DNA from: Methylobacter tundripaludum SV96
GTDB taxonomy: Bacteria > Pseudomonadota > Gammaproteobacteria > Methylococcales > Methylomonadaceae
Direction: 5' to 3'
DNA: 64,000 bases
Assembly (NCBI RefSeq): GCF_000190755.2
Contig: NZ_JH109152.1
Span: forward strand, 744,001-808,000
This document shows, in pieces, positions 1 to 64,000 of the stretch. Position numbers and translations under genes: made by a program. Each line of letters opens with the position of its first letter. Position 1 is the stretch's first letter. Below the pieces are notes generated by a model. That model was given only the letters and a program-made list of their open reading frames with translations, had not been told where the DNA came from and made no database searches.

Positions 1-507
1 GGCCGCTGCGGCGAGCTGATGGATGACCGTCAGCGACATTAATACAAACTGATTTTCAAAACGCCCCGCGCCATGTACCAGCCAGGCGCCTGAAATAATC
101 ATCGGCAAGGCTACAATGCCGGCGGTTATCCAGTGCCGCTTTGAAAAAGGATTTTTGCTGAGATAGTGATAACAGTAACCCGCCAAAACCACAGTCAGTA
201 TCGTGCGTACTATGCCGCCTATGAATTGCGTAGTTTCGGCGAATTCGGGAAACGGCCATCGCTCAAGTACGGCGGTCATTAACCATACCTTGAGAATGAT
301 TTTGAAAAGTTGAGCGGCAGCCAGCCAAAAACCGCCTTTATAAAGAAGGGTAATGGTTTTTTGCAGTAATGCCGCCGAGTACCCGTCTTGATAATGCCAC
401 GGACGTAAGACAAAAAGTCCCCAGAACAGGCTGCCGATTGCTAATGAATAACAAATCAGGTCAAACCCGCCAATAAGGGAATCGAGAAAATCAGCTATAC
501 CGGCCAT
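1..507 (-). CDS. CopD family copper resistance membrane protein (3' end beyond window)
   Basis: Reading the reverse strand from the ATG at 507 gives 169 codons without a stop, running off the left edge. The product is strongly hydrophobic with several predicted membrane helices (for example around residues 13-32, 65-80 and 95-115) and resembles the CopD inner-membrane copper transport family. It starts 9 bases after the stop of copC, the usual partner, and both sit at the end of the hopanoid gene run. Known role of the family: moving copper across the inner membrane with periplasmic CopC. The assignment rests on hydrophobicity plus the copC neighbour, since the C-terminal half is missing. Confidence 0.75.
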   Translation of the reverse strand, partial: MAGIADFLDSLIGGFDLICYSLAIGSLFWGLFVLRPWHYQDGYSAALLQKTITLLYKGGFWLAAAQLFKIILKVWLMTAVLERWPFPEFAETTQFIGGIVRTILTVVLAGYCYHYLSKNPFSKRHWITAGIVALPMIISGAWLVHGAGRFENQFVLMSLTVIHQLAAAA

Positions 508-516
508 TGCTAACCC

Positions 517-873
517 CTATTTGGAAACGGAAAAGTGAATAACATCTTCTGTTAAATGACCGTCAGCAGCGAAGACTTTAAATCTGAGGGCATAATCACC
601 GGCTTCCAATGGCGGAATATGGACAATGATCTGGCCTTGTTTGTCGCCACTGACGGCTTGTAATAACTGATGTTTATCGCCTTTACTGACCAGGAAAATT
701 TGCGACAGGCCAAGTTCAATCTGGGAATTAAACCTTAGTTCGACTTTGGCCGGGTCGTTGACATGAATGGGCGTTATTTTTAGTGAATAATCGGTTATTA
801 CCGCATGAGCGGCGACCCAATGTGACTGGCACAAAGTTAAAAATAATAAACACATTAAAATGTTTTTCTTCAT
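517..873 (-). CDS. copC: CopC-domain periplasmic copper-binding protein
   Basis: 118 residues. A signal peptide (KKN then a hydrophobic stretch) ends at a likely cleavage before His in VAAHAVI, so the mature protein would begin with His. That N-terminal His, and the Asp/His in the late ADGH motif, match the Cu(II) ligands of CopC proteins. The rest fits the small beta-sandwich of the CopC family at the normal length. It lies 17 bases after hpnO and 9 bases before copD on the same strand, so co-transcription with the hopanoid genes is likely. Probable role: periplasmic copper carrier feeding CopD. Confidence 0.88.
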   Translation of the reverse strand: MKKNILMCLLFLTLCQSHWVAAHAVITDYSLKITPIHVNDPAKVELRFNSQIELGLSQIFLVSKGDKHQLLQAVSGDKQGQIIVHIPPLEAGDYALRFKVFAADGHLTEDVIHFSVSK

Positions 874-890
874 TGCGTCCCCTTGCTTAA

Positions 891-2276
891 TTATTTTTTG
901 CCTTTCAGGGCATGACCGGCCAGATTCTTGCCTAAATCCCAGATGGAACCGGGAATTTGATGGGTATCGGCTATGGCTTTATCGAATGAATTGACTATAT
1001 TGTCGCGGTCTTTTTGCGTTAAATTTAAGGGGGGCAATAATTTGACCACGTTCATGCCGTGCCCTGCAACCTGCGTTAATATGTGGTGTTCTTTAAATAA
1101 TGGAATAGTGATCATTTGACAGAATAAGCCTTTATTGGCTGCTTCCAGCATCGCCCAGGCGGCTTTGAGTTTCAGGCTTTTGGGTGATTGGAATTCAATC
1201 GCGATCATCATGCCTTTACCGCGCGCTTCTTTCAGGAATTCATATTTCCCGGCCATGGCGTTCAGGCTGTCGATGATGTCGGTGCCCACTTTCATGCTGT
1301 TTTCTACCAGTTTTTCGTCTTCCATAACGTGTAGCGTGGCAAGGCCGGCAGCCATTGCCATGTTGTTTTTGGAGAAGGTTGATCCATGTACGATGGCTCG
1401 ATCCATGCGGTTATAAACGGTATCCATGATTTTTTGGGTCATCGCGACAGCGCCGACCGGTACAAAGCCGCCTGACAGGGCTTTGGCCATGCAAATCATG
1501 TCCGGTTTGACGTTCCAATGGTCGATTGCCCAGAATTTTCCGGTACGCCCCAAGCCTGTCTGAACTTCATCGGCGACAAACAAGGTGCCGTATTTTTTAC
1601 ATAAGCGTTCGACTTCCGGTAAATAATTATCGTCCGGTACGTTAACGCCTTTACCTTGAATAGGTTCGACGACGAAAGCGGCAACATCTTTGTTGCTTAA
1701 GGCTTTTTCCAATGCGGCAAGATCATTGAAAGGAACGGCGATGCAGCCGGGCAGCAACGGGCCGAAACCCTCGCGGAAAATGTCTTCACCGTTTAATGAC
1801 AAAGAACCCATGGTCAGGCCATGATAGCCATGTTCGCAGAAGACGATTTTTTCGCGCTTGGTGGTATAGCGGGCGAATTTGATCGCCGCTTCCACGGATT
1901 CGGTGCCGGAATTGCAAAAGAACATTTTGTTCAGGTTGTCCGGTGTGGTTTTCAGGATTTCCTGCGCCAGTAATCCGCTGAGCACGGACACATCCATTTG
2001 CACCAGATTGGGCAATTCCAGTGTTAAGGTCTCAGTCAATGCGCTGATGACGGTCGGGTGGTTGCGGCCGATTGCAAATACGCCGAAACCGCTGAGCAAG
2101 TCCAGATATTCCGTGCCTTCCTGATCGTAGAGATATTGTCCGATAGCCCTTTTATAGTGGCGGTCGTAGCCTATGGTCTTTAACACTCTGACCATTTGAT
2201 TGTTTAAATGTTGTTCGTGCAGATCAAATTTATCAGTACTGTGTTGAGAAAAAAGTTCGGCGATGCTGAATGACAT
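891..2276 (-). CDS. hpnO: Hopanoid-associated class III aminotransferase HpnO
   Basis: 461 residues. A PLP-dependent class III aminotransferase: NSGTESVEAA near the N-terminal third, the cofactor-holding DEVQTGLGRTG, and the active-site Lys in MAKALSGG. HpnO is the aminotransferase that produces aminobacteriohopanetriol-type hopanoid tails in methanotrophs and some other bacteria; position beside hpnN, hpnG and shc supports this over an ornithine or acetylornithine enzyme. The chosen start is the ATG of MSFSIAEL, because a GAGG motif lies 5 bases upstream; a TTG four codons earlier overlaps that ribosome site. The gene is followed directly by copC. Confidence 0.88.
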   Translation of the reverse strand: MSFSIAELFSQHSTDKFDLHEQHLNNQMVRVLKTIGYDRHYKRAIGQYLYDQEGTEYLDLLSGFGVFAIGRNHPTVISALTETLTLELPNLVQMDVSVLSGLLAQEILKTTPDNLNKMFFCNSGTESVEAAIKFARYTTKREKIVFCEHGYHGLTMGSLSLNGEDIFREGFGPLLPGCIAVPFNDLAALEKALSNKDVAAFVVEPIQGKGVNVPDDNYLPEVERLCKKYGTLFVADEVQTGLGRTGKFWAIDHWNVKPDMICMAKALSGGFVPVGAVAMTQKIMDTVYNRMDRAIVHGSTFSKNNMAMAAGLATLHVMEDEKLVENSMKVGTDIIDSLNAMAGKYEFLKEARGKGMMIAIEFQSPKSLKLKAAWAMLEAANKGLFCQMITIPLFKEHHILTQVAGHGMNVVKLLPPLNLTQKDRDNIVNSFDKAIADTHQIPGSIWDLGKNLAGHALKGKK

Positions 2277-2292
2277 TAGATACCTCAAAAAA

Positions 2293-4911
2293 TTAAATTC
2301 TTTTGCCGCTGAAAGCAGGCAGGACTATTAAAGAACACATCACTGTGAAAGTAAGGCCTATGGCCAATACTAAACCCATGCTTGCCATACCCTGATGAGC
2401 GGTGAAGGCCAAGCTGGAAAAACTGCACAAGGTCGTTACGGAGCTGAAAATAATGCCTCGGGTGGTGCTGCTTTGCAGCAAATTTTCATCTTCACCCGAA
2501 CTGGAATGGTGCCTGTGCATGATCAGGATGCTACTGTCGATACCCATGCCCAGCAATAAGGGCAGGGCGATGATATTGGCAAAATTGAAAGGATTATCCA
2601 GTAATACGTTGGTTGCACCGGTTAGCAAAGCAGCTAGCAATAATGGCATGATAACCAGTAAGGTCTTTCTGACGCTTCTGTACATCAGCAATAATAACAC
2701 CACAATGGCAATAAAAGCACCGCTAAAGGCGTTAATAAATGCCTTGACTATGGCATCGCCCCCGGCCTGATTGATAATCGGCAGGCCGGAAACCGTGTTA
2801 TCAATGGCTTGCACCTGAGTAACGAATTCTTTTAGGTTCTCAGGTCTATTTTGGTCTTTTTCAGGCGTGATCAGGACTCTATAGAGACCGGTGGCGCTGA
2901 TCCAATGCGATCTTATGTCTGACGGTAAATCGTCCAGTTCAAAAGGTATTGCTGTCAGGCTGGTTCGTAGGCGCTCTATAGTAAACGGCAGCAGGCCTAG
3001 AATATTTTTTTCCAACTGTACGTAACTTGCTGCCGGAGTTTGGGTGGCGTCTACCTGTTTAATGAATGCCTCGATGCGCTGTTGTAGTTGCTGCAAGGTT
3101 TGTTGCGGCACATTCGGGGATTTTTCAACAATGGCTTTTTTCAACGCTTCATTGAACTTAATCAATGCCGTCTGCTGGTTCGCTGTATCGAGTGTGTTGT
3201 CAAAGTTTTTAAGTTGCCCGCCCAGCATCAGATTTAAATCTTCAATAGTAGCCAGTTTTTCGTCCTGATTTTTAGCGACAAAACTCGCCAAAGTGATGGT
3301 TTCGTGTACGGATGGTTGCGGCTCGAGTTGGGTGGTGATTTTGTCGGCTGCTTCCAGGTTGTTTGCCAACGCGGTCAGGGCAAACGGGGATTCGGTTTTG
3401 GACTGTAACAGTTCTTTAATGGTTAAGACCGATTCGCTATTGGGGTCTCTAAGGTTGATCGGGTTGTAATCGAAGGTAAGATGGGTCAATACGAAACAGG
3501 CGCCTATGCCCAGCAAGATAGAGACGATTTTGATACCGGTTGAATAGCGAAACGGGAAGGTAATTACGAAGGCCGGGGTTAACGGTGAGCGTATCGGCTT
3601 TACATCATTGACCGGAAAAACGCAGAATAAGGCCGGTAGCACGGTCAGCGAAATAACCAGGCCGATAAAGATACCGCCGCCTGAAATAATGCCTAATTCG
3701 GATACGCCCGCATAATCCGTGGGTATAAAGGCAAAAAAACCAATTGCTGTCGCCAGGGCGCATAAAAATAATGAAGAGCCGACGTCGCGGATACTGATCA
3801 GGATAGCTTCGCTATTTGATAGGCCGTCGGCTTTGCCTTCGCGATAATGCAGGCAGATATGGATCGCGTAATCGACGCCCAGCCCGATATATAAGCTGGC
3901 AAAAGCAATAGAAATGACATTCAAATGCCCCACGGTGATAGCGGCGAATCCGGCAGTCAGTATCAAGCCCATCACCAGGACGATATAGGTTGTAATCAGC
4001 AATCTTATTGAACGCAGGCCTATCCATTGAATTGCGAATACTAAAACCAGCGACAACAGACCGGAGAAAGTGGCGCCTTTGGTAACGCTCTCAAGTTCTT
4101 CGTGCTCCAGCGCGGTCTCGCCGGTTATGCGAATGCTGAGCGACGGATTTTCCGCCATGATTGCGCGACTGATTTCGCGCGCTGCCGACAGTGCGACATC
4201 GGCGGGCAGCATTTCATTAAAATGCATTTTAGGTTTGGCTATGACGATAGTGCGGTTAAATTGGGTTTCTGCTGCTGTGCTCTTGTAGTTGTCAGTGGAC
4301 AGTATGTTCTGCCAGGACAAATAGTGCGATTGACCGTTTAACTGATTTTTTAGTGCATCATCAATGGCGAGAAGTATAGGGTTTAAGTCCATAGGCAAGG
4401 CATTGTTACGCTGGTTAAGCGCTTGGCCGATACTGCCTAATAGTCCTTCAAGGTGATAATTCTGCGCCATGTGACCTATAAAGGGCTGGGCATCGGTGAG
4501 TTTTTTGGCGAAATTATCCAAATCATTTTGATCCAGATAGAGCAGTGCCTGTTGTCTGAAAAAAGCGTTGTCTGTGGGTATGTAGGCAGAATCAAAGCGG
4601 TCGTTTGCTTTGTTTAACTGTTCGGCAAGCTTGCCGGCAGCCTGAGACGATTCTTCGGGTGTATCGGCCTGAACCACAAAAATAATGGTGGTGGCGTCCT
4701 CGGGAAAGGCCTGATTAAAATGAGCCTGGTTTTGCTGAAAAGGCAGGTCGGGCGACAGCATTTCAGCGGTGTTGGTGTTAATTTCCAGGTTTTTAATGGT
4801 GTAATACAGAGTGGCGCCGCAAAGCAATAGCGATAGTAATAGCAGCGTCCACGGGCAGCGCATAATTTGTCGCTCGCACCAGCCGAGCAGGGTATTGAAA
4901 AAAGATGACAT
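2293..4911 (-). CDS. hpnN: Hopanoid transporter HpnN (RND/MMPL family)
   Basis: 872 residues, the usual size for HpnN. One N-terminal membrane helix precedes a large periplasmic loop, then a block of helices around 275-440, a second loop (about 460-700) and a final helix block, which is the doubled RND/MMPL layout. HpnN moves hopanoids from the inner to the outer membrane. It starts 5 bases after the hpnG stop and ends 16 bases before hpnO, inside the tight minus-strand hopanoid run. Family identification is firm; substrate follows from context and from work on HpnN in Rhodopseudomonas and Burkholderia. Confidence 0.92.
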   Translation of the reverse strand: MSSFFNTLLGWCERQIMRCPWTLLLLSLLLCGATLYYTIKNLEINTNTAEMLSPDLPFQQNQAHFNQAFPEDATTIIFVVQADTPEESSQAAGKLAEQLNKANDRFDSAYIPTDNAFFRQQALLYLDQNDLDNFAKKLTDAQPFIGHMAQNYHLEGLLGSIGQALNQRNNALPMDLNPILLAIDDALKNQLNGQSHYLSWQNILSTDNYKSTAAETQFNRTIVIAKPKMHFNEMLPADVALSAAREISRAIMAENPSLSIRITGETALEHEELESVTKGATFSGLLSLVLVFAIQWIGLRSIRLLITTYIVLVMGLILTAGFAAITVGHLNVISIAFASLYIGLGVDYAIHICLHYREGKADGLSNSEAILISIRDVGSSLFLCALATAIGFFAFIPTDYAGVSELGIISGGGIFIGLVISLTVLPALFCVFPVNDVKPIRSPLTPAFVITFPFRYSTGIKIVSILLGIGACFVLTHLTFDYNPINLRDPNSESVLTIKELLQSKTESPFALTALANNLEAADKITTQLEPQPSVHETITLASFVAKNQDEKLATIEDLNLMLGGQLKNFDNTLDTANQQTALIKFNEALKKAIVEKSPNVPQQTLQQLQQRIEAFIKQVDATQTPAASYVQLEKNILGLLPFTIERLRTSLTAIPFELDDLPSDIRSHWISATGLYRVLITPEKDQNRPENLKEFVTQVQAIDNTVSGLPIINQAGGDAIVKAFINAFSGAFIAIVVLLLLMYRSVRKTLLVIMPLLLAALLTGATNVLLDNPFNFANIIALPLLLGMGIDSSILIMHRHHSSSGEDENLLQSSTTRGIIFSSVTTLCSFSSLAFTAHQGMASMGLVLAIGLTFTVMCSLIVLPAFSGKRI

Positions 4912-4916
4912 GCTGC

Positions 4917-5636
4917 TTATTGGTCTTGGCTTGGGAGTGCGGTCAGATGATCGAGCTGTTTGGCGACCAATTTTAACGTGTTTTTTGCGGCATTGAAATG
5001 CAGGCCCAGCTTTATGAGTCCCGGCAATTCAGCAGGGTGTAAGGCGATAAATAATAACAACTTACTCAAAACAATGTCGCCTTCATTATTAAGCGAGTGA
5101 TTGATGGCTTTGGGTAGGTCCATGTTGACCGGATCGGCAATGGCACGAACAGCTAAAAAAGGCAGGTTGTTTTGTAGTGCAACTTTGGCTATGGCGATAC
5201 TTTCCATGTCCAATGCGACTGCGCCGGTTTGCGTGTGCAGGTGTTTTTTGTCCTTGCCGTTAGCTACGATGGTTTTACTTTCCACCAAGCCGCCGGTGTG
5301 GACTTTTAGCGTGTTTGAAAGCAGGTTTTTGGCGTAGCCATGCCAGACAGGGTGAGTGGCGATTTGAGTGCCTTCCGCATCTATCAGGGTGTCGGCCAGA
5401 ACCAGGTCTCCTGATTTTAATGATGCACTGAGGGCGGCGGCGCAACCCCAACTGACCAGTCGGATTGCACCTTGCGCAACCAATAGCTCGGATGCTGCTC
5501 GTGCATTGTCGGCGCCTGCGCCGGAATAGGCGAGAATGATCGTGTCGGTAATAAAAACACAGCACCCTTTATCAATTTTTTTTGAGGTCAGGGTGCTGAG
5601 TTCTTCCGGTAAGGCAACAACAATGCCGGTGATCAC
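4917..5636 (-). CDS. hpnG: Hopanoid-associated nucleosidase/phosphorylase HpnG
   Basis: 239 residues of the PNP/MTA-SAH nucleosidase family: a nucleotide-binding YSGAGADNA loop, a VSWGCAAALS segment and the conserved ALDMESIAIA with the purine-binding Glu. HpnG releases adenine from adenosylhopane made by HpnH, giving ribosylhopane. The GTG start overlaps the shc stop as GTGA, so translation is probably coupled to the cyclase gene. Placement between shc and hpnN distinguishes it from a general MTA/SAH nucleosidase. Confidence 0.9.
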   Translation of the reverse strand: MITGIVVALPEELSTLTSKKIDKGCCVFITDTIILAYSGAGADNARAASELLVAQGAIRLVSWGCAAALSASLKSGDLVLADTLIDAEGTQIATHPVWHGYAKNLLSNTLKVHTGGLVESKTIVANGKDKKHLHTQTGAVALDMESIAIAKVALQNNLPFLAVRAIADPVNMDLPKAINHSLNNEGDIVLSKLLLFIALHPAELPGLIKLGLHFNAAKNTLKLVAKQLDHLTALPSQDQ

Positions 5637-7588
5637 TTTTTGAGGAACTCGTTACGGTAGCGAGCCAAGGCCCAAAGCGGGAAGAACTTGTCGTAACCGT
5701 GGTATTTAAGATAGAACACTTTAGGAAAGCCGGGCGCGGTGAAGCATTCGTCATTCCATACGCCGTCAGCTTGCTGGTTGCGCAAGATGAAATCGATGCC
5801 TGCTTTCACTTCGGGACTGTGAGCTTCCCCCGCCGCCATCAGCGCCAAAACAGCCCAAGCTGTTTGGAATGCGGTGCTGAAATGATATTTTCCGCTATGG
5901 CTTAAATCGTGATAGCTGTAGTTGTCTTCGCCCCAGCCGCCATCGCCGCGTTGTACGCTTTTCAGCCATGTTGCGGCTTTGGTGTACATCGGGTCGGTTT
6001 TAGGCAGGCCGGTTTGCTCAAGGCCAAGCAATGCCGACCAAGTGCCGTAAATGTAGTTGGTTCCCCAGCGGCCAAACCATGAGCCGTCCTGTTCCTGTTC
6101 GCTACGGATGTAGTCGATAGTACGCTCTAATGCAGGTTGGTATTCATCATGATCCTGAGCTACTCTGGCCATCAGCATGGCGCAACGCGCGCTGACATCG
6201 GAAGTAGGCGGGTCTAATAACGCCCCGTGGTCGGCAAAGGGGATTTCATTCAAGTAATAGTGAGTGTTATCGACGTCAAACGCACCGTAACCGCCGTTTC
6301 TGGATTGCATGCCGACTATCCAGCGGGTTGCGCGGTGGATTGATTCGTCCAGGTTGGGTATGTTCGATTCCGCCATCGCGAAGGCCACAATCGCTGTGTC
6401 GTCGACATCAGGATAATGCGGGTTTTCAAATTGAAATGCCCAGCCGCCGCCTGCTAAATCAGGCTTGGAAATTCGCCAATCGCCTGGTTCGTCCGACAGC
6501 TGTTTGCTTTTAAGCCAGTCGTAAGCGCGAGTCAGACTTTGGCTGTTGCCTGCCTTGTCGGCTTCTTGTAAAGCCAGTGCGGCCAGCGCTGTATCCCAAA
6601 CCGGGGACAAACAGGGCTGGCAGTAAGCGTCATGTTCATTGATGACCAGTAACTTGTCTATGGCTTTGCGTGCGGTGACGACATGATGATGATCTTTCGG
6701 CATGCCCAGCAGCAGCATGGCTTCGTAAGAGCCGACCATGGCAGGGAAAATTCCGCCCAGGCCGTCTTCGCCGTTCAGGCGTTCAATAAACCAGTTTTTG
6801 GCTTTTTCAATCGCCAATTCATGTGCTTTTTTCGGAATTAACGGACGTGTCAATCTGCCCAGTTTATCCAGGCCCAGAAAGATTTTATTTAACAGGGTTC
6901 TTTCAGGGAAATAGTGTTTTTCTTCATCCGGGTGGGTGATGAAAAGTTCCAGTACGTTGATGTTGTTTGGATTTTTTGCGGTTGCTTTCAGGGTGCAAAG
7001 AATAAACAGCGGCACCATAACGGTTCTGGACCAGTAGGATACTTTGTCCAGGTGGAACGGAAACCAGCTGGGGAACAGCATGATTTCGACAGGAATATAC
7101 GGTACGCCGCGCCAAGGCAATTGCTCAAAGGTTGCCAATGCAATGCGCGTAAACACATTGGCTTTTGCGGCGCCGCCTTGGCTGAGGATGTAATTTCTTA
7201 ATCGAACCATGTGGGGTGCGTCGATAGAATCTCCCACCATTTTTAGCGCGTAATAGACTTTAACACTGCAACTGATGTCGCCGGGGCCGCCGGTATACAG
7301 CGGGTAACTACCGTCTTCGGATTGACGGGGTCTTAAATAGTTGGCGATTTTGGCCTGTAGCGACTCATCAATCTCACCCAGGTAGTGCATCATCATGATG
7401 TACTCCGATGGAATCGTACAGTCCGCTTCCAGTTCGAATACCCAATAGCCGTCTTTGTCCTGCAGGCTTAATAATTTATCCTGCGCTTTGCTAATGGCTC
7501 GATTGAGGTTGTCGGTATAGCTATTAACGGTATTCGATGAGCTCGAAACAGTGCTGATATTTATCTCTGAATTGGCTTCGTTAAACAT
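5633..7588 (-). CDS. shc: Squalene-hopene cyclase
   Basis: 651 residues, typical for the family (also called hpnF). The catalytic DVDDTA motif is at residues 394-399, and several QW-type repeats are visible (for example QDKDGYWVFE, QSRNGGYGAF, QEQDGSWFGRWG, QRGDGGWGED). The enzyme cyclises squalene to hopene/hopanol at the inner membrane. Its stop overlaps the start of hpnG and it begins 11 bases after the squalene synthase gene, so precursor synthesis and cyclisation appear to be one transcription unit. Confidence 0.97.
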   Translation of the reverse strand: MFNEANSEINISTVSSSSNTVNSYTDNLNRAISKAQDKLLSLQDKDGYWVFELEADCTIPSEYIMMMHYLGEIDESLQAKIANYLRPRQSEDGSYPLYTGGPGDISCSVKVYYALKMVGDSIDAPHMVRLRNYILSQGGAAKANVFTRIALATFEQLPWRGVPYIPVEIMLFPSWFPFHLDKVSYWSRTVMVPLFILCTLKATAKNPNNINVLELFITHPDEEKHYFPERTLLNKIFLGLDKLGRLTRPLIPKKAHELAIEKAKNWFIERLNGEDGLGGIFPAMVGSYEAMLLLGMPKDHHHVVTARKAIDKLLVINEHDAYCQPCLSPVWDTALAALALQEADKAGNSQSLTRAYDWLKSKQLSDEPGDWRISKPDLAGGGWAFQFENPHYPDVDDTAIVAFAMAESNIPNLDESIHRATRWIVGMQSRNGGYGAFDVDNTHYYLNEIPFADHGALLDPPTSDVSARCAMLMARVAQDHDEYQPALERTIDYIRSEQEQDGSWFGRWGTNYIYGTWSALLGLEQTGLPKTDPMYTKAATWLKSVQRGDGGWGEDNYSYHDLSHSGKYHFSTAFQTAWAVLALMAAGEAHSPEVKAGIDFILRNQQADGVWNDECFTAPGFPKVFYLKYHGYDKFFPLWALARYRNEFLKK

Positions 7589-7599
7589 AAGTTCCGTCC

Positions 7600-8700
7600 T
7601 TAAAGTTTTACTTTGGCTTCTGAGGATTGTGTTGAGTATGACCAGTCGGGCGTTTTGAGTTCGCGACTTGTTAAGTTAAAAAGTAAGGTCAGCAGGGTGT
7701 TGCTGCGTCCAGTCAATCGGGTCGCCAGAATAGTCGCTTTAACGCTGTTGCGAGTGATTTTGACTTGATCGGAATGGTTGAAATCCAGGTTTTGCTTGAT
7801 CTTTTTTAAGGTCAAAACGGCCATGCCTAATGCCCAAAGACAGAAGTTGCGGATGCCGGTTTCATGAGTAGGGAGTAGCAGCGTGTATTTCAGGGCGTTA
7901 TGCAAATGGCCGTGAGCGATGCTGATCAAGTGTTCCAGGCCTAGGCTGAAGTTTTCTGAATGGGTTTCCGGGGTCAGGTTTTTAAGATCGAACCCTGTCT
8001 CGGTAAAAATATCCTGCGGCAGCCAGCACACGCCGCGTTCGGCGTCATCCCAAATATCTTTTAATATATTGGTCATTTGCAGTCCCTGACCAAAAGACAC
8101 TGACAGGCTAAGCAGTTCGTCTTTGTGTTGTGCGATTTCCGGTGAGTAATGGCAAAAAAGCTTGGCCAGCATTTCTCCGACGCAGCCGGCAACGTAATAG
8201 CAGTATCTGTCCATGTCGGCGAGCGTTGCGAGGCCGCCATGCAGGTCTTGGGCTTGAAAGATCGGCATGCCTTCAGCCATGGTTTCCACGCAGGAAGCCA
8301 GTGCCTCGATTTGGTCGGGGTCAAACTTATGAGTGATTTGAATAACCCTGGGCAATACATGAATTAACGTGTGCTCAGCAGGAATGGTTTGTTCGGAAAG
8401 CAGCGGCGCAAGTTCTACGGCAAACGGCTCTGAATTGGTTCCGGTTTTTACGATATGTATAAACTCTGAGCAAAAATATTTTTTTTGTTCGGGAGATAGG
8501 GACACTTCATCTTCTATGGTGTCGACAATACGGCATAACAGATAGGCGTTGGCTACTGCGCCGTATAACTTTTCCGGCAACTGAGGAATGGTCAGCGCAA
8601 ATGTTCTGGAGACGCCTTCAAGTAATAAAGCCTGAAATTGATCGTCAGATAATTTGCTGAGTGATTTTGGGTTATCCAGGGATATTTGAGTTTCACTCAT
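7600..8700 (-). CDS. Squalene/phytoene synthase family enzyme, probable squalene synthase
   Basis: 366 residues from the ATG of MSETQISL. Two prenyl-diphosphate motifs are seen: RIVDTIEDE and the later TNILKDIWDDAERG, both typical of trans head-to-head prenyl synthases. No hpnC/hpnD/hpnE trio is present here, and the length and motifs resemble the single-enzyme squalene synthase reported for methanotrophs, so I infer farnesyl diphosphate to squalene in one protein. It lies directly before shc. The start is uncertain: an in-frame TTG extends it by 33 residues to 8799, and neither start has a clear ribosome site. A phytoene-type product cannot be excluded from sequence alone. Confidence 0.85.
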   Translation of the reverse strand: MSETQISLDNPKSLSKLSDDQFQALLLEGVSRTFALTIPQLPEKLYGAVANAYLLCRIVDTIEDEVSLSPEQKKYFCSEFIHIVKTGTNSEPFAVELAPLLSEQTIPAEHTLIHVLPRVIQITHKFDPDQIEALASCVETMAEGMPIFQAQDLHGGLATLADMDRYCYYVAGCVGEMLAKLFCHYSPEIAQHKDELLSLSVSFGQGLQMTNILKDIWDDAERGVCWLPQDIFTETGFDLKNLTPETHSENFSLGLEHLISIAHGHLHNALKYTLLLPTHETGIRNFCLWALGMAVLTLKKIKQNLDFNHSDQVKITRNSVKATILATRLTGRSNTLLTLLFNLTSRELKTPDWSYSTQSSEAKVKL

Positions 8701-9185
8701 GATATTTTTGATGTCGACCGGCAGGGTTAATTTAAGTTGGTAAGTGGCAATAATAGACTGTTTGTTGGTATTTTGCAAAGCAATGTTGTTTTGTTGCAAA
8801 TATGCGAATTCGGTGGCTTTTAAAAGTGCATTATTACTTGTTAAAATAATAAGTTAGTGGCGTTTGTGTCGTATTTCCGGAGGAGGCGTGAAGTTGCGAT
8901 CCGTATAGGCTATTTACGCAGGCACACTATAAAACTGGAGTCGTCAGTTAAAAGATAGTATTCTAGTCAACAATAGATAAGCGCTTGTATTATATAACAG
9001 GCTTGTCGATATTAATTGATTCCGGTCGTTGATAAAGTGGTAGACGATTGTATGTTAGTGAATATTATTTGTTTGTTGTTTTATTGATACAGGGTTTTGT
9101 CGTTCCGTAGTATATGTGGTTTCCATGGCGGTCATTTTGTATGGGCGTCTAAGTTTATTAAAGTTTTTTTTTGGAGGGTTTGCTT
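8701..9185. promoter_or_regulatory. Divergent intergenic region between squalene synthase and hpnH
   Basis: About 485 bases of AT-rich sequence separate the two diverging hopanoid gene runs and must hold both promoters. No small gene, palindrome or repeat stood out. A strong ribosome site (GGAGGG) lies at its right end, just before hpnH. Promoter boxes were not assigned with confidence. Confidence 0.5.
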
Positions 9186-10295
9186 GTGGGAGTTCCTTTA
9201 CGTCAGCAGTTGACTGTAGGTAGTTATTTGATTAAGCAAAAGTTGAAAGGGGTTAAGAAGTATCCTTTGGTGCTAATGCTTGAGCCTTTGTTTCGTTGCA
9301 ATTTGGCCTGTGCAGGCTGTGGTAAAATCGATTACTCCGATGATATTCTCGACAAGCGTCTTTCATTTGAAGAATGTATGCAGGCTGTAGATGAATGCGA
9401 TGCGCCCATGGTGTCAATTCCAGGGGGAGAGCCGCTTATCCATAAAGAAATGCCGCAAATTGTTGAAGGTATCATTGCGCGGAAGAAATTTGTTTATCTG
9501 TGTACCAATGCACTCTTGTTGAAAAAGAGAATTGACGATTATAAGCCATCCCCTTATCTGACATTTTCAATTCATTTAGATGGCATGCAGGAAAGGCATG
9601 ATACGTCCGTTTGCCAGGAAGGTGTTTTTGAACGGGCTGTTGAGGCCATAAAATTGGCATTGGAAAAAGGCTTTAGGGTTACGGTAAACTGTACCCTGTT
9701 TCAAGGCGAAAACGCCCAGGAAGTAGCTGATTTTCTGGATTATGCCATGGAACTTGGCGTTGAAGGCGTAACCATTGCTCCCGGCTTCAGTTACGAACAT
9801 GCGCCTCAGCAGGATGTGTTTATTAAAGGCAGTGATGTTAAGGATTTGTTCCGTGGCATTTTTAAAATCGGTAAAAAACGCAACTGGAAATTAAATCATT
9901 CGTCGCTATATCTTGATTTTCTGGCGGGTAACCAAAACTACGATTGTACGCCATGGGGCAATCCGACCCGTAACGTATTCGGCTGGCAAAAACCGTGTTA
10001 CTTGCTGGCTGATGAGGGATATGTTTCAAGCTTTCAGGAGCTTCTGGATACCACGCCTTGGGAAAAATACGGTACTGTTAATAATCCTAAATGTGCAAGC
10101 TGCATGGCGCATTGCGGTTATGAAGCAACGGCGGTTGAAGATATGTTAAGTCACCCGTTGAAGGCGTTGTGGACATCAATTAGAGGTCCAAAAACCGAGG
10201 GTGAAATGGTGCCTGAGGCTACGCCTGAGTATGCAAAAGAAAAACTGTCATCTACCATTGCCGGGATTCCGGTAAGAGTAGAGATTGTTGATTAA
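9186..10295 (+). CDS. hpnH: Adenosylhopane synthase HpnH (radical SAM)
   Basis: 369 residues. The radical SAM cluster motif is C38-x3-C42-x2-C45 in CNLACAGCG, followed by the SIPGGEPL SAM-binding segment. A C-terminal Cys group (CASCMAHCG) resembles the conserved extra Cys of HpnH. HpnH joins a 5'-deoxyadenosyl group to hopene to give adenosylhopane, the substrate of HpnG. The GTG start gives MGVPLRQQ, matching the family N-terminus, with GGAGGG about 8 bases upstream; a TTG at 9171 would lie across the ribosome site and is rejected. Confidence 0.95.
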   Translation: MGVPLRQQLTVGSYLIKQKLKGVKKYPLVLMLEPLFRCNLACAGCGKIDYSDDILDKRLSFEECMQAVDECDAPMVSIPGGEPLIHKEMPQIVEGIIARKKFVYLCTNALLLKKRIDDYKPSPYLTFSIHLDGMQERHDTSVCQEGVFERAVEAIKLALEKGFRVTVNCTLFQGENAQEVADFLDYAMELGVEGVTIAPGFSYEHAPQQDVFIKGSDVKDLFRGIFKIGKKRNWKLNHSSLYLDFLAGNQNYDCTPWGNPTRNVFGWQKPCYLLADEGYVSSFQELLDTTPWEKYGTVNNPKCASCMAHCGYEATAVEDMLSHPLKALWTSIRGPKTEGEMVPEATPEYAKEKLSSTIAGIPVRVEIVD

Positions 10296-10304
10296 AATTT
10301 ATTT

Positions 10305-10374
10305 GGGCGAAAGACGAAAGGCTAAAGACTAAGGAGGAGAGGTTTTTTTCGCCCTTCGCCCTGGGTCTTTTGCC
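10305..10374. repeat. Interspersed inverted repeat (GGCGAAAG family), copy 1
   Basis: Left arm GGGCGAAAGACGAAAGGC and right arm ending CTTTTGCC form an imperfect hairpin between hpnH and hpnM. The same arms recur at 12020-12100, 21749-21831 and 51051-51110, always between genes. The loops differ, so it is the arms that are conserved. Confidence 0.8.
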
Positions 10375-10407
10375 TGATTTAAATTGGTTTTACGAGGTTT
10401 TTTAATT

Positions 10408-11025
10408 ATGGTTTTGAAAAATGTGAAGTCGGCTGTCGTTTTCATGTTCTTATTATTTGCAACGGCTAACGCTTTTGCAGTGGAGGAAGGCGGGGCAACA
10501 GCAAGACAGGTAGTTGAGAAATTTCAAGCCGACCTTATTGCCGTCATGAAGGATGGCAAGAAATTAGGCTATGCAGGAAGATATGAAAAACTCAAGGATC
10601 CTGTTTCCAACAGCCACGAGCTGACAAAAATCGCCCGCATTGTTGTCGGTAAAGAGTGGGAGAAGTTATCCGAAGAGCAACAACAAAAGCTGGTTGATGT
10701 GTTCAGTCGGTTGAGTATTGCTTCTTATGCGCACAACTTTAAAGATTACTCGGGGGAATCATTTGTATTTGATTCAGAAGAAGAAACAACAAGAGGCGGT
10801 GTTGTTGTACATTCTCATTTTGTTGTTCCTGATGACAAGCCCGTTAAGTTCGATTACATGCTAAAAGAGAAGGGCAACAGCTGGCGTATTATTAATATCA
10901 TTGCCAATGGTGTAAGCGATTTGGCCTTGAAAAGGTCGGAATACACCACTATTCTCCAGCGCGAAGGCTTTGATGCTTTAATGACCAAGATCAATGAAAA
11001 AATTGACAACTATTCAAAACAATAG
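10408..11025 (+). CDS. hpnM: HpnM/MlaC-type periplasmic lipid-binding protein
   Basis: 205 residues from the ATG that follows ACGAGG. A signal peptide (KNVK then a hydrophobic core, likely cut near ANAFA) is followed by an MlaC/Ttg2D-like domain: ARQVVEKFQADLI at the start, GKEWEKLSEEQQQKLV in the middle and WRIINIIANGVSDLALKRSEY late. HpnM is the MlaC relative found with hopanoid genes and is thought to carry lipids across the periplasm. It stands between hpnH and mlaA, so the unit combines hopanoid synthesis with outer-membrane lipid traffic. Confidence 0.88.
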   Translation: MVLKNVKSAVVFMFLLFATANAFAVEEGGATARQVVEKFQADLIAVMKDGKKLGYAGRYEKLKDPVSNSHELTKIARIVVGKEWEKLSEEQQQKLVDVFSRLSIASYAHNFKDYSGESFVFDSEEETTRGGVVVHSHFVVPDDKPVKFDYMLKEKGNSWRIINIIANGVSDLALKRSEYTTILQREGFDALMTKINEKIDNYSKQ

Positions 11026-11030
11026 GTTTT

Positions 11031-12017
11031 ATGCCAATGAACAGACCACACAACGGCAAGCGTAGCGTTAAAATGCAACAAACATTCTCAGGTATATTGA
11101 TCGGAGCCGCCATCGCTCTGAGCGGCTGTGCAACAACGGGCGTTGTCGAGCAGCCAACCGTAGCCAACAAGACCGATCCTTATGAGAACTTTAACAGGAA
11201 AATGTTTGGTTTTAACGATCACGTTGATAATTATGTCGCTGAACCTATTTCAAATGCCTATAAATGGATAACCCCCCAGTTCATGCAAACGGGTGTTTTT
11301 AACTTCTTTAATAACCTGAAAAACGTCAATGTAGTTATCAACGATGTTTTACAGGCTAAATTTTCACAAAGCGCTGAAGATACCGGACGGCTTGCCATTA
11401 ATTCAACTGTAGGTTTAGGGGGTCTGTTTGATGTAGCCAAGCATGTAGGGCTGGAACAAAATGAGGAAGATTTTGACCAGACCCTCGCGGTATGGGGTGT
11501 ACCCCAGGGTTCTTATCTGGTGTTGCCTCTTCTTGGTCCGTCAACTGCGCGCGGCATCCCGGGAGCGGTATTTGATACGGCAGCAAATCCCGCCAGTTAT
11601 GTAGGCATGCCTGTACAGCTGGTGTCCATGCTGAATGCGCGAGCCAGCGCGGAAGGCGCATTGAAATTTATTGATGAAGCCGCGTTGGATCCTTATGTAT
11701 TTACGCGTGAATCTTTTTTGCAATGGCGTAATAATCTGGCTACGGATGGAAAGGCAGAGGCGTCTGATGTTGACGGTCTTGACGACGAAGCGCTTGACGG
11801 CGATAAAGGCGCGGCTTCAGGACAAGGTTCGTCTGGTGATGTCAATGTAAGCAACAAGGCAGGTCTTGCCCTGAGTCTGGATGCAAACACTAAAGAGATC
11901 AGACAAGTCTCGCATTCATTTAGCAGTGTCGCTCAATCATTTGATAACACCGCCAAATCGTTTGAAGATGCCGGTACTAAAGTCGATGCATTTAAAAAAT
12001 CAAAAAGACTGAGGTAA
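11031..12017 (+). CDS. mlaA: MlaA (VacJ) family outer-membrane lipoprotein
   Basis: 328 residues. A lipoprotein signal with lipobox LSGC (Cys33) is followed by the MlaA domain: DPYENFNRKMFGFND, INDVLQAKF, the TVGLGGLFDVA segment and the DFDQTLAVWGVPQGSYLVLPLLGPS hallmark region. After about residue 235 comes an acidic and Gly/Ser-rich tail not typical of short MlaA proteins. MlaA removes misplaced phospholipids from the outer membrane and passes them to MlaC-type carriers. It begins 5 bases after hpnM. The start could be 11031 or 11037; both keep the basic n-region. Confidence 0.92.
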   Translation: MPMNRPHNGKRSVKMQQTFSGILIGAAIALSGCATTGVVEQPTVANKTDPYENFNRKMFGFNDHVDNYVAEPISNAYKWITPQFMQTGVFNFFNNLKNVNVVINDVLQAKFSQSAEDTGRLAINSTVGLGGLFDVAKHVGLEQNEEDFDQTLAVWGVPQGSYLVLPLLGPSTARGIPGAVFDTAANPASYVGMPVQLVSMLNARASAEGALKFIDEAALDPYVFTRESFLQWRNNLATDGKAEASDVDGLDDEALDGDKGAASGQGSSGDVNVSNKAGLALSLDANTKEIRQVSHSFSSVAQSFDNTAKSFEDAGTKVDAFKKSKRLR

Positions 12018-12019
12018 GG

Positions 12020-12100
12020 AAGGCGAAGGGCGCAAGGCTAAAGGCAAAAAGCAGTCGTGAATCTGGTTTTTTCGTCTTTTGCCCTTCGCCCTTTGCCTTA
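12020..12100. repeat. Interspersed inverted repeat (GGCGAAAG family), copy 2
   Basis: Arms AAGGCGAAGGGCGCAAGGC and CTTTTGCCCTTCGCCCTTTG flank a short loop between the convergent mlaA and apt genes. With a run of T on the right arm side it could also act as a terminator for either gene. Confidence 0.8.
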
Positions 12101-12101
12101 T

Positions 12102-12617
12102 TTAATAATGCAATAAAGAATGGACTTCGTAATTCCCCAGCTTTTCCCTTCCTTCCAGAAAGTCCAGCTCCACCACAAATGCGCACGCCTCTACCTTTGC
12201 GCCCAGTTGTTCAACTAATTCACAACTTGCTTTTGCCGTTCCGCCGGTAGCCAGCAGATCATCAATCAATAAAACATGATCGTTCGCATCAAAGGCGTCA
12301 ATATGGGCTTCCAGTGTGGCTGAGCCATATTCAAGGTCATACGATACACTTTGTACGTCATAAGGCAGTTTCCCCGGTTTTCTTAATGGTACAAATGGAA
12401 GCCCTAATTCCCAGGCGACCAAAGAGCCGAAGATAAAGCCGCGCGCCTCCATACCGGCAACCACGGTAATATTTCTGCCTAAAAAAGGTTGCAGTAATTG
12501 ATGGACCGCAAGTCTCAACGTGGCGGGATCTTTTACCAACGGCGTAATATCCTTGAAGATAATGCCGGGTTTGGGAAAGTCAGGGATGTCGCGGATTTTA
12601 TCTCTTAATCTATTCAT
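12102..12617 (-). CDS. apt: Adenine phosphoribosyltransferase
   Basis: 171 residues, the standard length. The PRPP-binding motif VLLIDDLLATGGTA and the N-terminal IPDFPKPGIIFKDITP signature identify the enzyme, which converts adenine and PRPP to AMP. Its presence next to hopanoid genes may be incidental, yet HpnG releases adenine that Apt could salvage (inference). The start codon is abutted by a 10-base tandem repeat instead of a visible ribosome site. Confidence 0.97.
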   Translation of the reverse strand: MNRLRDKIRDIPDFPKPGIIFKDITPLVKDPATLRLAVHQLLQPFLGRNITVVAGMEARGFIFGSLVAWELGLPFVPLRKPGKLPYDVQSVSYDLEYGSATLEAHIDAFDANDHVLLIDDLLATGGTAKASCELVEQLGAKVEACAFVVELDFLEGREKLGNYEVHSLLHY

Positions 12618-12645
12618 TATTTTGTATTATTTTGTATTATTTTGA
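12616..12645. repeat. Three tandem 10-bp units at the apt start
   Basis: ATTATTTTGT occurs twice, followed by ATTATTTTGA, directly upstream of (and overlapping) the apt start codon. On the coding strand the leader reads as repeated ACAAAATAAT with no purine-rich ribosome site. Confidence 0.85.
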
Positions 12646-12880
12646 TAGGTAGGAATTTCAGGTTAAGTAAAACGGTATTATTTGTTTATTTTAACATTAA
12701 AAACATAGCGGAATAATTGGGACGCTGTTTTAGTATTAATTTATAAATGTCTGGTAAAGCCGATAATTTTTAAATACCCCGTCCAGCCTCAGGGTTCTGA
12801 AATATCGGTTTGATTACTTTATACTTGACCCAGCTTCGAGGTTTGGCCGCCTCATTAACGTAAGAGGGAAGTTTAATTTA

Positions 12881-14041
12881 ATGATAAATATCAGTCAGCT
12901 TGTCCGTTTTATCACCGTTGATCCGGTAAACTTAAGCCTTAAGGGCAAGCTCCTATCTGTTATTTCCAGTTTCAGCAGCATTTTAATTATGGCGTTGGTT
13001 ACGCAGCAATTAAGTATCGGCACGGCTTATCCGATTATCGTTGCTTCCATGGGCGCTTCTGCGGTTATTTTATTTATTATCCCTAACAGCCCATTAGCGC
13101 AGCCCTGGTCATTTTTTGGCGGACAATTGGTATCCGCTATTATCGGTGTTGCTTGTGCCCAGTGGTTTACCGATATTGCTTTGGCATCGGCATGTGCGGT
13201 TGGAGGCAGTATTTTTGCCATGCTGTTGCTGCGTTGCCTGCATCCTCCCGGCGCTGCGACCGCGATGGCACCCATTCTGTCCGGCGACCCTATTAGTTCT
13301 CTGGGATATGGTTTTGTGCTGATGCCGGTGGGTATAAATGTGTTGATTATGTTGGTTATGGCGATATTCATTAACCGCTGGTTGTTACGACATGACTATC
13401 CAACCGTTTCCGGTAATAAAAACATCGTAGTTAAACCTGCTCAGCAAACCGGTATTTCGGATCAGGATTTGAAGCTGGCGCTGGAAAACATGGATATGTT
13501 TATGGATGTTTCGGCAGGAGATCTGCGTAAATTGCTTACCGATGCAGAGGCGCGGAGCTTTAAACGCTTTAAAGGCAATATCATCTGCGCGGATATTATG
13601 GTCAGGGATGTGCCGGTTGTTGAATACGGGACGGAAGTTGAAGAAGCCTGGAAAATCATGCATAAGCAAAAACTCAAAGCCATGCCGGTTATTGACAGGG
13701 CCAGACGGGTGATTGGCATCATTACCTGGAATGATTTTTTTAAATTTATTAATCTGAGTGCCTATGAAAGTTTCCAGGACAGGTTTCGGGCGTTTATACG
13801 TCGTACGCCGGATGTATCAACCGATAAACCGGAATCAGTCGGCCACATGATGACCACTTCGGTTACCGTATTGCCTGAAAGCGCCCATATCGCCGATCTT
13901 ATCTCCTTGATGTCGACCCAAGGCTACCGGCAGATTCCGATAGTGAACAGCGAAAATCGCCTAGTGGGCATGGTTTATCAGGCTAATCTAATCGCCGCAC
14001 TTTATGATGAACAATTGTCCTCCGTTGCCAGTCAATTGTAG
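12881..14041 (+). CDS. HPP family membrane protein with two CBS domains
   Basis: 386 residues. The N-terminal half has about four membrane helices and the family motif CLHPPGAATA; the C-terminal half carries a pair of CBS domains (from about residue 240: ADIMVRDVPVVEYGT... and GHMMTTSVTVLPESA...). HPP proteins have been linked to nitrite transport in chloroplasts and cyanobacteria; the CBS pair suggests control by a nucleotide. A GAGGGAAG motif lies upstream of the ATG. Substrate is not known from the sequence, and the neighbours give no clue. Confidence 0.88.
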   Translation: MINISQLVRFITVDPVNLSLKGKLLSVISSFSSILIMALVTQQLSIGTAYPIIVASMGASAVILFIIPNSPLAQPWSFFGGQLVSAIIGVACAQWFTDIALASACAVGGSIFAMLLLRCLHPPGAATAMAPILSGDPISSLGYGFVLMPVGINVLIMLVMAIFINRWLLRHDYPTVSGNKNIVVKPAQQTGISDQDLKLALENMDMFMDVSAGDLRKLLTDAEARSFKRFKGNIICADIMVRDVPVVEYGTEVEEAWKIMHKQKLKAMPVIDRARRVIGIITWNDFFKFINLSAYESFQDRFRAFIRRTPDVSTDKPESVGHMMTTSVTVLPESAHIADLISLMSTQGYRQIPIVNSENRLVGMVYQANLIAALYDEQLSSVASQL

Positions 14042-14106
14042 GCGCCCGATTAAACCTTTGGCAGAAAGTTGAGTACAATACCCGGCGCGCCTGCCAGGGC
14101 GGCTTC

Positions 14107-14652
14107 TTGGACTTCACGGTTTTTATTTTGATTATTAGAATTTCCCTGTTGTTGATTTTGGCTTCATTACCGGTATTTTTATTGGTGGAGCTGTTATTGC
14201 GGTTAGCCGTACCCGGTTTGCCCGGTGCGTTGACCCTGTTGGGAACGGCAATGCTGTTAAGCGCGTTTGCTGTGCTGATAATCGCCGGATTATTGGGCAT
14301 TTTTAAAATAATTATCCGCTCTGCTTTGGATTATTTTTCATCTAAACAACGGGTACAGCGGCGGTTGTGGTTTGTTCAGGCCAGGCAGGATCAGGTCAAG
14401 CGCTTGTTTCATTTTAAAGCCAGGCAAATAAAGTATTTTAATGAGCTCAGCAGAAAACGCCTGTTGAAGCTTAATAATCGCAAGCACATTCGGTCATTGT
14501 CCAAAGCCATCGATAAAGACCTGCTGTCGATCAAGGCAAAACTGCCGGGAACCACTTACCAGCAACTGCAACAAGACCATGCCCGCTATCGAAGCCGACA
14601 GGATGTTGAGGCGTTGTTAACATTGCAGCAAAAAATCTCCACCCTTGTTTAG
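14107..14652 (+). CDS. Uncharacterised protein with two membrane helices and a basic coiled tail
   Basis: 181 residues, not recognised. Two hydrophobic segments (about 4-32 and 38-65) are followed by a highly basic, helix-prone region rich in Lys, Arg and Gln. The likely start is TTG (MDFTVF) after an AGGGCGG motif; no ATG fits. It is followed 3 bases later by a second unknown gene, so the two probably work together. Function not proposed. Confidence 0.65.
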   Translation: MDFTVFILIIRISLLLILASLPVFLLVELLLRLAVPGLPGALTLLGTAMLLSAFAVLIIAGLLGIFKIIIRSALDYFSSKQRVQRRLWFVQARQDQVKRLFHFKARQIKYFNELSRKRLLKLNNRKHIRSLSKAIDKDLLSIKAKLPGTTYQQLQQDHARYRSRQDVEALLTLQQKISTLV

Positions 14653-14655
14653 TGC

Positions 14656-15177
14656 ATGACTATTTTAAATAAAATTATTAAGCTGTTTCATTCGGTTAAA
14701 GATGAAAACCTGAAATGGCAGCTGGCTAATCAGGGCGACCAGACCAAGCTCAAACACGCTCGCGTCCTGGCCGAGAAAGCCCTGGAAGCCGAATTAAAAA
14801 AGAAAAGCGTACAACTGGAGCATGACATCAGTTTGTTGAAGACTAAACATGACGCCGAACTGTCGATGTTTAAAACCAAGTGCAAGCAGGATGTTAAAGA
14901 CTATAAACAGTATCTGGCGGCGTTGGATCAACTTAAATCTTCAATTCAGGCCAGTTATACCCATCTGCCCGAGGCGGTCGCCTTCACCATTCATCATCAT
15001 GCGAAATATTTGTTGAATAAGATGTGGGAAGCTGAAGATTTTGAACAGAAAATGCAGCACGAGATGCAGTTAATCCTGTTTATGACCACCGTGCATGAAG
15101 ATGCGCGCTTGCATTTGGAAGGGGCGACTACGGATAATCTGCCGGAAAGAACGTTGAATTTGATTGGGCGGGAATAG
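14656..15177 (+). CDS. Uncharacterised coiled-coil protein
   Basis: 173 residues without signal peptide or membrane helix. The middle (about 25-95) is rich in Lys/Glu/Gln heptads and likely forms a coiled coil; the C-terminal part contains a HHHAKYLLNKMWEAEDFEQKM stretch with clustered His. It starts 3 bases after the membrane protein upstream. No family recognised. Confidence 0.7.
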   Translation: MTILNKIIKLFHSVKDENLKWQLANQGDQTKLKHARVLAEKALEAELKKKSVQLEHDISLLKTKHDAELSMFKTKCKQDVKDYKQYLAALDQLKSSIQASYTHLPEAVAFTIHHHAKYLLNKMWEAEDFEQKMQHEMQLILFMTTVHEDARLHLEGATTDNLPERTLNLIGRE

Positions 15178-15241
15178 AGATTCTACTGAGTGTAGATAGT
15201 CGATGAGTATTTACGCATAAGTATCTACGTAAGCCATAACG

Positions 15242-15360
15242 CCGTCATCCCGGCAGGGATGACGGGATCCAGAGCACAGGGCTGTGAAAAATACATCAAA
15301 AAACTGGTTTCAAATAGCTATAAATGTTTGAGAGTTGGGCGTTGCCATCCATGGCTGAAA
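15242..15360. repeat. CGTCATCCCGGCAGGG interspersed repeat, partial copy
   Basis: Begins CGTCATCCCGGCAGGGATGA and contains GCACAGGG and GCCATCCATGGC, the same order as the fuller copy at 36927-37073. The right inverted arm is missing here. It fills most of the gap between the coiled-coil gene and proS; the rest of that gap shows nothing. Confidence 0.7.
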
Positions 15361-15373
15361 ATACCAGTGCCTT

Positions 15374-17083
15374 TTAACCCAACTTCGCCTTCAAAAAATC
15401 AATAATATCCGCAAACGGGATTTCCTCGTTTGCTTCAGCCGTTCTGGCCTTGTATTCAACCGTGCCGGAATCCAGACCGCGGTCGCCAACAACGATACAA
15501 TGCGGGATGCCGATCAATTCCATGTCGGAAAACATAAACCCGGCGCGGACTTTCCTGTCATCGAATAACACATCGATTCCGGCCGCCAGCAAGTCCTGAT
15601 ACAACTTCTCCGAGGCCTCTTTCAGACGCTCCGATTTGTGCATGTTCATCGGGCACAGCGCGACCTGGAAAGGCGCAAGATTAGTCGGCCAGATGATGCC
15701 TTTATCGTCATGGTTCTGTTCGATCGCGGCGGCGACGACGCGGGAGATGCCGATACCGTAACAACCCATGGTCATGATCTGGTTTTTGCCGCCTTCGTTG
15801 ATGACGCCGGCTTTCATCGCTTCGCTGTACTTGGTGCCCAGCTGGAAGATATGGCCGACTTCAATGCCGCGAGCCAGCGTGATTTGACCTTTGCCGTCCG
15901 GGCTGGGGTCGCCTTCAACCACCATGCGCAGATCGGCAATGTGATCAGGAACAGGTAAATCGCGTTCCCAGTTGACGCCTTTATAATGCTTGTCGTCCTG
16001 GTTCGCGCCGCACACGAAGTTAGACATTAAAGTCACGCTTCGGTCGGCAATGATCTTGATGTTCAAGCCTATCGGGCCGATAGAGCCGGGTTTGCAGTTG
16101 CAGGCGTTGCCCACCTGCTCATCGCTGGCGAATTCAAGCGGGGAGGCGATGCCGTCGATTTTTATCGCTTTAATATCATTAAGGTTATGGTCGCCTCTTA
16201 ACAGCAGCGCAACCAGCGTGTCTTCTTCGCCTTTAACGATCAAAGTCTTGAGGCATTGCGTGGCGGGGATGTTTAAAAAACCGCAGACTTCTTCGATGCT
16301 GTGCTGGTTGGGCGTATCGATCAGCGTTAACGCTTCGGTAGCCGAACCGCGAGTACCGATCGGCATCACCGATTCGGCTTTTTCGACATTGGCGGCATAT
16401 TCGCTGTCGGTTGAGAACGCAATCGCATCTTCGCCGGAATCGGCCAACACATGGAATTCATGCGATACCGCGCCGCCTATAGAACCCGAGTCGGCGATTA
16501 CCGCGCGAAAATTTAATCCCAAATGATTAAAAATATTGGTATAAGCCTGATGCATCGCCTCGTAGGTGACCTGCAACGATTCATGATCCAAATGAAACGA
16601 ATAAGCGTCTTTCATGATGAATTCGCGCGAACGCATCACACCGAAACGGGGACGGATTTCATCGCGGAACTTGGATTGAATCTGGTAATAAGTGATAGGC
16701 AGTTGCTTGTAGCTTTTGATCTCGTTGCGCGCCAGATCGGTAATGATTTCTTCGTGCGTGGGGCCAAGGCAAAAATCGCGGTCATGACGGTCTTTTAACC
16801 GCGCCAGTTCCGGGCCGTATTGTTCCCAGCGTCCGGTTTCCTGCCACAGTTCGGCCGGTTGCAGACCGGGCATCAACACTTCCAGCGCCCCGGTTTTTTC
16901 CATTTCTTCGCGGGTGATTTTTTCGACCTTGCGCATGACCCGCAGCCCCAAGGGCAACCACGTGTAAAGACCTGCGGCCAGTTTGCGGATCAGCCCGGCG
17001 CGGATCATCAATTGATGGCTGGCTATTTCAGCATCGGCCGGAGTTTCTTTAACGGTATTGAGCGGGAATTGAGTAGTACGCAT
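15374..17083 (-). CDS. proS: Prolyl-tRNA synthetase
   Basis: 569 residues, the length of the bacterial type with an editing (INS) domain. Class II motifs are present: motif 2 near [18 protein letters not shown] and motif 3 near [11 protein letters not shown]. The central part (about 220-400) matches the editing domain. Charges tRNA(Pro) in the cytoplasm. It stands alone on the minus strand. Confidence 0.98.
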
Positions 17084-17199
17084 TATGATTTAAGGAGCTG
17101 GACAATAAAAAACCTCTATTTTACAGATTTAATGCCGGTTTAGTCATCCCGTTATCGTAATCACTTCAGATCATTGATTTATTACCGGCAGTTATTGAC

Positions 17200-17224
17200 G
17201 AATAGGTACTTTAACGTACTATTC
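17200..17224. promoter_or_regulatory. Palindrome upstream of the HD-GYP regulator gene
   Basis: GAATAGGTAC and GTACTATTC form an inverted repeat around a TTTAAC centre, with one bulged base. It lies about 145 bases before the HD-GYP regulator, and a TATAAT follows at about 17229. It could be an operator; the remaining intergenic sequence (17084-17369) shows nothing else. Confidence 0.35.
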
Positions 17225-17369
17225 TGTTTATAATCTGACGCGAGTGAGCCAACTGTTCACGAAAACGAAGGTTTTTTGTGTTCGGAAAAATATTGACCCA
17301 TCAAGTTGAGTCTTATTGTTTCTTCAGTACATGTTATTTTTAGTAAAAAATTTTAGGTTTATCAAAATC

Positions 17370-18428
17370 ATGCTTAAAGGATTACCTTTGGAATATACAG
17401 CGGATATTTTAATTGTCGATGATACATTGGCTAACTTGCAGCTATTATCGACCCTGTTAAAGGAAGAGGGCTATAAAGTACGGCCTGCTAACAATGGCGC
17501 TATGGCATTACAAGCGGTTGCTACAAAAAAGCCGGACTTGATTCTGCTGGATATTAAAATGCCTGAAATGAGTGGTTATGAAGTCTGTACGGCGTTAAAA
17601 GATAACCCTGAAACAAAAAATATTCCTGTGTTATTTATCAGTGCATTAAATGATGTTACCGATAAAATCCAAGCTTTTAATGTGGGCGCTCTTGATTATA
17701 TTAATAAGCCTTTTCAATTTGAAGAAGTAAAGGCTCGTGTTGCTACCCATTTGCAATTAAAAGCCTATGAAGATGATATGGAAGCAAGAATAGCTTTTAG
17801 CATCCATGAAATTGAGGTTTTGAATCAGGAAATCATTGATACTCAGCAAGAACTTATTTTTACCATGGGGCAGATTTGTGAAACCCGTTCTCATGAAACG
17901 GGATTGCATGTAAAACGTGTCGCAGAATATTCGTATTTATTGGCAAAATTATATGGTTATGAAGATCTGGAGCTGATAAAACAAGCCGCTTCCATGCACG
18001 ACATCGGCAAAGTGGCTATTCCAGATAGTATTTTGAATAAACCAGGAGAATTAACCGCTGAAGAATGGAAGATTATGAAAACTCACAGTCATTTGGGTTT
18101 TCAGATGCTCAGTGTGTCACAACGCCCGTTATTTAAATTGGCGGCGACTATTACTTTGGAACATCATGAAAAATGGGACGGTACCGGCTATCCCTCCGGT
18201 CTTAAAGGCGAAGAAATCAGTGTGGCAGGACGTATTACCGCTGTTGCCGATGTGTTTGATGCACTGGGGGCCATACGATGTTATAAGCCTGCGAAGAGTC
18301 TGGACAAAATTTTAGAGATTTTTCAACAAGAAAAAGGCAAGCATTTTGATCCGGATATGGTTACGCTGTTTTTTGATCATTTGGATGACTTTATTGCTAT
18401 TCGAAATAAATACACTCAATATGAATAG
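17370..18428 (+). CDS. Response regulator with HD-GYP domain (probable c-di-GMP phosphodiesterase)
   Basis: 352 residues from the ATG of MLKGLPLEY. A receiver domain (about 10-125) has the acidic pair IVDD, phosphoacceptor Asp in LLDIKMPEMSG and the Lys of NKPF. After a short helix comes an HD-GYP domain (about 170-345) with HDIGKVAIPD, HHEKWDGTGYP and the GYP residues intact, so hydrolysis of c-di-GMP is likely. Earlier in-frame starts at 17316 and 17331 lack ribosome sites, and a later TTG at 17389 is possible. It starts the cluster with the corrinoid genes, 9 bases before the next gene. Confidence 0.88.
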   Translation: MLKGLPLEYTADILIVDDTLANLQLLSTLLKEEGYKVRPANNGAMALQAVATKKPDLILLDIKMPEMSGYEVCTALKDNPETKNIPVLFISALNDVTDKIQAFNVGALDYINKPFQFEEVKARVATHLQLKAYEDDMEARIAFSIHEIEVLNQEIIDTQQELIFTMGQICETRSHETGLHVKRVAEYSYLLAKLYGYEDLELIKQAASMHDIGKVAIPDSILNKPGELTAEEWKIMKTHSHLGFQMLSVSQRPLFKLAATITLEHHEKWDGTGYPSGLKGEEISVAGRITAVADVFDALGAIRCYKPAKSLDKILEIFQQEKGKHFDPDMVTLFFDHLDDFIAIRNKYTQYE

Positions 18429-18437
18429 CAAACAACA

Positions 18438-20000
18438 ATGTTCATACTTTCGGTTAACTTAAACCATCGGCACCTCGCCGATATTACCTTCACATCGCCT
18501 TGCAACTTATTCAACTTGTTGGCAACGTACGAGCATACGCGGGTGCGTTCAGCGTGTCAGGGTAAAGGTACATGCGGTCTGTGTCAGGTGCGTATCGACC
18601 AAGGCGCGGCCAGTGGGTTGACGCAGTATGAACAGAAACATCTTAGCGCCGGGCAAATCGCCCAAGGCATTCGTCTCGCCTGTCAGATGACGTTGATTGA
18701 TCACGCAAGTGTTAGCCTCATTAATCCGCTGACTATCGAAGCGCTGGATACTTTAAGCATTCATTCGCCGTTAGTAACGGCGAATGCCCGCTATGCTGTG
18801 GCCGTTGATTTGGGTTCAACGCAAGTACGCATCAGTCTTTGGGATAGCGTGCATCAGCGGCGTATCGCGGGGTATTGCGGATTTAATCCGCAAACCTACT
18901 ACGGCACGGATATACTGAATCGATTGACCGCCGCTACGACGGATAAAAGCGCTGGTCCGGCGATGAGCGAGTTGATACAGGACACGGTAGAGCGGGTGGT
19001 GACGGAGTGGATAGACACTAAAAAGTTGGCTGTTACGGAAATTTTGCTGGTCGGCAATACCGCTATGTTGGCATTGCTAGCCAACAAGCATGCTGAACAA
19101 TTATTGCAACCCGCGTATTGGACGCAAGCCGTCGATTGTACTTTAAACTTTTCAACATTGCGGCAAACGCAAATCCCTATTGCGTCTGTTCAGCCGGTAG
19201 CCGGTTTTGTCGGCTCCGATCTATTGGTTGGCATACTGGCCGTAGGTTTAATGCACAGTCCGGGCAGTGCGTTGTTTATTGATTTCGGCACCAATACCGA
19301 AATAGCCTTGTGGCATCAGAACAGATTATGGATCACTTCCGTCCCCGGCGGCCCTGCGTTTGAAGGCTGCGGCATTAGCTGCGGTGTTGCCGCCGAACAG
19401 GGGGCGATTAGCCATGTTAACTATGATGCCGCGACAGGAGAGTTTCACGGTGCATTGATCGGCACATTGATCGATACAAGCGAGATTAAAGGATTATGCG
19501 GTTCGGGTTTGTGCGATGTGATGGCCTGTTTGCTGGAATCGGGACAGTTGAAAAAAAACGGTCGTTTTGCCAAAGCGGTTTCCGAATTGGAAATCGAGTT
19601 AGTCAATTTGCATTATCGTGTTACTGTTAAAAAACAGGATATTGATATTTTTCAACGTGCCAAAGCGGCTACAGGTGCCGGTATTAGTAAACTGCTTAGC
19701 ATCGCAGGGGCGTCATCGGCAGATTTAACACGGCTATGTATTGCGGGCTCTTTTGGGCAGTTCTTAAATATTCAACATGCTCAAGCCATAGGTTTATTAC
19801 CGGGTTGTGCGCCTGAAAGAGTCGAATTGTGCGGTAATGCCGCGTTAATGGGTTGTGAACAATTGCTTTCCAGCCCGAATCGCGATGAACAATTAAATGA
19901 ATTGAAGCGCTATGTTGAAATGGTTAATTTGTCGCAAGTCAGCACTTATGAAGAAGTCTTTGTCGATAATCTTTATTTACAGCCGATGCCGTTAGCTTAA
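18438..20000 (+). CDS. Ferredoxin-ASKHA protein, probable corrinoid reductive activator (RACo-like)
   Basis: 520 residues. The N-terminal domain has the 2Fe-2S plant-type ferredoxin pattern C40-x5-C46-x2-C49-x32-C82. From about residue 115 it matches the DUF4445/ASKHA ATPase part of RACo/RamA-related proteins: VAVDLGSTQVR, FIDFGTNTEIAL, GPAFEGCGISCG and the GSGLCD loop. Such proteins use ATP hydrolysis to drive reduction of inactive Co(II) corrinoid to Co(I). At 520 residues it is shorter than many activators, which often have a linker domain. The corrinoid protein and methyltransferase follow immediately. Confidence 0.88.
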   Translation: MFILSVNLNHRHLADITFTSPCNLFNLLATYEHTRVRSACQGKGTCGLCQVRIDQGAASGLTQYEQKHLSAGQIAQGIRLACQMTLIDHASVSLINPLTIEALDTLSIHSPLVTANARYAVAVDLGSTQVRISLWDSVHQRRIAGYCGFNPQTYYGTDILNRLTAATTDKSAGPAMSELIQDTVERVVTEWIDTKKLAVTEILLVGNTAMLALLANKHAEQLLQPAYWTQAVDCTLNFSTLRQTQIPIASVQPVAGFVGSDLLVGILAVGLMHSPGSALFIDFGTNTEIALWHQNRLWITSVPGGPAFEGCGISCGVAAEQGAISHVNYDAATGEFHGALIGTLIDTSEIKGLCGSGLCDVMACLLESGQLKKNGRFAKAVSELEIELVNLHYRVTVKKQDIDIFQRAKAATGAGISKLLSIAGASSADLTRLCIAGSFGQFLNIQHAQAIGLLPGCAPERVELCGNAALMGCEQLLSSPNRDEQLNELKRYVEMVNLSQVSTYEEVFVDNLYLQPMPLA

Positions 20001-20011
20001 CTGAGAATTTT

Positions 20012-20680
20012 ATGATACTGGAAAAAGTTATCGCAGCTTACAGCGAAGCCGTTTTTGACACGGATCGCGATAAAGCATTCGAAGTCATTCACGAAGCAAT
20101 CGCCCAGGGCGTTACCCCTGAGGACATTGTTTTTAAGGTGGTAATTCCTTCGATGGAGCAGATGATTAAAGCCATCAGTGAAGATTTCGATGCCAATCTT
20201 GCCCAACATTTCATGGCTTCGCAAATCGCTTCCCAAGTCACCGATGAAATGGTCGCGCAGTTTCAAACAAGCCCGGAAACTATTGGCCGCGTAGTCATCG
20301 GCACATCACACGGCGATATGCATACGTTGGGCAAACGCATCGTCAGCGGTTGCTTGCGTTCGTTGATGATTGATGTGATTGATTTAGGCGTCAATGTCAG
20401 TGCCGAGCGCTTTGTCGATACCGCGCTGGAACAGGATGCCGGCATTATCGCCATTTCCTCGATGATGGTGCATACCGCCCGTAGTGAATACAGTTGTCTT
20501 GCCGTGCGGGAATTGCTTAAACAACGCCGGTTGGAAGACCGCATTAAAATCATTGTCGGCGGCGCACCTTATACATGGGATAGGGAGCTTTACAAAGTCG
20601 TACAAGCTGATGCGTGGGCAAGTGACGGTATTTCAGCAGGCAAAGTCATTAAGGATTTGATCATGGAGATGCACAAATGA
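20012..20680 (+). CDS. Corrinoid-binding protein (MtaC/MtbC/MttC-like)
   Basis: 222 residues: a four-helix cap domain (about 1-90) and a Rossmann-like B12-binding domain. The cobalt-coordinating signature D-x-H-x-x-G is present as D102, H104 and G107; the ISSMM and IVGGAPYT segments match the corrinoid tail pocket. It carries a methyl group between two methyltransferases in known systems. It starts 11 bases after the activator gene and its stop overlaps the next start (ATGA), so all three are probably co-translated. Confidence 0.9.
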   Translation: MILEKVIAAYSEAVFDTDRDKAFEVIHEAIAQGVTPEDIVFKVVIPSMEQMIKAISEDFDANLAQHFMASQIASQVTDEMVAQFQTSPETIGRVVIGTSHGDMHTLGKRIVSGCLRSLMIDVIDLGVNVSAERFVDTALEQDAGIIAISSMMVHTARSEYSCLAVRELLKQRRLEDRIKIIVGGAPYTWDRELYKVVQADAWASDGISAGKVIKDLIMEMHK

Positions 20681-21705
20681 TTACTGGAATGGATAGATTG
20701 GTCGCGGCAATAAAGGGCGAAAAGGCGGACCGGATTCCCGTGTTTTGCAATTTATTGGATCAAGGCGTTAAAGAGTTGGGCTTGGCTTCTCTGCATGATT
20801 ATTATCAACTGGGCGAGTATGTTGCCGAAGGGCAGCTGAAAATGCGCGAGAAATACGGCTACGATAATGTGTGGAGCCTGTTTTATGTCGGCAAAGAAGC
20901 GGAATTATTGGGTTGCCGAAAGATATTGTTTTCGCCTGACGGCCCGCCTAATGTTGAGCATTTTGTTATCCAGTCTTATGACGATATTCACAACCTGGAA
21001 ATTCCGGACGATATTATCCATCACCCCGTTTTTGCCGAAGAATTGAAATGCCTGCAAATCCTGAAGCGGGAAGTCGGCGGGCGTTATCCGATTTGCGGCT
21101 ATGTGACAGCTAGTATGGCATTGCCCGCCTTGTTAATGGGCATGGATAAATGGTTTGAATTATTATTCATGGGACCGCCGGACGTGCGTGATGAGTTATT
21201 AGCCAAATGTTCGTTATTTTGTCAGCGCCATATCGCCGCCTTGAGGGAATTAGGCGTCGATGTAATCGTCTATGCCAATCCGTTCGGTTCTACCGATTTC
21301 GTGCCGCTGCCATATATCATCAAAACCGGCATGCCGTGGATGAAACAAGATTTAAGCGCAGGCACACAAGGCATCGTCTATTACTGTGGCGGAGCGCGGT
21401 TTAATCAGGTCATTGAATCTGTTATTTCGCAAATCGGCATAGAAACTTATTATTTAAGTCCCCTGGATGATATTGCGACAGGCAAGCAAATCATCAACGG
21501 CCGCGGCCTGACCTGTGGCGTTATCAATGATATTAAACTCATTGATTGGTCGGAAGAGCAAATCAGGCAAGAAGTAAAACGCATGTTGGCGGCGGGTATG
21601 GCGGGGAATAAATTTCTTTTCGGCACGATTTTAATGCCGTATAAAATCCCTGAACGCAATATTCGGGCGATGTTGGATGCCGTTTATGAATTCGGGCAAT
21701 TTTAA
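20677..21705 (+). CDS. URO-D family corrinoid methyltransferase (MtaA/MtbA/CmuA-like) with altered zinc site
   Basis: 342 residues, uroporphyrinogen decarboxylase superfamily (DRIPVFCNLLDQ near the start, then the TIM barrel). Its place right after a corrinoid protein marks it as a corrinoid-dependent methyltransferase, not HemE. MtaA-type enzymes bind zinc through His-x-Cys and a late Cys. Here the first site reads Y235-Y236-C237, and the late Cys position (near G316-T317) has no Cys, although C280 is close by. The enzyme may use a different thiol acceptor, a rebuilt metal site or a signalling role. It overlaps the corrinoid gene by 4 bases. Confidence 0.85.
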   Translation: MITGMDRLVAAIKGEKADRIPVFCNLLDQGVKELGLASLHDYYQLGEYVAEGQLKMREKYGYDNVWSLFYVGKEAELLGCRKILFSPDGPPNVEHFVIQSYDDIHNLEIPDDIIHHPVFAEELKCLQILKREVGGRYPICGYVTASMALPALLMGMDKWFELLFMGPPDVRDELLAKCSLFCQRHIAALRELGVDVIVYANPFGSTDFVPLPYIIKTGMPWMKQDLSAGTQGIVYYCGGARFNQVIESVISQIGIETYYLSPLDDIATGKQIINGRGLTCGVINDIKLIDWSEEQIRQEVKRMLAAGMAGNKFLFGTILMPYKIPERNIRAMLDAVYEFGQF

Positions 21706-21748
21706 TTGTTCAGCCACGGATTATGCAGATGGACATTATCAAGAGTGA

Positions 21749-21831
21749 GGCAAAAGGCGAAAGACGAAAGGCTAAGTGCGGGCGTGTTGACGCTCGGATT
21801 TTTTCGCCTTTAGCCCTGTGCCTTTCGCCTT
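21749..21831. repeat. Interspersed inverted repeat (GGCGAAAG family), copy 3
   Basis: Arms AAAGGCGAAAGACGAAAGGC and GCCTTTCGCC pair across a GC-rich loop between the methyltransferase and DUF1638 genes, both on the plus strand. It could reduce read-through within the cluster. Confidence 0.8.
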
Positions 21832-21858
21832 ATCTGTCGATCTGCGGCTGAATTGTAA

Positions 21859-22455
21859 ATGTCACCATCAACACTAAACCTGGTCGGCTGCGGCATTTTG
21901 CAAAAAGAAGTGGGCTATTTAATTGCAAAAAATAACTGGCCATTGGCCACGGATTTTTTGCCCGCTTCGTTGCACATTGACTTTAAACGCTTGGCCTGCG
22001 CTTTACAGGCAGGTTTAGCCAGGCATGCGGATGAACAAACCATCGTCTTTTACGGGGCCTGCCATCCGGGAATGGATAAGATGCTGAATGATGGCCGTAC
22101 TCTGCGAACATCGGGACAAAACTGTATTGAAATGCTGCTAGGCGCGGAAGAATTTAATCGGGAACTGACTCAAGGTGCGTTCTTTTTATTGGATGATTGG
22201 GTGCGCAATTGGGATGCCGTTATTGCCAAGACATTCGGTTCGAATATCGCCGTTATTCGCGATATTTTCCATGACCAGCACCGCTATCTGTTGTGCCTGC
22301 GCACACCGCAATCCGGTGATTTCAGCCGGGAAGCCGCGCACATCGGCGCCATGCTGGATTTGCCGGTGCAATGGCGAGATGTGACCTTGGATCATCTCGA
22401 AAGCGTTGTACACACCGCCATCAGGCATAAATTGGATAGCTTGCATGCCCAATGA
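21859..22455 (+). CDS. DUF1638 protein
   Basis: 198 residues matching DUF1638 by its pattern: VGCGILQKEV near the start, FLPASLHID, VFYGACHP, QNCIEMLLG and FFLLDDWVRNW. Members often lie beside corrinoid methyltransferase genes in methanogens and acetogens, but no reaction is established. Three conserved-looking Cys (in GCG, GACHP, QNC) might bind a metal or corrinoid (inference). Its last bases overlap the start of the hybrid kinase gene, so it belongs to the same cluster. Confidence 0.82.
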   Translation: MSPSTLNLVGCGILQKEVGYLIAKNNWPLATDFLPASLHIDFKRLACALQAGLARHADEQTIVFYGACHPGMDKMLNDGRTLRTSGQNCIEMLLGAEEFNRELTQGAFFLLDDWVRNWDAVIAKTFGSNIAVIRDIFHDQHRYLLCLRTPQSGDFSREAAHIGAMLDLPVQWRDVTLDHLESVVHTAIRHKLDSLHAQ

Positions 22456-24466
22456 ACTAATGACCATCCCCGTTGCCGAGTGGAACAAACTCAAACAGCG
22501 CGCCACCAAACTCGCCTTGGATAAATCCAATCAACAACTGGTCATGCAGTTGATGAGTAAAATGAGTGAAGCCTCAGGATTGGAAAATGTCATCGATAAT
22601 ATGCTGCGTTCGATTGTCGATGTCATCGGTGGGGCTAACCTGATCCTGTATTACAAAATCGATGCGGATATTTTCTATGCCGATGTGTATGGCGTGAAAA
22701 AACACCTGCAACAACTGGATGATGAGTGCGTTATCAGCGCTTTCGCCACAGGCGATGCCAGCGAATATGAGCATGATTTTAGTGATACCCAGATGCTGAC
22801 ACCTGCTTTCACTCATGCGTACACATGGATTTATCCGCTCAAAGTCGGTTCGACGGTGATCGGCGTGTTCAAAATGGAAAGCCTGCATATCGCCATGCGC
22901 GATTTGTATGCCCAATTGCCGCTGTTCTTTAATTACGCCGCGCTGGTATTAAAGAATGAAATTCTCGGATATACCCGTTTACAAAACGTCAATAACTTAT
23001 TGCAGCAAGAAATTATTATTCGTAAGCAAACAGAGCAAAAATTATTAGCGGCAAAAAATGAAGCGGAAGCGGCGAATCGCGCCAAAAGTATCTTCTTGGC
23101 TAACATGAGTCATGAATTACGCACCCCGATGAATGCCGTGTTGGGATTTTCGCAGTTAATGCAAAAAGACAGCGATCTTAGCCCTGAACAACGTGAAACC
23201 CTGAACATTATCAACAACAGCGGTAAACATTTACTGGAGTTGATTAATGATGTGTTGGATATGGCGAAAATTGAAGCGGGGCGTGTAATCGTTGAAAACG
23301 GTAATTTCGATTTAGGCGCGCTTATTCGCGACACCATTGACATGATGCACCAACGCGCCGAAGCCAAAGGATTAGAATTGTTCCTGGATCAATCGTCCAG
23401 TTTTCCGCGATTTGTTAATAGCGATGAAGCAAAATTCCGGCAGATTTTGCTTAACTTGGTTGGCAATGCCATTAAATACACGCAAAAAGGTCGCGTTATT
23501 GTGCTCTTAACGGCTGAAAATTTGCCCGATACTCAGCAATGCCTCTTAATCTGCGAGATAAAAGATACCGGTATCGGCATTGCCAAGCAGGATTTGCCGT
23601 TTATTTTCGATACGTTTGTACAAGTCGGCAGGGAATCCGATCAACAAGGCAGCGGTTTAGGGCTGCGGATTACCAAACAATATGCTGAATTAATGGGCGG
23701 GCAAGTTACCGTTACCAGTGAATTGAATAAAGGATCATCGTTTATCTTAACGTTACCTGCTGCCAAGGTCGACCAGTCAGAGATTATCAACAAAACCGTT
23801 CTCGATGGTAAGCAGGTGCTGGGATTAGCGGCGGGACAGCCTGAGTATCGTGTCTTGATTGTTGAGGATCAACTGGAAAATCGGCTGTTGCTGAAAAGGT
23901 TGATGGAATTCGTCGGTTTTCAGGTGCGTGAAGCGGTAAATGGTCAGCAAGGCGTAGAACAATTTATGCATTGGCAGCCGCATTTTATTTGGATGGACAG
24001 ACGCATGCCCATTATGGATGGCATCGTCGCCACGCAAAAAATTCGCGCTTTGCCCGGTGGCGATAAAGTGAAAATTGTTGCCGTCACCGCATCGATTTTT
24101 GCAGAACAACGGCAAGAGTTTTTAAATTCAGGTATCGATGATATTGTCGGCAAGCCCTATCGTGATGCCGAGATTTTCGACTGCATGGCAAAACATTTAG
24201 GTGTGCAGTTTATTTACGACGAGCTGGTTAATGAGAAAAGGGCGACTGAGCAATCGCTTAATGAGCAGTGCTTGAAACAGCTACCCGAGTCGCTATTGTC
24301 CGAATTGCAGCAAGCGGCCATGAGTTTGGATATAGAGCAAAGTCTAGCGGTGATTGAACAAATTAGAGCGATTGACGCACCTTTTGCCGAAGTGCTGAAG
24401 GAACGGGTCAATCAATTCGATTTTGAAGTGATTACTAAATTGCTATGTAATGCCGACTTTTCATAA
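22445..24466 (+). CDS. GAF-domain hybrid histidine kinase with receiver
   Basis: 673 residues, no membrane helix, so a cytoplasmic sensor. Order: GAF-like domain (about 35-175), coiled linker, HisKA with phosphoacceptor H223 in MSHELRTPMN, HATPase with NLVGNAIKYT, DTGIGIA and GSGLGLRIT, then a receiver with LIVEDQ and WMDRRMPIMDG. The start overlaps the DUF1638 gene by 11 bases; a second ATG at 22460 is possible. Context suggests it senses something tied to the corrinoid module and may pass phosphate to the HD-GYP regulator at the other end of the cluster (inference). Confidence 0.9.
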   Translation: MPNELMTIPVAEWNKLKQRATKLALDKSNQQLVMQLMSKMSEASGLENVIDNMLRSIVDVIGGANLILYYKIDADIFYADVYGVKKHLQQLDDECVISAFATGDASEYEHDFSDTQMLTPAFTHAYTWIYPLKVGSTVIGVFKMESLHIAMRDLYAQLPLFFNYAALVLKNEILGYTRLQNVNNLLQQEIIIRKQTEQKLLAAKNEAEAANRAKSIFLANMSHELRTPMNAVLGFSQLMQKDSDLSPEQRETLNIINNSGKHLLELINDVLDMAKIEAGRVIVENGNFDLGALIRDTIDMMHQRAEAKGLELFLDQSSSFPRFVNSDEAKFRQILLNLVGNAIKYTQKGRVIVLLTAENLPDTQQCLLICEIKDTGIGIAKQDLPFIFDTFVQVGRESDQQGSGLGLRITKQYAELMGGQVTVTSELNKGSSFILTLPAAKVDQSEIINKTVLDGKQVLGLAAGQPEYRVLIVEDQLENRLLLKRLMEFVGFQVREAVNGQQGVEQFMHWQPHFIWMDRRMPIMDGIVATQKIRALPGGDKVKIVAVTASIFAEQRQEFLNSGIDDIVGKPYRDAEIFDCMAKHLGVQFIYDELVNEKRATEQSLNEQCLKQLPESLLSELQQAAMSLDIEQSLAVIEQIRAIDAPFAEVLKERVNQFDFEVITKLLCNADFS

Positions 24467-24479
24467 TGGGTAGGGGGGC

Positions 24480-26456
24480 TCATAGAGCATGGCCCCTTTT
24501 TGATTCCTTTGTTTCGTACATTGCGATATCGGAATAATGCAACAGCGTTTTAGCGTCGGTTCCATGGTCGGGATACATGCTTATTCCGGCGCTTACGCCA
24601 ATTTCGATATCGTAATCGTCAATACGGTAAGCCTTATCTATTGCATCGGTAATCTGGCTAAGTAGTTTCTCTACCATCTTCCGGCTGGTAACATTCTCCA
24701 GCAATATGACGAATTCATCTCCGCCCAATCGGGTGACAGTGTCGGTTTCGCGGACGCTACGAGTGAGTCTATCAGCAACTTTCTGCAATAGCCGATCTCC
24801 GATCTTATGCCCGAAAAGATCGTTAACCGGTTTGAATTTGTCTAAATCCAGAAATAAGATAGCAAATTGGGTATTGTTGCGCATGGCCACTTTAATGGCC
24901 TGTTCAAGCCGGTCATTAAACAGCACCCGATTAGCCAAGCCGGTCAAAGGGTCATGGTAAGCGATATGACGCAGATGCTCTTCTTCCGCCTTGCGTTCGG
25001 AAATATCCGACATGATGGCGACATAATGCGTGAGTTGGTTGTCGGTGTTTTTTACCTGGTTAATGCTGGCTCTCATCGGTATTAAGGTGCCGTTTTTCAT
25101 CCGATCAATAATATCGCCCTGCCATTGGCCGCTTGCATTGAGCGACTCCCACATTCGGTTATATTCTTCGCCGGTGGTATAACCTGATTGCAAGATTGAC
25201 GGAGGCTGGCCTAATAATTCGCTCTCATCATATCCGGTCATCGCGCAAAATGCTTGATTGACCGAAACGATACGCGCCGATGAATCCGTAATCAAAATCC
25301 CATCGCTGCTGCCGGCAAAAACCGTTGCCGCCAACTTTAACTGTTGCTCCGCTTTTTTGCGTTCGCTCAGGTCCATCACATAGGCAATGCCTTGTTCCTG
25401 ATTGCCGCCGAGCATCGCCGCGCCAATATAGATCGGCACCCAGTGCCCCTGTTTATGGATCAAGGCTTTCTCGAAAGGCTCGCACCGGCCATGTGTTAAA
25501 AGCTCATTGATGACTTGTTGATCCCGGTGCTGAAATTCAACCGGCGTAATATCCCGCCAGTTGATGACGCCGGTCGAAATATCCGACCGGTCATAGCCGA
25601 TCATGGTTAAAAAGAGATCGTTCGCCTCCTCGATCATACCATCCATCCGCCAGGAAATAATGCCGATCGTATTCGACTCCTTGAGCCGGCGAAACCGTGA
25701 TTCGCTAGTAATCAGTTGCTGTTCCGCTTGGGTGATCCCTTTGATTATCTGACGGCTGACCCATAGCCCGATACCGATAAAGATAACCAGTACCAGCACC
25801 GTAATTAGCCATACCGTTTGTTTAACCCATCTTGCCCCTTCACTCAGGATTAGTGAAAAGCGATTTTCCAGTTGATGAAGTTCATCATTGAGATGCTGCA
25901 AGCGATTTCTCAATTCGGCTATTTTTTCGGTGTTTTGCTTTGATGCGTTGATTTCGATGCGAATTTGCTCACTTAGTTGCTTCAATTCGTCGATGGTTTG
26001 ATCGGCAGATTGCCATGTAGAGATTGCATCGCGCATATAGGAAATGCGCTGGAATGTTAAAAAGAACCCGATCATTGAATCGATATCGTCAGGGTGGTTT
26101 TGTCCCTGCAAAAAGCCGTTTCTCGCTTCCTCGTAGTTCGGTGGGAATGCCAATAATGCCAACCGGGCATTTTTATCGCCGCTGGTGACCTTTAGAGCTT
26201 CCTGATAAGCGATGTAGTCGGTTTCTGAATGACTGTACGAATAACTGCCCAGATAGAATACGGCATCCTTTTGCGCCTTGGCCCACAAACCTTCGCCCCT
26301 AACATAGGAGCGCACGCCGTCGAAAATATTGCCATACCCAAAAATCATCCCACCCAGCAATACTGAAATCAGTACGAACAGGGAAATAATAAAAACAACT
26401 TTTCCTTCGGTGGAAAATGCCGGAAGTCTCAGCCTGTGTTTTTTATGGGTTACCAT
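24480..26456 (-). CDS. Membrane diguanylate cyclase with two PAS domains
   Basis: 658 residues. A membrane helix (about 18-40), a long periplasmic helical domain, a second helix (about 212-232), two PAS/PAC units (about 248-370 and 372-490) and a C-terminal GGDEF domain. The active motif is LGGDEF and an inhibitory RETD site lies five residues before it. No EAL domain. It should make c-di-GMP in response to periplasmic and cytoplasmic signals. It converges on the hybrid kinase gene with 13 bases between stops, putting both making (GGDEF) and breaking (HD-GYP) of c-di-GMP at the corrinoid locus. Confidence 0.92.
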   Translation of the reverse strand: MVTHKKHRLRLPAFSTEGKVVFIISLFVLISVLLGGMIFGYGNIFDGVRSYVRGEGLWAKAQKDAVFYLGSYSYSHSETDYIAYQEALKVTSGDKNARLALLAFPPNYEEARNGFLQGQNHPDDIDSMIGFFLTFQRISYMRDAISTWQSADQTIDELKQLSEQIRIEINASKQNTEKIAELRNRLQHLNDELHQLENRFSLILSEGARWVKQTVWLITVLVLVIFIGIGLWVSRQIIKGITQAEQQLITSESRFRRLKESNTIGIISWRMDGMIEEANDLFLTMIGYDRSDISTGVINWRDITPVEFQHRDQQVINELLTHGRCEPFEKALIHKQGHWVPIYIGAAMLGGNQEQGIAYVMDLSERKKAEQQLKLAATVFAGSSDGILITDSSARIVSVNQAFCAMTGYDESELLGQPPSILQSGYTTGEEYNRMWESLNASGQWQGDIIDRMKNGTLIPMRASINQVKNTDNQLTHYVAIMSDISERKAEEEHLRHIAYHDPLTGLANRVLFNDRLEQAIKVAMRNNTQFAILFLDLDKFKPVNDLFGHKIGDRLLQKVADRLTRSVRETDTVTRLGGDEFVILLENVTSRKMVEKLLSQITDAIDKAYRIDDYDIEIGVSAGISMYPDHGTDAKTLLHYSDIAMYETKESKRGHAL

Positions 26457-26550
26457 TGCTTTCCACAGGCTGTGTATTGTCTGGCGTTACGGCACATAAT
26501 CCTGTTGTTCATTGGCGGGTGTCCTGTATTTTGTGTAAACGGGATTTAAA

Positions 26551-26682
26551 TTAACGACCCGGCATCCTGTCTTCGAACTGAATAGTAAACCCGTTCAGTG
26601 CGGCTTTCCAGTCTTGTCGCCCATAAGTCTGTTTGAGCGCAAGCAAAAACCGGCGTTTCCGGTGCACTGCGCTGTACTTCAT
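26551..26682 (-). CDS. Possible 43-residue protein
   Basis: A short reverse-strand frame from ATG to TAA encodes a basic peptide starting MKYSAVHRKRRFLLALKQ and ending EDRMPGR. There is only a weak ribosome site. It sits between the divergent GGDEF and sigma-54 activator genes and may be a remnant of a larger gene. The rest of this 275-base gap shows nothing recognisable. Confidence 0.25.
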   Translation of the reverse strand: MKYSAVHRKRRFLLALKQTYGRQDWKAALNGFTIQFEDRMPGR

Positions 26683-26731
26683 GCTGTAACCCGCTCTAAA
26701 ATGAAAGCCTTAGTACACCTGTGAATCCGAT

Positions 26732-28546
26732 ATGAAAGTAAACCCGCTGACCCAAAACCTATCCGCCGAGCATTTATTGCAGCACATGCCGGTGTCGACG
26801 TTCGTGTTGAATGCCAGGCATCAGGTGGTGATCTGGAACAAGGCCTGCGAGCAATTGACCGGCCTGAAAGCCGGGGAGATGGTCGGCACCGATCAGCATT
26901 GGCGCGGCTTTTATACCGAAAAACGCCCGTGTCTGGCGGACTTGCTGCTGGACAGCACCTTGGGTGAAGTGTCCAGCCTTTACGAGCATGCCAGCGACTT
27001 CACTTCTCTCAGCGACATTTGCCATACCGAAAACTGGTGCCTGATGCCGGACGGGCGCAGGCTGTATCTGGTCATCGATGCAGGCACCATCAGCAATGAG
27101 CAAGGCGAAGTGGTGGCGATCGTCGAAACCCAGCGCGACCGCACCGAGCAAAGACTGACGATGCAGGCGCTGACCGAAAGCGAGCAACGGATTTCCTCTA
27201 TCCTCGGTTCGGCGATGGACGCCATCGTCACCGTCGACCAGCAACACCGCATCACGCTGTTTAACGCGGCGGCGGCCCGGATCTTCCGTTGCGTGGCCGA
27301 TTTCGCGATCGGCCAGCCGGTCGAGCGTTTTATCGCGCCGCATTGCAGCAAACTGTTCAAGCAGTTCATCGATTTCGACAACCCCGCCGCCAAAACCCAG
27401 GCCTGGGCGCCGGAAGGCCTCAGCGCACGGCGCGCCGACGGCGAGGAATTCCCGATAGAAGCCACCTTTTCGCCGCTGGAAGCCCACGATCAAAAACTTT
27501 ATACCATCATCCTGCGGGATGTGAACGACCGCCGCCTCGCCGAACAGAAACTGGATCGGCTGCAACAGGAAAAAGGCTACCTGCAGGAAGTGCTCAACGA
27601 CGATCACAATCCCGGCGATTTCGTCAGCGGCTCCAAGCTGATGCGGACCGTCATGGAACAGGTGCGGATGGTGGCCCGCACCGATACGCCGGTCTTGCTG
27701 CTCGGCGAAACCGGCACCGGCAAGGAATTGCTGGCCCGCGCCATCCACGAGTTCAGCGACCGCAGCGCGGCGATTATGGTCAAGGTCAATTGCGCGGCGC
27801 TGCCCGCCGAGCTGATCGAGAGCGAACTGTTCGGCCATGAAAAAGGCGCGTTCACCGGGGCGACCCAGCAGCGCAAAGGCCGCTTCGAGCTGGCCGACGG
27901 CGGCAGTCTGTTTCTGGACGAGCTCGGCGAACTGTCCTTGTCGGCACAGGCCAAGCTGCTCCGGGTGTTGCAGGAACAGGAATTCGAGCGGGTAGGGGGC
28001 AGCGAAACCATCCGGGTCGATGTGCGGGTGATTGCGGCAACCAACCGCAATTTGGCCGAGGAGGTCAGTTTGGGGCGGTTCCGTTCCGACTTGTATTACC
28101 GGCTGAACGTGTTTCCTGTTGAGGTGCCTGCGTTACGGCAGCGGGTGGCCGATATTCCATTGCTGGCGCGGTTTTTCCTGACTAAATATGCCAAAAAGTT
28201 CGGCAAGCGCTTTGACGACATTGATCCGGCCGGGCTGGACTATTTGCGCCAATATCCGTGGCCCGGCAACGTCCGCGAATTGCAGAACGTCATCGAACGG
28301 GCGGTGATTCTGTCCCAAGGCTCGCTGTTGGACATCGCGCCGTTGCAGCCGGTTCGCGTCCATCCCGAAGCCGCTACCGGCAAGTTGCGAACCTTGGAGT
28401 CCGTGGAGCGCGAATACATAACGCGCACCCTCGAAGCAACTGGCTGGCAGATTTCCGGCGTTAAGGGCGCGGCGGCGATACTGGGTATGAATCCCAATAC
28501 CTTGCGCTCCAGGATTTTGAAGTTGGGGATTTCCAGGGCGGGGTGA
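26732..28546 (+). CDS. PAS-containing sigma-54 dependent transcriptional activator
   Basis: 604 residues. Two PAS domains (about 12-115 and 145-265), a short coil, an AAA+ domain with Walker A GETGTGKE near 325, the sigma-54 contact loop GAFTGA near 372 and LFLDELGEL, then a Fis-type helix-turn-helix at the C-terminus (GVKGAAAILGMNPNTLRSR). It activates sigma-54 promoters, with PAS domains sensing a signal. Visibly richer in G and C than its neighbours, suggesting a different origin. Two 5'-truncated relatives lie at 35937 and 37708. Confidence 0.93.
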   Translation: MKVNPLTQNLSAEHLLQHMPVSTFVLNARHQVVIWNKACEQLTGLKAGEMVGTDQHWRGFYTEKRPCLADLLLDSTLGEVSSLYEHASDFTSLSDICHTENWCLMPDGRRLYLVIDAGTISNEQGEVVAIVETQRDRTEQRLTMQALTESEQRISSILGSAMDAIVTVDQQHRITLFNAAAARIFRCVADFAIGQPVERFIAPHCSKLFKQFIDFDNPAAKTQAWAPEGLSARRADGEEFPIEATFSPLEAHDQKLYTIILRDVNDRRLAEQKLDRLQQEKGYLQEVLNDDHNPGDFVSGSKLMRTVMEQVRMVARTDTPVLLLGETGTGKELLARAIHEFSDRSAAIMVKVNCAALPAELIESELFGHEKGAFTGATQQRKGRFELADGGSLFLDELGELSLSAQAKLLRVLQEQEFERVGGSETIRVDVRVIAATNRNLAEEVSLGRFRSDLYYRLNVFPVEVPALRQRVADIPLLARFFLTKYAKKFGKRFDDIDPAGLDYLRQYPWPGNVRELQNVIERAVILSQGSLLDIAPLQPVRVHPEAATGKLRTLESVEREYITRTLEATGWQISGVKGAAAILGMNPNTLRSRILKLGISRAG

Positions 28547-28711
28547 AGGCATGTCGAGTGACACCGCTAATGGCCGTTTTGGGTCGCGGCAGCCGTGTGT
28601 AGCCAGTCCAAAAAACTATCCATGTAAATCGTCTGAGTCGATCCTTCTGGTCGTTCCCAAGATATTAATAGATATGAGTATTGCACTCAGGCTGTAGACT
28701 TTTTATTGCAA

Positions 28712-30577
28712 TTACCTTGTAACTGTAACCTTGCCGCTCTCGATTTTGATTTTGTATTCACATTCACACTTTGCTTTGCCCTCGTATTGGGCGCTAGTTT
28801 CCAATAATTTGTGCCTACTTTTGTCCAAGAAGGGTTCGCCGCAGTAAGGGCAAAGAAGTATCACACCAATTCCAATAAGGCTATCCCATTCAGCTAAACA
28901 ACGATTCAGAACTTCTTTAATATCCTTCGAGAAATCTTTCTCATCGTCACCCTTTTTCAGCGGATAATAAAAATTGATCTTATCCGATTTAGAATCAACA
29001 ATATCAATATCAACATCAGTGCTTTGCAATAGTTCCGTCTTCTCTGAAAAGGCCAATTCTCCCGATATCGTATATCTGTCCCATTCCTGTAATACATCCA
29101 CCAAAACCCCCAAAAAAGCGAGTGGATCGTCGTCAAGACTGATTTTCGGATATCCATTTTTGCTGTATTTCTTGCAACTTTTTTCATAATATTTTTGTTG
29201 AATTACATCATGAATTGCGATTGATGCTGTTGCCCAGAGCACTTTATTAAACCAGCGTTCCGGGCTGAGGCCGTCTCTTATACTCATCTCTATTGGAACG
29301 TATTGCTCGATAATTTGGCGTTGGGTGTCATCATAGATTTGTTTCGATACGCAATTGATATGATTCTTTTCTTTATTTTGTTTGTATTCAAACTTTTCCC
29401 AGTTGAGTAGATCAAATCCCCACACAAATTCGTGATAAAACGTCAAAGCTTGTAACACAATTAGTCCACTGCAGACACCATGATTAAGGTTTTTAAAGCC
29501 CTGGTTGGAGCCTTTGCTCATTGCATCGTAGTATTCCTCCTTCACAATCTTCAGTATGGTTTGCATTGTGGTTGTGGAATTTTTTTTATAGGTTTCATAG
29601 TACATGTTCCAGATAGAGAAAGCCTCGCGATTTAAACCATACTGATTCTTTATTGCCTCGTTATTAAGCGCTTTGAACCCGTCGCGTTCCATGAGTTTTT
29701 TTCTAATATTCTCACAACCTCCAATGTCGCAAAGACGGTCGCCAAGGGAGGCTAAGGACTGTGAGTTTTTAAAATCAGGAACCGAAACATCGAGGAGATT
29801 AGCAATATTCTGCGCGGCCCTATAATCAACCCTAAAATGTTCCCAAAAATAATGATTAAAATAATCGTGGACTACTTTTGCCCCCCTAATGACTCGAACG
29901 TTTTCCACTTCAGGGCTGGCTGAAGAAATAGTACCCTCGAAAATATAACCTACATCATGAAGCAAACTCGTAATAGACCAAACATCTCCAAATTCATTCG
30001 CCAGAGCAATAGATTCATCTTTTTCGCCTATTTTGCCGAATTCATCAGGAGCTTCATTCTCGTAGAATTCATGCTCCTTTTCCGTTAATGTAAAAAAGTC
30101 ATGCGTAGTTACATACTCATTACCATAAATAGTTTTCTGCTGATTAATTAAATACTGCTTAAATTTGTCTTGAAATTTTTCAGATGTATCAAAAATATAC
30201 CATCCCAGTATGTAGTTATAAAGCGTATGGACTGCGTGATCCCGTTGCATGTCATAATCAATATCTGCCGCAACTTCTCTTTTGGATGCAGCCTCTCTAA
30301 AGTATGCAAGCGTATGATTGCCTGATATCCATAATGCGTATCTTGAAAAGGCATTTGCCTTCTTTAAGCGTACTTCATCCAATGTTGCCTCAAAAAAATC
30401 ATTCAAATGCTTGTGGATTACACCGTCCTTTTTTACCGTAAGAAAAGGTACATCTTTCCAATTTTCTTTATCTTTATTTAGTGAATTGATCCTTTTTGGA
30501 TTGTGATACCAATAAAACCATGTCTCTTGATCCTTCACGTATTCAAAAAGCGTCTTTTTTGCTGTTTGATCTGTCAT
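28712..30577 (-). CDS. Uncharacterised protein with HD-like domains and a C-terminal zinc ribbon
   Basis: 621 residues, AT-rich, no signal peptide. HD-superfamily patterns appear twice: first HAVHTLYNYILGW, then SLLHDVGYIFEG; later NHGVCSGLIVLQ, ASIAIHDV and DPLAFLGVLVDVLQEWDR, which is a H...HD...D arrangement. The tail has CPYCG and CEC as a likely zinc ribbon. HD proteins are usually phosphohydrolases, but the target here is unknown. The start is the second ATG, 9 bases after GAGG. It stands alone among repeats with atypical composition, so recent transfer, perhaps a defence role, is possible but unproven. Confidence 0.65.
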   Translation of the reverse strand: MTDQTAKKTLFEYVKDQETWFYWYHNPKRINSLNKDKENWKDVPFLTVKKDGVIHKHLNDFFEATLDEVRLKKANAFSRYALWISGNHTLAYFREAASKREVAADIDYDMQRDHAVHTLYNYILGWYIFDTSEKFQDKFKQYLINQQKTIYGNEYVTTHDFFTLTEKEHEFYENEAPDEFGKIGEKDESIALANEFGDVWSITSLLHDVGYIFEGTISSASPEVENVRVIRGAKVVHDYFNHYFWEHFRVDYRAAQNIANLLDVSVPDFKNSQSLASLGDRLCDIGGCENIRKKLMERDGFKALNNEAIKNQYGLNREAFSIWNMYYETYKKNSTTTMQTILKIVKEEYYDAMSKGSNQGFKNLNHGVCSGLIVLQALTFYHEFVWGFDLLNWEKFEYKQNKEKNHINCVSKQIYDDTQRQIIEQYVPIEMSIRDGLSPERWFNKVLWATASIAIHDVIQQKYYEKSCKKYSKNGYPKISLDDDPLAFLGVLVDVLQEWDRYTISGELAFSEKTELLQSTDVDIDIVDSKSDKINFYYPLKKGDDEKDFSKDIKEVLNRCLAEWDSLIGIGVILLCPYCGEPFLDKSRHKLLETSAQYEGKAKCECEYKIKIESGKVTVTR

Positions 30578-31053
30578 ATAATTCATCCTCGTTTAGGAAT
30601 TATCAAAAGCTACAAAACACAATGTTATGTCAATCAAGTTGAAGAGGTTAGGCCGATCAGACGGCGGTGTCTGTACGAGAGCGCACATAGTGATGCGGCC
30701 GTAGGTTAGGCTGAATGTAATGAAGCCCAACAATTCACCGCTCGCCGCAGGTAATATATTCAAGAGCAAGATTGCTTGCCCAATGCCCAAGCGGGACGAA
30801 TCAATGGGGTCAGATTAAATTGATTGGGGATCAGCTAATTAAAATCAACGACACTGACCCCATTGATTCCCTGACCCCATTGATTCCGATAAGACTATTC
30901 TGAGCGTAGCCGAAGGGCTCAAGGCGAACGGTTAAGCCTCCCGGCTGTTCACAAGAGATTCAGGCAATTCGAGGGGCTGTGACGCTGGCTTTGTGCTGCG
31001 CATTTCCCCCTTTTTCCTCTTGCTTGCTTGCTATGTTAATCTAGCCGGACGAT
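30578..31053. other. Gene-free repeat-rich stretch
   Basis: Contains a GTAGGTTAGGCTGAATG-type repeat near 30703, the GGGGTCA element at 30801-30886, a GAGCGTAGCCGAAGGGCTC repeat near 30900 and the left part of the 830-bp duplication from about 30896. Short frames here follow repeat sequence and are not considered genes. Confidence 0.7.
30801..30886. repeat. GGGGTCA inverted-repeat element, copy 1
   Basis: TCAATGGGGTCAG and CTGACCCCATTGA form perfect 13-base inverted ends about 66 bases apart, followed by an extra half copy of the right end. The interior contains GGATCAGCTAATTAAAATC, shared with copy 2 at 35878-35936. Ends of this type are common around REP-associated elements; no transposase is present. 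Confidence 0.85.
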
Positions 31054-31130
31054 AAAGGGGGCGAACCCGATGATCGCCCGAAGTGATGAACTTCAAGAGG
31101 GCACAACTCTTAGCGGGAAGGCGCCCTTTT
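31054..31130 (+). ncRNA. Candidate structured leader RNA, copy 1
   Basis: An outer stem AAAGGG/CCCTTT (with CG/CG inside) encloses GGGCG/CGCCC or alternatively CCCG/CGGG, plus hairpins GAAGT-GATGA-ACTTC (31080-31094) and AAGAG-N7-CTCTT (31095-31111). Copy 2 at 40125-40197 keeps all stems while the loops change. It ends about 123 bases before the iron-permease-like gene. No known riboswitch class was recognised. Confidence 0.45.
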
Positions 31131-31253
31131 GATGACTTGAATGATGTCTTGCTGTGGGGATTTCAGGCAACGATAAATCAATATCTATTGCCCCGTGCGG
31201 CCCTTTAATTTTCCATTAAACTCAGATAGTTTTGACCAAAAGGAAATAAGAAC

Positions 31254-31727
31254 ATGATGAAATCAGACCAACTTGAAATTTTAATAAGTCGTTTCTCAAA
31301 ATGGGCGGATAGCGCAAGTGGGTTTGTCGCCGCACTGTTCTCAGGTGATTCCGACAAAAAGGAAATGATATCTGACCGACTTGAGATTTTTACACACCGT
31401 TTCGCAAAATGGACAGGTAGCGCAAGTGGATTTGTCGTAGCCCTGCTCTCAATTCTTGTCTTGTTTGTAGCGGGATTAATCTTTGGGTTTTCTCAAGACT
31501 GGGAACGTGGATTATCGATCTATATTGGTGTCATTACGTTTCTAATGGTATTTCTAATACAGCGCGGCCAGAATAAGGAGCTTTCCATATTGCAGGTAAA
31601 GCTCAACGAATTGATAGCAGTTACGAAGCATGCCGATAATCGGCTAATCAATGTCGAAGACTTAACGGAAAAGGAAATTTCAGCTGTTCAAGAAATACAT
31701 CATAAAATCGGGGAGGAAGATATTTGA
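31254..31727 (+). CDS. Low-affinity iron permease-like small membrane protein, copy 1
   Basis: 157 residues. The part from about residue 45 matches the low-affinity iron permease family (PF04120): FTHRFAKWTGSASGF, two membrane helices (about 63-82 and 88-105), then QRGQNKELSILQVKLNELI and a C-terminal NVEDLTEKEI. The family name is historical and iron transport is unproven in bacteria. The N-terminal 40 residues are a degenerate repeat of the following 40 (SRFSKWADSASGFVAAL against HRFAKWTGSASGFVVAL). A near-identical paralogue lies at 40323. The ATG follows AAAGGAAATAAGAAC. Confidence 0.8.
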   Translation: MMKSDQLEILISRFSKWADSASGFVAALFSGDSDKKEMISDRLEIFTHRFAKWTGSASGFVVALLSILVLFVAGLIFGFSQDWERGLSIYIGVITFLMVFLIQRGQNKELSILQVKLNELIAVTKHADNRLINVEDLTEKEISAVQEIHHKIGEEDI

Positions 31728-31732
31728 GCCCC

Positions 31733-31832
31733 ATTCGACAAAGCTCATGACAGGCTTCGGCTACGCTCAGGAGAACCTTGTCGAACCATGATTAACCGTC
31801 CGCCCTTCGACAAGGCTCAGGGCGAACGGGAT
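31733..31832. repeat. TTCGACAAGCTCAGG-type repeats
   Basis: Contains ATTCGACAAAGCTCATGAC, TTGTCGAACCATG and CCCTTCGACAAGGCTCAGGG in a row. Relatives are at 39883-40012, near 30900, and inside a coding gene at 42054-42083. The following bases up to the LRR-kinase gene show nothing else. Confidence 0.8.
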
Positions 31833-31944
31833 TTTTGAATGCTCAATGGTTGTTTTTAGTCACGTAGGCTTCCATTTTTAAAAGGTTTGCATCAGTTTGT
31901 GTATCATAAGCCCTCATTAAAACGATTAAACGGAATAACTTACT

Positions 31945-33291
31945 TTGCATACCTTAGCGCAATTAAAATCAGGTGAACTCAGCCAGGCTAAACGCTTGCG
32001 AATAACCGAAAATTTGACTGAATTTCCGGATGAAATATTTGACTTAGCCGACACATTGGAAATCTTGGATTTATCTAACAATCAGCTCGATTGTTTGCCG
32101 GAAGACTTCGGCCGTTTGCACCAACTAAAAATATTGTTTTTAACCAATAATCAATTTAGACAAGTACCCAACGTTATCGCCGACTGCGCTAATTTAGACA
32201 CTATCAGTTTTAAATCCAACCGTATTTCAAGCGTTCCCGAATCTGTTTTTCCACGAAACACTCGTTGGCTGATTCTAACCGACAACCAAATAGAAAAATT
32301 GCCCGACTCTATGGGTGAGCTGCCGCGCCTGCAAAAATTAATGCTGGCGGGTAATCGGCTAACTGAACTGCCTTCCACTTTAGCGAACTGCGCTAACTTA
32401 CAATTAATGCGCATTTCAGCCAACCAGCTGCCTTGTTTGCCGGATTGGCTGCTCCAAATGCCTAAGCTGGCTTGGTTAGCCTTTGCGGGTAACCCGTTTA
32501 GCGGCTATTCCGACATGGAGAATGCAGGCACGCATAAAGTGAGCCTGTCCGATATTCAGCTGCATGAACAACTCGGGCAAGGGGCTTCCGGCGTTATTTA
32601 TCGCGCAGAATGGATCAATCAACCGGCTAGCCTGCAAGGCTCGGAAGAACAGATAGCGGTGAAATTGTTTAAAGGCCATGTCACCAGCGATGGTTACCCC
32701 CTTGATGAATTGCGGGCCTGCTTGACTGCCGGTAACCACCCCAATTTAGTCCGGATGACGGCACATATATCTGAAAACGATCAGTCAGGATTGGTATTGG
32801 GCCTGATCCCCAGTACGTTCTATAACTTGGGCCTGCCGCCATCTTTGGCAACATGCACTCGCGATACCTTTGCGGGCGGCTTTCAATTGACCTTGGCCGA
32901 TATTACCAGTATAGCGGTTAGCGTAGCCGACACCCTCGTTCATTTACATGATAAGGGGCTATGTCACGGTGATTTATATGCACACAATATCCTGGTCAAT
33001 CCTGACGCTGCTGTCCTGTTAGGCGATTTTGGCGCTGCTTCTAGCTTTTTATCGTTACCTGACGAACACATAGCGGCGATACAACGCTTTGAAATGCGCG
33101 CTTACGGACATCTGTTGGACGACTTGCTCTCGTTATGCAGTGACAGAACTAACGATTTAACGTTATTTGAACGGTTAAGCGAATTAAAAAACACCTGCGC
33201 ACACGCGAACATAAAAGTAAGCCCAACTTTTCCTGAAATAAAACATCAGCTACGCATTATTGTTTCGGATAGGCAAAGAGTCACCGTATAA
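31945..33291 (+). CDS. Leucine-rich repeat protein kinase
   Basis: 448 residues. Residues about 35-185 hold six or so LRRs (LEILDLSNNQLDCLP, LKILFLTNNQFRQVP, LQKLMLAGNRLTELP). A Ser/Thr kinase-like domain follows: LGQGASGVIYRA (210-221), IAVKLF with K240, CHGDLYAHNIL with catalytic D343 (HGD in place of HRD) and GDFG at 360-363. No membrane helix, so cytoplasmic. The start appears to be TTG after CGGAAT, as no ATG fits. The fusion resembles plant receptor kinases without the membrane part; target unknown. It is the only gene on its transcript as far as seen. Confidence 0.85.
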   Translation: MHTLAQLKSGELSQAKRLRITENLTEFPDEIFDLADTLEILDLSNNQLDCLPEDFGRLHQLKILFLTNNQFRQVPNVIADCANLDTISFKSNRISSVPESVFPRNTRWLILTDNQIEKLPDSMGELPRLQKLMLAGNRLTELPSTLANCANLQLMRISANQLPCLPDWLLQMPKLAWLAFAGNPFSGYSDMENAGTHKVSLSDIQLHEQLGQGASGVIYRAEWINQPASLQGSEEQIAVKLFKGHVTSDGYPLDELRACLTAGNHPNLVRMTAHISENDQSGLVLGLIPSTFYNLGLPPSLATCTRDTFAGGFQLTLADITSIAVSVADTLVHLHDKGLCHGDLYAHNILVNPDAAVLLGDFGAASSFLSLPDEHIAAIQRFEMRAYGHLLDDLLSLCSDRTNDLTLFERLSELKNTCAHANIKVSPTFPEIKHQLRIIVSDRQRVTV

Positions 33292-33440
33292 GCCAGTTCA
33301 AACCGGCGAAAATCCATTGATAAGTTCTCCGCAATAAACTGCCATGCATTTTAATTTGGAGGCTCTTAACATTGTTTTACAGATGTCAGGCCGTGGTGGA
33401 TAATGAAGACTCAATTAATGCTGATGGGAGTTAAAAGACG

Positions 33441-33593
33441 ATGCCCGCACTATTACGCAGCTTGCTCGGTTTTATCGTATTGGTTGCAACGATCGGTCTT
33501 GCAACCTGTCAATCGATGGTGCAGACGGAACCATCAAGTTCAGCCTATCCTGCCGAAGCCTTTTCATCCTCCGGCCGTTCGCAGGCGGAATAA
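33441..33593 (+). CDS. Small exported or lipid-anchored protein upstream of xpaC/telA
   Basis: 50 residues. The ATG is preceded by GGAG at 33427. A hydrophobic N-terminal segment (LLRSLLGFIVLVATIGLATC) ends at Cys, giving a possible lipobox LATC, though Thr before Cys is unusual. The remainder is Ser/Ala-rich. The stop TAA shares its last base with the ATG of the next gene (TAATG), indicating translational coupling. No family recognised; the coupling is the best evidence that it is real. Confidence 0.6.
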   Translation: MPALLRSLLGFIVLVATIGLATCQSMVQTEPSSSAYPAEAFSSSGRSQAE

Positions 33594-34441
33594 TGAATCA
33601 GTTCGAGAAACTTAAACAATCCGTCTCGGATGCTTTGCACCCTTATTCTCCGCGAGGGCTGTTGCTTTATTTCCTGCCGATGGCGCTGATTCCTGCGACG
33701 TTTATCGCATTGGGTAAAGGCCATTTTCTGACTGTTTTGGTTAACGCCGCCGGTTTTGCGTCGTACATGCTGGCCGCCTGGTGCCTGCGCAAGGGACTGC
33801 AAGCCGAATATGTTTACGCTAAAAGCCGGATTGTCCGCCCACCCAAACAACCGTTAAAAACGGCCGCCGCCGTGATCACGGCGCTGACGACCGGCATGAT
33901 CGCCTGGCTGGGCGCGGGGCATTCGTTGCCCGTGGCGCTGATGTTTGCCGGCGGGGCGTTTCTGGGCATGTATTTGAGTTACGGCTTCGACCCTCGCGAT
34001 GAAAAGAAAATAACCGCTGCACATGGCTATTCGGGAGATGAAATCCAGCAAGCCCTTGAGGATTCGTCGCGCATCATCCGCCGTATCGAGCAGGCTAACG
34101 GCCGGATTCGAAATGCCGAGTTAAACCGGCGCATCGAGCGCATTTGCGAAGTTGCCGACAACATTCTGGCTGAAATCGAGGCCGACCCGCGCGATTTCCG
34201 GCGGGCGCGCAAGTTTCTTAATGTCTATCTGGACGGCGCCCGGCAGGTGACCGAAGGTTACGCTAAAACCCACCAGCAAACCCAATCCGGGGAGTTGGAA
34301 CAGAATTTCCGCAATGTGCTGGAAACGATCGAATCGGTATTTCAGGAACAGCATCAAAAATTACTGGAAGAAGATGTTTTCGATCTGGATGTGAAAATTG
34401 AAGTTTTAACCAACCAGCTCAAACGGGAAGGCATTCTTTGA
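33593..34441 (+). CDS. XpaC-like (5-bromo-4-chloroindolyl phosphate hydrolysis) family protein
   Basis: 282 residues. Hydrophobic pairs at about 22-60 and 80-120 form an N-terminal membrane part; the rest is helical, with SGDEIQQALEDSSRIIRRIEQAN and FLNVYLDGARQVTEGYAK, as in the XpaC family (PF10112). Despite its name, no hydrolase activity is established. XpaC genes usually precede telA, as here (27-base gap). Probable role: partner of TelA in envelope or toxic-anion tolerance. Confidence 0.8.
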   Translation: MNQFEKLKQSVSDALHPYSPRGLLLYFLPMALIPATFIALGKGHFLTVLVNAAGFASYMLAAWCLRKGLQAEYVYAKSRIVRPPKQPLKTAAAVITALTTGMIAWLGAGHSLPVALMFAGGAFLGMYLSYGFDPRDEKKITAAHGYSGDEIQQALEDSSRIIRRIEQANGRIRNAELNRRIERICEVADNILAEIEADPRDFRRARKFLNVYLDGARQVTEGYAKTHQQTQSGELEQNFRNVLETIESVFQEQHQKLLEEDVFDLDVKIEVLTNQLKREGIL

Positions 34442-34468
34442 TGTCATTACGCTACAGAGGATTTAAAC

Positions 34469-35611
34469 ATGAGTGAACAGCAAGCTCAAACAACGGCCGG
34501 CACGGCCGATAGTTCCGAATCCAAGGAGATCGTCCCAGGTGTCCAAGCCGAAATGGTCCCGCTTGCCGAGGCGCCTGCGGAGAGGAAACAGCTCGTTCAG
34601 CAATTGCTGAACGAAATCGATATCAGCAATACCCAATCGATCATTTTTTTCGGCAGCAAGGCGCAGGAACAGTTGACCACGATTTCCGACCGTATGCTGG
34701 ACGGCGTCAAGAACAAGGAGATCGGCCCGGCCGGCGATGATCTGAACGAAATGGTCTCGACGATACGCGGTTTCGAGGTCGACGATCTGGACCCGAACAA
34801 GAAACAGGGCTTGTTCGACCGTTTACTGGGCAAGGCCAAACCGGTCGTCAAGTTTTTGCAGCAATATGAAGAAGTGCGCAAGCAGATCGATACCATCACC
34901 GACAAGCTGGAACGGCACAAGACCAATCTGCTGACCGACATCACCTCGCTGGACCGTCTTTACCAAGCCAACCTGGACTACTTTCATACGCTTGAGGATT
35001 ATATCGCCGCTGGCGAAGAGAAACTGCGCGAACTCGATGAAGTGGTTATTCCAGAACAGGCCAGGCAGGTCGAAACCAACACTGAAGTGATCGCCGCGCA
35101 AAACCTGCGTGATTTGCGCGCCGCCCGCGATGACCTGGAGCGGCGCGTGCATGACCTGCGCCTGACCCGGCAGGTGTCGATGCAAAGCCTGCCCGGCATC
35201 CGCCTGGTGCAGGAGAACGATAAAGGTCTGGTCAACAAGATCAATTCGACGATCGTCAACACCGTGCCGCTGTGGCGTCAGCAACTGGCGACGGCGGTGA
35301 CCATTTACCGCTCCTCGCAGGCCGCGGAAATGGTCAAGGCTGCGACCGATCTGACCAATGAACTGCTGGCCGCGAACGCCGAAAACTTGAAACAGGCCAA
35401 TGCCGAAACCCGCAAACAGCTGGAGCGCGGCGTGTTCGACATCGAAACAGTCAAAAAAGCCAATGAAGCGCTGATTGCGACGATACAGGAAAGCCTGCAG
35501 ATCGCCGACCAGGGTAAGAAGATGCGCAGCGAAGCGGTCGCGCAACTTGAGCAATGCGAAACCGAACTGCGCAAAACCCTGGCTTCGGCGCATGCAAAGT
35601 CGACCAGCTGA
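34469..35611 (+). CDS. telA: TelA family protein (toxic anion resistance)
   Basis: 380 residues, the usual length, nearly all helical. Family signs: FGSKAQEQLTTISDRML, KFLQQYEEVRKQIDTITDKLERHK, LLTDITSLDRLYQANLDYF and LPGIRLVQENDKGLVNKINSTIVNTVPLW. TelA proteins are linked to tellurite and cell-envelope stress tolerance and occur with XpaC. An AGAGGAT motif precedes the ATG. Somewhat GC-richer than the flanking core genes. Confidence 0.9.
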   Translation: MSEQQAQTTAGTADSSESKEIVPGVQAEMVPLAEAPAERKQLVQQLLNEIDISNTQSIIFFGSKAQEQLTTISDRMLDGVKNKEIGPAGDDLNEMVSTIRGFEVDDLDPNKKQGLFDRLLGKAKPVVKFLQQYEEVRKQIDTITDKLERHKTNLLTDITSLDRLYQANLDYFHTLEDYIAAGEEKLRELDEVVIPEQARQVETNTEVIAAQNLRDLRAARDDLERRVHDLRLTRQVSMQSLPGIRLVQENDKGLVNKINSTIVNTVPLWRQQLATAVTIYRSSQAAEMVKAATDLTNELLAANAENLKQANAETRKQLERGVFDIETVKKANEALIATIQESLQIADQGKKMRSEAVAQLEQCETELRKTLASAHAKSTS

Positions 35612-35936
35612 CGCTGGTTTGATTGATGGATTCGATAAGCGGAAACGGCCCTAGATGATTACTTCGCCGCAGGAGCGACGATGCATAAATTACGTTGAGG
35701 GCGATTGGTCTCAAACAAGATAATTCGATTTACAATGTCCTCGGCGCTACTGTTGCCTATCGGACCGGCGGTGACGCGGCCGGTTGCTGCGCTAACATCG
35801 CACTCATTCCTGATTTGATGTTCCCAATAGCGCCGCTGCCAAATACCGCGTTCGCGTTTTTTTTAAATCAATGGGGTCAGATTAAATTGACTAGGGATCA
35901 GCTAATTAAAATCAACGACACTGACCCCATTGATTC
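35612..35936. other. Noncoding gap ending in GGGGTCA element, copy 2
   Basis: No gene seen. The last part (35878-35936) is the second GGGGTCA element, with ends TCAATGGGGTCAG and CTGACCCCATTGA and the same interior as at 30801. The truncated activator copy begins exactly after it. Confidence 0.8.
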
Positions 35937-35969
35937 AATCCCGGCGATTTTGTCAGCGGCTCCAAGCTG

Positions 35970-36875
35970 ATGCGAACTGTCATGGAACAAGTGCGGATGG
36001 TGGCGCGCACCGATACGCCGGTGCTGCTGCTCGGAGAAACAGGTACCGGCAAGGAATTGTTGGCCCGCGCCATTCACGAGTTCAGCGACCGCAGCGCGGC
36101 GATCCTGGTCAAGGTCAATTGCGCGGCGCTGCCCGCCGAGTTGATCGAGAGCGAATTGTTCGGCCATGAAAAAGGCGCATTCACCGGCGCGACCCAGCAG
36201 CGCAAAGGCCGCTTCGAGCTGGCCGACGGCGGCAGCCTGTTTCTGGACGAACTCGGCGAACTGTCCCTGTCGGCGCAGGCCAAGTTGCTCCGGGTGTTGC
36301 AGGAACAGGAATTCGAACGGGTAGGAGGCAGCGAAACCATTCGGGTCGATGTGCGGGTGATTGCGGCAACCAACCGCAATCTGGCCGAGGAGGTCAGTTT
36401 GGGGCGCTTCCGTTCCGACCTGTATTACCGGCTGAATGTGTTTCCGATCGAGGTGCCGGCATTACGGCAGCGGGTGGCCGATATTCCGTTGCTGGCGCGG
36501 TTCTTTCTGGACAAATACGCCAAAAAATTCGGCAAACGCTTTGACGATATTGATCCTGCCGGACTGGACTACTTGCGTCAATATCTGTGGCCCGGCAACG
36601 TCCGCGAATTGCAGAACGTCATCGAGCGGGCGGTGATTCTGTCCCAAGGCTCGCTGCTGGACATCGCGCCGTTGCAGCCCGCTCGTGCGCATCCCGAAGC
36701 CGCTACCGGCAAGTTGCGGACCCTGGAAGCCGTGGAGCGCGAACACATAACGCGCACCCTCGAAGCTACCAACTGGCAGATTTCCGGCGTTAAGGGCGCG
36801 GCGGCGATACTGGGTATGAATCCTAATACCTTGCGATCCAGAATGTTGAAGTTGGGGATTTCCAGGACAGGCTGA
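35970..36875 (+). CDS. Truncated sigma-54 activator: AAA+ and Fis domains only
   Basis: 301 residues equal to residues 304-604 of the activator at 26732, with few substitutions. Walker A (GETGTGKE), GAFTGA and the Fis helix-turn-helix are intact, while both PAS domains are gone. DNA similarity starts at 35937, directly after the GGGGTCA element, and runs a little past the stop. An in-frame TGA lies just upstream, so the first possible ATG is 35970; no ribosome site is visible. If expressed it would be a sensorless, perhaps constitutive, activator; otherwise a pseudogene with an unbroken frame. Confidence 0.75.
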   Translation: MRTVMEQVRMVARTDTPVLLLGETGTGKELLARAIHEFSDRSAAILVKVNCAALPAELIESELFGHEKGAFTGATQQRKGRFELADGGSLFLDELGELSLSAQAKLLRVLQEQEFERVGGSETIRVDVRVIAATNRNLAEEVSLGRFRSDLYYRLNVFPIEVPALRQRVADIPLLARFFLDKYAKKFGKRFDDIDPAGLDYLRQYLWPGNVRELQNVIERAVILSQGSLLDIAPLQPARAHPEAATGKLRTLEAVEREHITRTLEATNWQISGVKGAAAILGMNPNTLRSRMLKLGISRTG

Positions 36876-37208
36876 AGTCGTGTCGAATGATACCGATGAT
36901 CCTAAAAACCGCAGTTGAGTCTGAGTCGTCATTCCGGCAGGGATTGCCGGAATCCAGTGCACAGGGATGTGAACGCTTGATTTAACTGAGCAATCCCTTA
37001 TGTGATACTTGCTGTCAGCTTCGGTATTGCCATCCATGGCTTCTGGATCCCGGCAATCCCTGCCGGGATGACGTGCTTTAAAATACTTATGTATAACGAT
37101 GAGCACAGCGCGAGGGAAGGAAAGATCTGTACTGCCTTTCCCCTGGCGAATAAAAACACAGCCGGGCGCGCAGAATGATAACTAACTCAGGGTAAAGCGT
37201 GGATGTCA
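36876..37208. other. Noncoding stretch holding a palindromic repeat
   Basis: No gene seen. Most of it is the CGTCATTCCGGCAGGG element at 36927-37073; the rest is unremarkable. Confidence 0.65.
36927..37073. repeat. CGTCATTCCGGCAGGG palindromic element, full copy
   Basis: Left end CGTCATTCCGGCAGGGATTG and right end ATCCCTGCCGGGATGACG are inverted, about 147 bases apart, with GCACAGGG and GCCATCCATGGC inside. A MITE-like form without coding capacity; a partial copy is at 15242. Confidence 0.85.
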
Positions 37209-37433
37209 TCATCCCGCTAATCGATTGAACGACTGCTCATGAGAAAAACGCAATCTAATGCTGTCTGAATCCAGGTCTACATGATTAAGTTCGGCAAGTT
37301 CAGGGGCGATTGCTCCGGCGCGTTTAGTCAGCTCGTCATAGCTGGCGGCCTCGGTCACTAAACCCAGTTCATCGCACTCAGCAGTCCAAACACCCTCACA
37401 AACAGATACATCGATTACAAAAATAGTAGCCAT
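37209..37433 (-). CDS. DUF1902 protein (HicB-like), orphan
   Basis: 74 residues: an N-terminal beta-strand region (IFVIDVSVCEGVWTAECDELGLVTEA) and LAELNHVDLDSDSIRLRF, matching DUF1902, a small HicB-like fold often found as an antitoxin-type partner. No HicA-like or other toxin gene is next to it: repeats lie downstream and noncoding sequence upstream. An AGG motif precedes the ATG. Possibly a remnant of a two-gene module. Confidence 0.7.
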   Translation of the reverse strand: MATIFVIDVSVCEGVWTAECDELGLVTEAASYDELTKRAGAIAPELAELNHVDLDSDSIRLRFSHEQSFNRLAG

Positions 37434-37601
37434 AAAACCTCCAGCATTATTAACGGTGCAATTTTAGGTTAATTTGGTAAAGTTTGACACCTCAATTCCG
37501 GCATTATGCTTTGCCCAGTCGCCCATATTGGCAATGCGGGATTGGTCTCTCGGAATTTCATGGCATAAGTGCCGAATTCAAGAAAAGGAATATGTCAGGT
37601 T

Positions 37602-37698
37602 TTGTGCTAGTTCCCAAGTTCCAGCTTGGAAATTCGGTTCTGGAAGCTAGAGCTTCGCGTACTGGGTTCCCAAGCCGGAGCTTGGGAACCCAGCACAA
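37602..37698. repeat. TTCCCAAGC-type inverted repeat
   Basis: TTGTGCTAGTTCCCAAG at the left and CTTGGGAACCCAGCACAA at the right are inverted, with further CCAGCTTGG/CCGGAGCTTGG pairing inside. It ends 8 bases before the third activator fragment. The rest of 37434-37601 shows no gene. Confidence 0.8.
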
Positions 37699-37707
37699 TA
37701 TGTGTAG

Positions 37708-37976
37708 CCCGGCAACGTCCGCGAATTGCAGAACGTTATCGAGCGGGCGGGCGGTGATTCTGTCTCAAGGCTCGCTGTTGGACATCGCTCCGTTGCAGCC
37801 CGCTCGCGCCCATTCCGAAGCCGCTACCGGCAAGTTACGGACCTCTTGGAAGCTGTGGAGCGCGAACACATAACGCGCACCCTCGAAGCAACCGGCTGGC
37901 AGATTTCCGGCGTCAAGGGTACGGCGGCGATTTTGGGAATGAATCCGAATATCTTGCGCTAGAGGATGTTGAAGGC
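37708..37976 (+). pseudogene. Degenerate 3' fragment of the sigma-54 activator
   Basis: Corresponds to residues from about 511 to the end of the gene at 26732 (starting CCCGGCAACGTCCGCGAA). Compared with the other copies it has a 4-base insertion near 37748, a 2-base insertion near 37845 and a TAG near 37962, so it cannot encode the domain. It is clearly a dead copy. Confidence 0.9.
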
Positions 37977-38052
37977 GCATCGTTCGCGATTGATGCGCTT
38001 CACTTTGTTCGCTGTAATAGTTCAGCTCATATATGGCCTTACATGAGCTAAC

Positions 38053-38478
38053 TTATTTCATTAAATCTTTTTCCATACCATCAATACCTGCACTTATAGC
38101 GCTTTGTATTATTTCTGCTACTGAAGCACTATCTTCTGACTTTGACTCGAAATCAATTGTCCAGACTACAATACCCAACCCATCATAAGACGTGAAAACT
38201 TCGACTGTTCCTTTGTAATAAGTCACAGGAAATGGAGATATTGGTCGAAGATATATTAATTTCATTTTTTTTGGATCAATTTCTTCAATGGTGTCTTTTA
38301 TATCACCACCGCCATCTGCTATGGTCATATATCGCAATGCTCCTGGTCCATCACCCTCCACCTTACAAGTCTCAATGAACGGAAACCATACATCGAGCCT
38401 TCCTATTTTGCTGATCGCTTCCCATACCTTCTCTGAGGGTACATTTAATTTTTTTGTAATAGCTTGTTTAGTAAACAT
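38053..38478 (-). CDS. SRPBCC superfamily (polyketide cyclase-like) protein
   Basis: 141 residues with the START-like layout: VPSEKVWEAISKIGRLDVWFPFIETCKVEG at the start, a strand-rich centre and a long C-terminal helix ending GIDGMEKDLMK. These proteins bind small hydrophobic ligands; none can be named here. An AGGAG motif lies before the ATG. AT-rich relative to the core genes. It may be linked to the AraC regulator upstream on the same strand. Confidence 0.8.
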   Translation of the reverse strand: MFTKQAITKKLNVPSEKVWEAISKIGRLDVWFPFIETCKVEGDGPGALRYMTIADGGGDIKDTIEEIDPKKMKLIYLRPISPFPVTYYKGTVEVFTSYDGLGIVVWTIDFESKSEDSASVAEIIQSAISAGIDGMEKDLMK

Positions 38479-38777
38479 CAGTATCTCCTAACTCATAAAA
38501 TTTAAGCTCTTATAGAGGCTTTATTAACAAAATTGAATTGATTTAATTTAATATTTAACGAATGACTTTAATCATTAACAGGTTTCCAAATGAACTGTTA
38601 GGTGAACTTTAACAATGTGGTCTTCCGCCGTATTGGAAAAAAACGACAATTTACATTGGGTGTGCTTCAGAGATTGTTGCAGATGATTTCGGACTAACCA
38701 GAAATAAGATTGGTAGCGACACGATGTAAAGTGAAATAAGGAAGCATTCTTATTCGAATGATAGACGTCCTATTGTT
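38479..38777. other. Intergenic region, nothing recognised
   Basis: About 300 AT-rich bases between the AraC and SRPBCC genes; a small AATGA-N6-TCATT palindrome at 38561-38576 is the only feature noted. Confidence 0.5.
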
Positions 38778-39608
38778 TTACGCTGTTTGATTTAGATTTA
38801 ATAACCCAGAAAATTGTATTGTTTGGGAAACATCAATTTGAGGGTAAAGAGATTCCGGCGAAATTCCATAAAGTTCTTGAAAGTCGTGAATCATGTGGCT
38901 TTGATCATAGTAACCCACTGCACACGCTACATCCGCCCAAGTTGACAGTGTTTTGCGTTGAAAAATAGCATTTCGCAAACGTACTACACGGGCATATTTT
39001 TTAGGCGTAGCACCAACATGATTTAGGAAACGCCGCTCGAAGGTACGCTCTGTCAAACCGAGATTGTGAGCGAGCATCCGAATAGGGTAATTTCCGTTAG
39101 AGGCACTTAAATCCCTGCAAGCTTTTTGAATCAACAGATCTTCATTGTCCCGGTTCAATATCGCAAGTAAAAAATCCTCTACGCACTGAACACGCTCTTT
39201 TGCTGTTCTCATATTAGATAATTTATCTTCGATTTTTTCTATTGAGTAACGAGGAAAAATATCTCTACAATCCACTCGCTTTTCAGCGCAATCCTTCACT
39301 ATACCGCTACGAAATACATTTAATCCCCAAGGCGTAATACGAGCAGAAACGCCTGATACCTTCCCTAAACCTCCCAGGTCACTACGAAAACTTTGGAAGC
39401 CGGCGAGCCCACTGCGAGTGGTATATACACCCCCCTTATGTGTGGTTTGAAGTAAATCGGCATACAAAAAACATAAATATGTTGCGGTATCAGGCAAAAT
39501 CGAAAGCATTAAATTATCGCTACCTGTTAAGTCTTCGTAATCCCAAATGGCCGTAACGTACGGTGCCAATAATTTGGATGGTGCAAAAGTTTTCAAACTC
39601 AAAATCAC
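38778..39608 (-). CDS. AraC family transcriptional regulator
   Basis: 276 residues. The C-terminal AraC DNA-binding domain has two helix-turn-helix units: IRMLAHNLGLTERTFERRFLNHVG and WADVACAVGYYDQSHMIHDFQELYGISPE. The N-terminal domain (about 1-140) is the DUF6597-like type found in small-molecule responding members. Start uncertain: GTG at 39608 or TTG at 39602, the latter better placed after GGGGAG. Could control the SRPBCC gene downstream. Confidence 0.85.
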   Translation of the reverse strand: MILSLKTFAPSKLLAPYVTAIWDYEDLTGSDNLMLSILPDTATYLCFLYADLLQTTHKGGVYTTRSGLAGFQSFRSDLGGLGKVSGVSARITPWGLNVFRSGIVKDCAEKRVDCRDIFPRYSIEKIEDKLSNMRTAKERVQCVEDFLLAILNRDNEDLLIQKACRDLSASNGNYPIRMLAHNLGLTERTFERRFLNHVGATPKKYARVVRLRNAIFQRKTLSTWADVACAVGYYDQSHMIHDFQELYGISPESLYPQIDVSQTIQFSGLLNLNQTA

Positions 39609-39672
39609 TCCCCCTCAATGCTTCGAATGACCAATATATGTCTCAATCGGGAAAATATCCAGATTAAGCCCG

Positions 39673-39788
39673 GTAGGGTACGCTACGCATACCTTAAAGT
39701 CTAACGTATCATATCATGACCTCAAGTATCCGGTTTGCTGGGCTAAAATCAATCTTGTTCACTATGCGGTACGCGTAGCGTACCCTAC
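39673..39788. repeat. GTAGGGTACGCT inverted element, full copy
   Basis: Left end GTAGGGTACGCTACGCATAC and right end TACGCGTAGCGTACCCTAC are inverted about 116 bases apart. A copy lacking the right end is at 40826-40910. Confidence 0.85.
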
Positions 39789-39882
39789 ATTTTTGTTACA
39801 TTTCGGTGTTCCGCTTGTGTCTCATTTTCGGCGCGCTATGTTGCCCGGTGGCAACGAAGGCTTTCCGCGTTTAAGGCAAGGT

Positions 39883-40012
39883 TAAGCCGTTCGTGGTTAG
39901 CTTGTCGAACCATGATCAGCTTAACCGTCCCCCCCCATTCGACAAGCTCATGACAGGCTTCGACAAGGTCTTTATCCTGAGCGTAGTCGAAGGGGCAGAG
40001 AGAACGGTTAAG
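39883..40012. repeat. TTCGACAAGCTCA-type repeats, second cluster
   Basis: Contains CTTGTCGAACCATGATC, ATTCGACAAGCTCATGACAG and CCTGAGCGTAGTCGAAGG, the same units as at 31733 but in a different order. Confidence 0.8.
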
Positions 40013-40124
40013 CCTACCCGGCTGTTCAAGGGATTCAGACAAGTCGAGGGGCTGTGGCGCTGGCTTTGTGCTGCGCATTTCCCCCTTTTTCCTCTTGCTT
40101 GCTATGTTAATCTAGCCTGACGGT

Positions 40125-40197
40125 AAAGGGGGGGCGATGACAGCCCGAAGTGACGAACTTCAAGAGGGCACAACTCTTAGCGGGTAAGCGCCCTTTT
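40125..40197 (+). ncRNA. Candidate structured leader RNA, copy 2
   Basis: Keeps the outer AAAGGG/CCCTTT stem, GGGC/GCCC, GAAGT-GACGA-ACTTC and AAGAG-N7-CTCTT of copy 1 while loops vary (GATGA to GACGA; the first loop is shorter). Confidence 0.45.
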
Positions 40198-40322
40198 GAT
40201 GACTTGAATGATGTCTTGCTGTGGGGATTCCAGGCAAAGTTAAACCAATATCTATTGCCCCATGCGGCCCTTTAATTTTCCATTAAACTCAGCTAGTTTT
40301 TGACCAAAAGGAAATAACAATA

Positions 40323-40796
40323 ATGATGAAATCAGAACAACTTGAAATTTTAATAAGTCGTTTCTCAAAATGGGCGGATAGCGCAAGTGGGTTTGTCGCC
40401 GAACTGCTCTCAGATGATTCTGACCAAAAGGAAATGATATCTGACCGACTTGAAATTTTTACACACCGTTTCGCAAAATGGACAGGTAGCGCAAGCGGGT
40501 TTGTCGCAGCCCTGCTGTCTATTTTTGTCTGGTTTGTAGTGGGATTAGTCTATGGATTTTCTCAGGGCTGGGAACGTGGATTAACGATCTATATTGGCGT
40601 CATTACTTTTCTAATGGTATTTCTAATACAGCGCGGCCAAAATAAGGAGCTTTCCATATTGCAGGTCAAACTCAATGAACTGATAGCAGTCACGAAGCAT
40701 GCCGATAATCGACTAATCAATGTGGAAGACCTGACGGAAAAGGAAATTTCAGCAGTTCAAGAAATACACCATAAAATCGGGGAGGAAGATAGTTAG
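40323..40796 (+). CDS. Low-affinity iron permease-like small membrane protein, copy 2
   Basis: 157 residues, differing from the protein at 31254 at roughly a dozen positions, mostly in the first repeat and the membrane helices. The same doubled N-terminus (SRFSKWADSASGF, then HRFAKWTGSASGF) and the PF04120-like core are present. Both copies are intact, so both may be expressed. AAAGGAAATAACAAT precedes the start. Confidence 0.8.
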   Translation: MMKSEQLEILISRFSKWADSASGFVAELLSDDSDQKEMISDRLEIFTHRFAKWTGSASGFVAALLSIFVWFVVGLVYGFSQGWERGLTIYIGVITFLMVFLIQRGQNKELSILQVKLNELIAVTKHADNRLINVEDLTEKEISAVQEIHHKIGEEDS

Positions 40797-40825
40797 AGAA
40801 TAATGTGACTCAGATCAACAGCACG

Positions 40826-40910
40826 GTAGGGTACGCTGAGCATACCCTAAAGCCTAATGTAACATCTCAAACATCCGGTTTTCCGCACTAAAATCAATCT
40901 CGTCCACTAT
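40826..40910. repeat. GTAGGGTACGCT element lacking its right end
   Basis: Matches the left 85 or so bases of the element at 39673 (GTAGGGTACGCTGAGCATAC through AAAATCAATCTCG). It stops at CACTATG, where the GGDEF gene begins. Confidence 0.8.
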
Positions 40911-41682
40911 GGGCGTCGAGCCGAAGTTGTATCTTTCTGCCATCAACACGCTCAAAAGCCTGCTGCTTGAAATTATTTTCGAAACGCTCACCGATAAGTC
41001 GGAACGTCAGGGCATGCTTACAGCGCTCGACAAATTGCTGTTGTTCGACATAACGCTGGTGTTTGAAACCTATATCCGCAGTCTGGTTTCGGAAATCGAA
41101 ATTTCCAAGGAAAAGTCCGAGCGTTATGCCTGCGCACTGGAAGAAAAGGTCAGGGAGCGTACTCAACAGCTCGAAGAGTTAACCCGCGTCGATTCGCTGA
41201 CAGGCTTGCTAAGCGTGCGCTACTTGAACGAAACCCTGACCCGAACACTGCGGATCGCTCAACGGCGCCATGAGCCGGTGTCTATTGTTTATATGGACAT
41301 TAACGAATTCAAGACCATCAATGACAACCACGGCCATCCGCATGGCGACCATATCTTGCGTGCGGTGGGTGCTGCGATCAAGAAAATTTCCCGTGAAGAA
41401 GATTGCTGTTTTCGTTACGGCGGCGACGAATTTTGTTTAATACTGCCCAACTGCCAAGAAGAGCAGGCTCGGGAGAGATACGTCAATCGCCTCAGCGCTG
41501 AAATTAGCCAGTGCTTTAAAAATGTAACGCTGAGCGTCGGCATCGTGCAAACCGGGCCGGATAAATACGGGGAGCCCGATACCTTGATCCGGAAAGCCGA
41601 TGAGCAAATGTATGCCGCTAAGAAAGCGTCAAAAACCGATGACAGGATAGGAGACGCTGTTGATGTCGGTAAAACGGCTTGA
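40909..41682 (+). CDS. Diguanylate cyclase fragment: 3' part of a globin-coupled sensor
   Basis: 257 residues. A GGDEF domain (about 92-245) has RYGGDEF and an inhibitory REED five residues before it, so cyclase activity is possible. The first 60 residues (GVEPKLYLSAINTLKSLL) look like the final helices of a protoglobin sensor, starting in mid-domain. The ATG is formed by repeat sequence and has no ribosome site, so the original 5' end seems lost and expression is doubtful. Confidence 0.75.
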   Translation: MGVEPKLYLSAINTLKSLLLEIIFETLTDKSERQGMLTALDKLLLFDITLVFETYIRSLVSEIEISKEKSERYACALEEKVRERTQQLEELTRVDSLTGLLSVRYLNETLTRTLRIAQRRHEPVSIVYMDINEFKTINDNHGHPHGDHILRAVGAAIKKISREEDCCFRYGGDEFCLILPNCQEEQARERYVNRLSAEISQCFKNVTLSVGIVQTGPDKYGEPDTLIRKADEQMYAAKKASKTDDRIGDAVDVGKTA

Positions 41683-41773
41683 TCAGGCCGTACTGGGAAA
41701 GCCCATGCCTATGAAGTCGATTTGGCGATAGGCCTCCAGCTCACACACTTAATGGCAATAACGCAGTGAAATC

Positions 41774-43156
41774 TTAACGTTGCTTGCGTTTGCGCCAGAT
41801 GTAAAAGCCCGTACCCATCAACAGCAGCGGTATGACCACCAAAAAACCAAAGCCGATAACGGCGACGCTGATCTGGCTTAGTTGCAGGCTTTTATCGGTT
41901 GCTATTTTGGCGGGGATGTCGATAAACCGGTCATCGTGAATCAGCCAGTTGATCATTCTTAAGCCCATGTCCAGATTGCCGACATTGCCGATATAGGAGT
42001 TGGATAGAAAATCGCCGTCACCGACAACGACGATGCGCTGCTCGAAGGTCCCGCCTTGAGCCTGTCCTGAGCCTGTCGAAGGGTTTTTATCAAGATCTCG
42101 GGTCAGGGCATAAGCGAAGGTGAGCGGACCTTGTTTTTCGTCGCCATCTGCATCAAAAACAATTTTTCCTGCTATCGGGCCGGTTTCCGTCCATGACTGC
42201 ATTGCGCTTTTGAGTAAGGCGACGGTTTTGAAATCCGTTTCTTCGCTGATTTCCAGCGCGGCGGTAACGGGATAAACGGTTATGGTCTGAAAGCCCTGAG
42301 TGATCGGATGAGGCGGATAATCGCTGGCGAGCACGAAACTGGGGTCGTTAATGCCGTATAGTTTGGAACTGTTATCTACGATGGTTCCCGGCAGCTGGCG
42401 TAAGCCCAGCGACTGTTGCAATGCGTCTAGGTGCCGGTTACCTGGATCGGTCAGCAACAGCAGATTACCGCCTTGCCGGATATAACGTTTGATCAGTTCA
42501 ATTTCGCCTACCAACAACGGCACGGCGGGAGCGGTAATCACCAACAACGCGGAGTTATCGGGAATGGCGGGCAGGGTTGCAAGGTTGATGGTTTGAGCTT
42601 TGATTTTACGTCGATCCAGTTCCTTGCCGAATTGGCCTAAATCGAAATTGGCGATGCCGTCAGGAGCGCGTTCGCCGTGGCCGGTCAGGAAGGTGACCCA
42701 GCGCTCATCGGCATTCGCCAGTTGCAGCAGGGCATTGGTCAGCGATGATTCGTCGATAAAGTTCAGTTTTTCGCTACGGCCCTGATATTCGACAATAATA
42801 ACGCCTGCCGCATCTATATTCAGTTCGCGGGTTTTTTCCGGCTGGGAGTCGGGATCTATAAAGGTCAGCGCCAGATCGGCTTTATGGCGTTTATAGCGGG
42901 CTATCAATTGGGCTATCTGGCTTCTTAGCGACGGGTCTTTTTTTATATAGGCGGTGAGTTGTATCTTGTCGGGCAGCGATCCCAGCAGTTTTTGCGAGGC
43001 TTGGGACAGGCTGTTGCTGCTGTTTCCGGTTATGTCGGTTTCTGCGCTGTAGCGGGTGCTTAACCAGGCTAAAGTGCCGAGCAGGCACAACAAAACCAGG
43101 GTGATGAGCCCGTTTTTTAAGCGGATTTGCTGGTGTTTATGCGGCGATATTTTCAT
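41774..43156 (-). CDS. GldG-like ABC exporter auxiliary protein
   Basis: 460 residues. An N-terminal helix (about 15-33) and C-terminal helix (about 432-455) flank a periplasmic region of the GldG/ABC_transp_aux type (KIQLTAYIKKDPSLRSQIAQLIARYKRHK, VTFLTGHGERAP, LLLLTDPGNRHLDAL). It overlaps the permease gene by 4 bases. Unusual: residues near 366-376 (NPSTGSGQAQG) are encoded by a dispersed TTCGACAGGCTCAGG-type repeat inserted in frame. Substrate of the exporter is unknown. Confidence 0.85.
   Translation of the reverse strand: MKISPHKHQQIRLKNGLITLVLLCLLGTLAWLSTRYSAETDITGNSSNSLSQASQKLLGSLPDKIQLTAYIKKDPSLRSQIAQLIARYKRHKADLALTFIDPDSQPEKTRELNIDAAGVIIVEYQGRSEKLNFIDESSLTNALLQLANADERWVTFLTGHGERAPDGIANFDLGQFGKELDRRKIKAQTINLATLPAIPDNSALLVITAPAVPLLVGEIELIKRYIRQGGNLLLLTDPGNRHLDALQQSLGLRQLPGTIVDNSSKLYGINDPSFVLASDYPPHPITQGFQTITVYPVTAALEISEETDFKTVALLKSAMQSWTETGPIAGKIVFDADGDEKQGPLTFAYALTRDLDKNPSTGSGQAQGGTFEQRIVVVGDGDFLSNSYIGNVGNLDMGLRMINWLIHDDRFIDIPAKIATDKSLQLSQISVAVIGFGFLVVIPLLLMGTGFYIWRKRKQR
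42054..42083. repeat. Dispersed repeat inside a coding gene
   Basis: CCTTGAGCCTGTCCTGAGCC followed by TGTCGAAGGG, the intergenic repeat family of 31733 and 39883, lies in frame within the GldG-like gene. Confidence 0.85.
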
Positions 43157-43905
43157 TTCTGCAACCGGTCATTATCGAGGCTGCGGATGCTCAGCGCGAT
43201 GAAGGTGGCGGTAAACAGCAAAAAATAGCTGACATCGACTGTGCTGATCAGGCCGCTTTGGATATTCTGGAAGTGCCTGAGGATCGACAAGTATTCAAAC
43301 AGTTCGCTACGTTGGTCGTTCATGCCGACCGACCAGTCCAAAATCCACAGCAGCAGCAACATACCGAAAGTACCCATCGCGGCAACGGTGGGGTGTCCGG
43401 CGATGCAGGACATAAACAGGCCGATCGCGGCAAACGCGTTGACCAGCAGCAGTAAGCCTAAGATATTGGCAAACAGTTTGCCCAAATCCAGCTCGGCTCC
43501 GAACAGCAAAGATAGCGGCATCAGGGTGATCAGCGCAATGATCAGCAGCATCAGCCCGAGTATGCCTAGGTACTTGCCGAGGATAATGTCGATATTGGAA
43601 ACAGGTGCGGAAAGCAGCAAAGACAAGGTTTTATTGCGGCGTTCTTCGCAGATCAGGCGCATGGTTAATAACGGCGTGACCAACAAAAGAATAATGCCGG
43701 CGTTGCCGAATAATGGCGGCACGATAATGTCGGTCAAGCCGGGCGCGCCTTCAATGGAAGCCAGTTTGGGCTGGAGCGTGGTGAAGGCTTCAACCTGGGT
43801 TAAAAACAAGAACGCCAGGATGAATTGCAGGATGGCTAATATCGTCCAGGCCATCGGCGATAAAAACAGGGATCTGAATTCGCGGGAAGCAATCGTTAAA
43901 ATCAT
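43153..43905 (-). CDS. ABC-2 type permease (GldF-like)
   Basis: 250 residues with six hydrophobic segments, beginning ILTIASREFRSLFLSPMAW, typical of GldF/NosY-like ABC-2 permeases. It lies between the GldG-like gene (4-base overlap) and the ATPase gene. Together they form a complete exporter of the gliding-associated type, which in non-gliding bacteria has an unknown substrate. Confidence 0.9.
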   Translation of the reverse strand: MILTIASREFRSLFLSPMAWTILAILQFILAFLFLTQVEAFTTLQPKLASIEGAPGLTDIIVPPLFGNAGIILLLVTPLLTMRLICEERRNKTLSLLLSAPVSNIDIILGKYLGILGLMLLIIALITLMPLSLLFGAELDLGKLFANILGLLLLVNAFAAIGLFMSCIAGHPTVAAMGTFGMLLLLWILDWSVGMNDQRSELFEYLSILRHFQNIQSGLISTVDVSYFLLFTATFIALSIRSLDNDRLQK

Positions 43906-43918
43906 GGCAATTACCCAG

Positions 43919-44006
43919 TTAGAGAAATGGAACGCAGATGATTATGATTGAATAGGATTTATCTGTGTTTATCATAATCATCTGCGTCATCTGCGTTCCA
44001 TTATAT
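43919..44006. repeat. Inverted repeat between ATPase and permease genes
   Basis: GGAACGCAGATGATTATGAT and ATCATAATCATCTGCG plus CATCTGCGTTCC are inverted around a short AT-rich loop. It may reduce read-through from the ATPase gene to the permease gene. Confidence 0.7.
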
Positions 44007-44027
44007 TTGATGGCTCTGAATACATAC

Positions 44028-44957
44028 TCATAACTCGCGATGTTCTTTGGTTAAGCTGATAAAAATATCTTCCATCGACCTTTTTACCGGGGTCAATTCC
44101 TGTAGTCCCCATCCGGCGGCAATGACAAGCGCGGCAATTTGTTCGGCCGGGTTGGCGGTTACGCTGTGGTGAATGATGATCCTGTTTTCAGTAATGCTTT
44201 CGATAGAACTGATGCCGGGGATGGTCAATAAGCTGTTAATGTCGGGCGTTAGCCGGGTGCTGACTTGCAGGGTGCCGGTATCCATTTGCCGGTTGAGTCC
44301 GGCGATAGTTTCATTCAGGATCAGCTGCCCTTGATCAATGATTTGTACGTGTGTGCAGGATTCCTGCACTTCGGTGAGTATGTGGGTGGACAAAATGACG
44401 CCGTGATCCTGCCCCAACTCCCTGATTAATGCGCGTATTTCCCTGATTTGAATGGGATCAAGGCCGACCGTCGGCTCATCAAGCACGATTACTTCGGGAT
44501 TGTGCAAGATTGCCTGGGCAATGCCGACCCGCTGTTGAAAGCCTTTGGACAGATTGGCGATCAGGCGGTCGGCGACATCGGTTAAGCCACATCGCTCTTT
44601 GGCTCGTTCAATGGCATGAGTGATGGCGTTTTTGTCGATGCCGTGCAGCCGAGCGCAATAAAGCAGGAATTCCTGAACGGTTAATTCTTTGTAGAGCGGC
44701 GGTGTATCGGGCAAGTAACCCAGGTTCAGTTTGGCGGCTTTGGGCTGATCCAGCAGATCGAAACCGTTGATTTTGATTTGTCCGGCGCTGGGTGCGAGAT
44801 TGCCGCACAGCATCTGCATGGTGGTGGTTTTGCCTGCGCCGTTGGCGCCTAAAAAACCGAGTACTTCGCCTTTGGCTAAGGTAAAACTGACATCGTTAAC
44901 AGCGCAATGTTTGCCGTAATAACGGGTCAGGTGCTCGGCTTCGATAAGGGTAGTCAT
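44028..44957 (-). CDS. ABC transporter ATP-binding protein (GldA-like)
   Basis: 309 residues from the ATG of MTTLIEAEHLTRYYG. Walker A GANGAGKTT, signature LSKGFQQRVGIAQ, Walker B VIVLDEPTVGLDP and the switch His in STH are all present. A C-terminal extension (about 220-309) is typical of ABC-2 ATPases. The reading frame is open further upstream, but that part overlaps hflD and is not coding. Confidence 0.93.
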   Translation of the reverse strand: MTTLIEAEHLTRYYGKHCAVNDVSFTLAKGEVLGFLGANGAGKTTTMQMLCGNLAPSAGQIKINGFDLLDQPKAAKLNLGYLPDTPPLYKELTVQEFLLYCARLHGIDKNAITHAIERAKERCGLTDVADRLIANLSKGFQQRVGIAQAILHNPEVIVLDEPTVGLDPIQIREIRALIRELGQDHGVILSTHILTEVQESCTHVQIIDQGQLILNETIAGLNRQMDTGTLQVSTRLTPDINSLLTIPGISSIESITENRIIIHHSVTANPAEQIAALVIAAGWGLQELTPVKRSMEDIFISLTKEHREL

Positions 44958-44964
44958 GCCGGGG

Positions 44965-45588
44965 CTAACGCTGTTGCAGCAGTTTTTGCAATTCAGCCTG
45001 GATTTTTTTACGGTAAAAAAGGAACTTCCAGCGGGTGCCGCCGCATTGTTTCCAAAGAATAGCCGAACGTATCCCGGCCAGCAGACAGGCGCGTATTTTA
45101 TTGACGATGTCTGGTCTGGATAAATATTCCTGATCACCATTGACCATGATTCTCGGTTGCAGGGTGCTGATGGTGGTGTGATAAATATCGCCGAGATTCG
45201 CCAGTACATTCTCATGTAGTTGGCCGAAATGTTCCGATTGTGTCTGGGCGCGCTCAATTCCGGTAAAAATGGTTTTAAGCATGGCCGGTTGCCTGGATAG
45301 TTGGTTCTCCAGGAAAACCAGCGAGGCGGCATAGCGAGCCTGTTCGGGATTGGCTATTTTGAGGCCGGTCATTTGATCGTTAAGCTGTTCAAGTCCCAGC
45401 TTAAGGCCTGATAATCCGCCGTATACGTTTTCCACGCCCTGTTCATCATTAACAAAAAGACTGGCAATGCTGGCCTCAAGGGCGGACGAATCGGCGCTGC
45501 CGGTTGTTGCCAGTTGCTGAACCAGTGCTGCTGCCTGGGCGATGCCGGCAAGCGCGATAGTTTGGTTGGTAATTGTATTTAGCGGCAT
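44965..45588 (-). CDS. hflD: HflD homologue
   Basis: 207 residues, all helical, matching HflD: TIALAGIAQAAALVQQLA at the start, YGGLSGLKLGLEQLNDQM and the C-terminal VNKIRACLLAGIRSAILWKQCGG. In Escherichia coli HflD affects lambda lysogeny by binding CII and associates with the membrane; it usually neighbours mnmA and purB, not seen here. The start overlaps the stop of the EAL/HDOD gene by one base (TAATG). Confidence 0.9.
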   Translation of the reverse strand: MPLNTITNQTIALAGIAQAAALVQQLATTGSADSSALEASIASLFVNDEQGVENVYGGLSGLKLGLEQLNDQMTGLKIANPEQARYAASLVFLENQLSRQPAMLKTIFTGIERAQTQSEHFGQLHENVLANLGDIYHTTISTLQPRIMVNGDQEYLSRPDIVNKIRACLLAGIRSAILWKQCGGTRWKFLFYRKKIQAELQKLLQQR

Positions 45589-46787
45589 TAGTTTATATTG
45601 CCCATAACGTCTTTTGCCCAGTTTATACTGCGAATATAAGCGTCGCCAATAATGGATTGATCGATATCCTTAAAGGCTATTGATGAAATATCCCAATGTT
45701 CATAACTGATGACACACTTAAGCGCTTCGCCGCCCAATCCTTTTTTATGCAATATGGCGGCAACAATATCGTCGGCCAAAGGCAATTGGCTGAGCGCTTC
45801 ATCCAAGGGCATATCCAGTAAGCTGTCCAGGTTGGATAAGATGCCGATCAGGAAAAAATTGTCTGATTTATTGTCGCTCAGGGCAGCCAGTTCCTCACAC
45901 ATTTTGCCGCGGATCAATGCGTTTTGCATGACCGCTTCCGGCTTGTTGGATAAGGACGCCAGCGTCAATATGTTTATCCAGCGTTTTATTTCCTTTAGCC
46001 CCAGATAGGAAATGGCATGATTAATGGACGAAACTTTATTGGGTAAGGAGAAAAATGCGGAATTTATATAATGCAGCAGTTTATAGCTGAGTCCGACATC
46101 CAGGGATATTATCTTGGTCAGGTCTTCAAATTCAACATCCGGGTTGTTAACGGTGTTTAACAGTTGAATGGCGGCTGTTTGATTGACGCTGACGCGTTTG
46201 CCGGAAACGATATTGGGTTTGTTAAAAAAGAAACCCTGGAAATAATCACAGCCTAATTCGACAAGATATTGATACTCAGAATATGTTTCTACTTTTTCTG
46301 CGAGCAGTTGTACATTGTAGGGCTTGAGTTGATTAATGAGTGCCCGAGTTTTAGACTCGCCCATTTCCAGAATGTCCAGCTTGATAATGTCGGCAAATTC
46401 CACCAGCGGCGTCCATTCCTCGGAAAAGACAAAATCATCCAGGGCAATGATGTAGCCTAGCGTTGACAGTTCTTTTAAGTTGGCGACGACTCTTGAGTCA
46501 ATTTCAACATTTTCGAGCACTTCGATAACGATCCTATCTTTAGGAAGGTGTAAAGGTGTTTTATCCAGAATGTTTTGCGTCGTAAAGTTAATGAAGGCTT
46601 TGTGAGGGCCTACTATGGCGTTGAGTCCAAGTTCCAAAATGGTATCGGTAATGACCTGGTTGGTTGCTTGGGTAGCGCCGTCGCTATGATTCAGGTCAAA
46701 ATCATTGCCTCTGAAAAGGAGTTCATAGGCGTAAATATTCAGCTTTTGGTCAAAAATCTGTTGCCGCCCAATTATAATGTCTGCCAT
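45588..46787 (-). CDS. EAL-HDOD (YuxH-type) signalling protein
   Basis: 399 residues. The N-terminal EAL-like domain (about 1-200) is degenerate: the signature reads YELL, and several metal ligands seem absent, so catalysis is unlikely. From about 205 it is an HDOD domain (LTKIISLDVGLSYKLLHYINSAFF, INHAISYLGLKEIKRWI). Such proteins act as regulators, some binding c-di-GMP or partner proteins. Translationally coupled to hflD. Confidence 0.9.
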   Translation of the reverse strand: MADIIIGRQQIFDQKLNIYAYELLFRGNDFDLNHSDGATQATNQVITDTILELGLNAIVGPHKAFINFTTQNILDKTPLHLPKDRIVIEVLENVEIDSRVVANLKELSTLGYIIALDDFVFSEEWTPLVEFADIIKLDILEMGESKTRALINQLKPYNVQLLAEKVETYSEYQYLVELGCDYFQGFFFNKPNIVSGKRVSVNQTAAIQLLNTVNNPDVEFEDLTKIISLDVGLSYKLLHYINSAFFSLPNKVSSINHAISYLGLKEIKRWINILTLASLSNKPEAVMQNALIRGKMCEELAALSDNKSDNFFLIGILSNLDSLLDMPLDEALSQLPLADDIVAAILHKKGLGGEALKCVISYEHWDISSIAFKDIDQSIIGDAYIRSINWAKDVMGNIN

Positions 46788-46931
46788 TTGAATTACTTAA
46801 GGTGTTAAATTTAAATACTTGTAGATCGGGCTTACCCAAAGGGTACAAAAATTTGTCGCGCAACCTCATATATGCCCGGATTTATACCATGATTACCGGC
46901 TATCAGTCGAGTATGATATAAAGCTATTACT

Positions 46932-46960
46932 GTAGAGACGTTGCAATACAGCTTCTCTAC
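46932..46960 (+). promoter_or_regulatory. Inverted repeat upstream of copZ
   Basis: GTAGAGA and TCTCTAC, 15 bases apart, lie 20 bases before the copper chaperone start. It may be an operator or an RNA hairpin; no CueR box was recognised with certainty. Confidence 0.35.
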
Positions 46961-46979
46961 CCACATTAAGGAGACTGAA

Positions 46980-47195
46980 ATGACTGAATCTGTATCGTTA
47001 ACCGTTACCGGCATGAAATGCGGCGGTTGTGAAGCCAATGTGACGAGTAAATTGGAAGCTATCGATGGTGTGTTGTCTGTTAATGCATCAAGCAAAAACA
47101 ACGAGGTCAACGTTGAATTCGATGCTGAAAAAACCAGCTTGGATGTTATTGCTAACGCTATTGTCGATGCGGGTTTTACCGTAGAAACATCGTAA
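46980..47195 (+). CDS. copZ: Copper chaperone with heavy-metal-associated domain
   Basis: 71 residues: a single HMA fold with metal motif GMKCGGC and the usual [11 protein letters not shown] and DAGFTVE ends. The ATG follows AAGGAG. Delivers Cu(I) to CopA, whose gene begins 16 bases later. Confidence 0.92.
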
Positions 47196-47211
47196 TGGGA
47201 AAGGTGATTTT

Positions 47212-49452
47212 ATGAATACAAAGACTTCCGACGAATTGCGGCTATCCGTTTTAGGCATGCGTTGCGCTGGCTGCGTCAGCGCCGTTGAGGGCGCCTTGGC
47301 GGCGGTAGAGGGAGTAACTTCAGTTAGCGTCAACTTTGCCGATCATTCCGCCGTGGTTAAAGGCCAGGCCGATCCTGAATTATTAAAGCAGGCCGTTAAA
47401 GCGGCCGGTTATGATGCTGCGGTGATGGAGGGGTTTGAGGATCCTGCCGAACAGGAAGCACAAGAGTTGCAACGCTACCGTCAGCTGATGAAAAAAGCGG
47501 CGGTGGCAGGAGCTTTCGGACTATCGCTGATGGTAGCCGAACATTTTGGCTGGTTGCCGGAAATCGGTTCATCGACAGGTCTATGGGTGTGGCCGGAAAT
47601 CGCCCTGATCACCGTAAGCGTGCTGATCTATTCAGGCTGGCATTTTTACAGTGGTGCGTACAAGTCATTAACGCTGGGGCAGGCGAACATGGACACCCTG
47701 ATTGCCTTGGGTACAGGTTCGGCGTGGCTGTATTCCTGCATTGTTATCGATTATTACGATACCTTGCCGTCCCTGGCGAAACATGCCTATTTTGAAGCTG
47801 CCGTAATGATTCTGGCCTTCATAAATCTGGGCTCCGGTTTGGAGACTCTGGCCAGAGGCAAGACCTCCAGCGCCATTCGGCAACTGATCGGTTTGCAGCC
47901 GCGTACCGCGCGCGTGATCAGAAACGGCGAAGAAATGGATGTTGCTATCGAGCAAGTCGGTTTGGGCGAAACGTTAAGAGTCAGGCCCGGCGAGAAAATC
48001 GCCGTTGACGGCGTGTTGCTGGAAGGGCATTCCACGGTTGACGAGTCGATGCTGACCGGCGAGTCTCTGCCGGTAGAAAAAACCGCAGGTGCGGAAGTGG
48101 TTGCCGGAACCATGAACCAGACCGGCAGTTTTTTGTTTACTGCAACCCGGATCGGCCGCGATACAGCGCTGGCGCAGATTATTAAAAGCGTACGGCAAGC
48201 GCAAAGCAGCAAGCCCGAAATCGCCCGTCTGGCGGATAAAATTTCCAGCGTTTTCGTACCGGCTGTGGTCGTGATTTCCGTGCTGACTTTTTTGATTTGG
48301 TACGCTTTCGGGCCTGAACCTTCATTGGGTTACGCCTTTGTTACTTCAATGACCGTTCTGGTGATCGCTTGCCCTTGTGCTTTGGGCTTGGCGACGCCTA
48401 TTTCGGTGATGGTCGCGGTGGGCCGCGCCGCCCAATCGGGGATTTTGATTCGGAAGGGCGAAGCCTTGCAAACGGCGGGAAAACTGACTTGCTTAATACT
48501 CGATAAAACCGGCACGGTAACCGAAGGCAAACCGACAGTTTCTACTGTTGAAGCCATTGGCGACATTAGCGAAGAGCAGGTGCTGCACTGGGCGGCGAGT
48601 ATCGAATCAGGCTCGGAACACCCGTTGGCGGCGGCTATTTTGTCGGCAGCGGAAGATAAACAAATCAAATTGGAAAAAGTTAAACAGTTTGCCGCCGTCG
48701 CGGGTCACGGGGTAATGGCGACAATTAACGAGCGGCGCGTGTTGTTCGGCAACAAGGCGCTGATGGATGAGCAAGGCGTTAGCTTTACACGCTTTAACGA
48801 CCGGCTGGAACAACTGTCGGCTTTGGGCCAAACGCCGATGCTGCTTGCCGTAGATAACAAAATAACCGGCATTATTGCCGTTTCCGATCCGATTAAAAAG
48901 GATTCGGCACATGCCGTGCAATTGTTGAAAAATCAGGGCGTGCGCATCATCATGGTGACCGGGGACAATCAAATAACCGCTCATGCCATTGCCGAACAGG
49001 CAGGTATTTCAGAAGTGCGGGCGCAGGTGTTGCCACAGGATAAAGCGACGGTAGTTAAAGAGTTGCAGCAAGCGGGTGAAATCGTCGGCATGGTCGGCGA
49101 CGGTATCAACGACGCACCTGCATTGGCTCAGGCTGATGTCGGTTTTGCGATCGGTACAGGAACCGATGTCGCTATTGAAAGCGCCGATGTGGTTATTTTG
49201 CAAGGTTCCTTGCTCAAAGTGCCTGAAGCCATTGAATTATCCAAAGCGACGGTCATCAATATCAAACAAAATCTGCTCGGTGCGTTTTTCTATAACACGA
49301 TCAGCATTCCGGTTGCGGCGGGTCTGTTGTATCCTCTATTCGGCATTTTGTTAAACCCGATGATTGCCGGTGCGGCTATGGCCATGTCTTCAGTGACCGT
49401 GGTTACCAATGCCAACCGTTTGCGCTGGATGAAATTTGTTGAGCATAAATAG
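47212..49452 (+). CDS. copA: Copper-exporting P1B-type ATPase
   Basis: 746 residues. One N-terminal HMA domain with GMRCAGC, then eight membrane helices; TGES actuator motif, the Cu-binding CPCALG in helix 6, phosphorylation site DKTGT, the SEHPLA nucleotide motif and [10 protein letters not shown]. It pumps Cu(I) out of the cytoplasm. Forms an operon with copZ. In a methanotroph copper supply and defence are central because particulate methane monooxygenase needs it (context is inferred). Confidence 0.97.
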
Positions 49453-49454
49453 CT

Positions 49455-49658
49455 TTAGACATAGTGCCTGACATATTCGCGAACGAATAGTCGCATTGGC
49501 GCATTGCGTAGCTGATATTGTTGGTAAGCCTGATTGACATCGGTTGGCGTGATATGGGCATATACCCCGAATCCTGTTTTCGAGGTGAATTCGTCGCTTA
49601 ATATTTCAATAAATATTGTCCAGGATGAATCTGCTGTAGCTGTGTTTTGCGTTGTCAT
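49455..49658 (-). CDS. Small uncharacterised protein
   Basis: 67 residues, with GAGG 7 bases before the ATG. It contains WTIFIEILSDEFTSKTGFG and ends APMRLFVREYVRHYV. No membrane helix or Cys. It converges with copA, 2 bases from its stop. No family recognised. Confidence 0.55.
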   Translation of the reverse strand: MTTQNTATADSSWTIFIEILSDEFTSKTGFGVYAHITPTDVNQAYQQYQLRNAPMRLFVREYVRHYV

Positions 49659-49846
49659 GACCGTACCTCTAAAAAGACTAAATTAAATTCATCAGGTATC
49701 TAGCATAAAGAGTGCCGAATTAAAAATAGCTTTATATGACATTGTGTTAGGGATTGCTGTACATTGTTTTTTGGGCAGTATGACAATAAACCGGCAATAA
49801 CTTTCCCTGGTTTCTTGTCAGCAGGGTAGATTTTTTTGAAGGGATG

Positions 49847-49880
49847 GTATCGTTCCCGCGTTGGAATACGGGAACGATAC
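49847..49880. terminator. Perfect 12-bp hairpin after ispA
   Basis: GTATCGTTCCCG and CGGGAACGATAC are separated by 10 bases, 11 bases past the ispA stop on the minus strand. There is no immediate T run, so it may be a repeat-type palindrome instead of a factor-independent terminator. The rest of 49659-49891 shows nothing. Confidence 0.5.
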
Positions 49881-49891
49881 AGGGTAAAAAC

Positions 49892-50788
49892 TTAATGATC
49901 CCGTTGAATAATATAAAGCGATAAATCGCGCAATAAATCGGCTTCGCTGCCGAAAATATTCAGGTTGTCCAGCGCTTGCTCATGCAGTTCCTGCGCTTTT
50001 TGTTTGGCTCCGGCCAGTCCTAACAGGGCAGGGTAGGTGGGTTTGTCGTTATCCTGGTCTTTGCCTTGAGTTTTTCCCAATGTTGCGGTATCGCTTTCTT
50101 CGTCGAGAATGTCATCCTTAACCTGGAACGATAAGCCGATGCACTTGGCGTAATTATCCAGTTTTTTGGCCACATCCGGGTCTATATCCGCTTTCGCCAG
50201 CGTCGCCATATTGACGCTGGCACGAATCAACGCGCCGGTTTTATGGATATGCATGTTTTCAAGTTCAGGCAAGGTCAATTTTGTGCCTACCGATTCCAGG
50301 TCGATAGCCTGACCGCCCACCATGCCTTGGGAACCGCTGGCTTTGGTTAAAGCGATAATCATTTTCAGGCGGCCTTCAGCGGTTGCTGTAATGCTGGGAT
50401 CATTGGCCAGTATTTCAAAAGCCAAAGCCTGCAGCGCGTCGCCGGTTAAAATAGCGGTCGCTTCATCGAAAGCGACATGGCAGGTGGCTTTGCCGCGGCG
50501 AAGATCGTCATCGTCCATCGCCGGTAGATCGTCATGTATCAATGAATAAACGTGGATGAACTCGACAGCGCAAGCCGGGCCGTCCAATGCTTCGGGGGCT
50601 ATGCCCAGCGTTTTCCCGGTGCAATAGGTCAGCATCGGACGCATGCGCTTGCCGCCGTCCAATGTGCTGTAGCGCATCGCCCGATGCAGCTTTTGCGGCA
50701 ATATGCTTTCGCTGGGAAGGCGAGCGTCTAAAGCTCTTTCTACGCGGTTTTGACAAAAATCAAGATAGTCTTTTAACGCATTACTCAT
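49892..50788 (-). CDS. ispA: Farnesyl/geranyl diphosphate synthase
   Basis: 298 residues. Both Asp-rich motifs are present: [14 protein letters not shown] and DDILD, with GGKRMRP and GGQAIDL. It extends isopentenyl units to farnesyl diphosphate, the substrate of the squalene synthase at 7600. The ATG of MSNALKDY overlaps the end of xseB by 8 bases; a longer frame starting at 50827 lies inside xseB and is rejected. Confidence 0.95.
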
Positions 50789-51014
50789 CGGTAAATGGCT
50801 CCAGGGTTTGAGTGCCGTTTTTTTCAATTAGGATTTGAACTTTCTGTTCGGCCTCTTGCAGGGCTTTTTGACAGGTGCGAGTCAGGTTGACCCCGCGCTC
50901 AAATGACTTTAATGATTCTTCGAGCGAAATATCGCCTTGTTCAAGCTGGCTAACCAGCTGCTCAAGTTCGGCGAGAGAGTCTTCGAATAAAGTCGCGGTT
51001 TTCTTTTTCGGCAT
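50781..51014 (-). CDS. xseB: Exodeoxyribonuclease VII small subunit
   Basis: 77 residues with the XseB pattern [33 protein letters not shown]. It works with XseA to degrade single-stranded DNA. The xseB-ispA order with overlapping ends is common in Proteobacteria, where dxs often follows; dxs is not here. Confidence 0.95.
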
Positions 51015-51050
51015 GAGGTAAAAAAAAATTTAATGGTACGATGTATTATT

Positions 51051-51110
51051 AAGGCGAAGGGCAAAAGGCAAAAGGCGAAAAATTTGTGCCTTTCGCCTTT
51101 TGCCTTTCGT
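51051..51110. repeat. Interspersed inverted repeat (GGCGAAAG family), copy 4
   Basis: AAGGCGAAGGGCAAAAGGC and GCCTTTCGCCTTTTGCC pair closely with a very short loop, between divergent xseB and parE. It lies in the promoter region of both genes. Confidence 0.85.
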
Positions 51111-51152
51111 TCTGCATTATATATGAAATTGAATTGTGAGTGATTAGGAAGT

Positions 51153-53045
51153 ATGAGTAACGAATATAACGCGGCGGCAATTGAAGTTTTAAGCGGATTG
51201 GAGCCGGTACGAAAGCGTCCCGGCATGTACACGGACACCACAAGGCCCAACCATCTGGTACAGGAAGTCGTTGATAACAGCGTCGATGAGGCGATGGCGG
51301 GCCATGCCACGGCAATTGACGTGGTCTTGTATAAGGACGGCTCGGTGCTGGTCAGCGATAATGGCCGGGGCATGCCGGTCGATATACATCCCGAGCAAGG
51401 CATTCCCGGTGTTGAGGTGATTTTGACCCAGCTGCATGCGGGCGGAAAATTTTCCAATAAGAATTACCAGTTTTCCGGCGGTTTGCATGGCGTCGGCGTC
51501 TCGGTCGTTAACGCCTTGTCGGCAAAGCTGGAAGTGGAAGTCAAAAGGAATGGCAAGATTTACCGAATGGACTATGCCGATGGCGAAAAACAAACTGAAC
51601 TGGTGGAGACCGGCACGGTCGGCAAGAATAATACCGGCACGTCTATCCGATTCTGGCCGAATGAAAAATATTTCGATTCCAATAAAATATCGGTTTTAAA
51701 GCTGAAGCACGTGTTGCGCGCTAAGGCGGTTTTATGTCCGGGCTTGAAAATATCCCTGAAAGTCGATCAAACCGACGAAGAATATTTTTGGTGTTATCAG
51801 GACGGCCTCAAGGAATATTTGCTCGATCGCATCGGCGATATTGACTATTGTCCTGAACAGCCGTTTATGGGCAACATGGCCGCCAATCATGAAGCCGTTG
51901 AATGGGGCATCGTCTGGGCGATTGAAAATCCGGCGGAAGTGCTGGCCGAAAGCTACGTGAATCTGGTGCCGACGGCGCAAGGCGGAACCCATGTCAATGG
52001 CTTGCGGGCAGGCCTGACCGAAGCGATGCGCGAGTTTTGCGACATCAGGAATATCCTGCCGCGCGGCGTTAAAGTCGCCCCGGAAGATGTCTGGGAAAAC
52101 TGCCATTTCGTATTGTCGGTAAAATTGGAAGATCCGCAGTTTTCAGGGCAAACCAAGGAGCGGCTCAGTTCCCGCGAATGCGTGGCTTTTGTGTCCGGCG
52201 TGGCTAAAGACAGCTTTAGTTTGTGGTTAAACCAGAATCCTGCCGAAGGCGAGAAAATCGCCGAAATTATTATTTCCAGCGCGCAAAAGCGATTGCGTTC
52301 CAATAAAAAAATCATCCGCAAAAAAATCACCTCGGGCCCCGCATTACCGGGCAAACTGGCCGACTGTTCGGCGCAGGATATAGCCCGGACTGAATTGTTC
52401 CTGGTCGAAGGGGATTCGGCCGGCGGTTCGGCCAAACAGGCGCGGGAGCGGGATTTTCAGGCGATTATGCCGTTGCGCGGCAAGATTTTGAATACTTGGG
52501 AAGTTGAGTCCAATCAGGTGATGGCTTCGCAGGAAGTTCATGATATTGCCGTTGCTCTGGGCATAGAGCCGGGTTCCAGCGATTTGCAGAACTTGCGTTA
52601 CGGCAAGGTGTGCATCCTGGCCGATGCCGATTCTGACGGTAACCATATTGCCACTCTGATCTGCGCCTTGTTTTATCAACATTTCAATGCACTGGTGGTG
52701 GCCGGTCATGTTTTTGTCGCGATGCCGCCTTTATATCGTATCGATGTCGGCAAACGGGTGTTTTACGCGCTGGATGAGGCCGAACGTCAGGGTGTGCTTG
52801 ATCGTATTACCGCCGAAAAACTTAAAGGCCAAATCAATGTGCAGCGCTTTAAAGGTCTGGGCGAAATGAATCCCAGCCAGCTTCGGGAAACCACGATGAA
52901 TCCGGATACTCGCAGATTGGTACAGTTAACGGTGCTCGAAGACGATGACACCAACGGTCAGCTGGATTTATTGCTGGCTAAAAAACGCTCGCAAGATAGG
53001 AAAGTCTGGCTGGAAACCAAGGGAAATCTGGCGGATATAGCTTGA
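51153..53045 (+). CDS. parE: DNA topoisomerase IV subunit B
   Basis: 630 residues, the length of ParE and shorter than GyrB. GHKL ATPase motifs: EVVDNSVDEA, SDNGRGMPVD and GGLHGVGVSVVNALS. The TOPRIM part has ELFLVEGDSAGGSAKQARERDFQAIMPLRGKILN and DADSDGNHI. Together with ParC it separates daughter chromosomes. An AGGAAGT motif precedes the ATG. Confidence 0.96.
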   Translation: MSNEYNAAAIEVLSGLEPVRKRPGMYTDTTRPNHLVQEVVDNSVDEAMAGHATAIDVVLYKDGSVLVSDNGRGMPVDIHPEQGIPGVEVILTQLHAGGKFSNKNYQFSGGLHGVGVSVVNALSAKLEVEVKRNGKIYRMDYADGEKQTELVETGTVGKNNTGTSIRFWPNEKYFDSNKISVLKLKHVLRAKAVLCPGLKISLKVDQTDEEYFWCYQDGLKEYLLDRIGDIDYCPEQPFMGNMAANHEAVEWGIVWAIENPAEVLAESYVNLVPTAQGGTHVNGLRAGLTEAMREFCDIRNILPRGVKVAPEDVWENCHFVLSVKLEDPQFSGQTKERLSSRECVAFVSGVAKDSFSLWLNQNPAEGEKIAEIIISSAQKRLRSNKKIIRKKITSGPALPGKLADCSAQDIARTELFLVEGDSAGGSAKQARERDFQAIMPLRGKILNTWEVESNQVMASQEVHDIAVALGIEPGSSDLQNLRYGKVCILADADSDGNHIATLICALFYQHFNALVVAGHVFVAMPPLYRIDVGKRVFYALDEAERQGVLDRITAEKLKGQINVQRFKGLGEMNPSQLRETTMNPDTRRLVQLTVLEDDDTNGQLDLLLAKKRSQDRKVWLETKGNLADIA

Positions 53046-53368
53046 TGCAATGCGTTAATTAGCTTGTATAAATGCACCGTGAAGGCACGAACGACTGCAT
53101 GGATGCAGGAGGTAGAGCAACGCAGGAGCAGTTGCCGAGAACACGAAGACAAATCTAAACTTCGTGCCTCGGCAATTGCTCCTGCATAATCCACACGGAT
53201 GTTGTTAATGCAGTCCTGCATTTATTCTACGCCGAAAATCTGGTGCTGGACGTCGCGTCGTTAAGGGTCGTCCGATAAAGTATATTATGCAGATAGCGCT
53301 CCTTGTTGCTGTTAAAATATTTGCACAACGGATTTATTGAATTACGCCGTATGCTATCAGGATAAAGA
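53046..53368. other. parE-uvrC intergenic region with large palindrome
   Basis: The palindrome at 53122-53185 has arms GCAGGAGCAGTTGCCGAG and CTCGGCAATTGCTCCTGC plus inner CGAAG/CTTCG. An outer pair, ATGCAGGA near 53104 and TCCTGCAT near 53214, surrounds it. It may terminate parE transcription. No gene seen in the remaining sequence. Confidence 0.7.
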
Positions 53369-55210
53369 GTGAGCTCCGAGTTACCAGAAAACAGTTTTGA
53401 CGTTAAAGCGTTTTTAAAAAACCTGACCACGCGCCCCGGCATTTACAAGATGTTTAATGATCAGGGCGAGATTATTTATATCGGTAAGGCCAAGAATCTT
53501 AAAAACCGCGTTTCCAGTTATTTTAAAAAGCAAACTGCTTCGACCAAGCAACAGGCGATGGTCGCCAGGATTGCCAACATTGAAGTCACGGTCACGCATA
53601 CCGAGGGCGAGGCCTTATTGCTGGAATGTCAGCAGATCAAACGCCATAAGCCCCGCTACAATATCTGCTTAAGGGATGATAGATCCTATCCGTATATCTT
53701 CCTGTCCAGCGAGCATGATTTTCCCCAGATCACCCTGCATCGCGGCGCAAAAAAGCGTAAGGGCAAATATTTCGGCCCTTATCCGGGCATCGGCGCAATC
53801 AAGGAAAGCCTTAAGTTACTGCAACGGATTTTCCCGATCCGGCAGTGCGATGATTCCATCTACAACAACCGTTCCAGGCCCTGTTTGCAGCATCAGATAG
53901 AACGCTGCACTGCGCCGTGCGTCGGTTTAATCGATAAAGCCGCCTATGCACAGGATGTCGACAGCACGGTGCTGTTTTTGGAAGGCAAGGGCGGTCTGCT
54001 GATCGATCAGTTGATAGTCAAGATGGAGCAGGCGGCGGCCAAGCTTGAATATGAGCGGGCCGCCGGTTTCAGGGACCAAATCTTAAAATTGCGCTCGGTG
54101 TTGGAAAAACATTTTGTTCACGGCGAACGGGGCGATGTCGATATTATTGCCTGTGCGACCAAGGCCGGTGTCGCCTGTGTGCAGGTGTTTTTCATCCGCA
54201 ACGGGCAGCATCTGGGTAACAAGGTGTTCTTCCCCAAGATCACCGATGAACATGATCCTGCGGCTATCGTTCAGGCGTTTATTCCGCAATATTATCTGGA
54301 TAAACAAGTGCCTCATGAATTGATTGTCAGCCATCAGCCGGAAGAAGCCGAGTTGTTGATGGAAGTGTTGGCGGTCCAGGCAAAACATGCGGTGGCTATT
54401 TCTCACAATGTCAGGGGCGAGCGTTTAAAATGGCTGCAAATGGCCTGCACCAACGCCGAAAATTCGCTGCTGAGCAAGTTATCGGATAAACAGGGGATTT
54501 ATGCCCGGTTCCTCAGTTTGCAGGAAGAGTTGGGTTGCACGGAGCTGCCGAAACGCCTGGAATGCTTTGATATTAGCCATACCCAGGGCGATCAGACCGT
54601 TGCGTCCTGTGTTGTATTTGACCGGGAAGGGCCGGTAAAATCGGCTTATCGTCGCTTTAATATCGAAGGCATAACCGGCGGCGATGATTATGCGGCCATA
54701 CACCAGGCGGTGTTCAGGCGTTTCAAGCGACTGAAACAGGGCGAACATACCGCGCCGGATATATTGCTGATCGACGGCGGTAAAGGCCAGGTGCATGAAG
54801 CGCAAAAGGCATTGGCGGAATTAGACATAAACAATGTTATGATAGTCGGCGTTTCCAAGGGGCCGGATAGAAAGCCCGGCATGGAAAAGCTGATACTGGT
54901 GGATCAGGAGCAGCCGATAGATATAAAGCCCGGAGCCAGCGGTTTGCTGTTGATTCAGCATATTCGCGATGAAGCGCACCGGTTTGCGATAACAGGACAC
55001 AGGCAACGCCGGGGCAAGGCTAAAAAACAATCGGCAATGGAAGCTATTCCGGGATTGGGGCCTAAACGGCGACAGATTTTATTGAAACAATTTGGGGGGC
55101 TGCAAGGTATTTCACAGGCTGGTGTGGATGCACTTTGCAGTGTGGATGGCATAAGCCGTCATTTGGCACAACGGATTTACGAACTATTTCATCATCAAGA
55201 TGATAATTGA
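53369..55210 (+). CDS. uvrC: UvrABC excinuclease subunit C
   Basis: 613 residues. The GIY-YIG domain (PGIYKMFNDQGEIIYIGKAKNLKNRVSSYF) is at 30-60, a UVR motif near 205-240, the RNase H-like endonuclease region (ECFDISHTQGDQTVASCVVF, LLIDGGKGQV) and a C-terminal helix-hairpin-helix pair (IPGLGPKRRQILLKQFGG). Makes both cuts in nucleotide excision repair. The start is GTG after an AGGA motif. Its end overlaps pgsA. Confidence 0.97.
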   Translation: MSSELPENSFDVKAFLKNLTTRPGIYKMFNDQGEIIYIGKAKNLKNRVSSYFKKQTASTKQQAMVARIANIEVTVTHTEGEALLLECQQIKRHKPRYNICLRDDRSYPYIFLSSEHDFPQITLHRGAKKRKGKYFGPYPGIGAIKESLKLLQRIFPIRQCDDSIYNNRSRPCLQHQIERCTAPCVGLIDKAAYAQDVDSTVLFLEGKGGLLIDQLIVKMEQAAAKLEYERAAGFRDQILKLRSVLEKHFVHGERGDVDIIACATKAGVACVQVFFIRNGQHLGNKVFFPKITDEHDPAAIVQAFIPQYYLDKQVPHELIVSHQPEEAELLMEVLAVQAKHAVAISHNVRGERLKWLQMACTNAENSLLSKLSDKQGIYARFLSLQEELGCTELPKRLECFDISHTQGDQTVASCVVFDREGPVKSAYRRFNIEGITGGDDYAAIHQAVFRRFKRLKQGEHTAPDILLIDGGKGQVHEAQKALAELDINNVMIVGVSKGPDRKPGMEKLILVDQEQPIDIKPGASGLLLIQHIRDEAHRFAITGHRQRRGKAKKQSAMEAIPGLGPKRRQILLKQFGGLQGISQAGVDALCSVDGISRHLAQRIYELFHHQDDN

Positions 55211-55763
55211 ATTTAATTTACCGACAAATCTCACGCTGTTAAGGATCGCGTTAATTCCGTTATTAACCGTGGTTTTTTACCTGCCTTGGGCCTATTCCAA
55301 TGTTGCCTGCATGCTGATTTTTTTAGCGGCGGGGATTACCGACTGGCTGGACGGCTACCTTGCCAGGAAAATGAGTTTGGAAACGCCTTTCGGGGCTTTT
55401 TTAGATCCCGTGGCGGATAAACTGATGGTGGCCATGGTTTTGGTGTTGATCGTGCAGCAGCAGGGCAGTCCGTATTTGGCTATTCCCGCGGCCGTCATTA
55501 TCGGCAGGGAAATAACCATTGCCTCACTGCGAGAATGGATGGCGGAGATCGGCCAGCGGGCGCAGGTTAAAGTGTCTCAATTGGGTAAATGGAAAACCAC
55601 GGCGCAAATGCTGGCGATCGGCATGTTGTTATATCGCGAAGATTTACTGGGCCTACCGATAAATTATTGCGGTTACGGTTTGTTGTACATTGCGGCCATA
55701 TTGACCTTATGGTCGATGGTCCATTACTTAAGCGCGGCACTGGCGGTGTTGACCGCAAAATAA
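55200..55763 (+). CDS. pgsA: Phosphatidylglycerophosphate synthase
   Basis: 187 residues with several membrane helices and the CDP-alcohol phosphotransferase motif DWLDGYLARKMSLETPFGAF leading to DPVADK. Makes phosphatidylglycerophosphate at the inner membrane. The ATG lies 11 bases inside uvrC, the common uvrC-pgsA coupling. Confidence 0.96.
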   Translation: MIIEFNLPTNLTLLRIALIPLLTVVFYLPWAYSNVACMLIFLAAGITDWLDGYLARKMSLETPFGAFLDPVADKLMVAMVLVLIVQQQGSPYLAIPAAVIIGREITIASLREWMAEIGQRAQVKVSQLGKWKTTAQMLAIGMLLYREDLLGLPINYCGYGLLYIAAILTLWSMVHYLSAALAVLTAK

Positions 55764-55858
55764 ATTTTTATACTTGTGAGTCTACAACGTGTAGACCCTT
55801 TTAATTTTCACTCACATACCAATAATACAGCGCATTGAATCAGCTGTGAAAGAAGAAC

Positions 55859-56458
55859 ATGGATCAGGAAATAGAAAATATTCAGATAAAATCTGAAGTG
55901 CAGGATGAGATATTGCTGGCGGCCTTAAAGCTGTTTGTCGAAAAAGGTTATTTCAATACATCGTTAATCGACATTAAAGAAGCGGTCGGGCTAAAAAATG
56001 CCGGTACAATCTATCAGCACTTCAAAACCAAACAGATGATTGCAGTGCAGTTGCACGCAAATATTCTCGACAGCTTAAGCATCTCCATTGATGACATAAG
56101 GCGCAAGAATGAAAAGCCATCCGAGCAATTACGAGCCATAGTCGACTTGTTATTCAAGTTAACAGATGACGCACCCGATGTAATGCGGTTTCTGTTGATT
56201 TTGAACGTCAAGGAGTTTTTTCCGGAAGCAAAGCCGCTGCATGAAACTGCGGCGATCATAAAAATCATCAGGATCATTGAAGCCGGTATTAAAGCAGGCG
56301 AGATCCGCAATACGACCCCGCAGCTAGGTTATGCCCATTTCTTTGGTGTTATTGATAACACTTTGCGATTGGCATTGACCGGGTTTCTTGACAGGAAAGC
56401 CGACTCCTATCAATCACAGACCTGGCTTACGGCGTGGAATACAATCGTCAAAAAGTGA
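55859..56458 (+). CDS. TetR family transcriptional regulator
   Basis: 199 residues. An N-terminal TetR helix-turn-helix (ILLAALKLFVEKGYFNTSLIDIKEAVGLKNAGTIYQHFKTK) is followed by a helical ligand domain. The target cannot be named; neighbours are pgsA and the small protein below. AAAGAAGAAC precedes the ATG. Confidence 0.93.
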   Translation: MDQEIENIQIKSEVQDEILLAALKLFVEKGYFNTSLIDIKEAVGLKNAGTIYQHFKTKQMIAVQLHANILDSLSISIDDIRRKNEKPSEQLRAIVDLLFKLTDDAPDVMRFLLILNVKEFFPEAKPLHETAAIIKIIRIIEAGIKAGEIRNTTPQLGYAHFFGVIDNTLRLALTGFLDRKADSYQSQTWLTAWNTIVKK

Positions 56459-56579
56459 TGCGGCTTGGCAGTTGCTTATCTTCATAGACACGAAGTTTTT
56501 GCCTTGGCTTTATGCTTTAAACCAATGCGCATTGGGGTGATTAAATGCTACGGATTTTATTTAGGTCTGGAGGGAAAAC

Positions 56580-56765
56580 ATGGGTGAGGTAGTTCAATTT
56601 AAACGCCCCAAACCATCGCAACTGCATAAAGGCAATACCCTATGCCGTAGCGGTTTTCATAAATGGGAAATTTTAAACGAAAAGCAGTTTGATGTGAAAC
56701 AAGGGAAGTTGATCACCGTTTATCAATGTAAACGGTGTTCGAAAACAAAATCAAAAGCGCTTTAG
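56580..56765 (+). CDS. Small C/H-rich protein, possible zinc ribbon
   Basis: 61 residues, very basic. LCRSGFHKW and YQCKRCSKTK supply Cys-x5-His and Cys-x2-Cys, enough for one zinc. GGAGGG is placed 7 bases before the ATG, and the gene ends within its own terminator stem. Similar short proteins are often conserved in Methylococcales and gamma-proteobacteria, but I do not recognise a named family. Confidence 0.7.
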   Translation: MGEVVQFKRPKPSQLHKGNTLCRSGFHKWEILNEKQFDVKQGKLITVYQCKRCSKTKSKAL

Positions 56766-56793
56766 CGGCGATTGTCGCTAAAGCGCTTTTTTT
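56754..56793 (+). terminator. Factor-independent terminator
   Basis: AAAGCGCTTTAGCG and CGCTAAAGCGCTTT are a perfect 14-base stem around an 8-base loop, followed by a T tract. The stop codon of the small gene is in the left arm. On the other strand the T run is shorter but it may also serve gltD. Confidence 0.92.
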
Positions 56794-56807
56794 ATATAGC
56801 TAGATTA

Positions 56808-58250
56808 TTAACGCGGCAGGTCCGATGATCCCATCAGGTATTCGTCAACCGCTCTGGCAGCTTGCCTGCCTTCACGTATCGCCCACACCACCAGCGATTG
56901 TCCGCGCCGTCCGTCGCCTGCGGCAAACACTTTATCGACCGACGTTTGATACTGTTTGTCAGTGGCTTTGATGTTGTTGCGCTCCAGCTCAACGCCCAGC
57001 TCTTTTAACAAGCCTTCGTGTACCGGGTGAACGAAACCCATCGCTAAAAACACGATGTCCGCTTCCAGCGTGAAAGCGCTGCCCTGTTTCTCGCTCATTT
57101 TCCACTGTCCGCCTTCTTGCTTCCACTCCACTTCGACTGCGTTCAGATGGGTTATTTTGCCGTCCTTGCCGGTAACGCTTTGGGTGTTGACGCTAAAGTA
57201 ACGCTTTTTGATGCCTTCATCATGCGAAGAAGTGGTGCGCAGCTTGTTGGGCCACAGCGGCCAAGTCAGCAATTTATTTTCTTTTTCAGGCGGTTGCGGC
57301 AAGATTTCGAGCTGCACCACGGAGGCTGCGCCCTGACGGATCGATGTGCCGATGCAATCGGAGCCGGTATCGCCGCCGCCGATCACGATAACATGCTTGT
57401 CTGTCGCGGTAATGGCGACATCTTCGGCGATGGTATCGCCTGCGTTGCGCTTGTTTTGCTGGCGCAAAAAGTCCATCGCATAATAAACGCCTTGATATTC
57501 ATTGCGTCCTTCGACTTCCAGGTCACGCGGTTTTTCGGAGCCTACCGCTAAAACTACGGCATCGTACTCGGCGAGTATTTTTTGCGCGGAAATGTCTGTA
57601 CCGATATGGCTGTTGGGCCTGAATCTGACGCCTTCCGCCTGCATTTGCGCAATGCGTCGGTCGATTAAATGCTTTTCCATCTTGAAATCGGGAATACCGT
57701 AGCGCAATAAGCCGCCGATACGGTCATTTTTTTCATAGACGGTGACTTCATGTCCTGCACGAGCCAGCTGTTGAGCACAGGCCAGTCCTGAAGGTCCTGA
57801 GCCTATTACGGCCACGCGCTTGCCGGTGCGTTGCGTTGGGATTTGCGGTTTTACCCAGCCCATTGCCCAGCCTTTATCGATAATTGCGCATTCTATCGAC
57901 TTAATGGTCACGGGCTGATCTTGCAGATTGAGTGTGCAAGCCGCTTCGCAGGGCGCAGGGCAGATGCGTCCGGTAAATTCGGGGAAATTGTTGGTGCTGT
58001 GTAAAATCTCCAGTGCCTGTTGCCAATCGCCTCGATAAACCCCGTCATTCCAGTCGGGGATAATGTTATTGACAGGACAGCCGTTATGGCAAAAAGGGAT
58101 GCCGCAATCCATGCATCTCGAACCCTGCTCAGCCACTTCGGCTTCGCTGGGGGCTAGCGTGAATTCGCGATAATGCTGGATACGATCACTCGGCGATGCG
58201 TAATGCCGCTCAGTGCGTGGTAGTTCCATAAACCCGGTTGGTTTACCCAT
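56808..58250 (-). CDS. gltD: Glutamate synthase small subunit
   Basis: 480 residues. N-terminal Cys groups ([34 protein letters not shown]) hold iron-sulfur clusters; an FAD-binding [21 protein letters not shown] and an NADPH-binding [13 protein letters not shown] follow, with CD-terminal [16 protein letters not shown]. Supplies electrons to GltB. It is 81 bases after gltB; a CGCCTAC/GTAGGCG hairpin stands in that gap. Confidence 0.97.
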
Positions 58251-58331
58251 TTTTAATACCTTCTACTTAAATAGTGTCGCAACGATTATGCGGTCGCAGA
58301 TGCTTCGCCTACAGGACGTAGGCGAGGGGCG

Positions 58332-61300
58332 TTAGCAGGACGCGGTAGCTTGTTCAGCCTGAATTTGTTTGAGCGCTTCGCGGTAATCGACCGGCATGAC
58401 TTTAACAAAACGCGGCAAATAATCCTGCCAGTTATCTAAAATATGCTGCGCTCTGGCGCTGTTGGTATAACGCTTATGATTTTCAATGAAATGCTTTAAG
58501 CGTTGCGCATCATAACGGGTCATATCGGACATGATGTGGACGCGTCCGTGTGTTTCCATGTCGCCGCCTTGGTGTGCAATGGCTTCCAACGTGTCGTCTT
58601 CCTCGGGGATCGGTTCGAGTTCCACCATCGCCAAATTGCAACGCTTTTCAAAGCTGCGGTCTTCATCGAGCACATAAGCCACACCGCCGGACATACCCGC
58701 CGCAAAATTGCGACCGGTTTGTCCGAGTACGATCACAACGCCGCCGGTCATGTATTCGCAGCCATGGTCGCCCACGCCTTCGACAACCGCGACAGCGCCC
58801 GAATTGCGCACCGCAAAACGTTCGCCCGCAACGCCGCTGAAATAACATTCGCCGCTGACAGCGCCGTACAGCACGGTGTTGCCGACGATAATATTTTCCG
58901 CAGGCGTAATAGGGCAGTCTTTAGGCTGGTAAATGGCGATACGGCCGCCGCTCATGCCTTTGCCTACATAATCATTGCCTTCGCCTTCAAGCTCGATGCT
59001 GATGCCTTGCGCTAAAAACGCGCCGAAACTTTGACCGGCGGTACCTTTGACATTAATAGCGATGGTGTCTTCAGGCAAACCTTTATGACCATAACGCTTG
59101 GCGACTTCGCCGGACAGCATCGCACCGAAAGTACGGTTAATATTGCGGATCGGCGTATTAATGATCACCGGTTGTCCGTTTTGCAGTGCAGGTTGAGCGG
59201 CTGCAATCAAGGTATGATCCAATGCCTGATCCAAGCCGTGATCTTGGCGTTCGGTGTTATAAACAGCGGTCGTACTGTCAATTTCGGGTTTATAGAAAAC
59301 CCGGCTGAAATCCAAGCCTTCGGTTTTCCAATGGTTCAGTGAGCGCTGCATGTCCAGTTTGTCCGAGCGTCCGATCATTTCGTTGAAGCTTCGGAAGCCC
59401 AGTTTCGCCATCCACTGGCGCACATCTTCCGCGACCATGAAGAAATAATTGACCACATGTTCAGGCTGCCCGGTAAAACGTTTGCGCAGTTCAGGGTCTT
59501 GCGTTGCTACGCCGACCGGGCAGGTATTCAGATGGCACTTGCGCATCATCAAACAACCCGAAACGATCAATGGCGCAGTGGCAAAGCCGAATTCATCCGC
59601 GCCTAATAATGCGCCGATGATCACGTCGCGACCGGTACGCAGACCGCCATCGACTTGCACGGCAATACGACCGCGCAGTTTGTTCAATACCAATGTTTGA
59701 TGAGTTTCTGCAAGGCCGATTTCCCACGGCAAACCGGCGTGTTTGATCGAAGTCATCGGGCTTGCGCCGGTGCCGCCGTCATAGCCGGAAATGGTCACAT
59801 GATCGGCGTGGGCTTTGGAAACGCCCGCTGCAACAGTACCGACACCGTGTTCCGACACCAGCTTGACGCTGATCCGCGCTTCGGGATTGACGTTTTTCAA
59901 GTCATGGATCAACTGCGCCAAATCTTCAATCGAATAAATGTCATGGTGCGGCGGCGGCGATATTAAGCCAACGCCTCGAGTTGAATGACGCACTCGGGCA
60001 ATAACCGCATCGACTTTATGTCCGGGCAGCTGTCCGCCTTCGCCGGGTTTCGCGCCCTGGCTGACTTTTATCTGAATGTCGTCGGCATTGACCAGATATT
60101 CGGTGGTCACGCCAAAACGGCCTGAAGCGACTTGTTTAATCGCCGAACGCATCGAATCGCCGTTGGGCAAGGTCTTGAAGCGTTCCGGAAGTTCTCCGCC
60201 TTCGCCGGTGTTGGATTTGCCGCCGATGCGGTTCATCGCAATAGCCAGATTGGTATGCGCTTCGTAGGAAATCGAGCCGAACGACATCGCTCCCGTGGCA
60301 AAACGCTTGACGATGTCTGCTGCGGACTCCACTTCGTCCAACGGCACAGGCGTCGCATCTTCCTTGAACGACATCAAGCCGCGCAAGGTCAGCAAGGCTT
60401 CGTTTTGCTCATCGATCAAGCGGCAAAATTCAGCGTATTTTTCATAGCTGTTGCTGCGCGTCGCGTGTTGCAAGGTGCTGATGGTGGCGGGCGTCCAGGT
60501 ATGCGCTTCGCCGCGCAGACGATACGCATATTCCCCGCCGATATCCAGAGCGTCGCGGTATAACGGCGCATTGCCGAAAGCAATTCGGTGACGACGACTG
60601 GTTTCTTCGCTGATTTCCGCTAAACCGACGCCTTCTACAGTGCTGGTTGTGCCGGTGAAATAGCGATCCAGGAACGGTTCAGCCAAACCGATGGCATTAA
60701 AAATTTGCGCGCCGCAATAAGACTGATAAGTCGAAATGCCCATTTTGGACATGACTTTAAGCAGGCCTTTGGAGATCGCTTTGATATAACGTTTGTGCGC
60801 TTCATATTCGCTGAGGTCAGCGATGTCTTGGCATAACCCGGAAAGCGTGTCGAAAGCCAGGTAAGGGTTAACCGCTTCCGCACCGTAGGCGGCCAACAGC
60901 GCAAAATGATGGACTTCGCGCGCTTCGCCGGTTTCGACAACTAGGCCTACTTTGGTACGCAGGCCTTCGCGGGTCAGGTAGTGATGCACTGCGGAAGTCG
61001 CCAGCAAGGCGGGTATCGCAATATGCGCAATATCCAGGTCGCGGTCGGATAGCGCCAGGATATTGTTGCCTTCTTCAACAGCCTGTTTTGCTGCAAGGCA
61101 CAGTTTATCGAGCGCCGCTTCCATGCCGCATGCTCCCAAATCGGATGGATAGCAAAGCGTCAGAGTTTTGGTCTTGAATACACCACCGGTGCGCGTTTCG
61201 ATGCGACGAATTTTTTCCAAATCCTGATTGGTCAAAATGGGCTGTTCCACTTCCAGGCGCATGTGGGTTCCGCCTTCGTCCAGGCCCAATAAATTGGGGC

Positions 61301-62951
61301 GCGGACCGATCAGGGAAACCAGCGACATGACCAGTTCTTCGCGAATAGGGTCGATAGCCGGATTGGTGACTTGGGCAAAGCCTTGCTTGAAGTAATCGTA
61401 CAGCATACGCGAACGTTGCGATAACACTGCCAACGCTGTATCGATGCCCATTGAGCTGATCGGTTCCTGTCCGGTTTGCGCAATCGGTTTCAGGATGAAT
61501 TCAATATCTTCTCGGGTATAACCGAATGCTTGCTGTCTATCCAGAAGGGTGTGCGCATCCGGTGCCATTGCGGAAATTTCGGCAGGCAGTTCGGACAGCA
61601 GGATTTGAGTTTTGCTCAGCCATTCGGAATAAGGGTGGCACGCCGACAAATTGGCTTTCAATTCCGCATCATCAATAATGCGGCCTTGTTCGGTGTCGAT
61701 CAGCAGCATTTTGCCCGGTTGCAAGCGCCATTTTTTGATGATCTTGTGCTGGGGAATTTCCAGTACGCCCATTTCCGACGCCATGATGACGAAATCGTCA
61801 TCGGTGACCAAGTAACGCGCAGGACGTAAGCCGTTGCGATCCAGGGTTGCGCCGATTTGACGGCCATCGGTGAAAGCAATGGCTGCGGGGCCATCCCAAG
61901 GTTCCATCAGGGCTGCGTTGTATTCATAAAACGCGCGCAGTTTTTCATCCATTAAGACATTGCCGGCCCATGCTTCGGGAATCAGTAACATCATGGCGTG
62001 GGCCAGTGAATAGCCGCCTGCAACCAATAGTTCCAGTGCATTGTCGAAACAGGCCGAATCCGATTGTTCTTCGTTGATTAGCGGCCACAATTTGTGCATG
62101 TCGTCGCCCAATACGCTGGACGCTATGGAATGGCGACGCGCCGCCATGCCGTTAACATTGCCGCGCAAGGTGTTGATTTCGCCGTTATGGGCGATCAGGC
62201 GGAAAGGATGTGCCAGATCCCAGGTCGGGAAAGTGTTGGTGGAAAAACGTTGATGCACTAACGCTAAAGCGCTGACCATGCGTTCATCGCTTAAGTCGGC
62301 ATAAAACGCACCGACCTGATCTGCCAGCAACATGCCTTTGTAAACGATGGTGCGTGACGATAAGGACGGGATATAAAAAGAGTGGCCATGATCCAGCTTC
62401 AAATCGCGGACGGCGTTTTCAACTTGTTTGCGAATCACAAACAGTTTACGCTCGAAAGCGTCTTGATCGGCGCAGTCTTCGCTGCGTGCAATAAAAATCT
62501 GCCGAATAAACGGTTCAACCAGTTTGACTGACTCGCCCAAGGTATGATTATCGACAGGCACATCGCGCCAACCTAATAGTACGAGTTTTTCTTGTGCAAT
62601 GATGTCGGTTAGCAATTTCTCGCAAGTGGCTCGATTGGAGGCGTCGCGCGGTAAAAATACCATGCCTGCGGCATAATCGTCTGCTTTCGGAAGGGTGATG
62701 CTTATCTTGTCGCACTCTGCGCGCAAAAAAGCATCAGGCATTTGAATCAGAATTCCCGCACCATCGCCCGCATAGATATCGGCGCCAACCGCGCCACGAT
62801 GGGTCAGGTTTTTAAGTAATTCCAGACCCTGACGTACGATTTCATGGCTTTTTTGGCCCTTTATATGAACGATAAAACCCACGCCGCATGCATCATGTTC
62901 ATTGCGTGGATCATATAAACCCTGTCTGGTCGGTAGCGTACTTTGACTCAT
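58332..62951 (-). CDS. gltB: Glutamate synthase large subunit
   Basis: 1539 residues from the ATG that follows GAGGTGACA. A short propeptide leads to the catalytic Cys22 (DACGVGF) of the class II glutaminase; the FMN/synthase domain has the [13 protein letters not shown] segment and Cys of 3Fe-4S ([19 protein letters not shown]), and the end is the beta-helix domain. Converts glutamine and 2-oxoglutarate to two glutamates. A GTG two codons earlier overlaps the ribosome site. Confidence 0.98.
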
Positions 62952-63344
62952 TGTCACCTCTAAAAAATATTACAAAAGGGTTGTAGTCCTCTAACTTATC
63001 AACCCTCATTGCGCACCTGTTTTGATGCCTGCATCAGAGGCCACGGTACGGCAAAACCAGTTAATTATACGGATGACAGGCGATTCTGTCACGCAGTCTT
63101 TTGTTGTCTGCGCCACTAATCAGTTGGGATATTGTTCGCTGATATAGGCTAGGCGGTGGTCTTTTGTCACGCAGTTGATGGCGGTATTTTGCTTATTCTT
63201 TAAATGGATGTGGTATCTTTCCGCTCTGTTTTAATGATTGATTGTTCTCGTTGAATATTTCTTCTGTTTTTGTAGGCGGACTCTTGTTTCTTTAAGAGTC
63301 GGTGCAATTATTTAAGTCAATTCATATCATATTATTGGTTAATT
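62952..63344. other. gltB/ubiquinone hydroxylase divergent intergenic region
   Basis: About 390 bases that must contain the gltB promoter and that of the plus-strand hydroxylase. Short direct motif TGTCACGCAGT occurs twice (near 63090 and 63168). No gene or hairpin terminator recognised. Confidence 0.45.
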
Positions 63345-64000
63345 ATGAAAGAAAATTTTGATGTTGTGGTTGTGGGTGGGGGTATGGTTGGGGCGGCTGT
63401 TGCCTGCGGTCTTGGTGGGAGTTCGTTGAAGGTGGCGGTGATAGAGAGCGCGCCGCCACAGGCTTTTGCTCCTGATCAGCCGCATGATTTAAGGGTTTCT
63501 GCGCTCAGTATTGCATCAAAAAATATACTTGAAACCGTGGGTGCATGGAGCGGCGTTGTTAATCGCAGGCTTTGCCCGTTTCGCAGGATGCGGGTTTGGG
63601 AGACGGCGGGGGATACTGAATTTTGTAGTGACGATATTAACTATCCTGAATTGGGTTTTATCGTTGAAAACAGGGTGACCCAGTTGGCGTTATTGGAGCG
63701 GTTGCAGGATTTTGCCAATGTCGAGCTGATGTGTCCGGCTACCATTAATAAAATTAACTATTCGGCGGGCCAATCACCCGAAGTGGAGCTGGGCGATGGT
63801 CGGATTTTGTCGGCAAAAGTGCTGGTTGCTGCAGATGGCGGCCAATCCAGAGTCAGGCAGGCAGTGGGGTTGGGCGTAACCAGCTGGGATTACAGTCAGC
63901 ATGCACTGGTGATTTATATTGATACGGATTACGGTCAGCAGGATATAACCTGGCAGCGCTTTGTACCCAGCGGACCGCAGGCGTTTTTGCCGTTAACCGG
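63345..64000 (+). CDS. UbiH/UbiF/VisC/COQ6 family FAD hydroxylase (3' end beyond window)
   Basis: The first 218 codons are in view. The N-terminus has the dinucleotide motif FDVVVVGGGMVGAAVACGL, then RVSALSIASKNILETVGAW and the second FAD motif VLVAADGGQSRVRQ, all typical of flavin hydroxylases acting in ubiquinone synthesis. Which of UbiH, UbiI or UbiF cannot be decided from the part seen. Start chosen at ATG (MKENFDV). Confidence 0.88.
   Translation, partial: MKENFDVVVVGGGMVGAAVACGLGGSSLKVAVIESAPPQAFAPDQPHDLRVSALSIASKNILETVGAWSGVVNRRLCPFRRMRVWETAGDTEFCSDDINYPELGFIVENRVTQLALLERLQDFANVELMCPATINKINYSAGQSPEVELGDGRILSAKVLVAADGGQSRVRQAVGLGVTSWDYSQHALVIYIDTDYGQQDITWQRFVPSGPQAFLPLT

Follow-up and report, generated by a model that had tools for sequence, protein, structure and literature searches.

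Corrinoid methyl-transfer proteins as a candidate input to histidine kinases and c-di-GMP enzymes in Methylobacter tundripaludum SV96 and other bacteria

Background

The known roles of corrinoid methyltransferases are metabolic, and regulators are often encoded near their operons. Activators of the RACo family use ATP and reducing power to maintain the cobalt of the corrinoid protein (CP) as reactive Co(I). Signalling proteins with related chemistry are CarH, a B12-based photoreceptor, and Ada, a methyl-transfer sensor. They resemble the module described here in that the signal is a corrinoid or a protein-bound methyl group, but both are single-protein regulators with no separate methyltransferase, activator or kinase.

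The closest described gene clusters are the following. MtaA/MtbA and type 1 mlp clusters bring together a URO-D methyltransferase, a corrinoid protein and a Ram/RACE activator, with no H4folate methylase in the cluster (PMC10418091), and the locus studied here does the same. Type 1 Mlps differ in keeping the His-Cys-Cys triad stated there for S-methyltransferases (with some Mlp1 exceptions), and their clusters are confined to obligate anaerobes and hold several Mlps each; the portion of PMC10418091 consulted names no histidine kinase or DUF1638. In contrast, the present module has one triad-less URO-D homologue with signalling outputs and also occurs in aerobic methanotrophs. The CdmBCA chloromethane and O-demethylase systems likewise have a URO-D-family MT1, a corrinoid protein and an activator, and CdmB functions without zinc, but these systems are metabolic and include an MTII, CdmA (PMC13222342). 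CP, DUF1638 and a RACo-type or RamA-like activator also cooperate in the split methionine synthase and glycine-betaine demethylation of Phaeobacter and Ruegeria, where the function is methyl metabolism (PMC5764234, PMC12478193); in the part of PMC5764234 consulted, its authors make no specific proposal for the role of DUF1638. Comparable loci in our class sample have neither URO-D nor signalling genes nearby. GAF-input two-component and c-di-GMP systems share with the present locus a GAF-HisKA-HATPase-receiver kinase and HD-GYP or GGDEF-EAL regulators, but the GAF family of the present module is linked to a corrinoid methyltransferase cassette. Among the matches listed from open PubMed Central papers, none describes a corrinoid-methyltransferase signalling system.

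Results and discussion

Anatomy of the cassette

The window is a 64,000-nucleotide stretch of contig NZ_JH109152.1 of M. tundripaludum SV96. As the preliminary description had it, six co-directional genes and a convergent GGDEF gene are present, located by open reading frames and Pfam matches (Table 1). Intergenic distances in cassette order are 9, 11, -4, 153 and -11 bases (minus for overlap). For the kinase the ATG at 22445 is the preferred start, although the longest ORF begins at a TTG at 22406.

Table 1. Features of the cassette and its flank in the window
Feature	Position	Strand	Evidence
Receiver-HD-GYP response regulator, candidate c-di-GMP phosphodiesterase output	17370..18428	+	Pfam Response_reg and HD_5
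Ferredoxin-ASKHA reductive activator of corrinoid protein (RACo/DUF4445)	18438..20000	+	Pfam Fer2, Raco_middle, RACo_C_ter
Corrinoid protein (CP), B12-binding cap and domain	20012..20680	+	Pfam PF02607, PF02310; DxHxxG
URO-D-family methyltransferase homologue without MtaA His-Cys-Cys triad	20677..21705	+	Pfam PF01208; 4ay7; column counts
Dispersed REP-like palindromic repeat, no functional part	21706..21858		Genome matches and fold z
DUF1638 protein, candidate coupler of CP and output	21859..22455	+	Pfam PF07796; AlphaFold2; fusions in relatives
Hybrid histidine kinase: GAF-fold N-terminal domain, HisKA, HATPase, receiver	22445..24466	+	Pfam; NTD family; fold
Private GAF-fold N-terminal domain (NTD) of kinase, common to module outputs	22445..23056	+	Alignments; model
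Membrane PAS-PAS-GGDEF diguanylate cyclase, convergent	24480..26456	-	Pfam; GGDEF motif; seen in congeners

The HD-GYP regulator has intact receiver motifs and HD/HHE..DGTGYP motifs, and its gene adjoins the cassette in congeners too. The convergent protein also has an intact GGDEF motif. Its orthologues were seen only in the same-genus loci L036, L039 and L097, with a fragment in L038, so it is a genus-level neighbour whose membership in the module is uncertain. Pfam finds no DNA-binding domain in the output proteins of the window.

The sequence of the URO-D/DUF1638 gap does fold strongly (z -5.46), but the palindrome noted there in the preliminary description is no functional part of the module. 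It has 23 matches in its own genome, itself counted, and the same gap is about 18 bases long in the congener L039, which together place it outside the module. A regulatory RNA is rejected, the element being a dispersed repeat.

Conservation across genomes

Scanning genome contigs gave 117 confirmed relatives of URO-D, of which the best 80 were kept as named loci; these bear the labels of ten phyla and are mostly from MAGs. CP lies directly 5' of URO-D in 79 of these 80. Where at least 2.5 kb of downstream sequence is available (73 of the best 80), the GAF-fold NTD follows immediately in 62 loci, and kinase, receiver, GGDEF, EAL or HD-GYP matches lie within 6 kb downstream in 66. A c-di-GMP domain is found within 8 kb in 34 of the best 80, and many loci have kinase and receiver domains alone. 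RACo is present in 51 and DUF1638 in 69 of the best 80, counted in the locus neighbourhoods. The window cassette is thus one example of a widespread module of CP, a URO-D homologue and an output headed by a private GAF-fold domain, with DUF1638 and RACo as common extras.

Among class A loci fetched within the order, the CP-URO-D-DUF1638 order is intact in 23 of 26; two exceptions (L038, L048) are cut by contig ends, and L059 has RACo-CP-DUF1638 and a kinase without URO-D. Gene order in relatives, proposed earlier as a check on the module, is therefore conserved beyond chance. The association of the corrinoid genes with signalling genes is likewise borne out, since downstream signalling matches in 66/73 loci compare with 0/21, in the fetched stretch, for DUF1638 loci without URO-D (20 of them with CP). 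Some exceptions weigh against this reading: L082 has all four corrinoid-side genes with no output gene adjoining, the sole output candidate in L140 is a convergent GGDEF gene, and a clade of about ten loci has kinases without the NTD. A plasmid search returned one distant record.

The NTD and DUF1638 as likely readers

The kinase had been called a GAF kinase. No Pfam GAF domain is detected in the window protein, but weak GAF matches occur in 19-23 of 54 relatives, and the predicted NTD model matches the PDE5A GAF domain (Foldseek probability 1.00, E 6.4e-7), so the name holds at the level of fold. At E values up to 1e-10, 26 of the 151 genomes from the order carry the NTD, each in a single copy. 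All 26 matches are at CP-URO-D cassettes; 24 adjoin the DUF1638 gene, and the other two adjoin URO-D in cassettes without DUF1638. This single family heads kinases, GGDEF, GGDEF-EAL and HD-GYP proteins. Distances of the NTD, CP and DUF1638 correlate with those of URO-D (r 0.76, 0.76 and 0.78), compared with 0.39 for the kinase core. Linked genes that travel together also give correlated distances.

DUF1638 is modelled by AlphaFold2 with pLDDT 94 as an alternating alpha/beta fold, with no structural relative at E 0.001 and no PDB sequence match at E 5. Eleven proteins combine it in one chain with kinase, GGDEF or PAS segments; four of them (L062, L063, L095, L179) score 22.5-25.4 bits, under the Pfam DUF1638 cut-off of 27. 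By hhalign, the DUF1638 of class B is a clear homologue of that of class A (probability 98.1%, E 7.7e-14, in a comparison whose rows include L062, L063 and L179, with L095 outside). The match of the class B middle domain to GAF is no more than suggestive (probability 37.6%, E 3.4e-4, 6 sequences). The private GAF domain and DUF1638 are likely the readers of the corrinoid side.

Genomes of this kind are rich in signalling genes, and with the co-travel effect just mentioned this could suggest that unrelated genes have come together by chance or by hitch-hiking. The same order in ten phyla (best 80 of 117 loci), the exclusivity of the NTD, the 11 fusions and the 0/21 comparison loci strongly disfavour this, and it is very improbable. 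Adjacency alone cannot separate a sensor from a catabolic cassette with a regulator. The best explanation, to which we give a probability of about 0.6, is a corrinoid methyl-transfer receptor feeding signalling outputs, which in the window would act on c-di-GMP.

Corrinoid-side proteins

URO-D is a member of its superfamily (136.6 bits against PF01208, cut-off 23.9) and scores 79.4 bits against TIGR01463 (MtaA/CmuA), below the curated cut-off of 235.4. Its nearest solved relative is the MtaA structure 4ay7, and similarity to CdmB is weak (E 1e-4). In 81 class A sequences, the column that we take to be the zinc His holds Tyr in 80 and Phe in one; of the two presumed zinc Cys columns, the first keeps Cys in 67 and the second holds Thr in 73, Asn in 5, Ser in 2 and a gap in 1. 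Judged from this alignment, the MtaA His-Cys-Cys zinc triad is lost in the module, which disfavours zinc-based thiol (CoM-type) methylation. The URO-D pocket columns are nearly invariant across ten phyla, and the CP motif DxHxxG (DMHTLG in the window) is kept in 79/80, both among the best 80 of 117 loci, so the module proteins look functional.

CP scores 97.8 bits against TIGR02370, below the curated cut-off of 215.3. RACo has 2Fe-2S ferredoxin, Raco_middle and RACo_C_ter domains above Pfam cut-offs, is far below the AcsV cut-off (245.6 versus 800 bits) and is the only RACo in its genome. The genome has one URO-D besides HemE, where a type 1 mlp cluster would hold several His-Cys-Cys Mlps.

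With the triad lost, URO-D could also have ceased to be catalytic. The same proteins might then sense corrinoid redox state (oxygen, reductant supply), light, or a ligand of a catalytically dead URO-D barrel, with output coupling as in the best explanation. Besides the lost triad, the frequent reductive activator (see above) and the existence of B12-based photoreceptors such as CarH would fit. Yet the near-invariant pocket suggests a specific ligand, and CdmB is an active URO-D-family methyltransferase without zinc (PMC13222342), which makes this alternative unlikely.

Is there an ordinary methylotrophy pathway?

The preliminary description saw no MT1. MttB and MtaB indeed have no match in the genome at E 0.001, but OdmB, VdmB and CdmB are URO-D-family proteins that are MT1 enzymes (PMC10418091, PMC13222342), so the window URO-D could itself be an MT1. 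PF00809 matches in the genome are MetH and a 304-amino-acid protein, probably FolP, with no dedicated pterin acceptor enzyme among them. Methionine synthase reactivation is unlikely here, as the MetH carries PF02965.

One class B cassette sits in a methanol-oxidation island on a plasmid of Azoarcus KH32C. Methanol sensing tied to methylotrophy is unsupported as a rule, since Fae is absent from all five class B genomes that the class sample contains (G218, G261, G348, G367, G381), versus its presence in 49/369 genomes overall. Among class A genomes from beyond the order, Fae is present in G362 and absent from G266. Island genes compared with the other loci (flanks of about 9 kb or less) gave one specific methylotrophy match, fae in L160; matches to HD, sigma-54 and YncE genes are non-specific.

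The cassette might still be an ordinary corrinoid demethylase for some substrate, with the adjoining kinases steering its expression or how the cell responds to that substrate. The Azoarcus island, the URO-D-family MT1 enzymes and the regulators often found near corrinoid methyltransferase operons would agree with this. The cassette has no acceptor methyltransferase, however, and the PF00809 proteins of the genome are MetH and a probable FolP; Fae is missing from the five class B genomes of the class sample, and the window outputs have no DNA-binding domain. The NTD is also confined to the cassette within the order and tracks URO-D instead of the kinase core, and DUF1638 is fused to outputs. 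A demethylase is thus somewhat less probable even than redox, light or ligand sensing.

A possible mechanism

In the methyl-transfer receptor, RACo would maintain the CP cobalt as Co(I), and the URO-D barrel may be a specific, probably zinc-free pocket that moves a methyl group from a small donor to CP. CP, alone or with URO-D, would touch DUF1638 and the GAF-fold NTD of the output, as adjacency, exclusivity, fusions and co-divergence suggest. The GAF domain and a coiled coil may then toggle the attached kinase or cyclase. For the window, this would mean phosphotransfer from the kinase to the HD-GYP regulator and a resulting shift in c-di-GMP. As no dedicated methyl-accepting enzyme was found in the cassette or among the PF00809 proteins of the genome, methyl-CP would serve as a readout instead of feeding metabolism. 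The earlier reading of a corrinoid-to-signalling module is partly supported: it keeps its gene linkage and gains a conserved order, with the GAF domain and DUF1638 as likely readers and the loss of the zinc triad as additions.

Conclusions

There is an even chance that these loci represent a type of bacterial chemoreceptor not described before, whose ligand-sensing part is an entire set of corrinoid methyltransferase proteins. A zinc-free URO-D would methylate a dedicated B12 protein; a private GAF domain would read this methylation, in many cases by way of DUF1638, and relay it to kinase or c-di-GMP outputs that can replace one another. The system would have spread horizontally over at least ten phyla and include class B as a second, diverged lineage with reader and output in one protein. 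DUF1638 thereby gains a likely signalling role, and a GAF subfamily is defined as a marker of the system. Corrinoid methyl-transfer proteins as the input of histidine kinases and c-di-GMP enzymes would appear to be a new kind of chemical sense. If so, bacteria detect methyl donors (or the state of the corrinoid) through a chemical reaction instead of mere binding, in methanotrophs, in iron cyclers and in a large number of uncultured lineages, and the link between one-carbon chemistry and c-di-GMP becomes directly testable.

Window genes and conservation within the order

The six cassette genes and the convergent GGDEF gene of the preliminary description were all identified with Pfam where it had placed them. 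By motif check, the HD-GYP site, receiver aspartate, H-box and GGDEF motif of the window are intact, as are the DxHxxG motif of the corrinoid protein (CP) and the cysteine motif of the reductive activator (RACo). The SV96 genome (4.85 Mb, three contigs) encodes one RACo and, besides HemE, one methyltransferase homologue of the URO-D family (URO-D). Neither MttB nor MtaB was detected in this genome. B12-binding_2 occurs at three places, one of them MetH, which itself carries the reactivation domain, and the only pterin-binding proteins by PF00809 are MetH and a 304-aa protein that is probably FolP.

The window DUF1638 protein has matches in 29 of the 151 Methylococcales genomes; in 26 of the 29 the E value does not exceed 1e-58. 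The class A (window-type) set of the order comprises 26 loci from 25 genomes other than the window's. Conservation of gene order, the check proposed earlier, was borne out: CP-URO-D-DUF1638 is intact in 23 of the 26, the exceptions being L038 and L048, cut by contig ends, and L059, which has no URO-D. Among the intact loci, a kinase lies downstream in 22 of 23 (in L043 it is instead upstream of RACo) and RACo lies upstream of CP in 22 of 23 (all but L039). Adjoining response regulators have HD-GYP or GGDEF-EAL domains and, in L043, a carbohydrate phosphorylase domain. Window and L036 proteins are 95% (URO-D), 91% (CP) and 83% (RACo) identical.

Distribution and gene neighbourhood

A profile built from 16 class A URO-D sequences and run against genome contigs yielded 140 candidate stretches, with 117 relatives confirmed; the best 80 of these were retained as named loci. 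Labels on the URO-D tree cover ten phyla (Pseudomonadota, Thermodesulfobacteriota, Chloroflexota, Verrucomicrobiota, Hydrogenedentota, Acidobacteriota, Myxococcota, Ignavibacteriota, Nitrospirota and Bacteroidota), and individual assignments may err because the majority are metagenome-assembled genomes. Class A falls on one side of a branch with support 100/98; the root is unsure because the HemE row forms a very long branch. Methylococcales are scattered over several positions in the tree, suggesting horizontal transfer.

CP lies directly upstream of URO-D in 79 of these best 80 of 117 loci, DUF1638 downstream in 69 of 80, RACo within the fetched stretch in 51 of 80, and a c-di-GMP domain at most 8 kb away in 34 of 80. 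Among the 73 loci with at least 2.5 kb beyond URO-D, 66 show a match to a kinase, receiver, GGDEF, EAL or HD-GYP domain no more than 6 kb away on the same strand. For comparison, the class search supplied 28 loci, of which two belong to class A, five to class B and 21 have no URO-D; in the 21 without URO-D, 20 with CP and L076 with RACo and DUF1638 only, there were no signalling matches on either strand of the fetched 5.7-15 kb. Taken as a whole, the comparative evidence argues strongly that these corrinoid proteins are part of a signalling system.

The private N-terminal domain of output proteins

An initial domain of about 200 residues (NTD) is common to 67 predicted proteins from the named loci, which differ in their remainders. 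After the NTD, 72 frame matches continue into kinase plus receiver (30), kinase (26), GGDEF/EAL (4), HD-GYP (1) or nothing recognizable or a truncation (11). GAF models match 19-23 of 54 NTD relatives weakly. The window NTD has no Pfam match, and its structure model (pLDDT 86) resembles GAF structures with a Foldseek probability of 1.00.

The NTD comes immediately next downstream in 62 of the 73 loci; of the other 11, L116 has two slightly further on and none was found in the remaining ten. Six of the seven loci without a signalling match also have it: L107 and L119 encode proteins of some 2,400 aa with the HD-GYP or kinase part at the far end, and in L106, L109, L113 and L127 the reading frame runs past the contig end. 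The seventh, L140, has a convergent GGDEF gene as its sole signalling gene.

Within the order the NTD occurs at E 1e-10 in 26 of 151 genomes, in single copy, beside a DUF1638 gene in 24 and beside URO-D in two (G140 and G045), whose cassettes have no DUF1638 match; DUF1638 is therefore dispensable. Two genomes have a strong DUF1638 match and no NTD: G061 and G112, the latter with a PAS kinase. Judged from these sequence patterns, the core of the module is CP, URO-D and the NTD-output protein.

Pairwise URO-D distances correlate with those of CP (0.76, 80 loci), DUF1638 (0.78, 69), NTD (0.76, 67) and RACo (0.89, 50), whereas the nearest downstream kinase core gives only 0.39 (63 loci), a value to be read knowing that this core sometimes lies on another protein than the NTD and that its distances may be more saturated. 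NTD and kinase core correlate at 0.51 (54 loci). None of 500 permutations attained any observed correlation, as expected for linked genes, and it is the contrast between URO-D partners and kinase core that is informative.

Fusions and class B

In class B, a diverged lineage, what comes after CP and URO-D is a DUF1638 fusion, with PAS-GGDEF in L062, L063 and L066, with kinase parts in L060, L065, L092, L094, L095 and Azoarcus L179, and with PAS in L091; L093 is cut by a contig end. With the DUF1638-NTD-kinase fusion of class A locus L128 there are 11 such proteins, four of them below the Pfam DUF1638 cut-off. Adjoining regulators include receiver-GGDEF (L095) and receiver-HD-GYP (L094) proteins. 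A class-B-like DUF1638 also occurs in L061 and L064, where the fetched stretch has no CP or URO-D match; the L061 gene adjoins one for a receiver-PAS-GGDEF protein. CP and URO-D form a single reading frame in seven named loci (L136, L137, L139, L141, L142, L144, L146). Other features are listed below.

Coordinates of additional features
Locus	Position	Feature
Window	21706-21858	Palindromic repeat, strong fold; 23 genome matches counting itself; REP- or MITE-like
Window	28712-30586 (minus)	624-aa protein; no Pfam match at E 0.001
L043	13130-16015 (minus)	Receiver fused to carbohydrate (glycogen) phosphorylase; adjoins PAS hybrid kinase and corrinoid cassette
L059	3861-9842	Second copy in G074: dCache-HAMP-PAS hybrid kinase, RACo, CP, DUF1638; no URO-D
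L107	10059-17351	NTD first, long PAS/GAF arrays, HD-GYP or kinase last
L119	10617-17843	As L107
L136	4277-5110	Kinase with ethylene-receptor-like N-terminal domain (PF25487, ETR1_N) in place of NTD-kinase
L137	10650-12551	As L136
L139	10649-12541	As L136
L144	10693-14082	As L136
L180 (Azoarcus sp. KH32C plasmid pAZKH)	248000-297000 (stretch within the plasmid record)	Class B cassette inside methanol-oxidation island (PQQ methanol/ethanol dehydrogenase, Fae, Fhc, Mch, RuBisCO)

The URO-D site and the likely input

The solved structure nearest to URO-D by sequence is MtaA (4ay7), and the alignment columns used are those taken to hold its His-Cys-Cys ligands. Across 81 class A URO-D sequences the His column has Tyr in 80 and Phe in one. 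The first Cys is retained by 67 sequences, whereas the column of the second shows Thr (73), Asn (5), Ser (2) or a gap (1). Class B rows also lack both Cys, in a less sure alignment register. Other positions hardly vary: Y199 and D285 are present in 81 of 81, and C24, Y70 and C140 in 80, the remaining sequence having a gap. In the UroD superfamily, S-methyltransferases hold zinc by His-Cys-Cys and O-methyltransferases vary, according to PMC10418091; CdmB, a member without zinc, is active on chloromethane (PMC13222342). Loss of the triad therefore disfavors thiol methylation and still allows other methyl transfer.

As to mechanism, we infer that the module is likeliest a methyl-transfer receptor; the main alternative in detail is that the same proteins act as a redox, light or ligand sensor, and the main alternative in kind is a catabolic cassette plus its own regulator. 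Against a simple story, class B shows no tie to methylotrophy within the sample examined, RACo and DUF1638 can each be missing from the locus, and three loci (L059, L082 and L140) depart from the pattern.

Methionine synthesis in Phaeobacter requires DUF1638 and a RamA-like protein, and the authors offered no specific role for DUF1638 (PMC5764234); both protein types increase in Ruegeria on N-osmolytes (PMC12478193). The consulted portion of PMC12316311 has no more than a mention of MttB. No description of a corrinoid-methyltransferase signalling system was found among the matches listed from the open PubMed Central literature. Each protein family of the module is already known; its input side is without a described counterpart in the literature searched.
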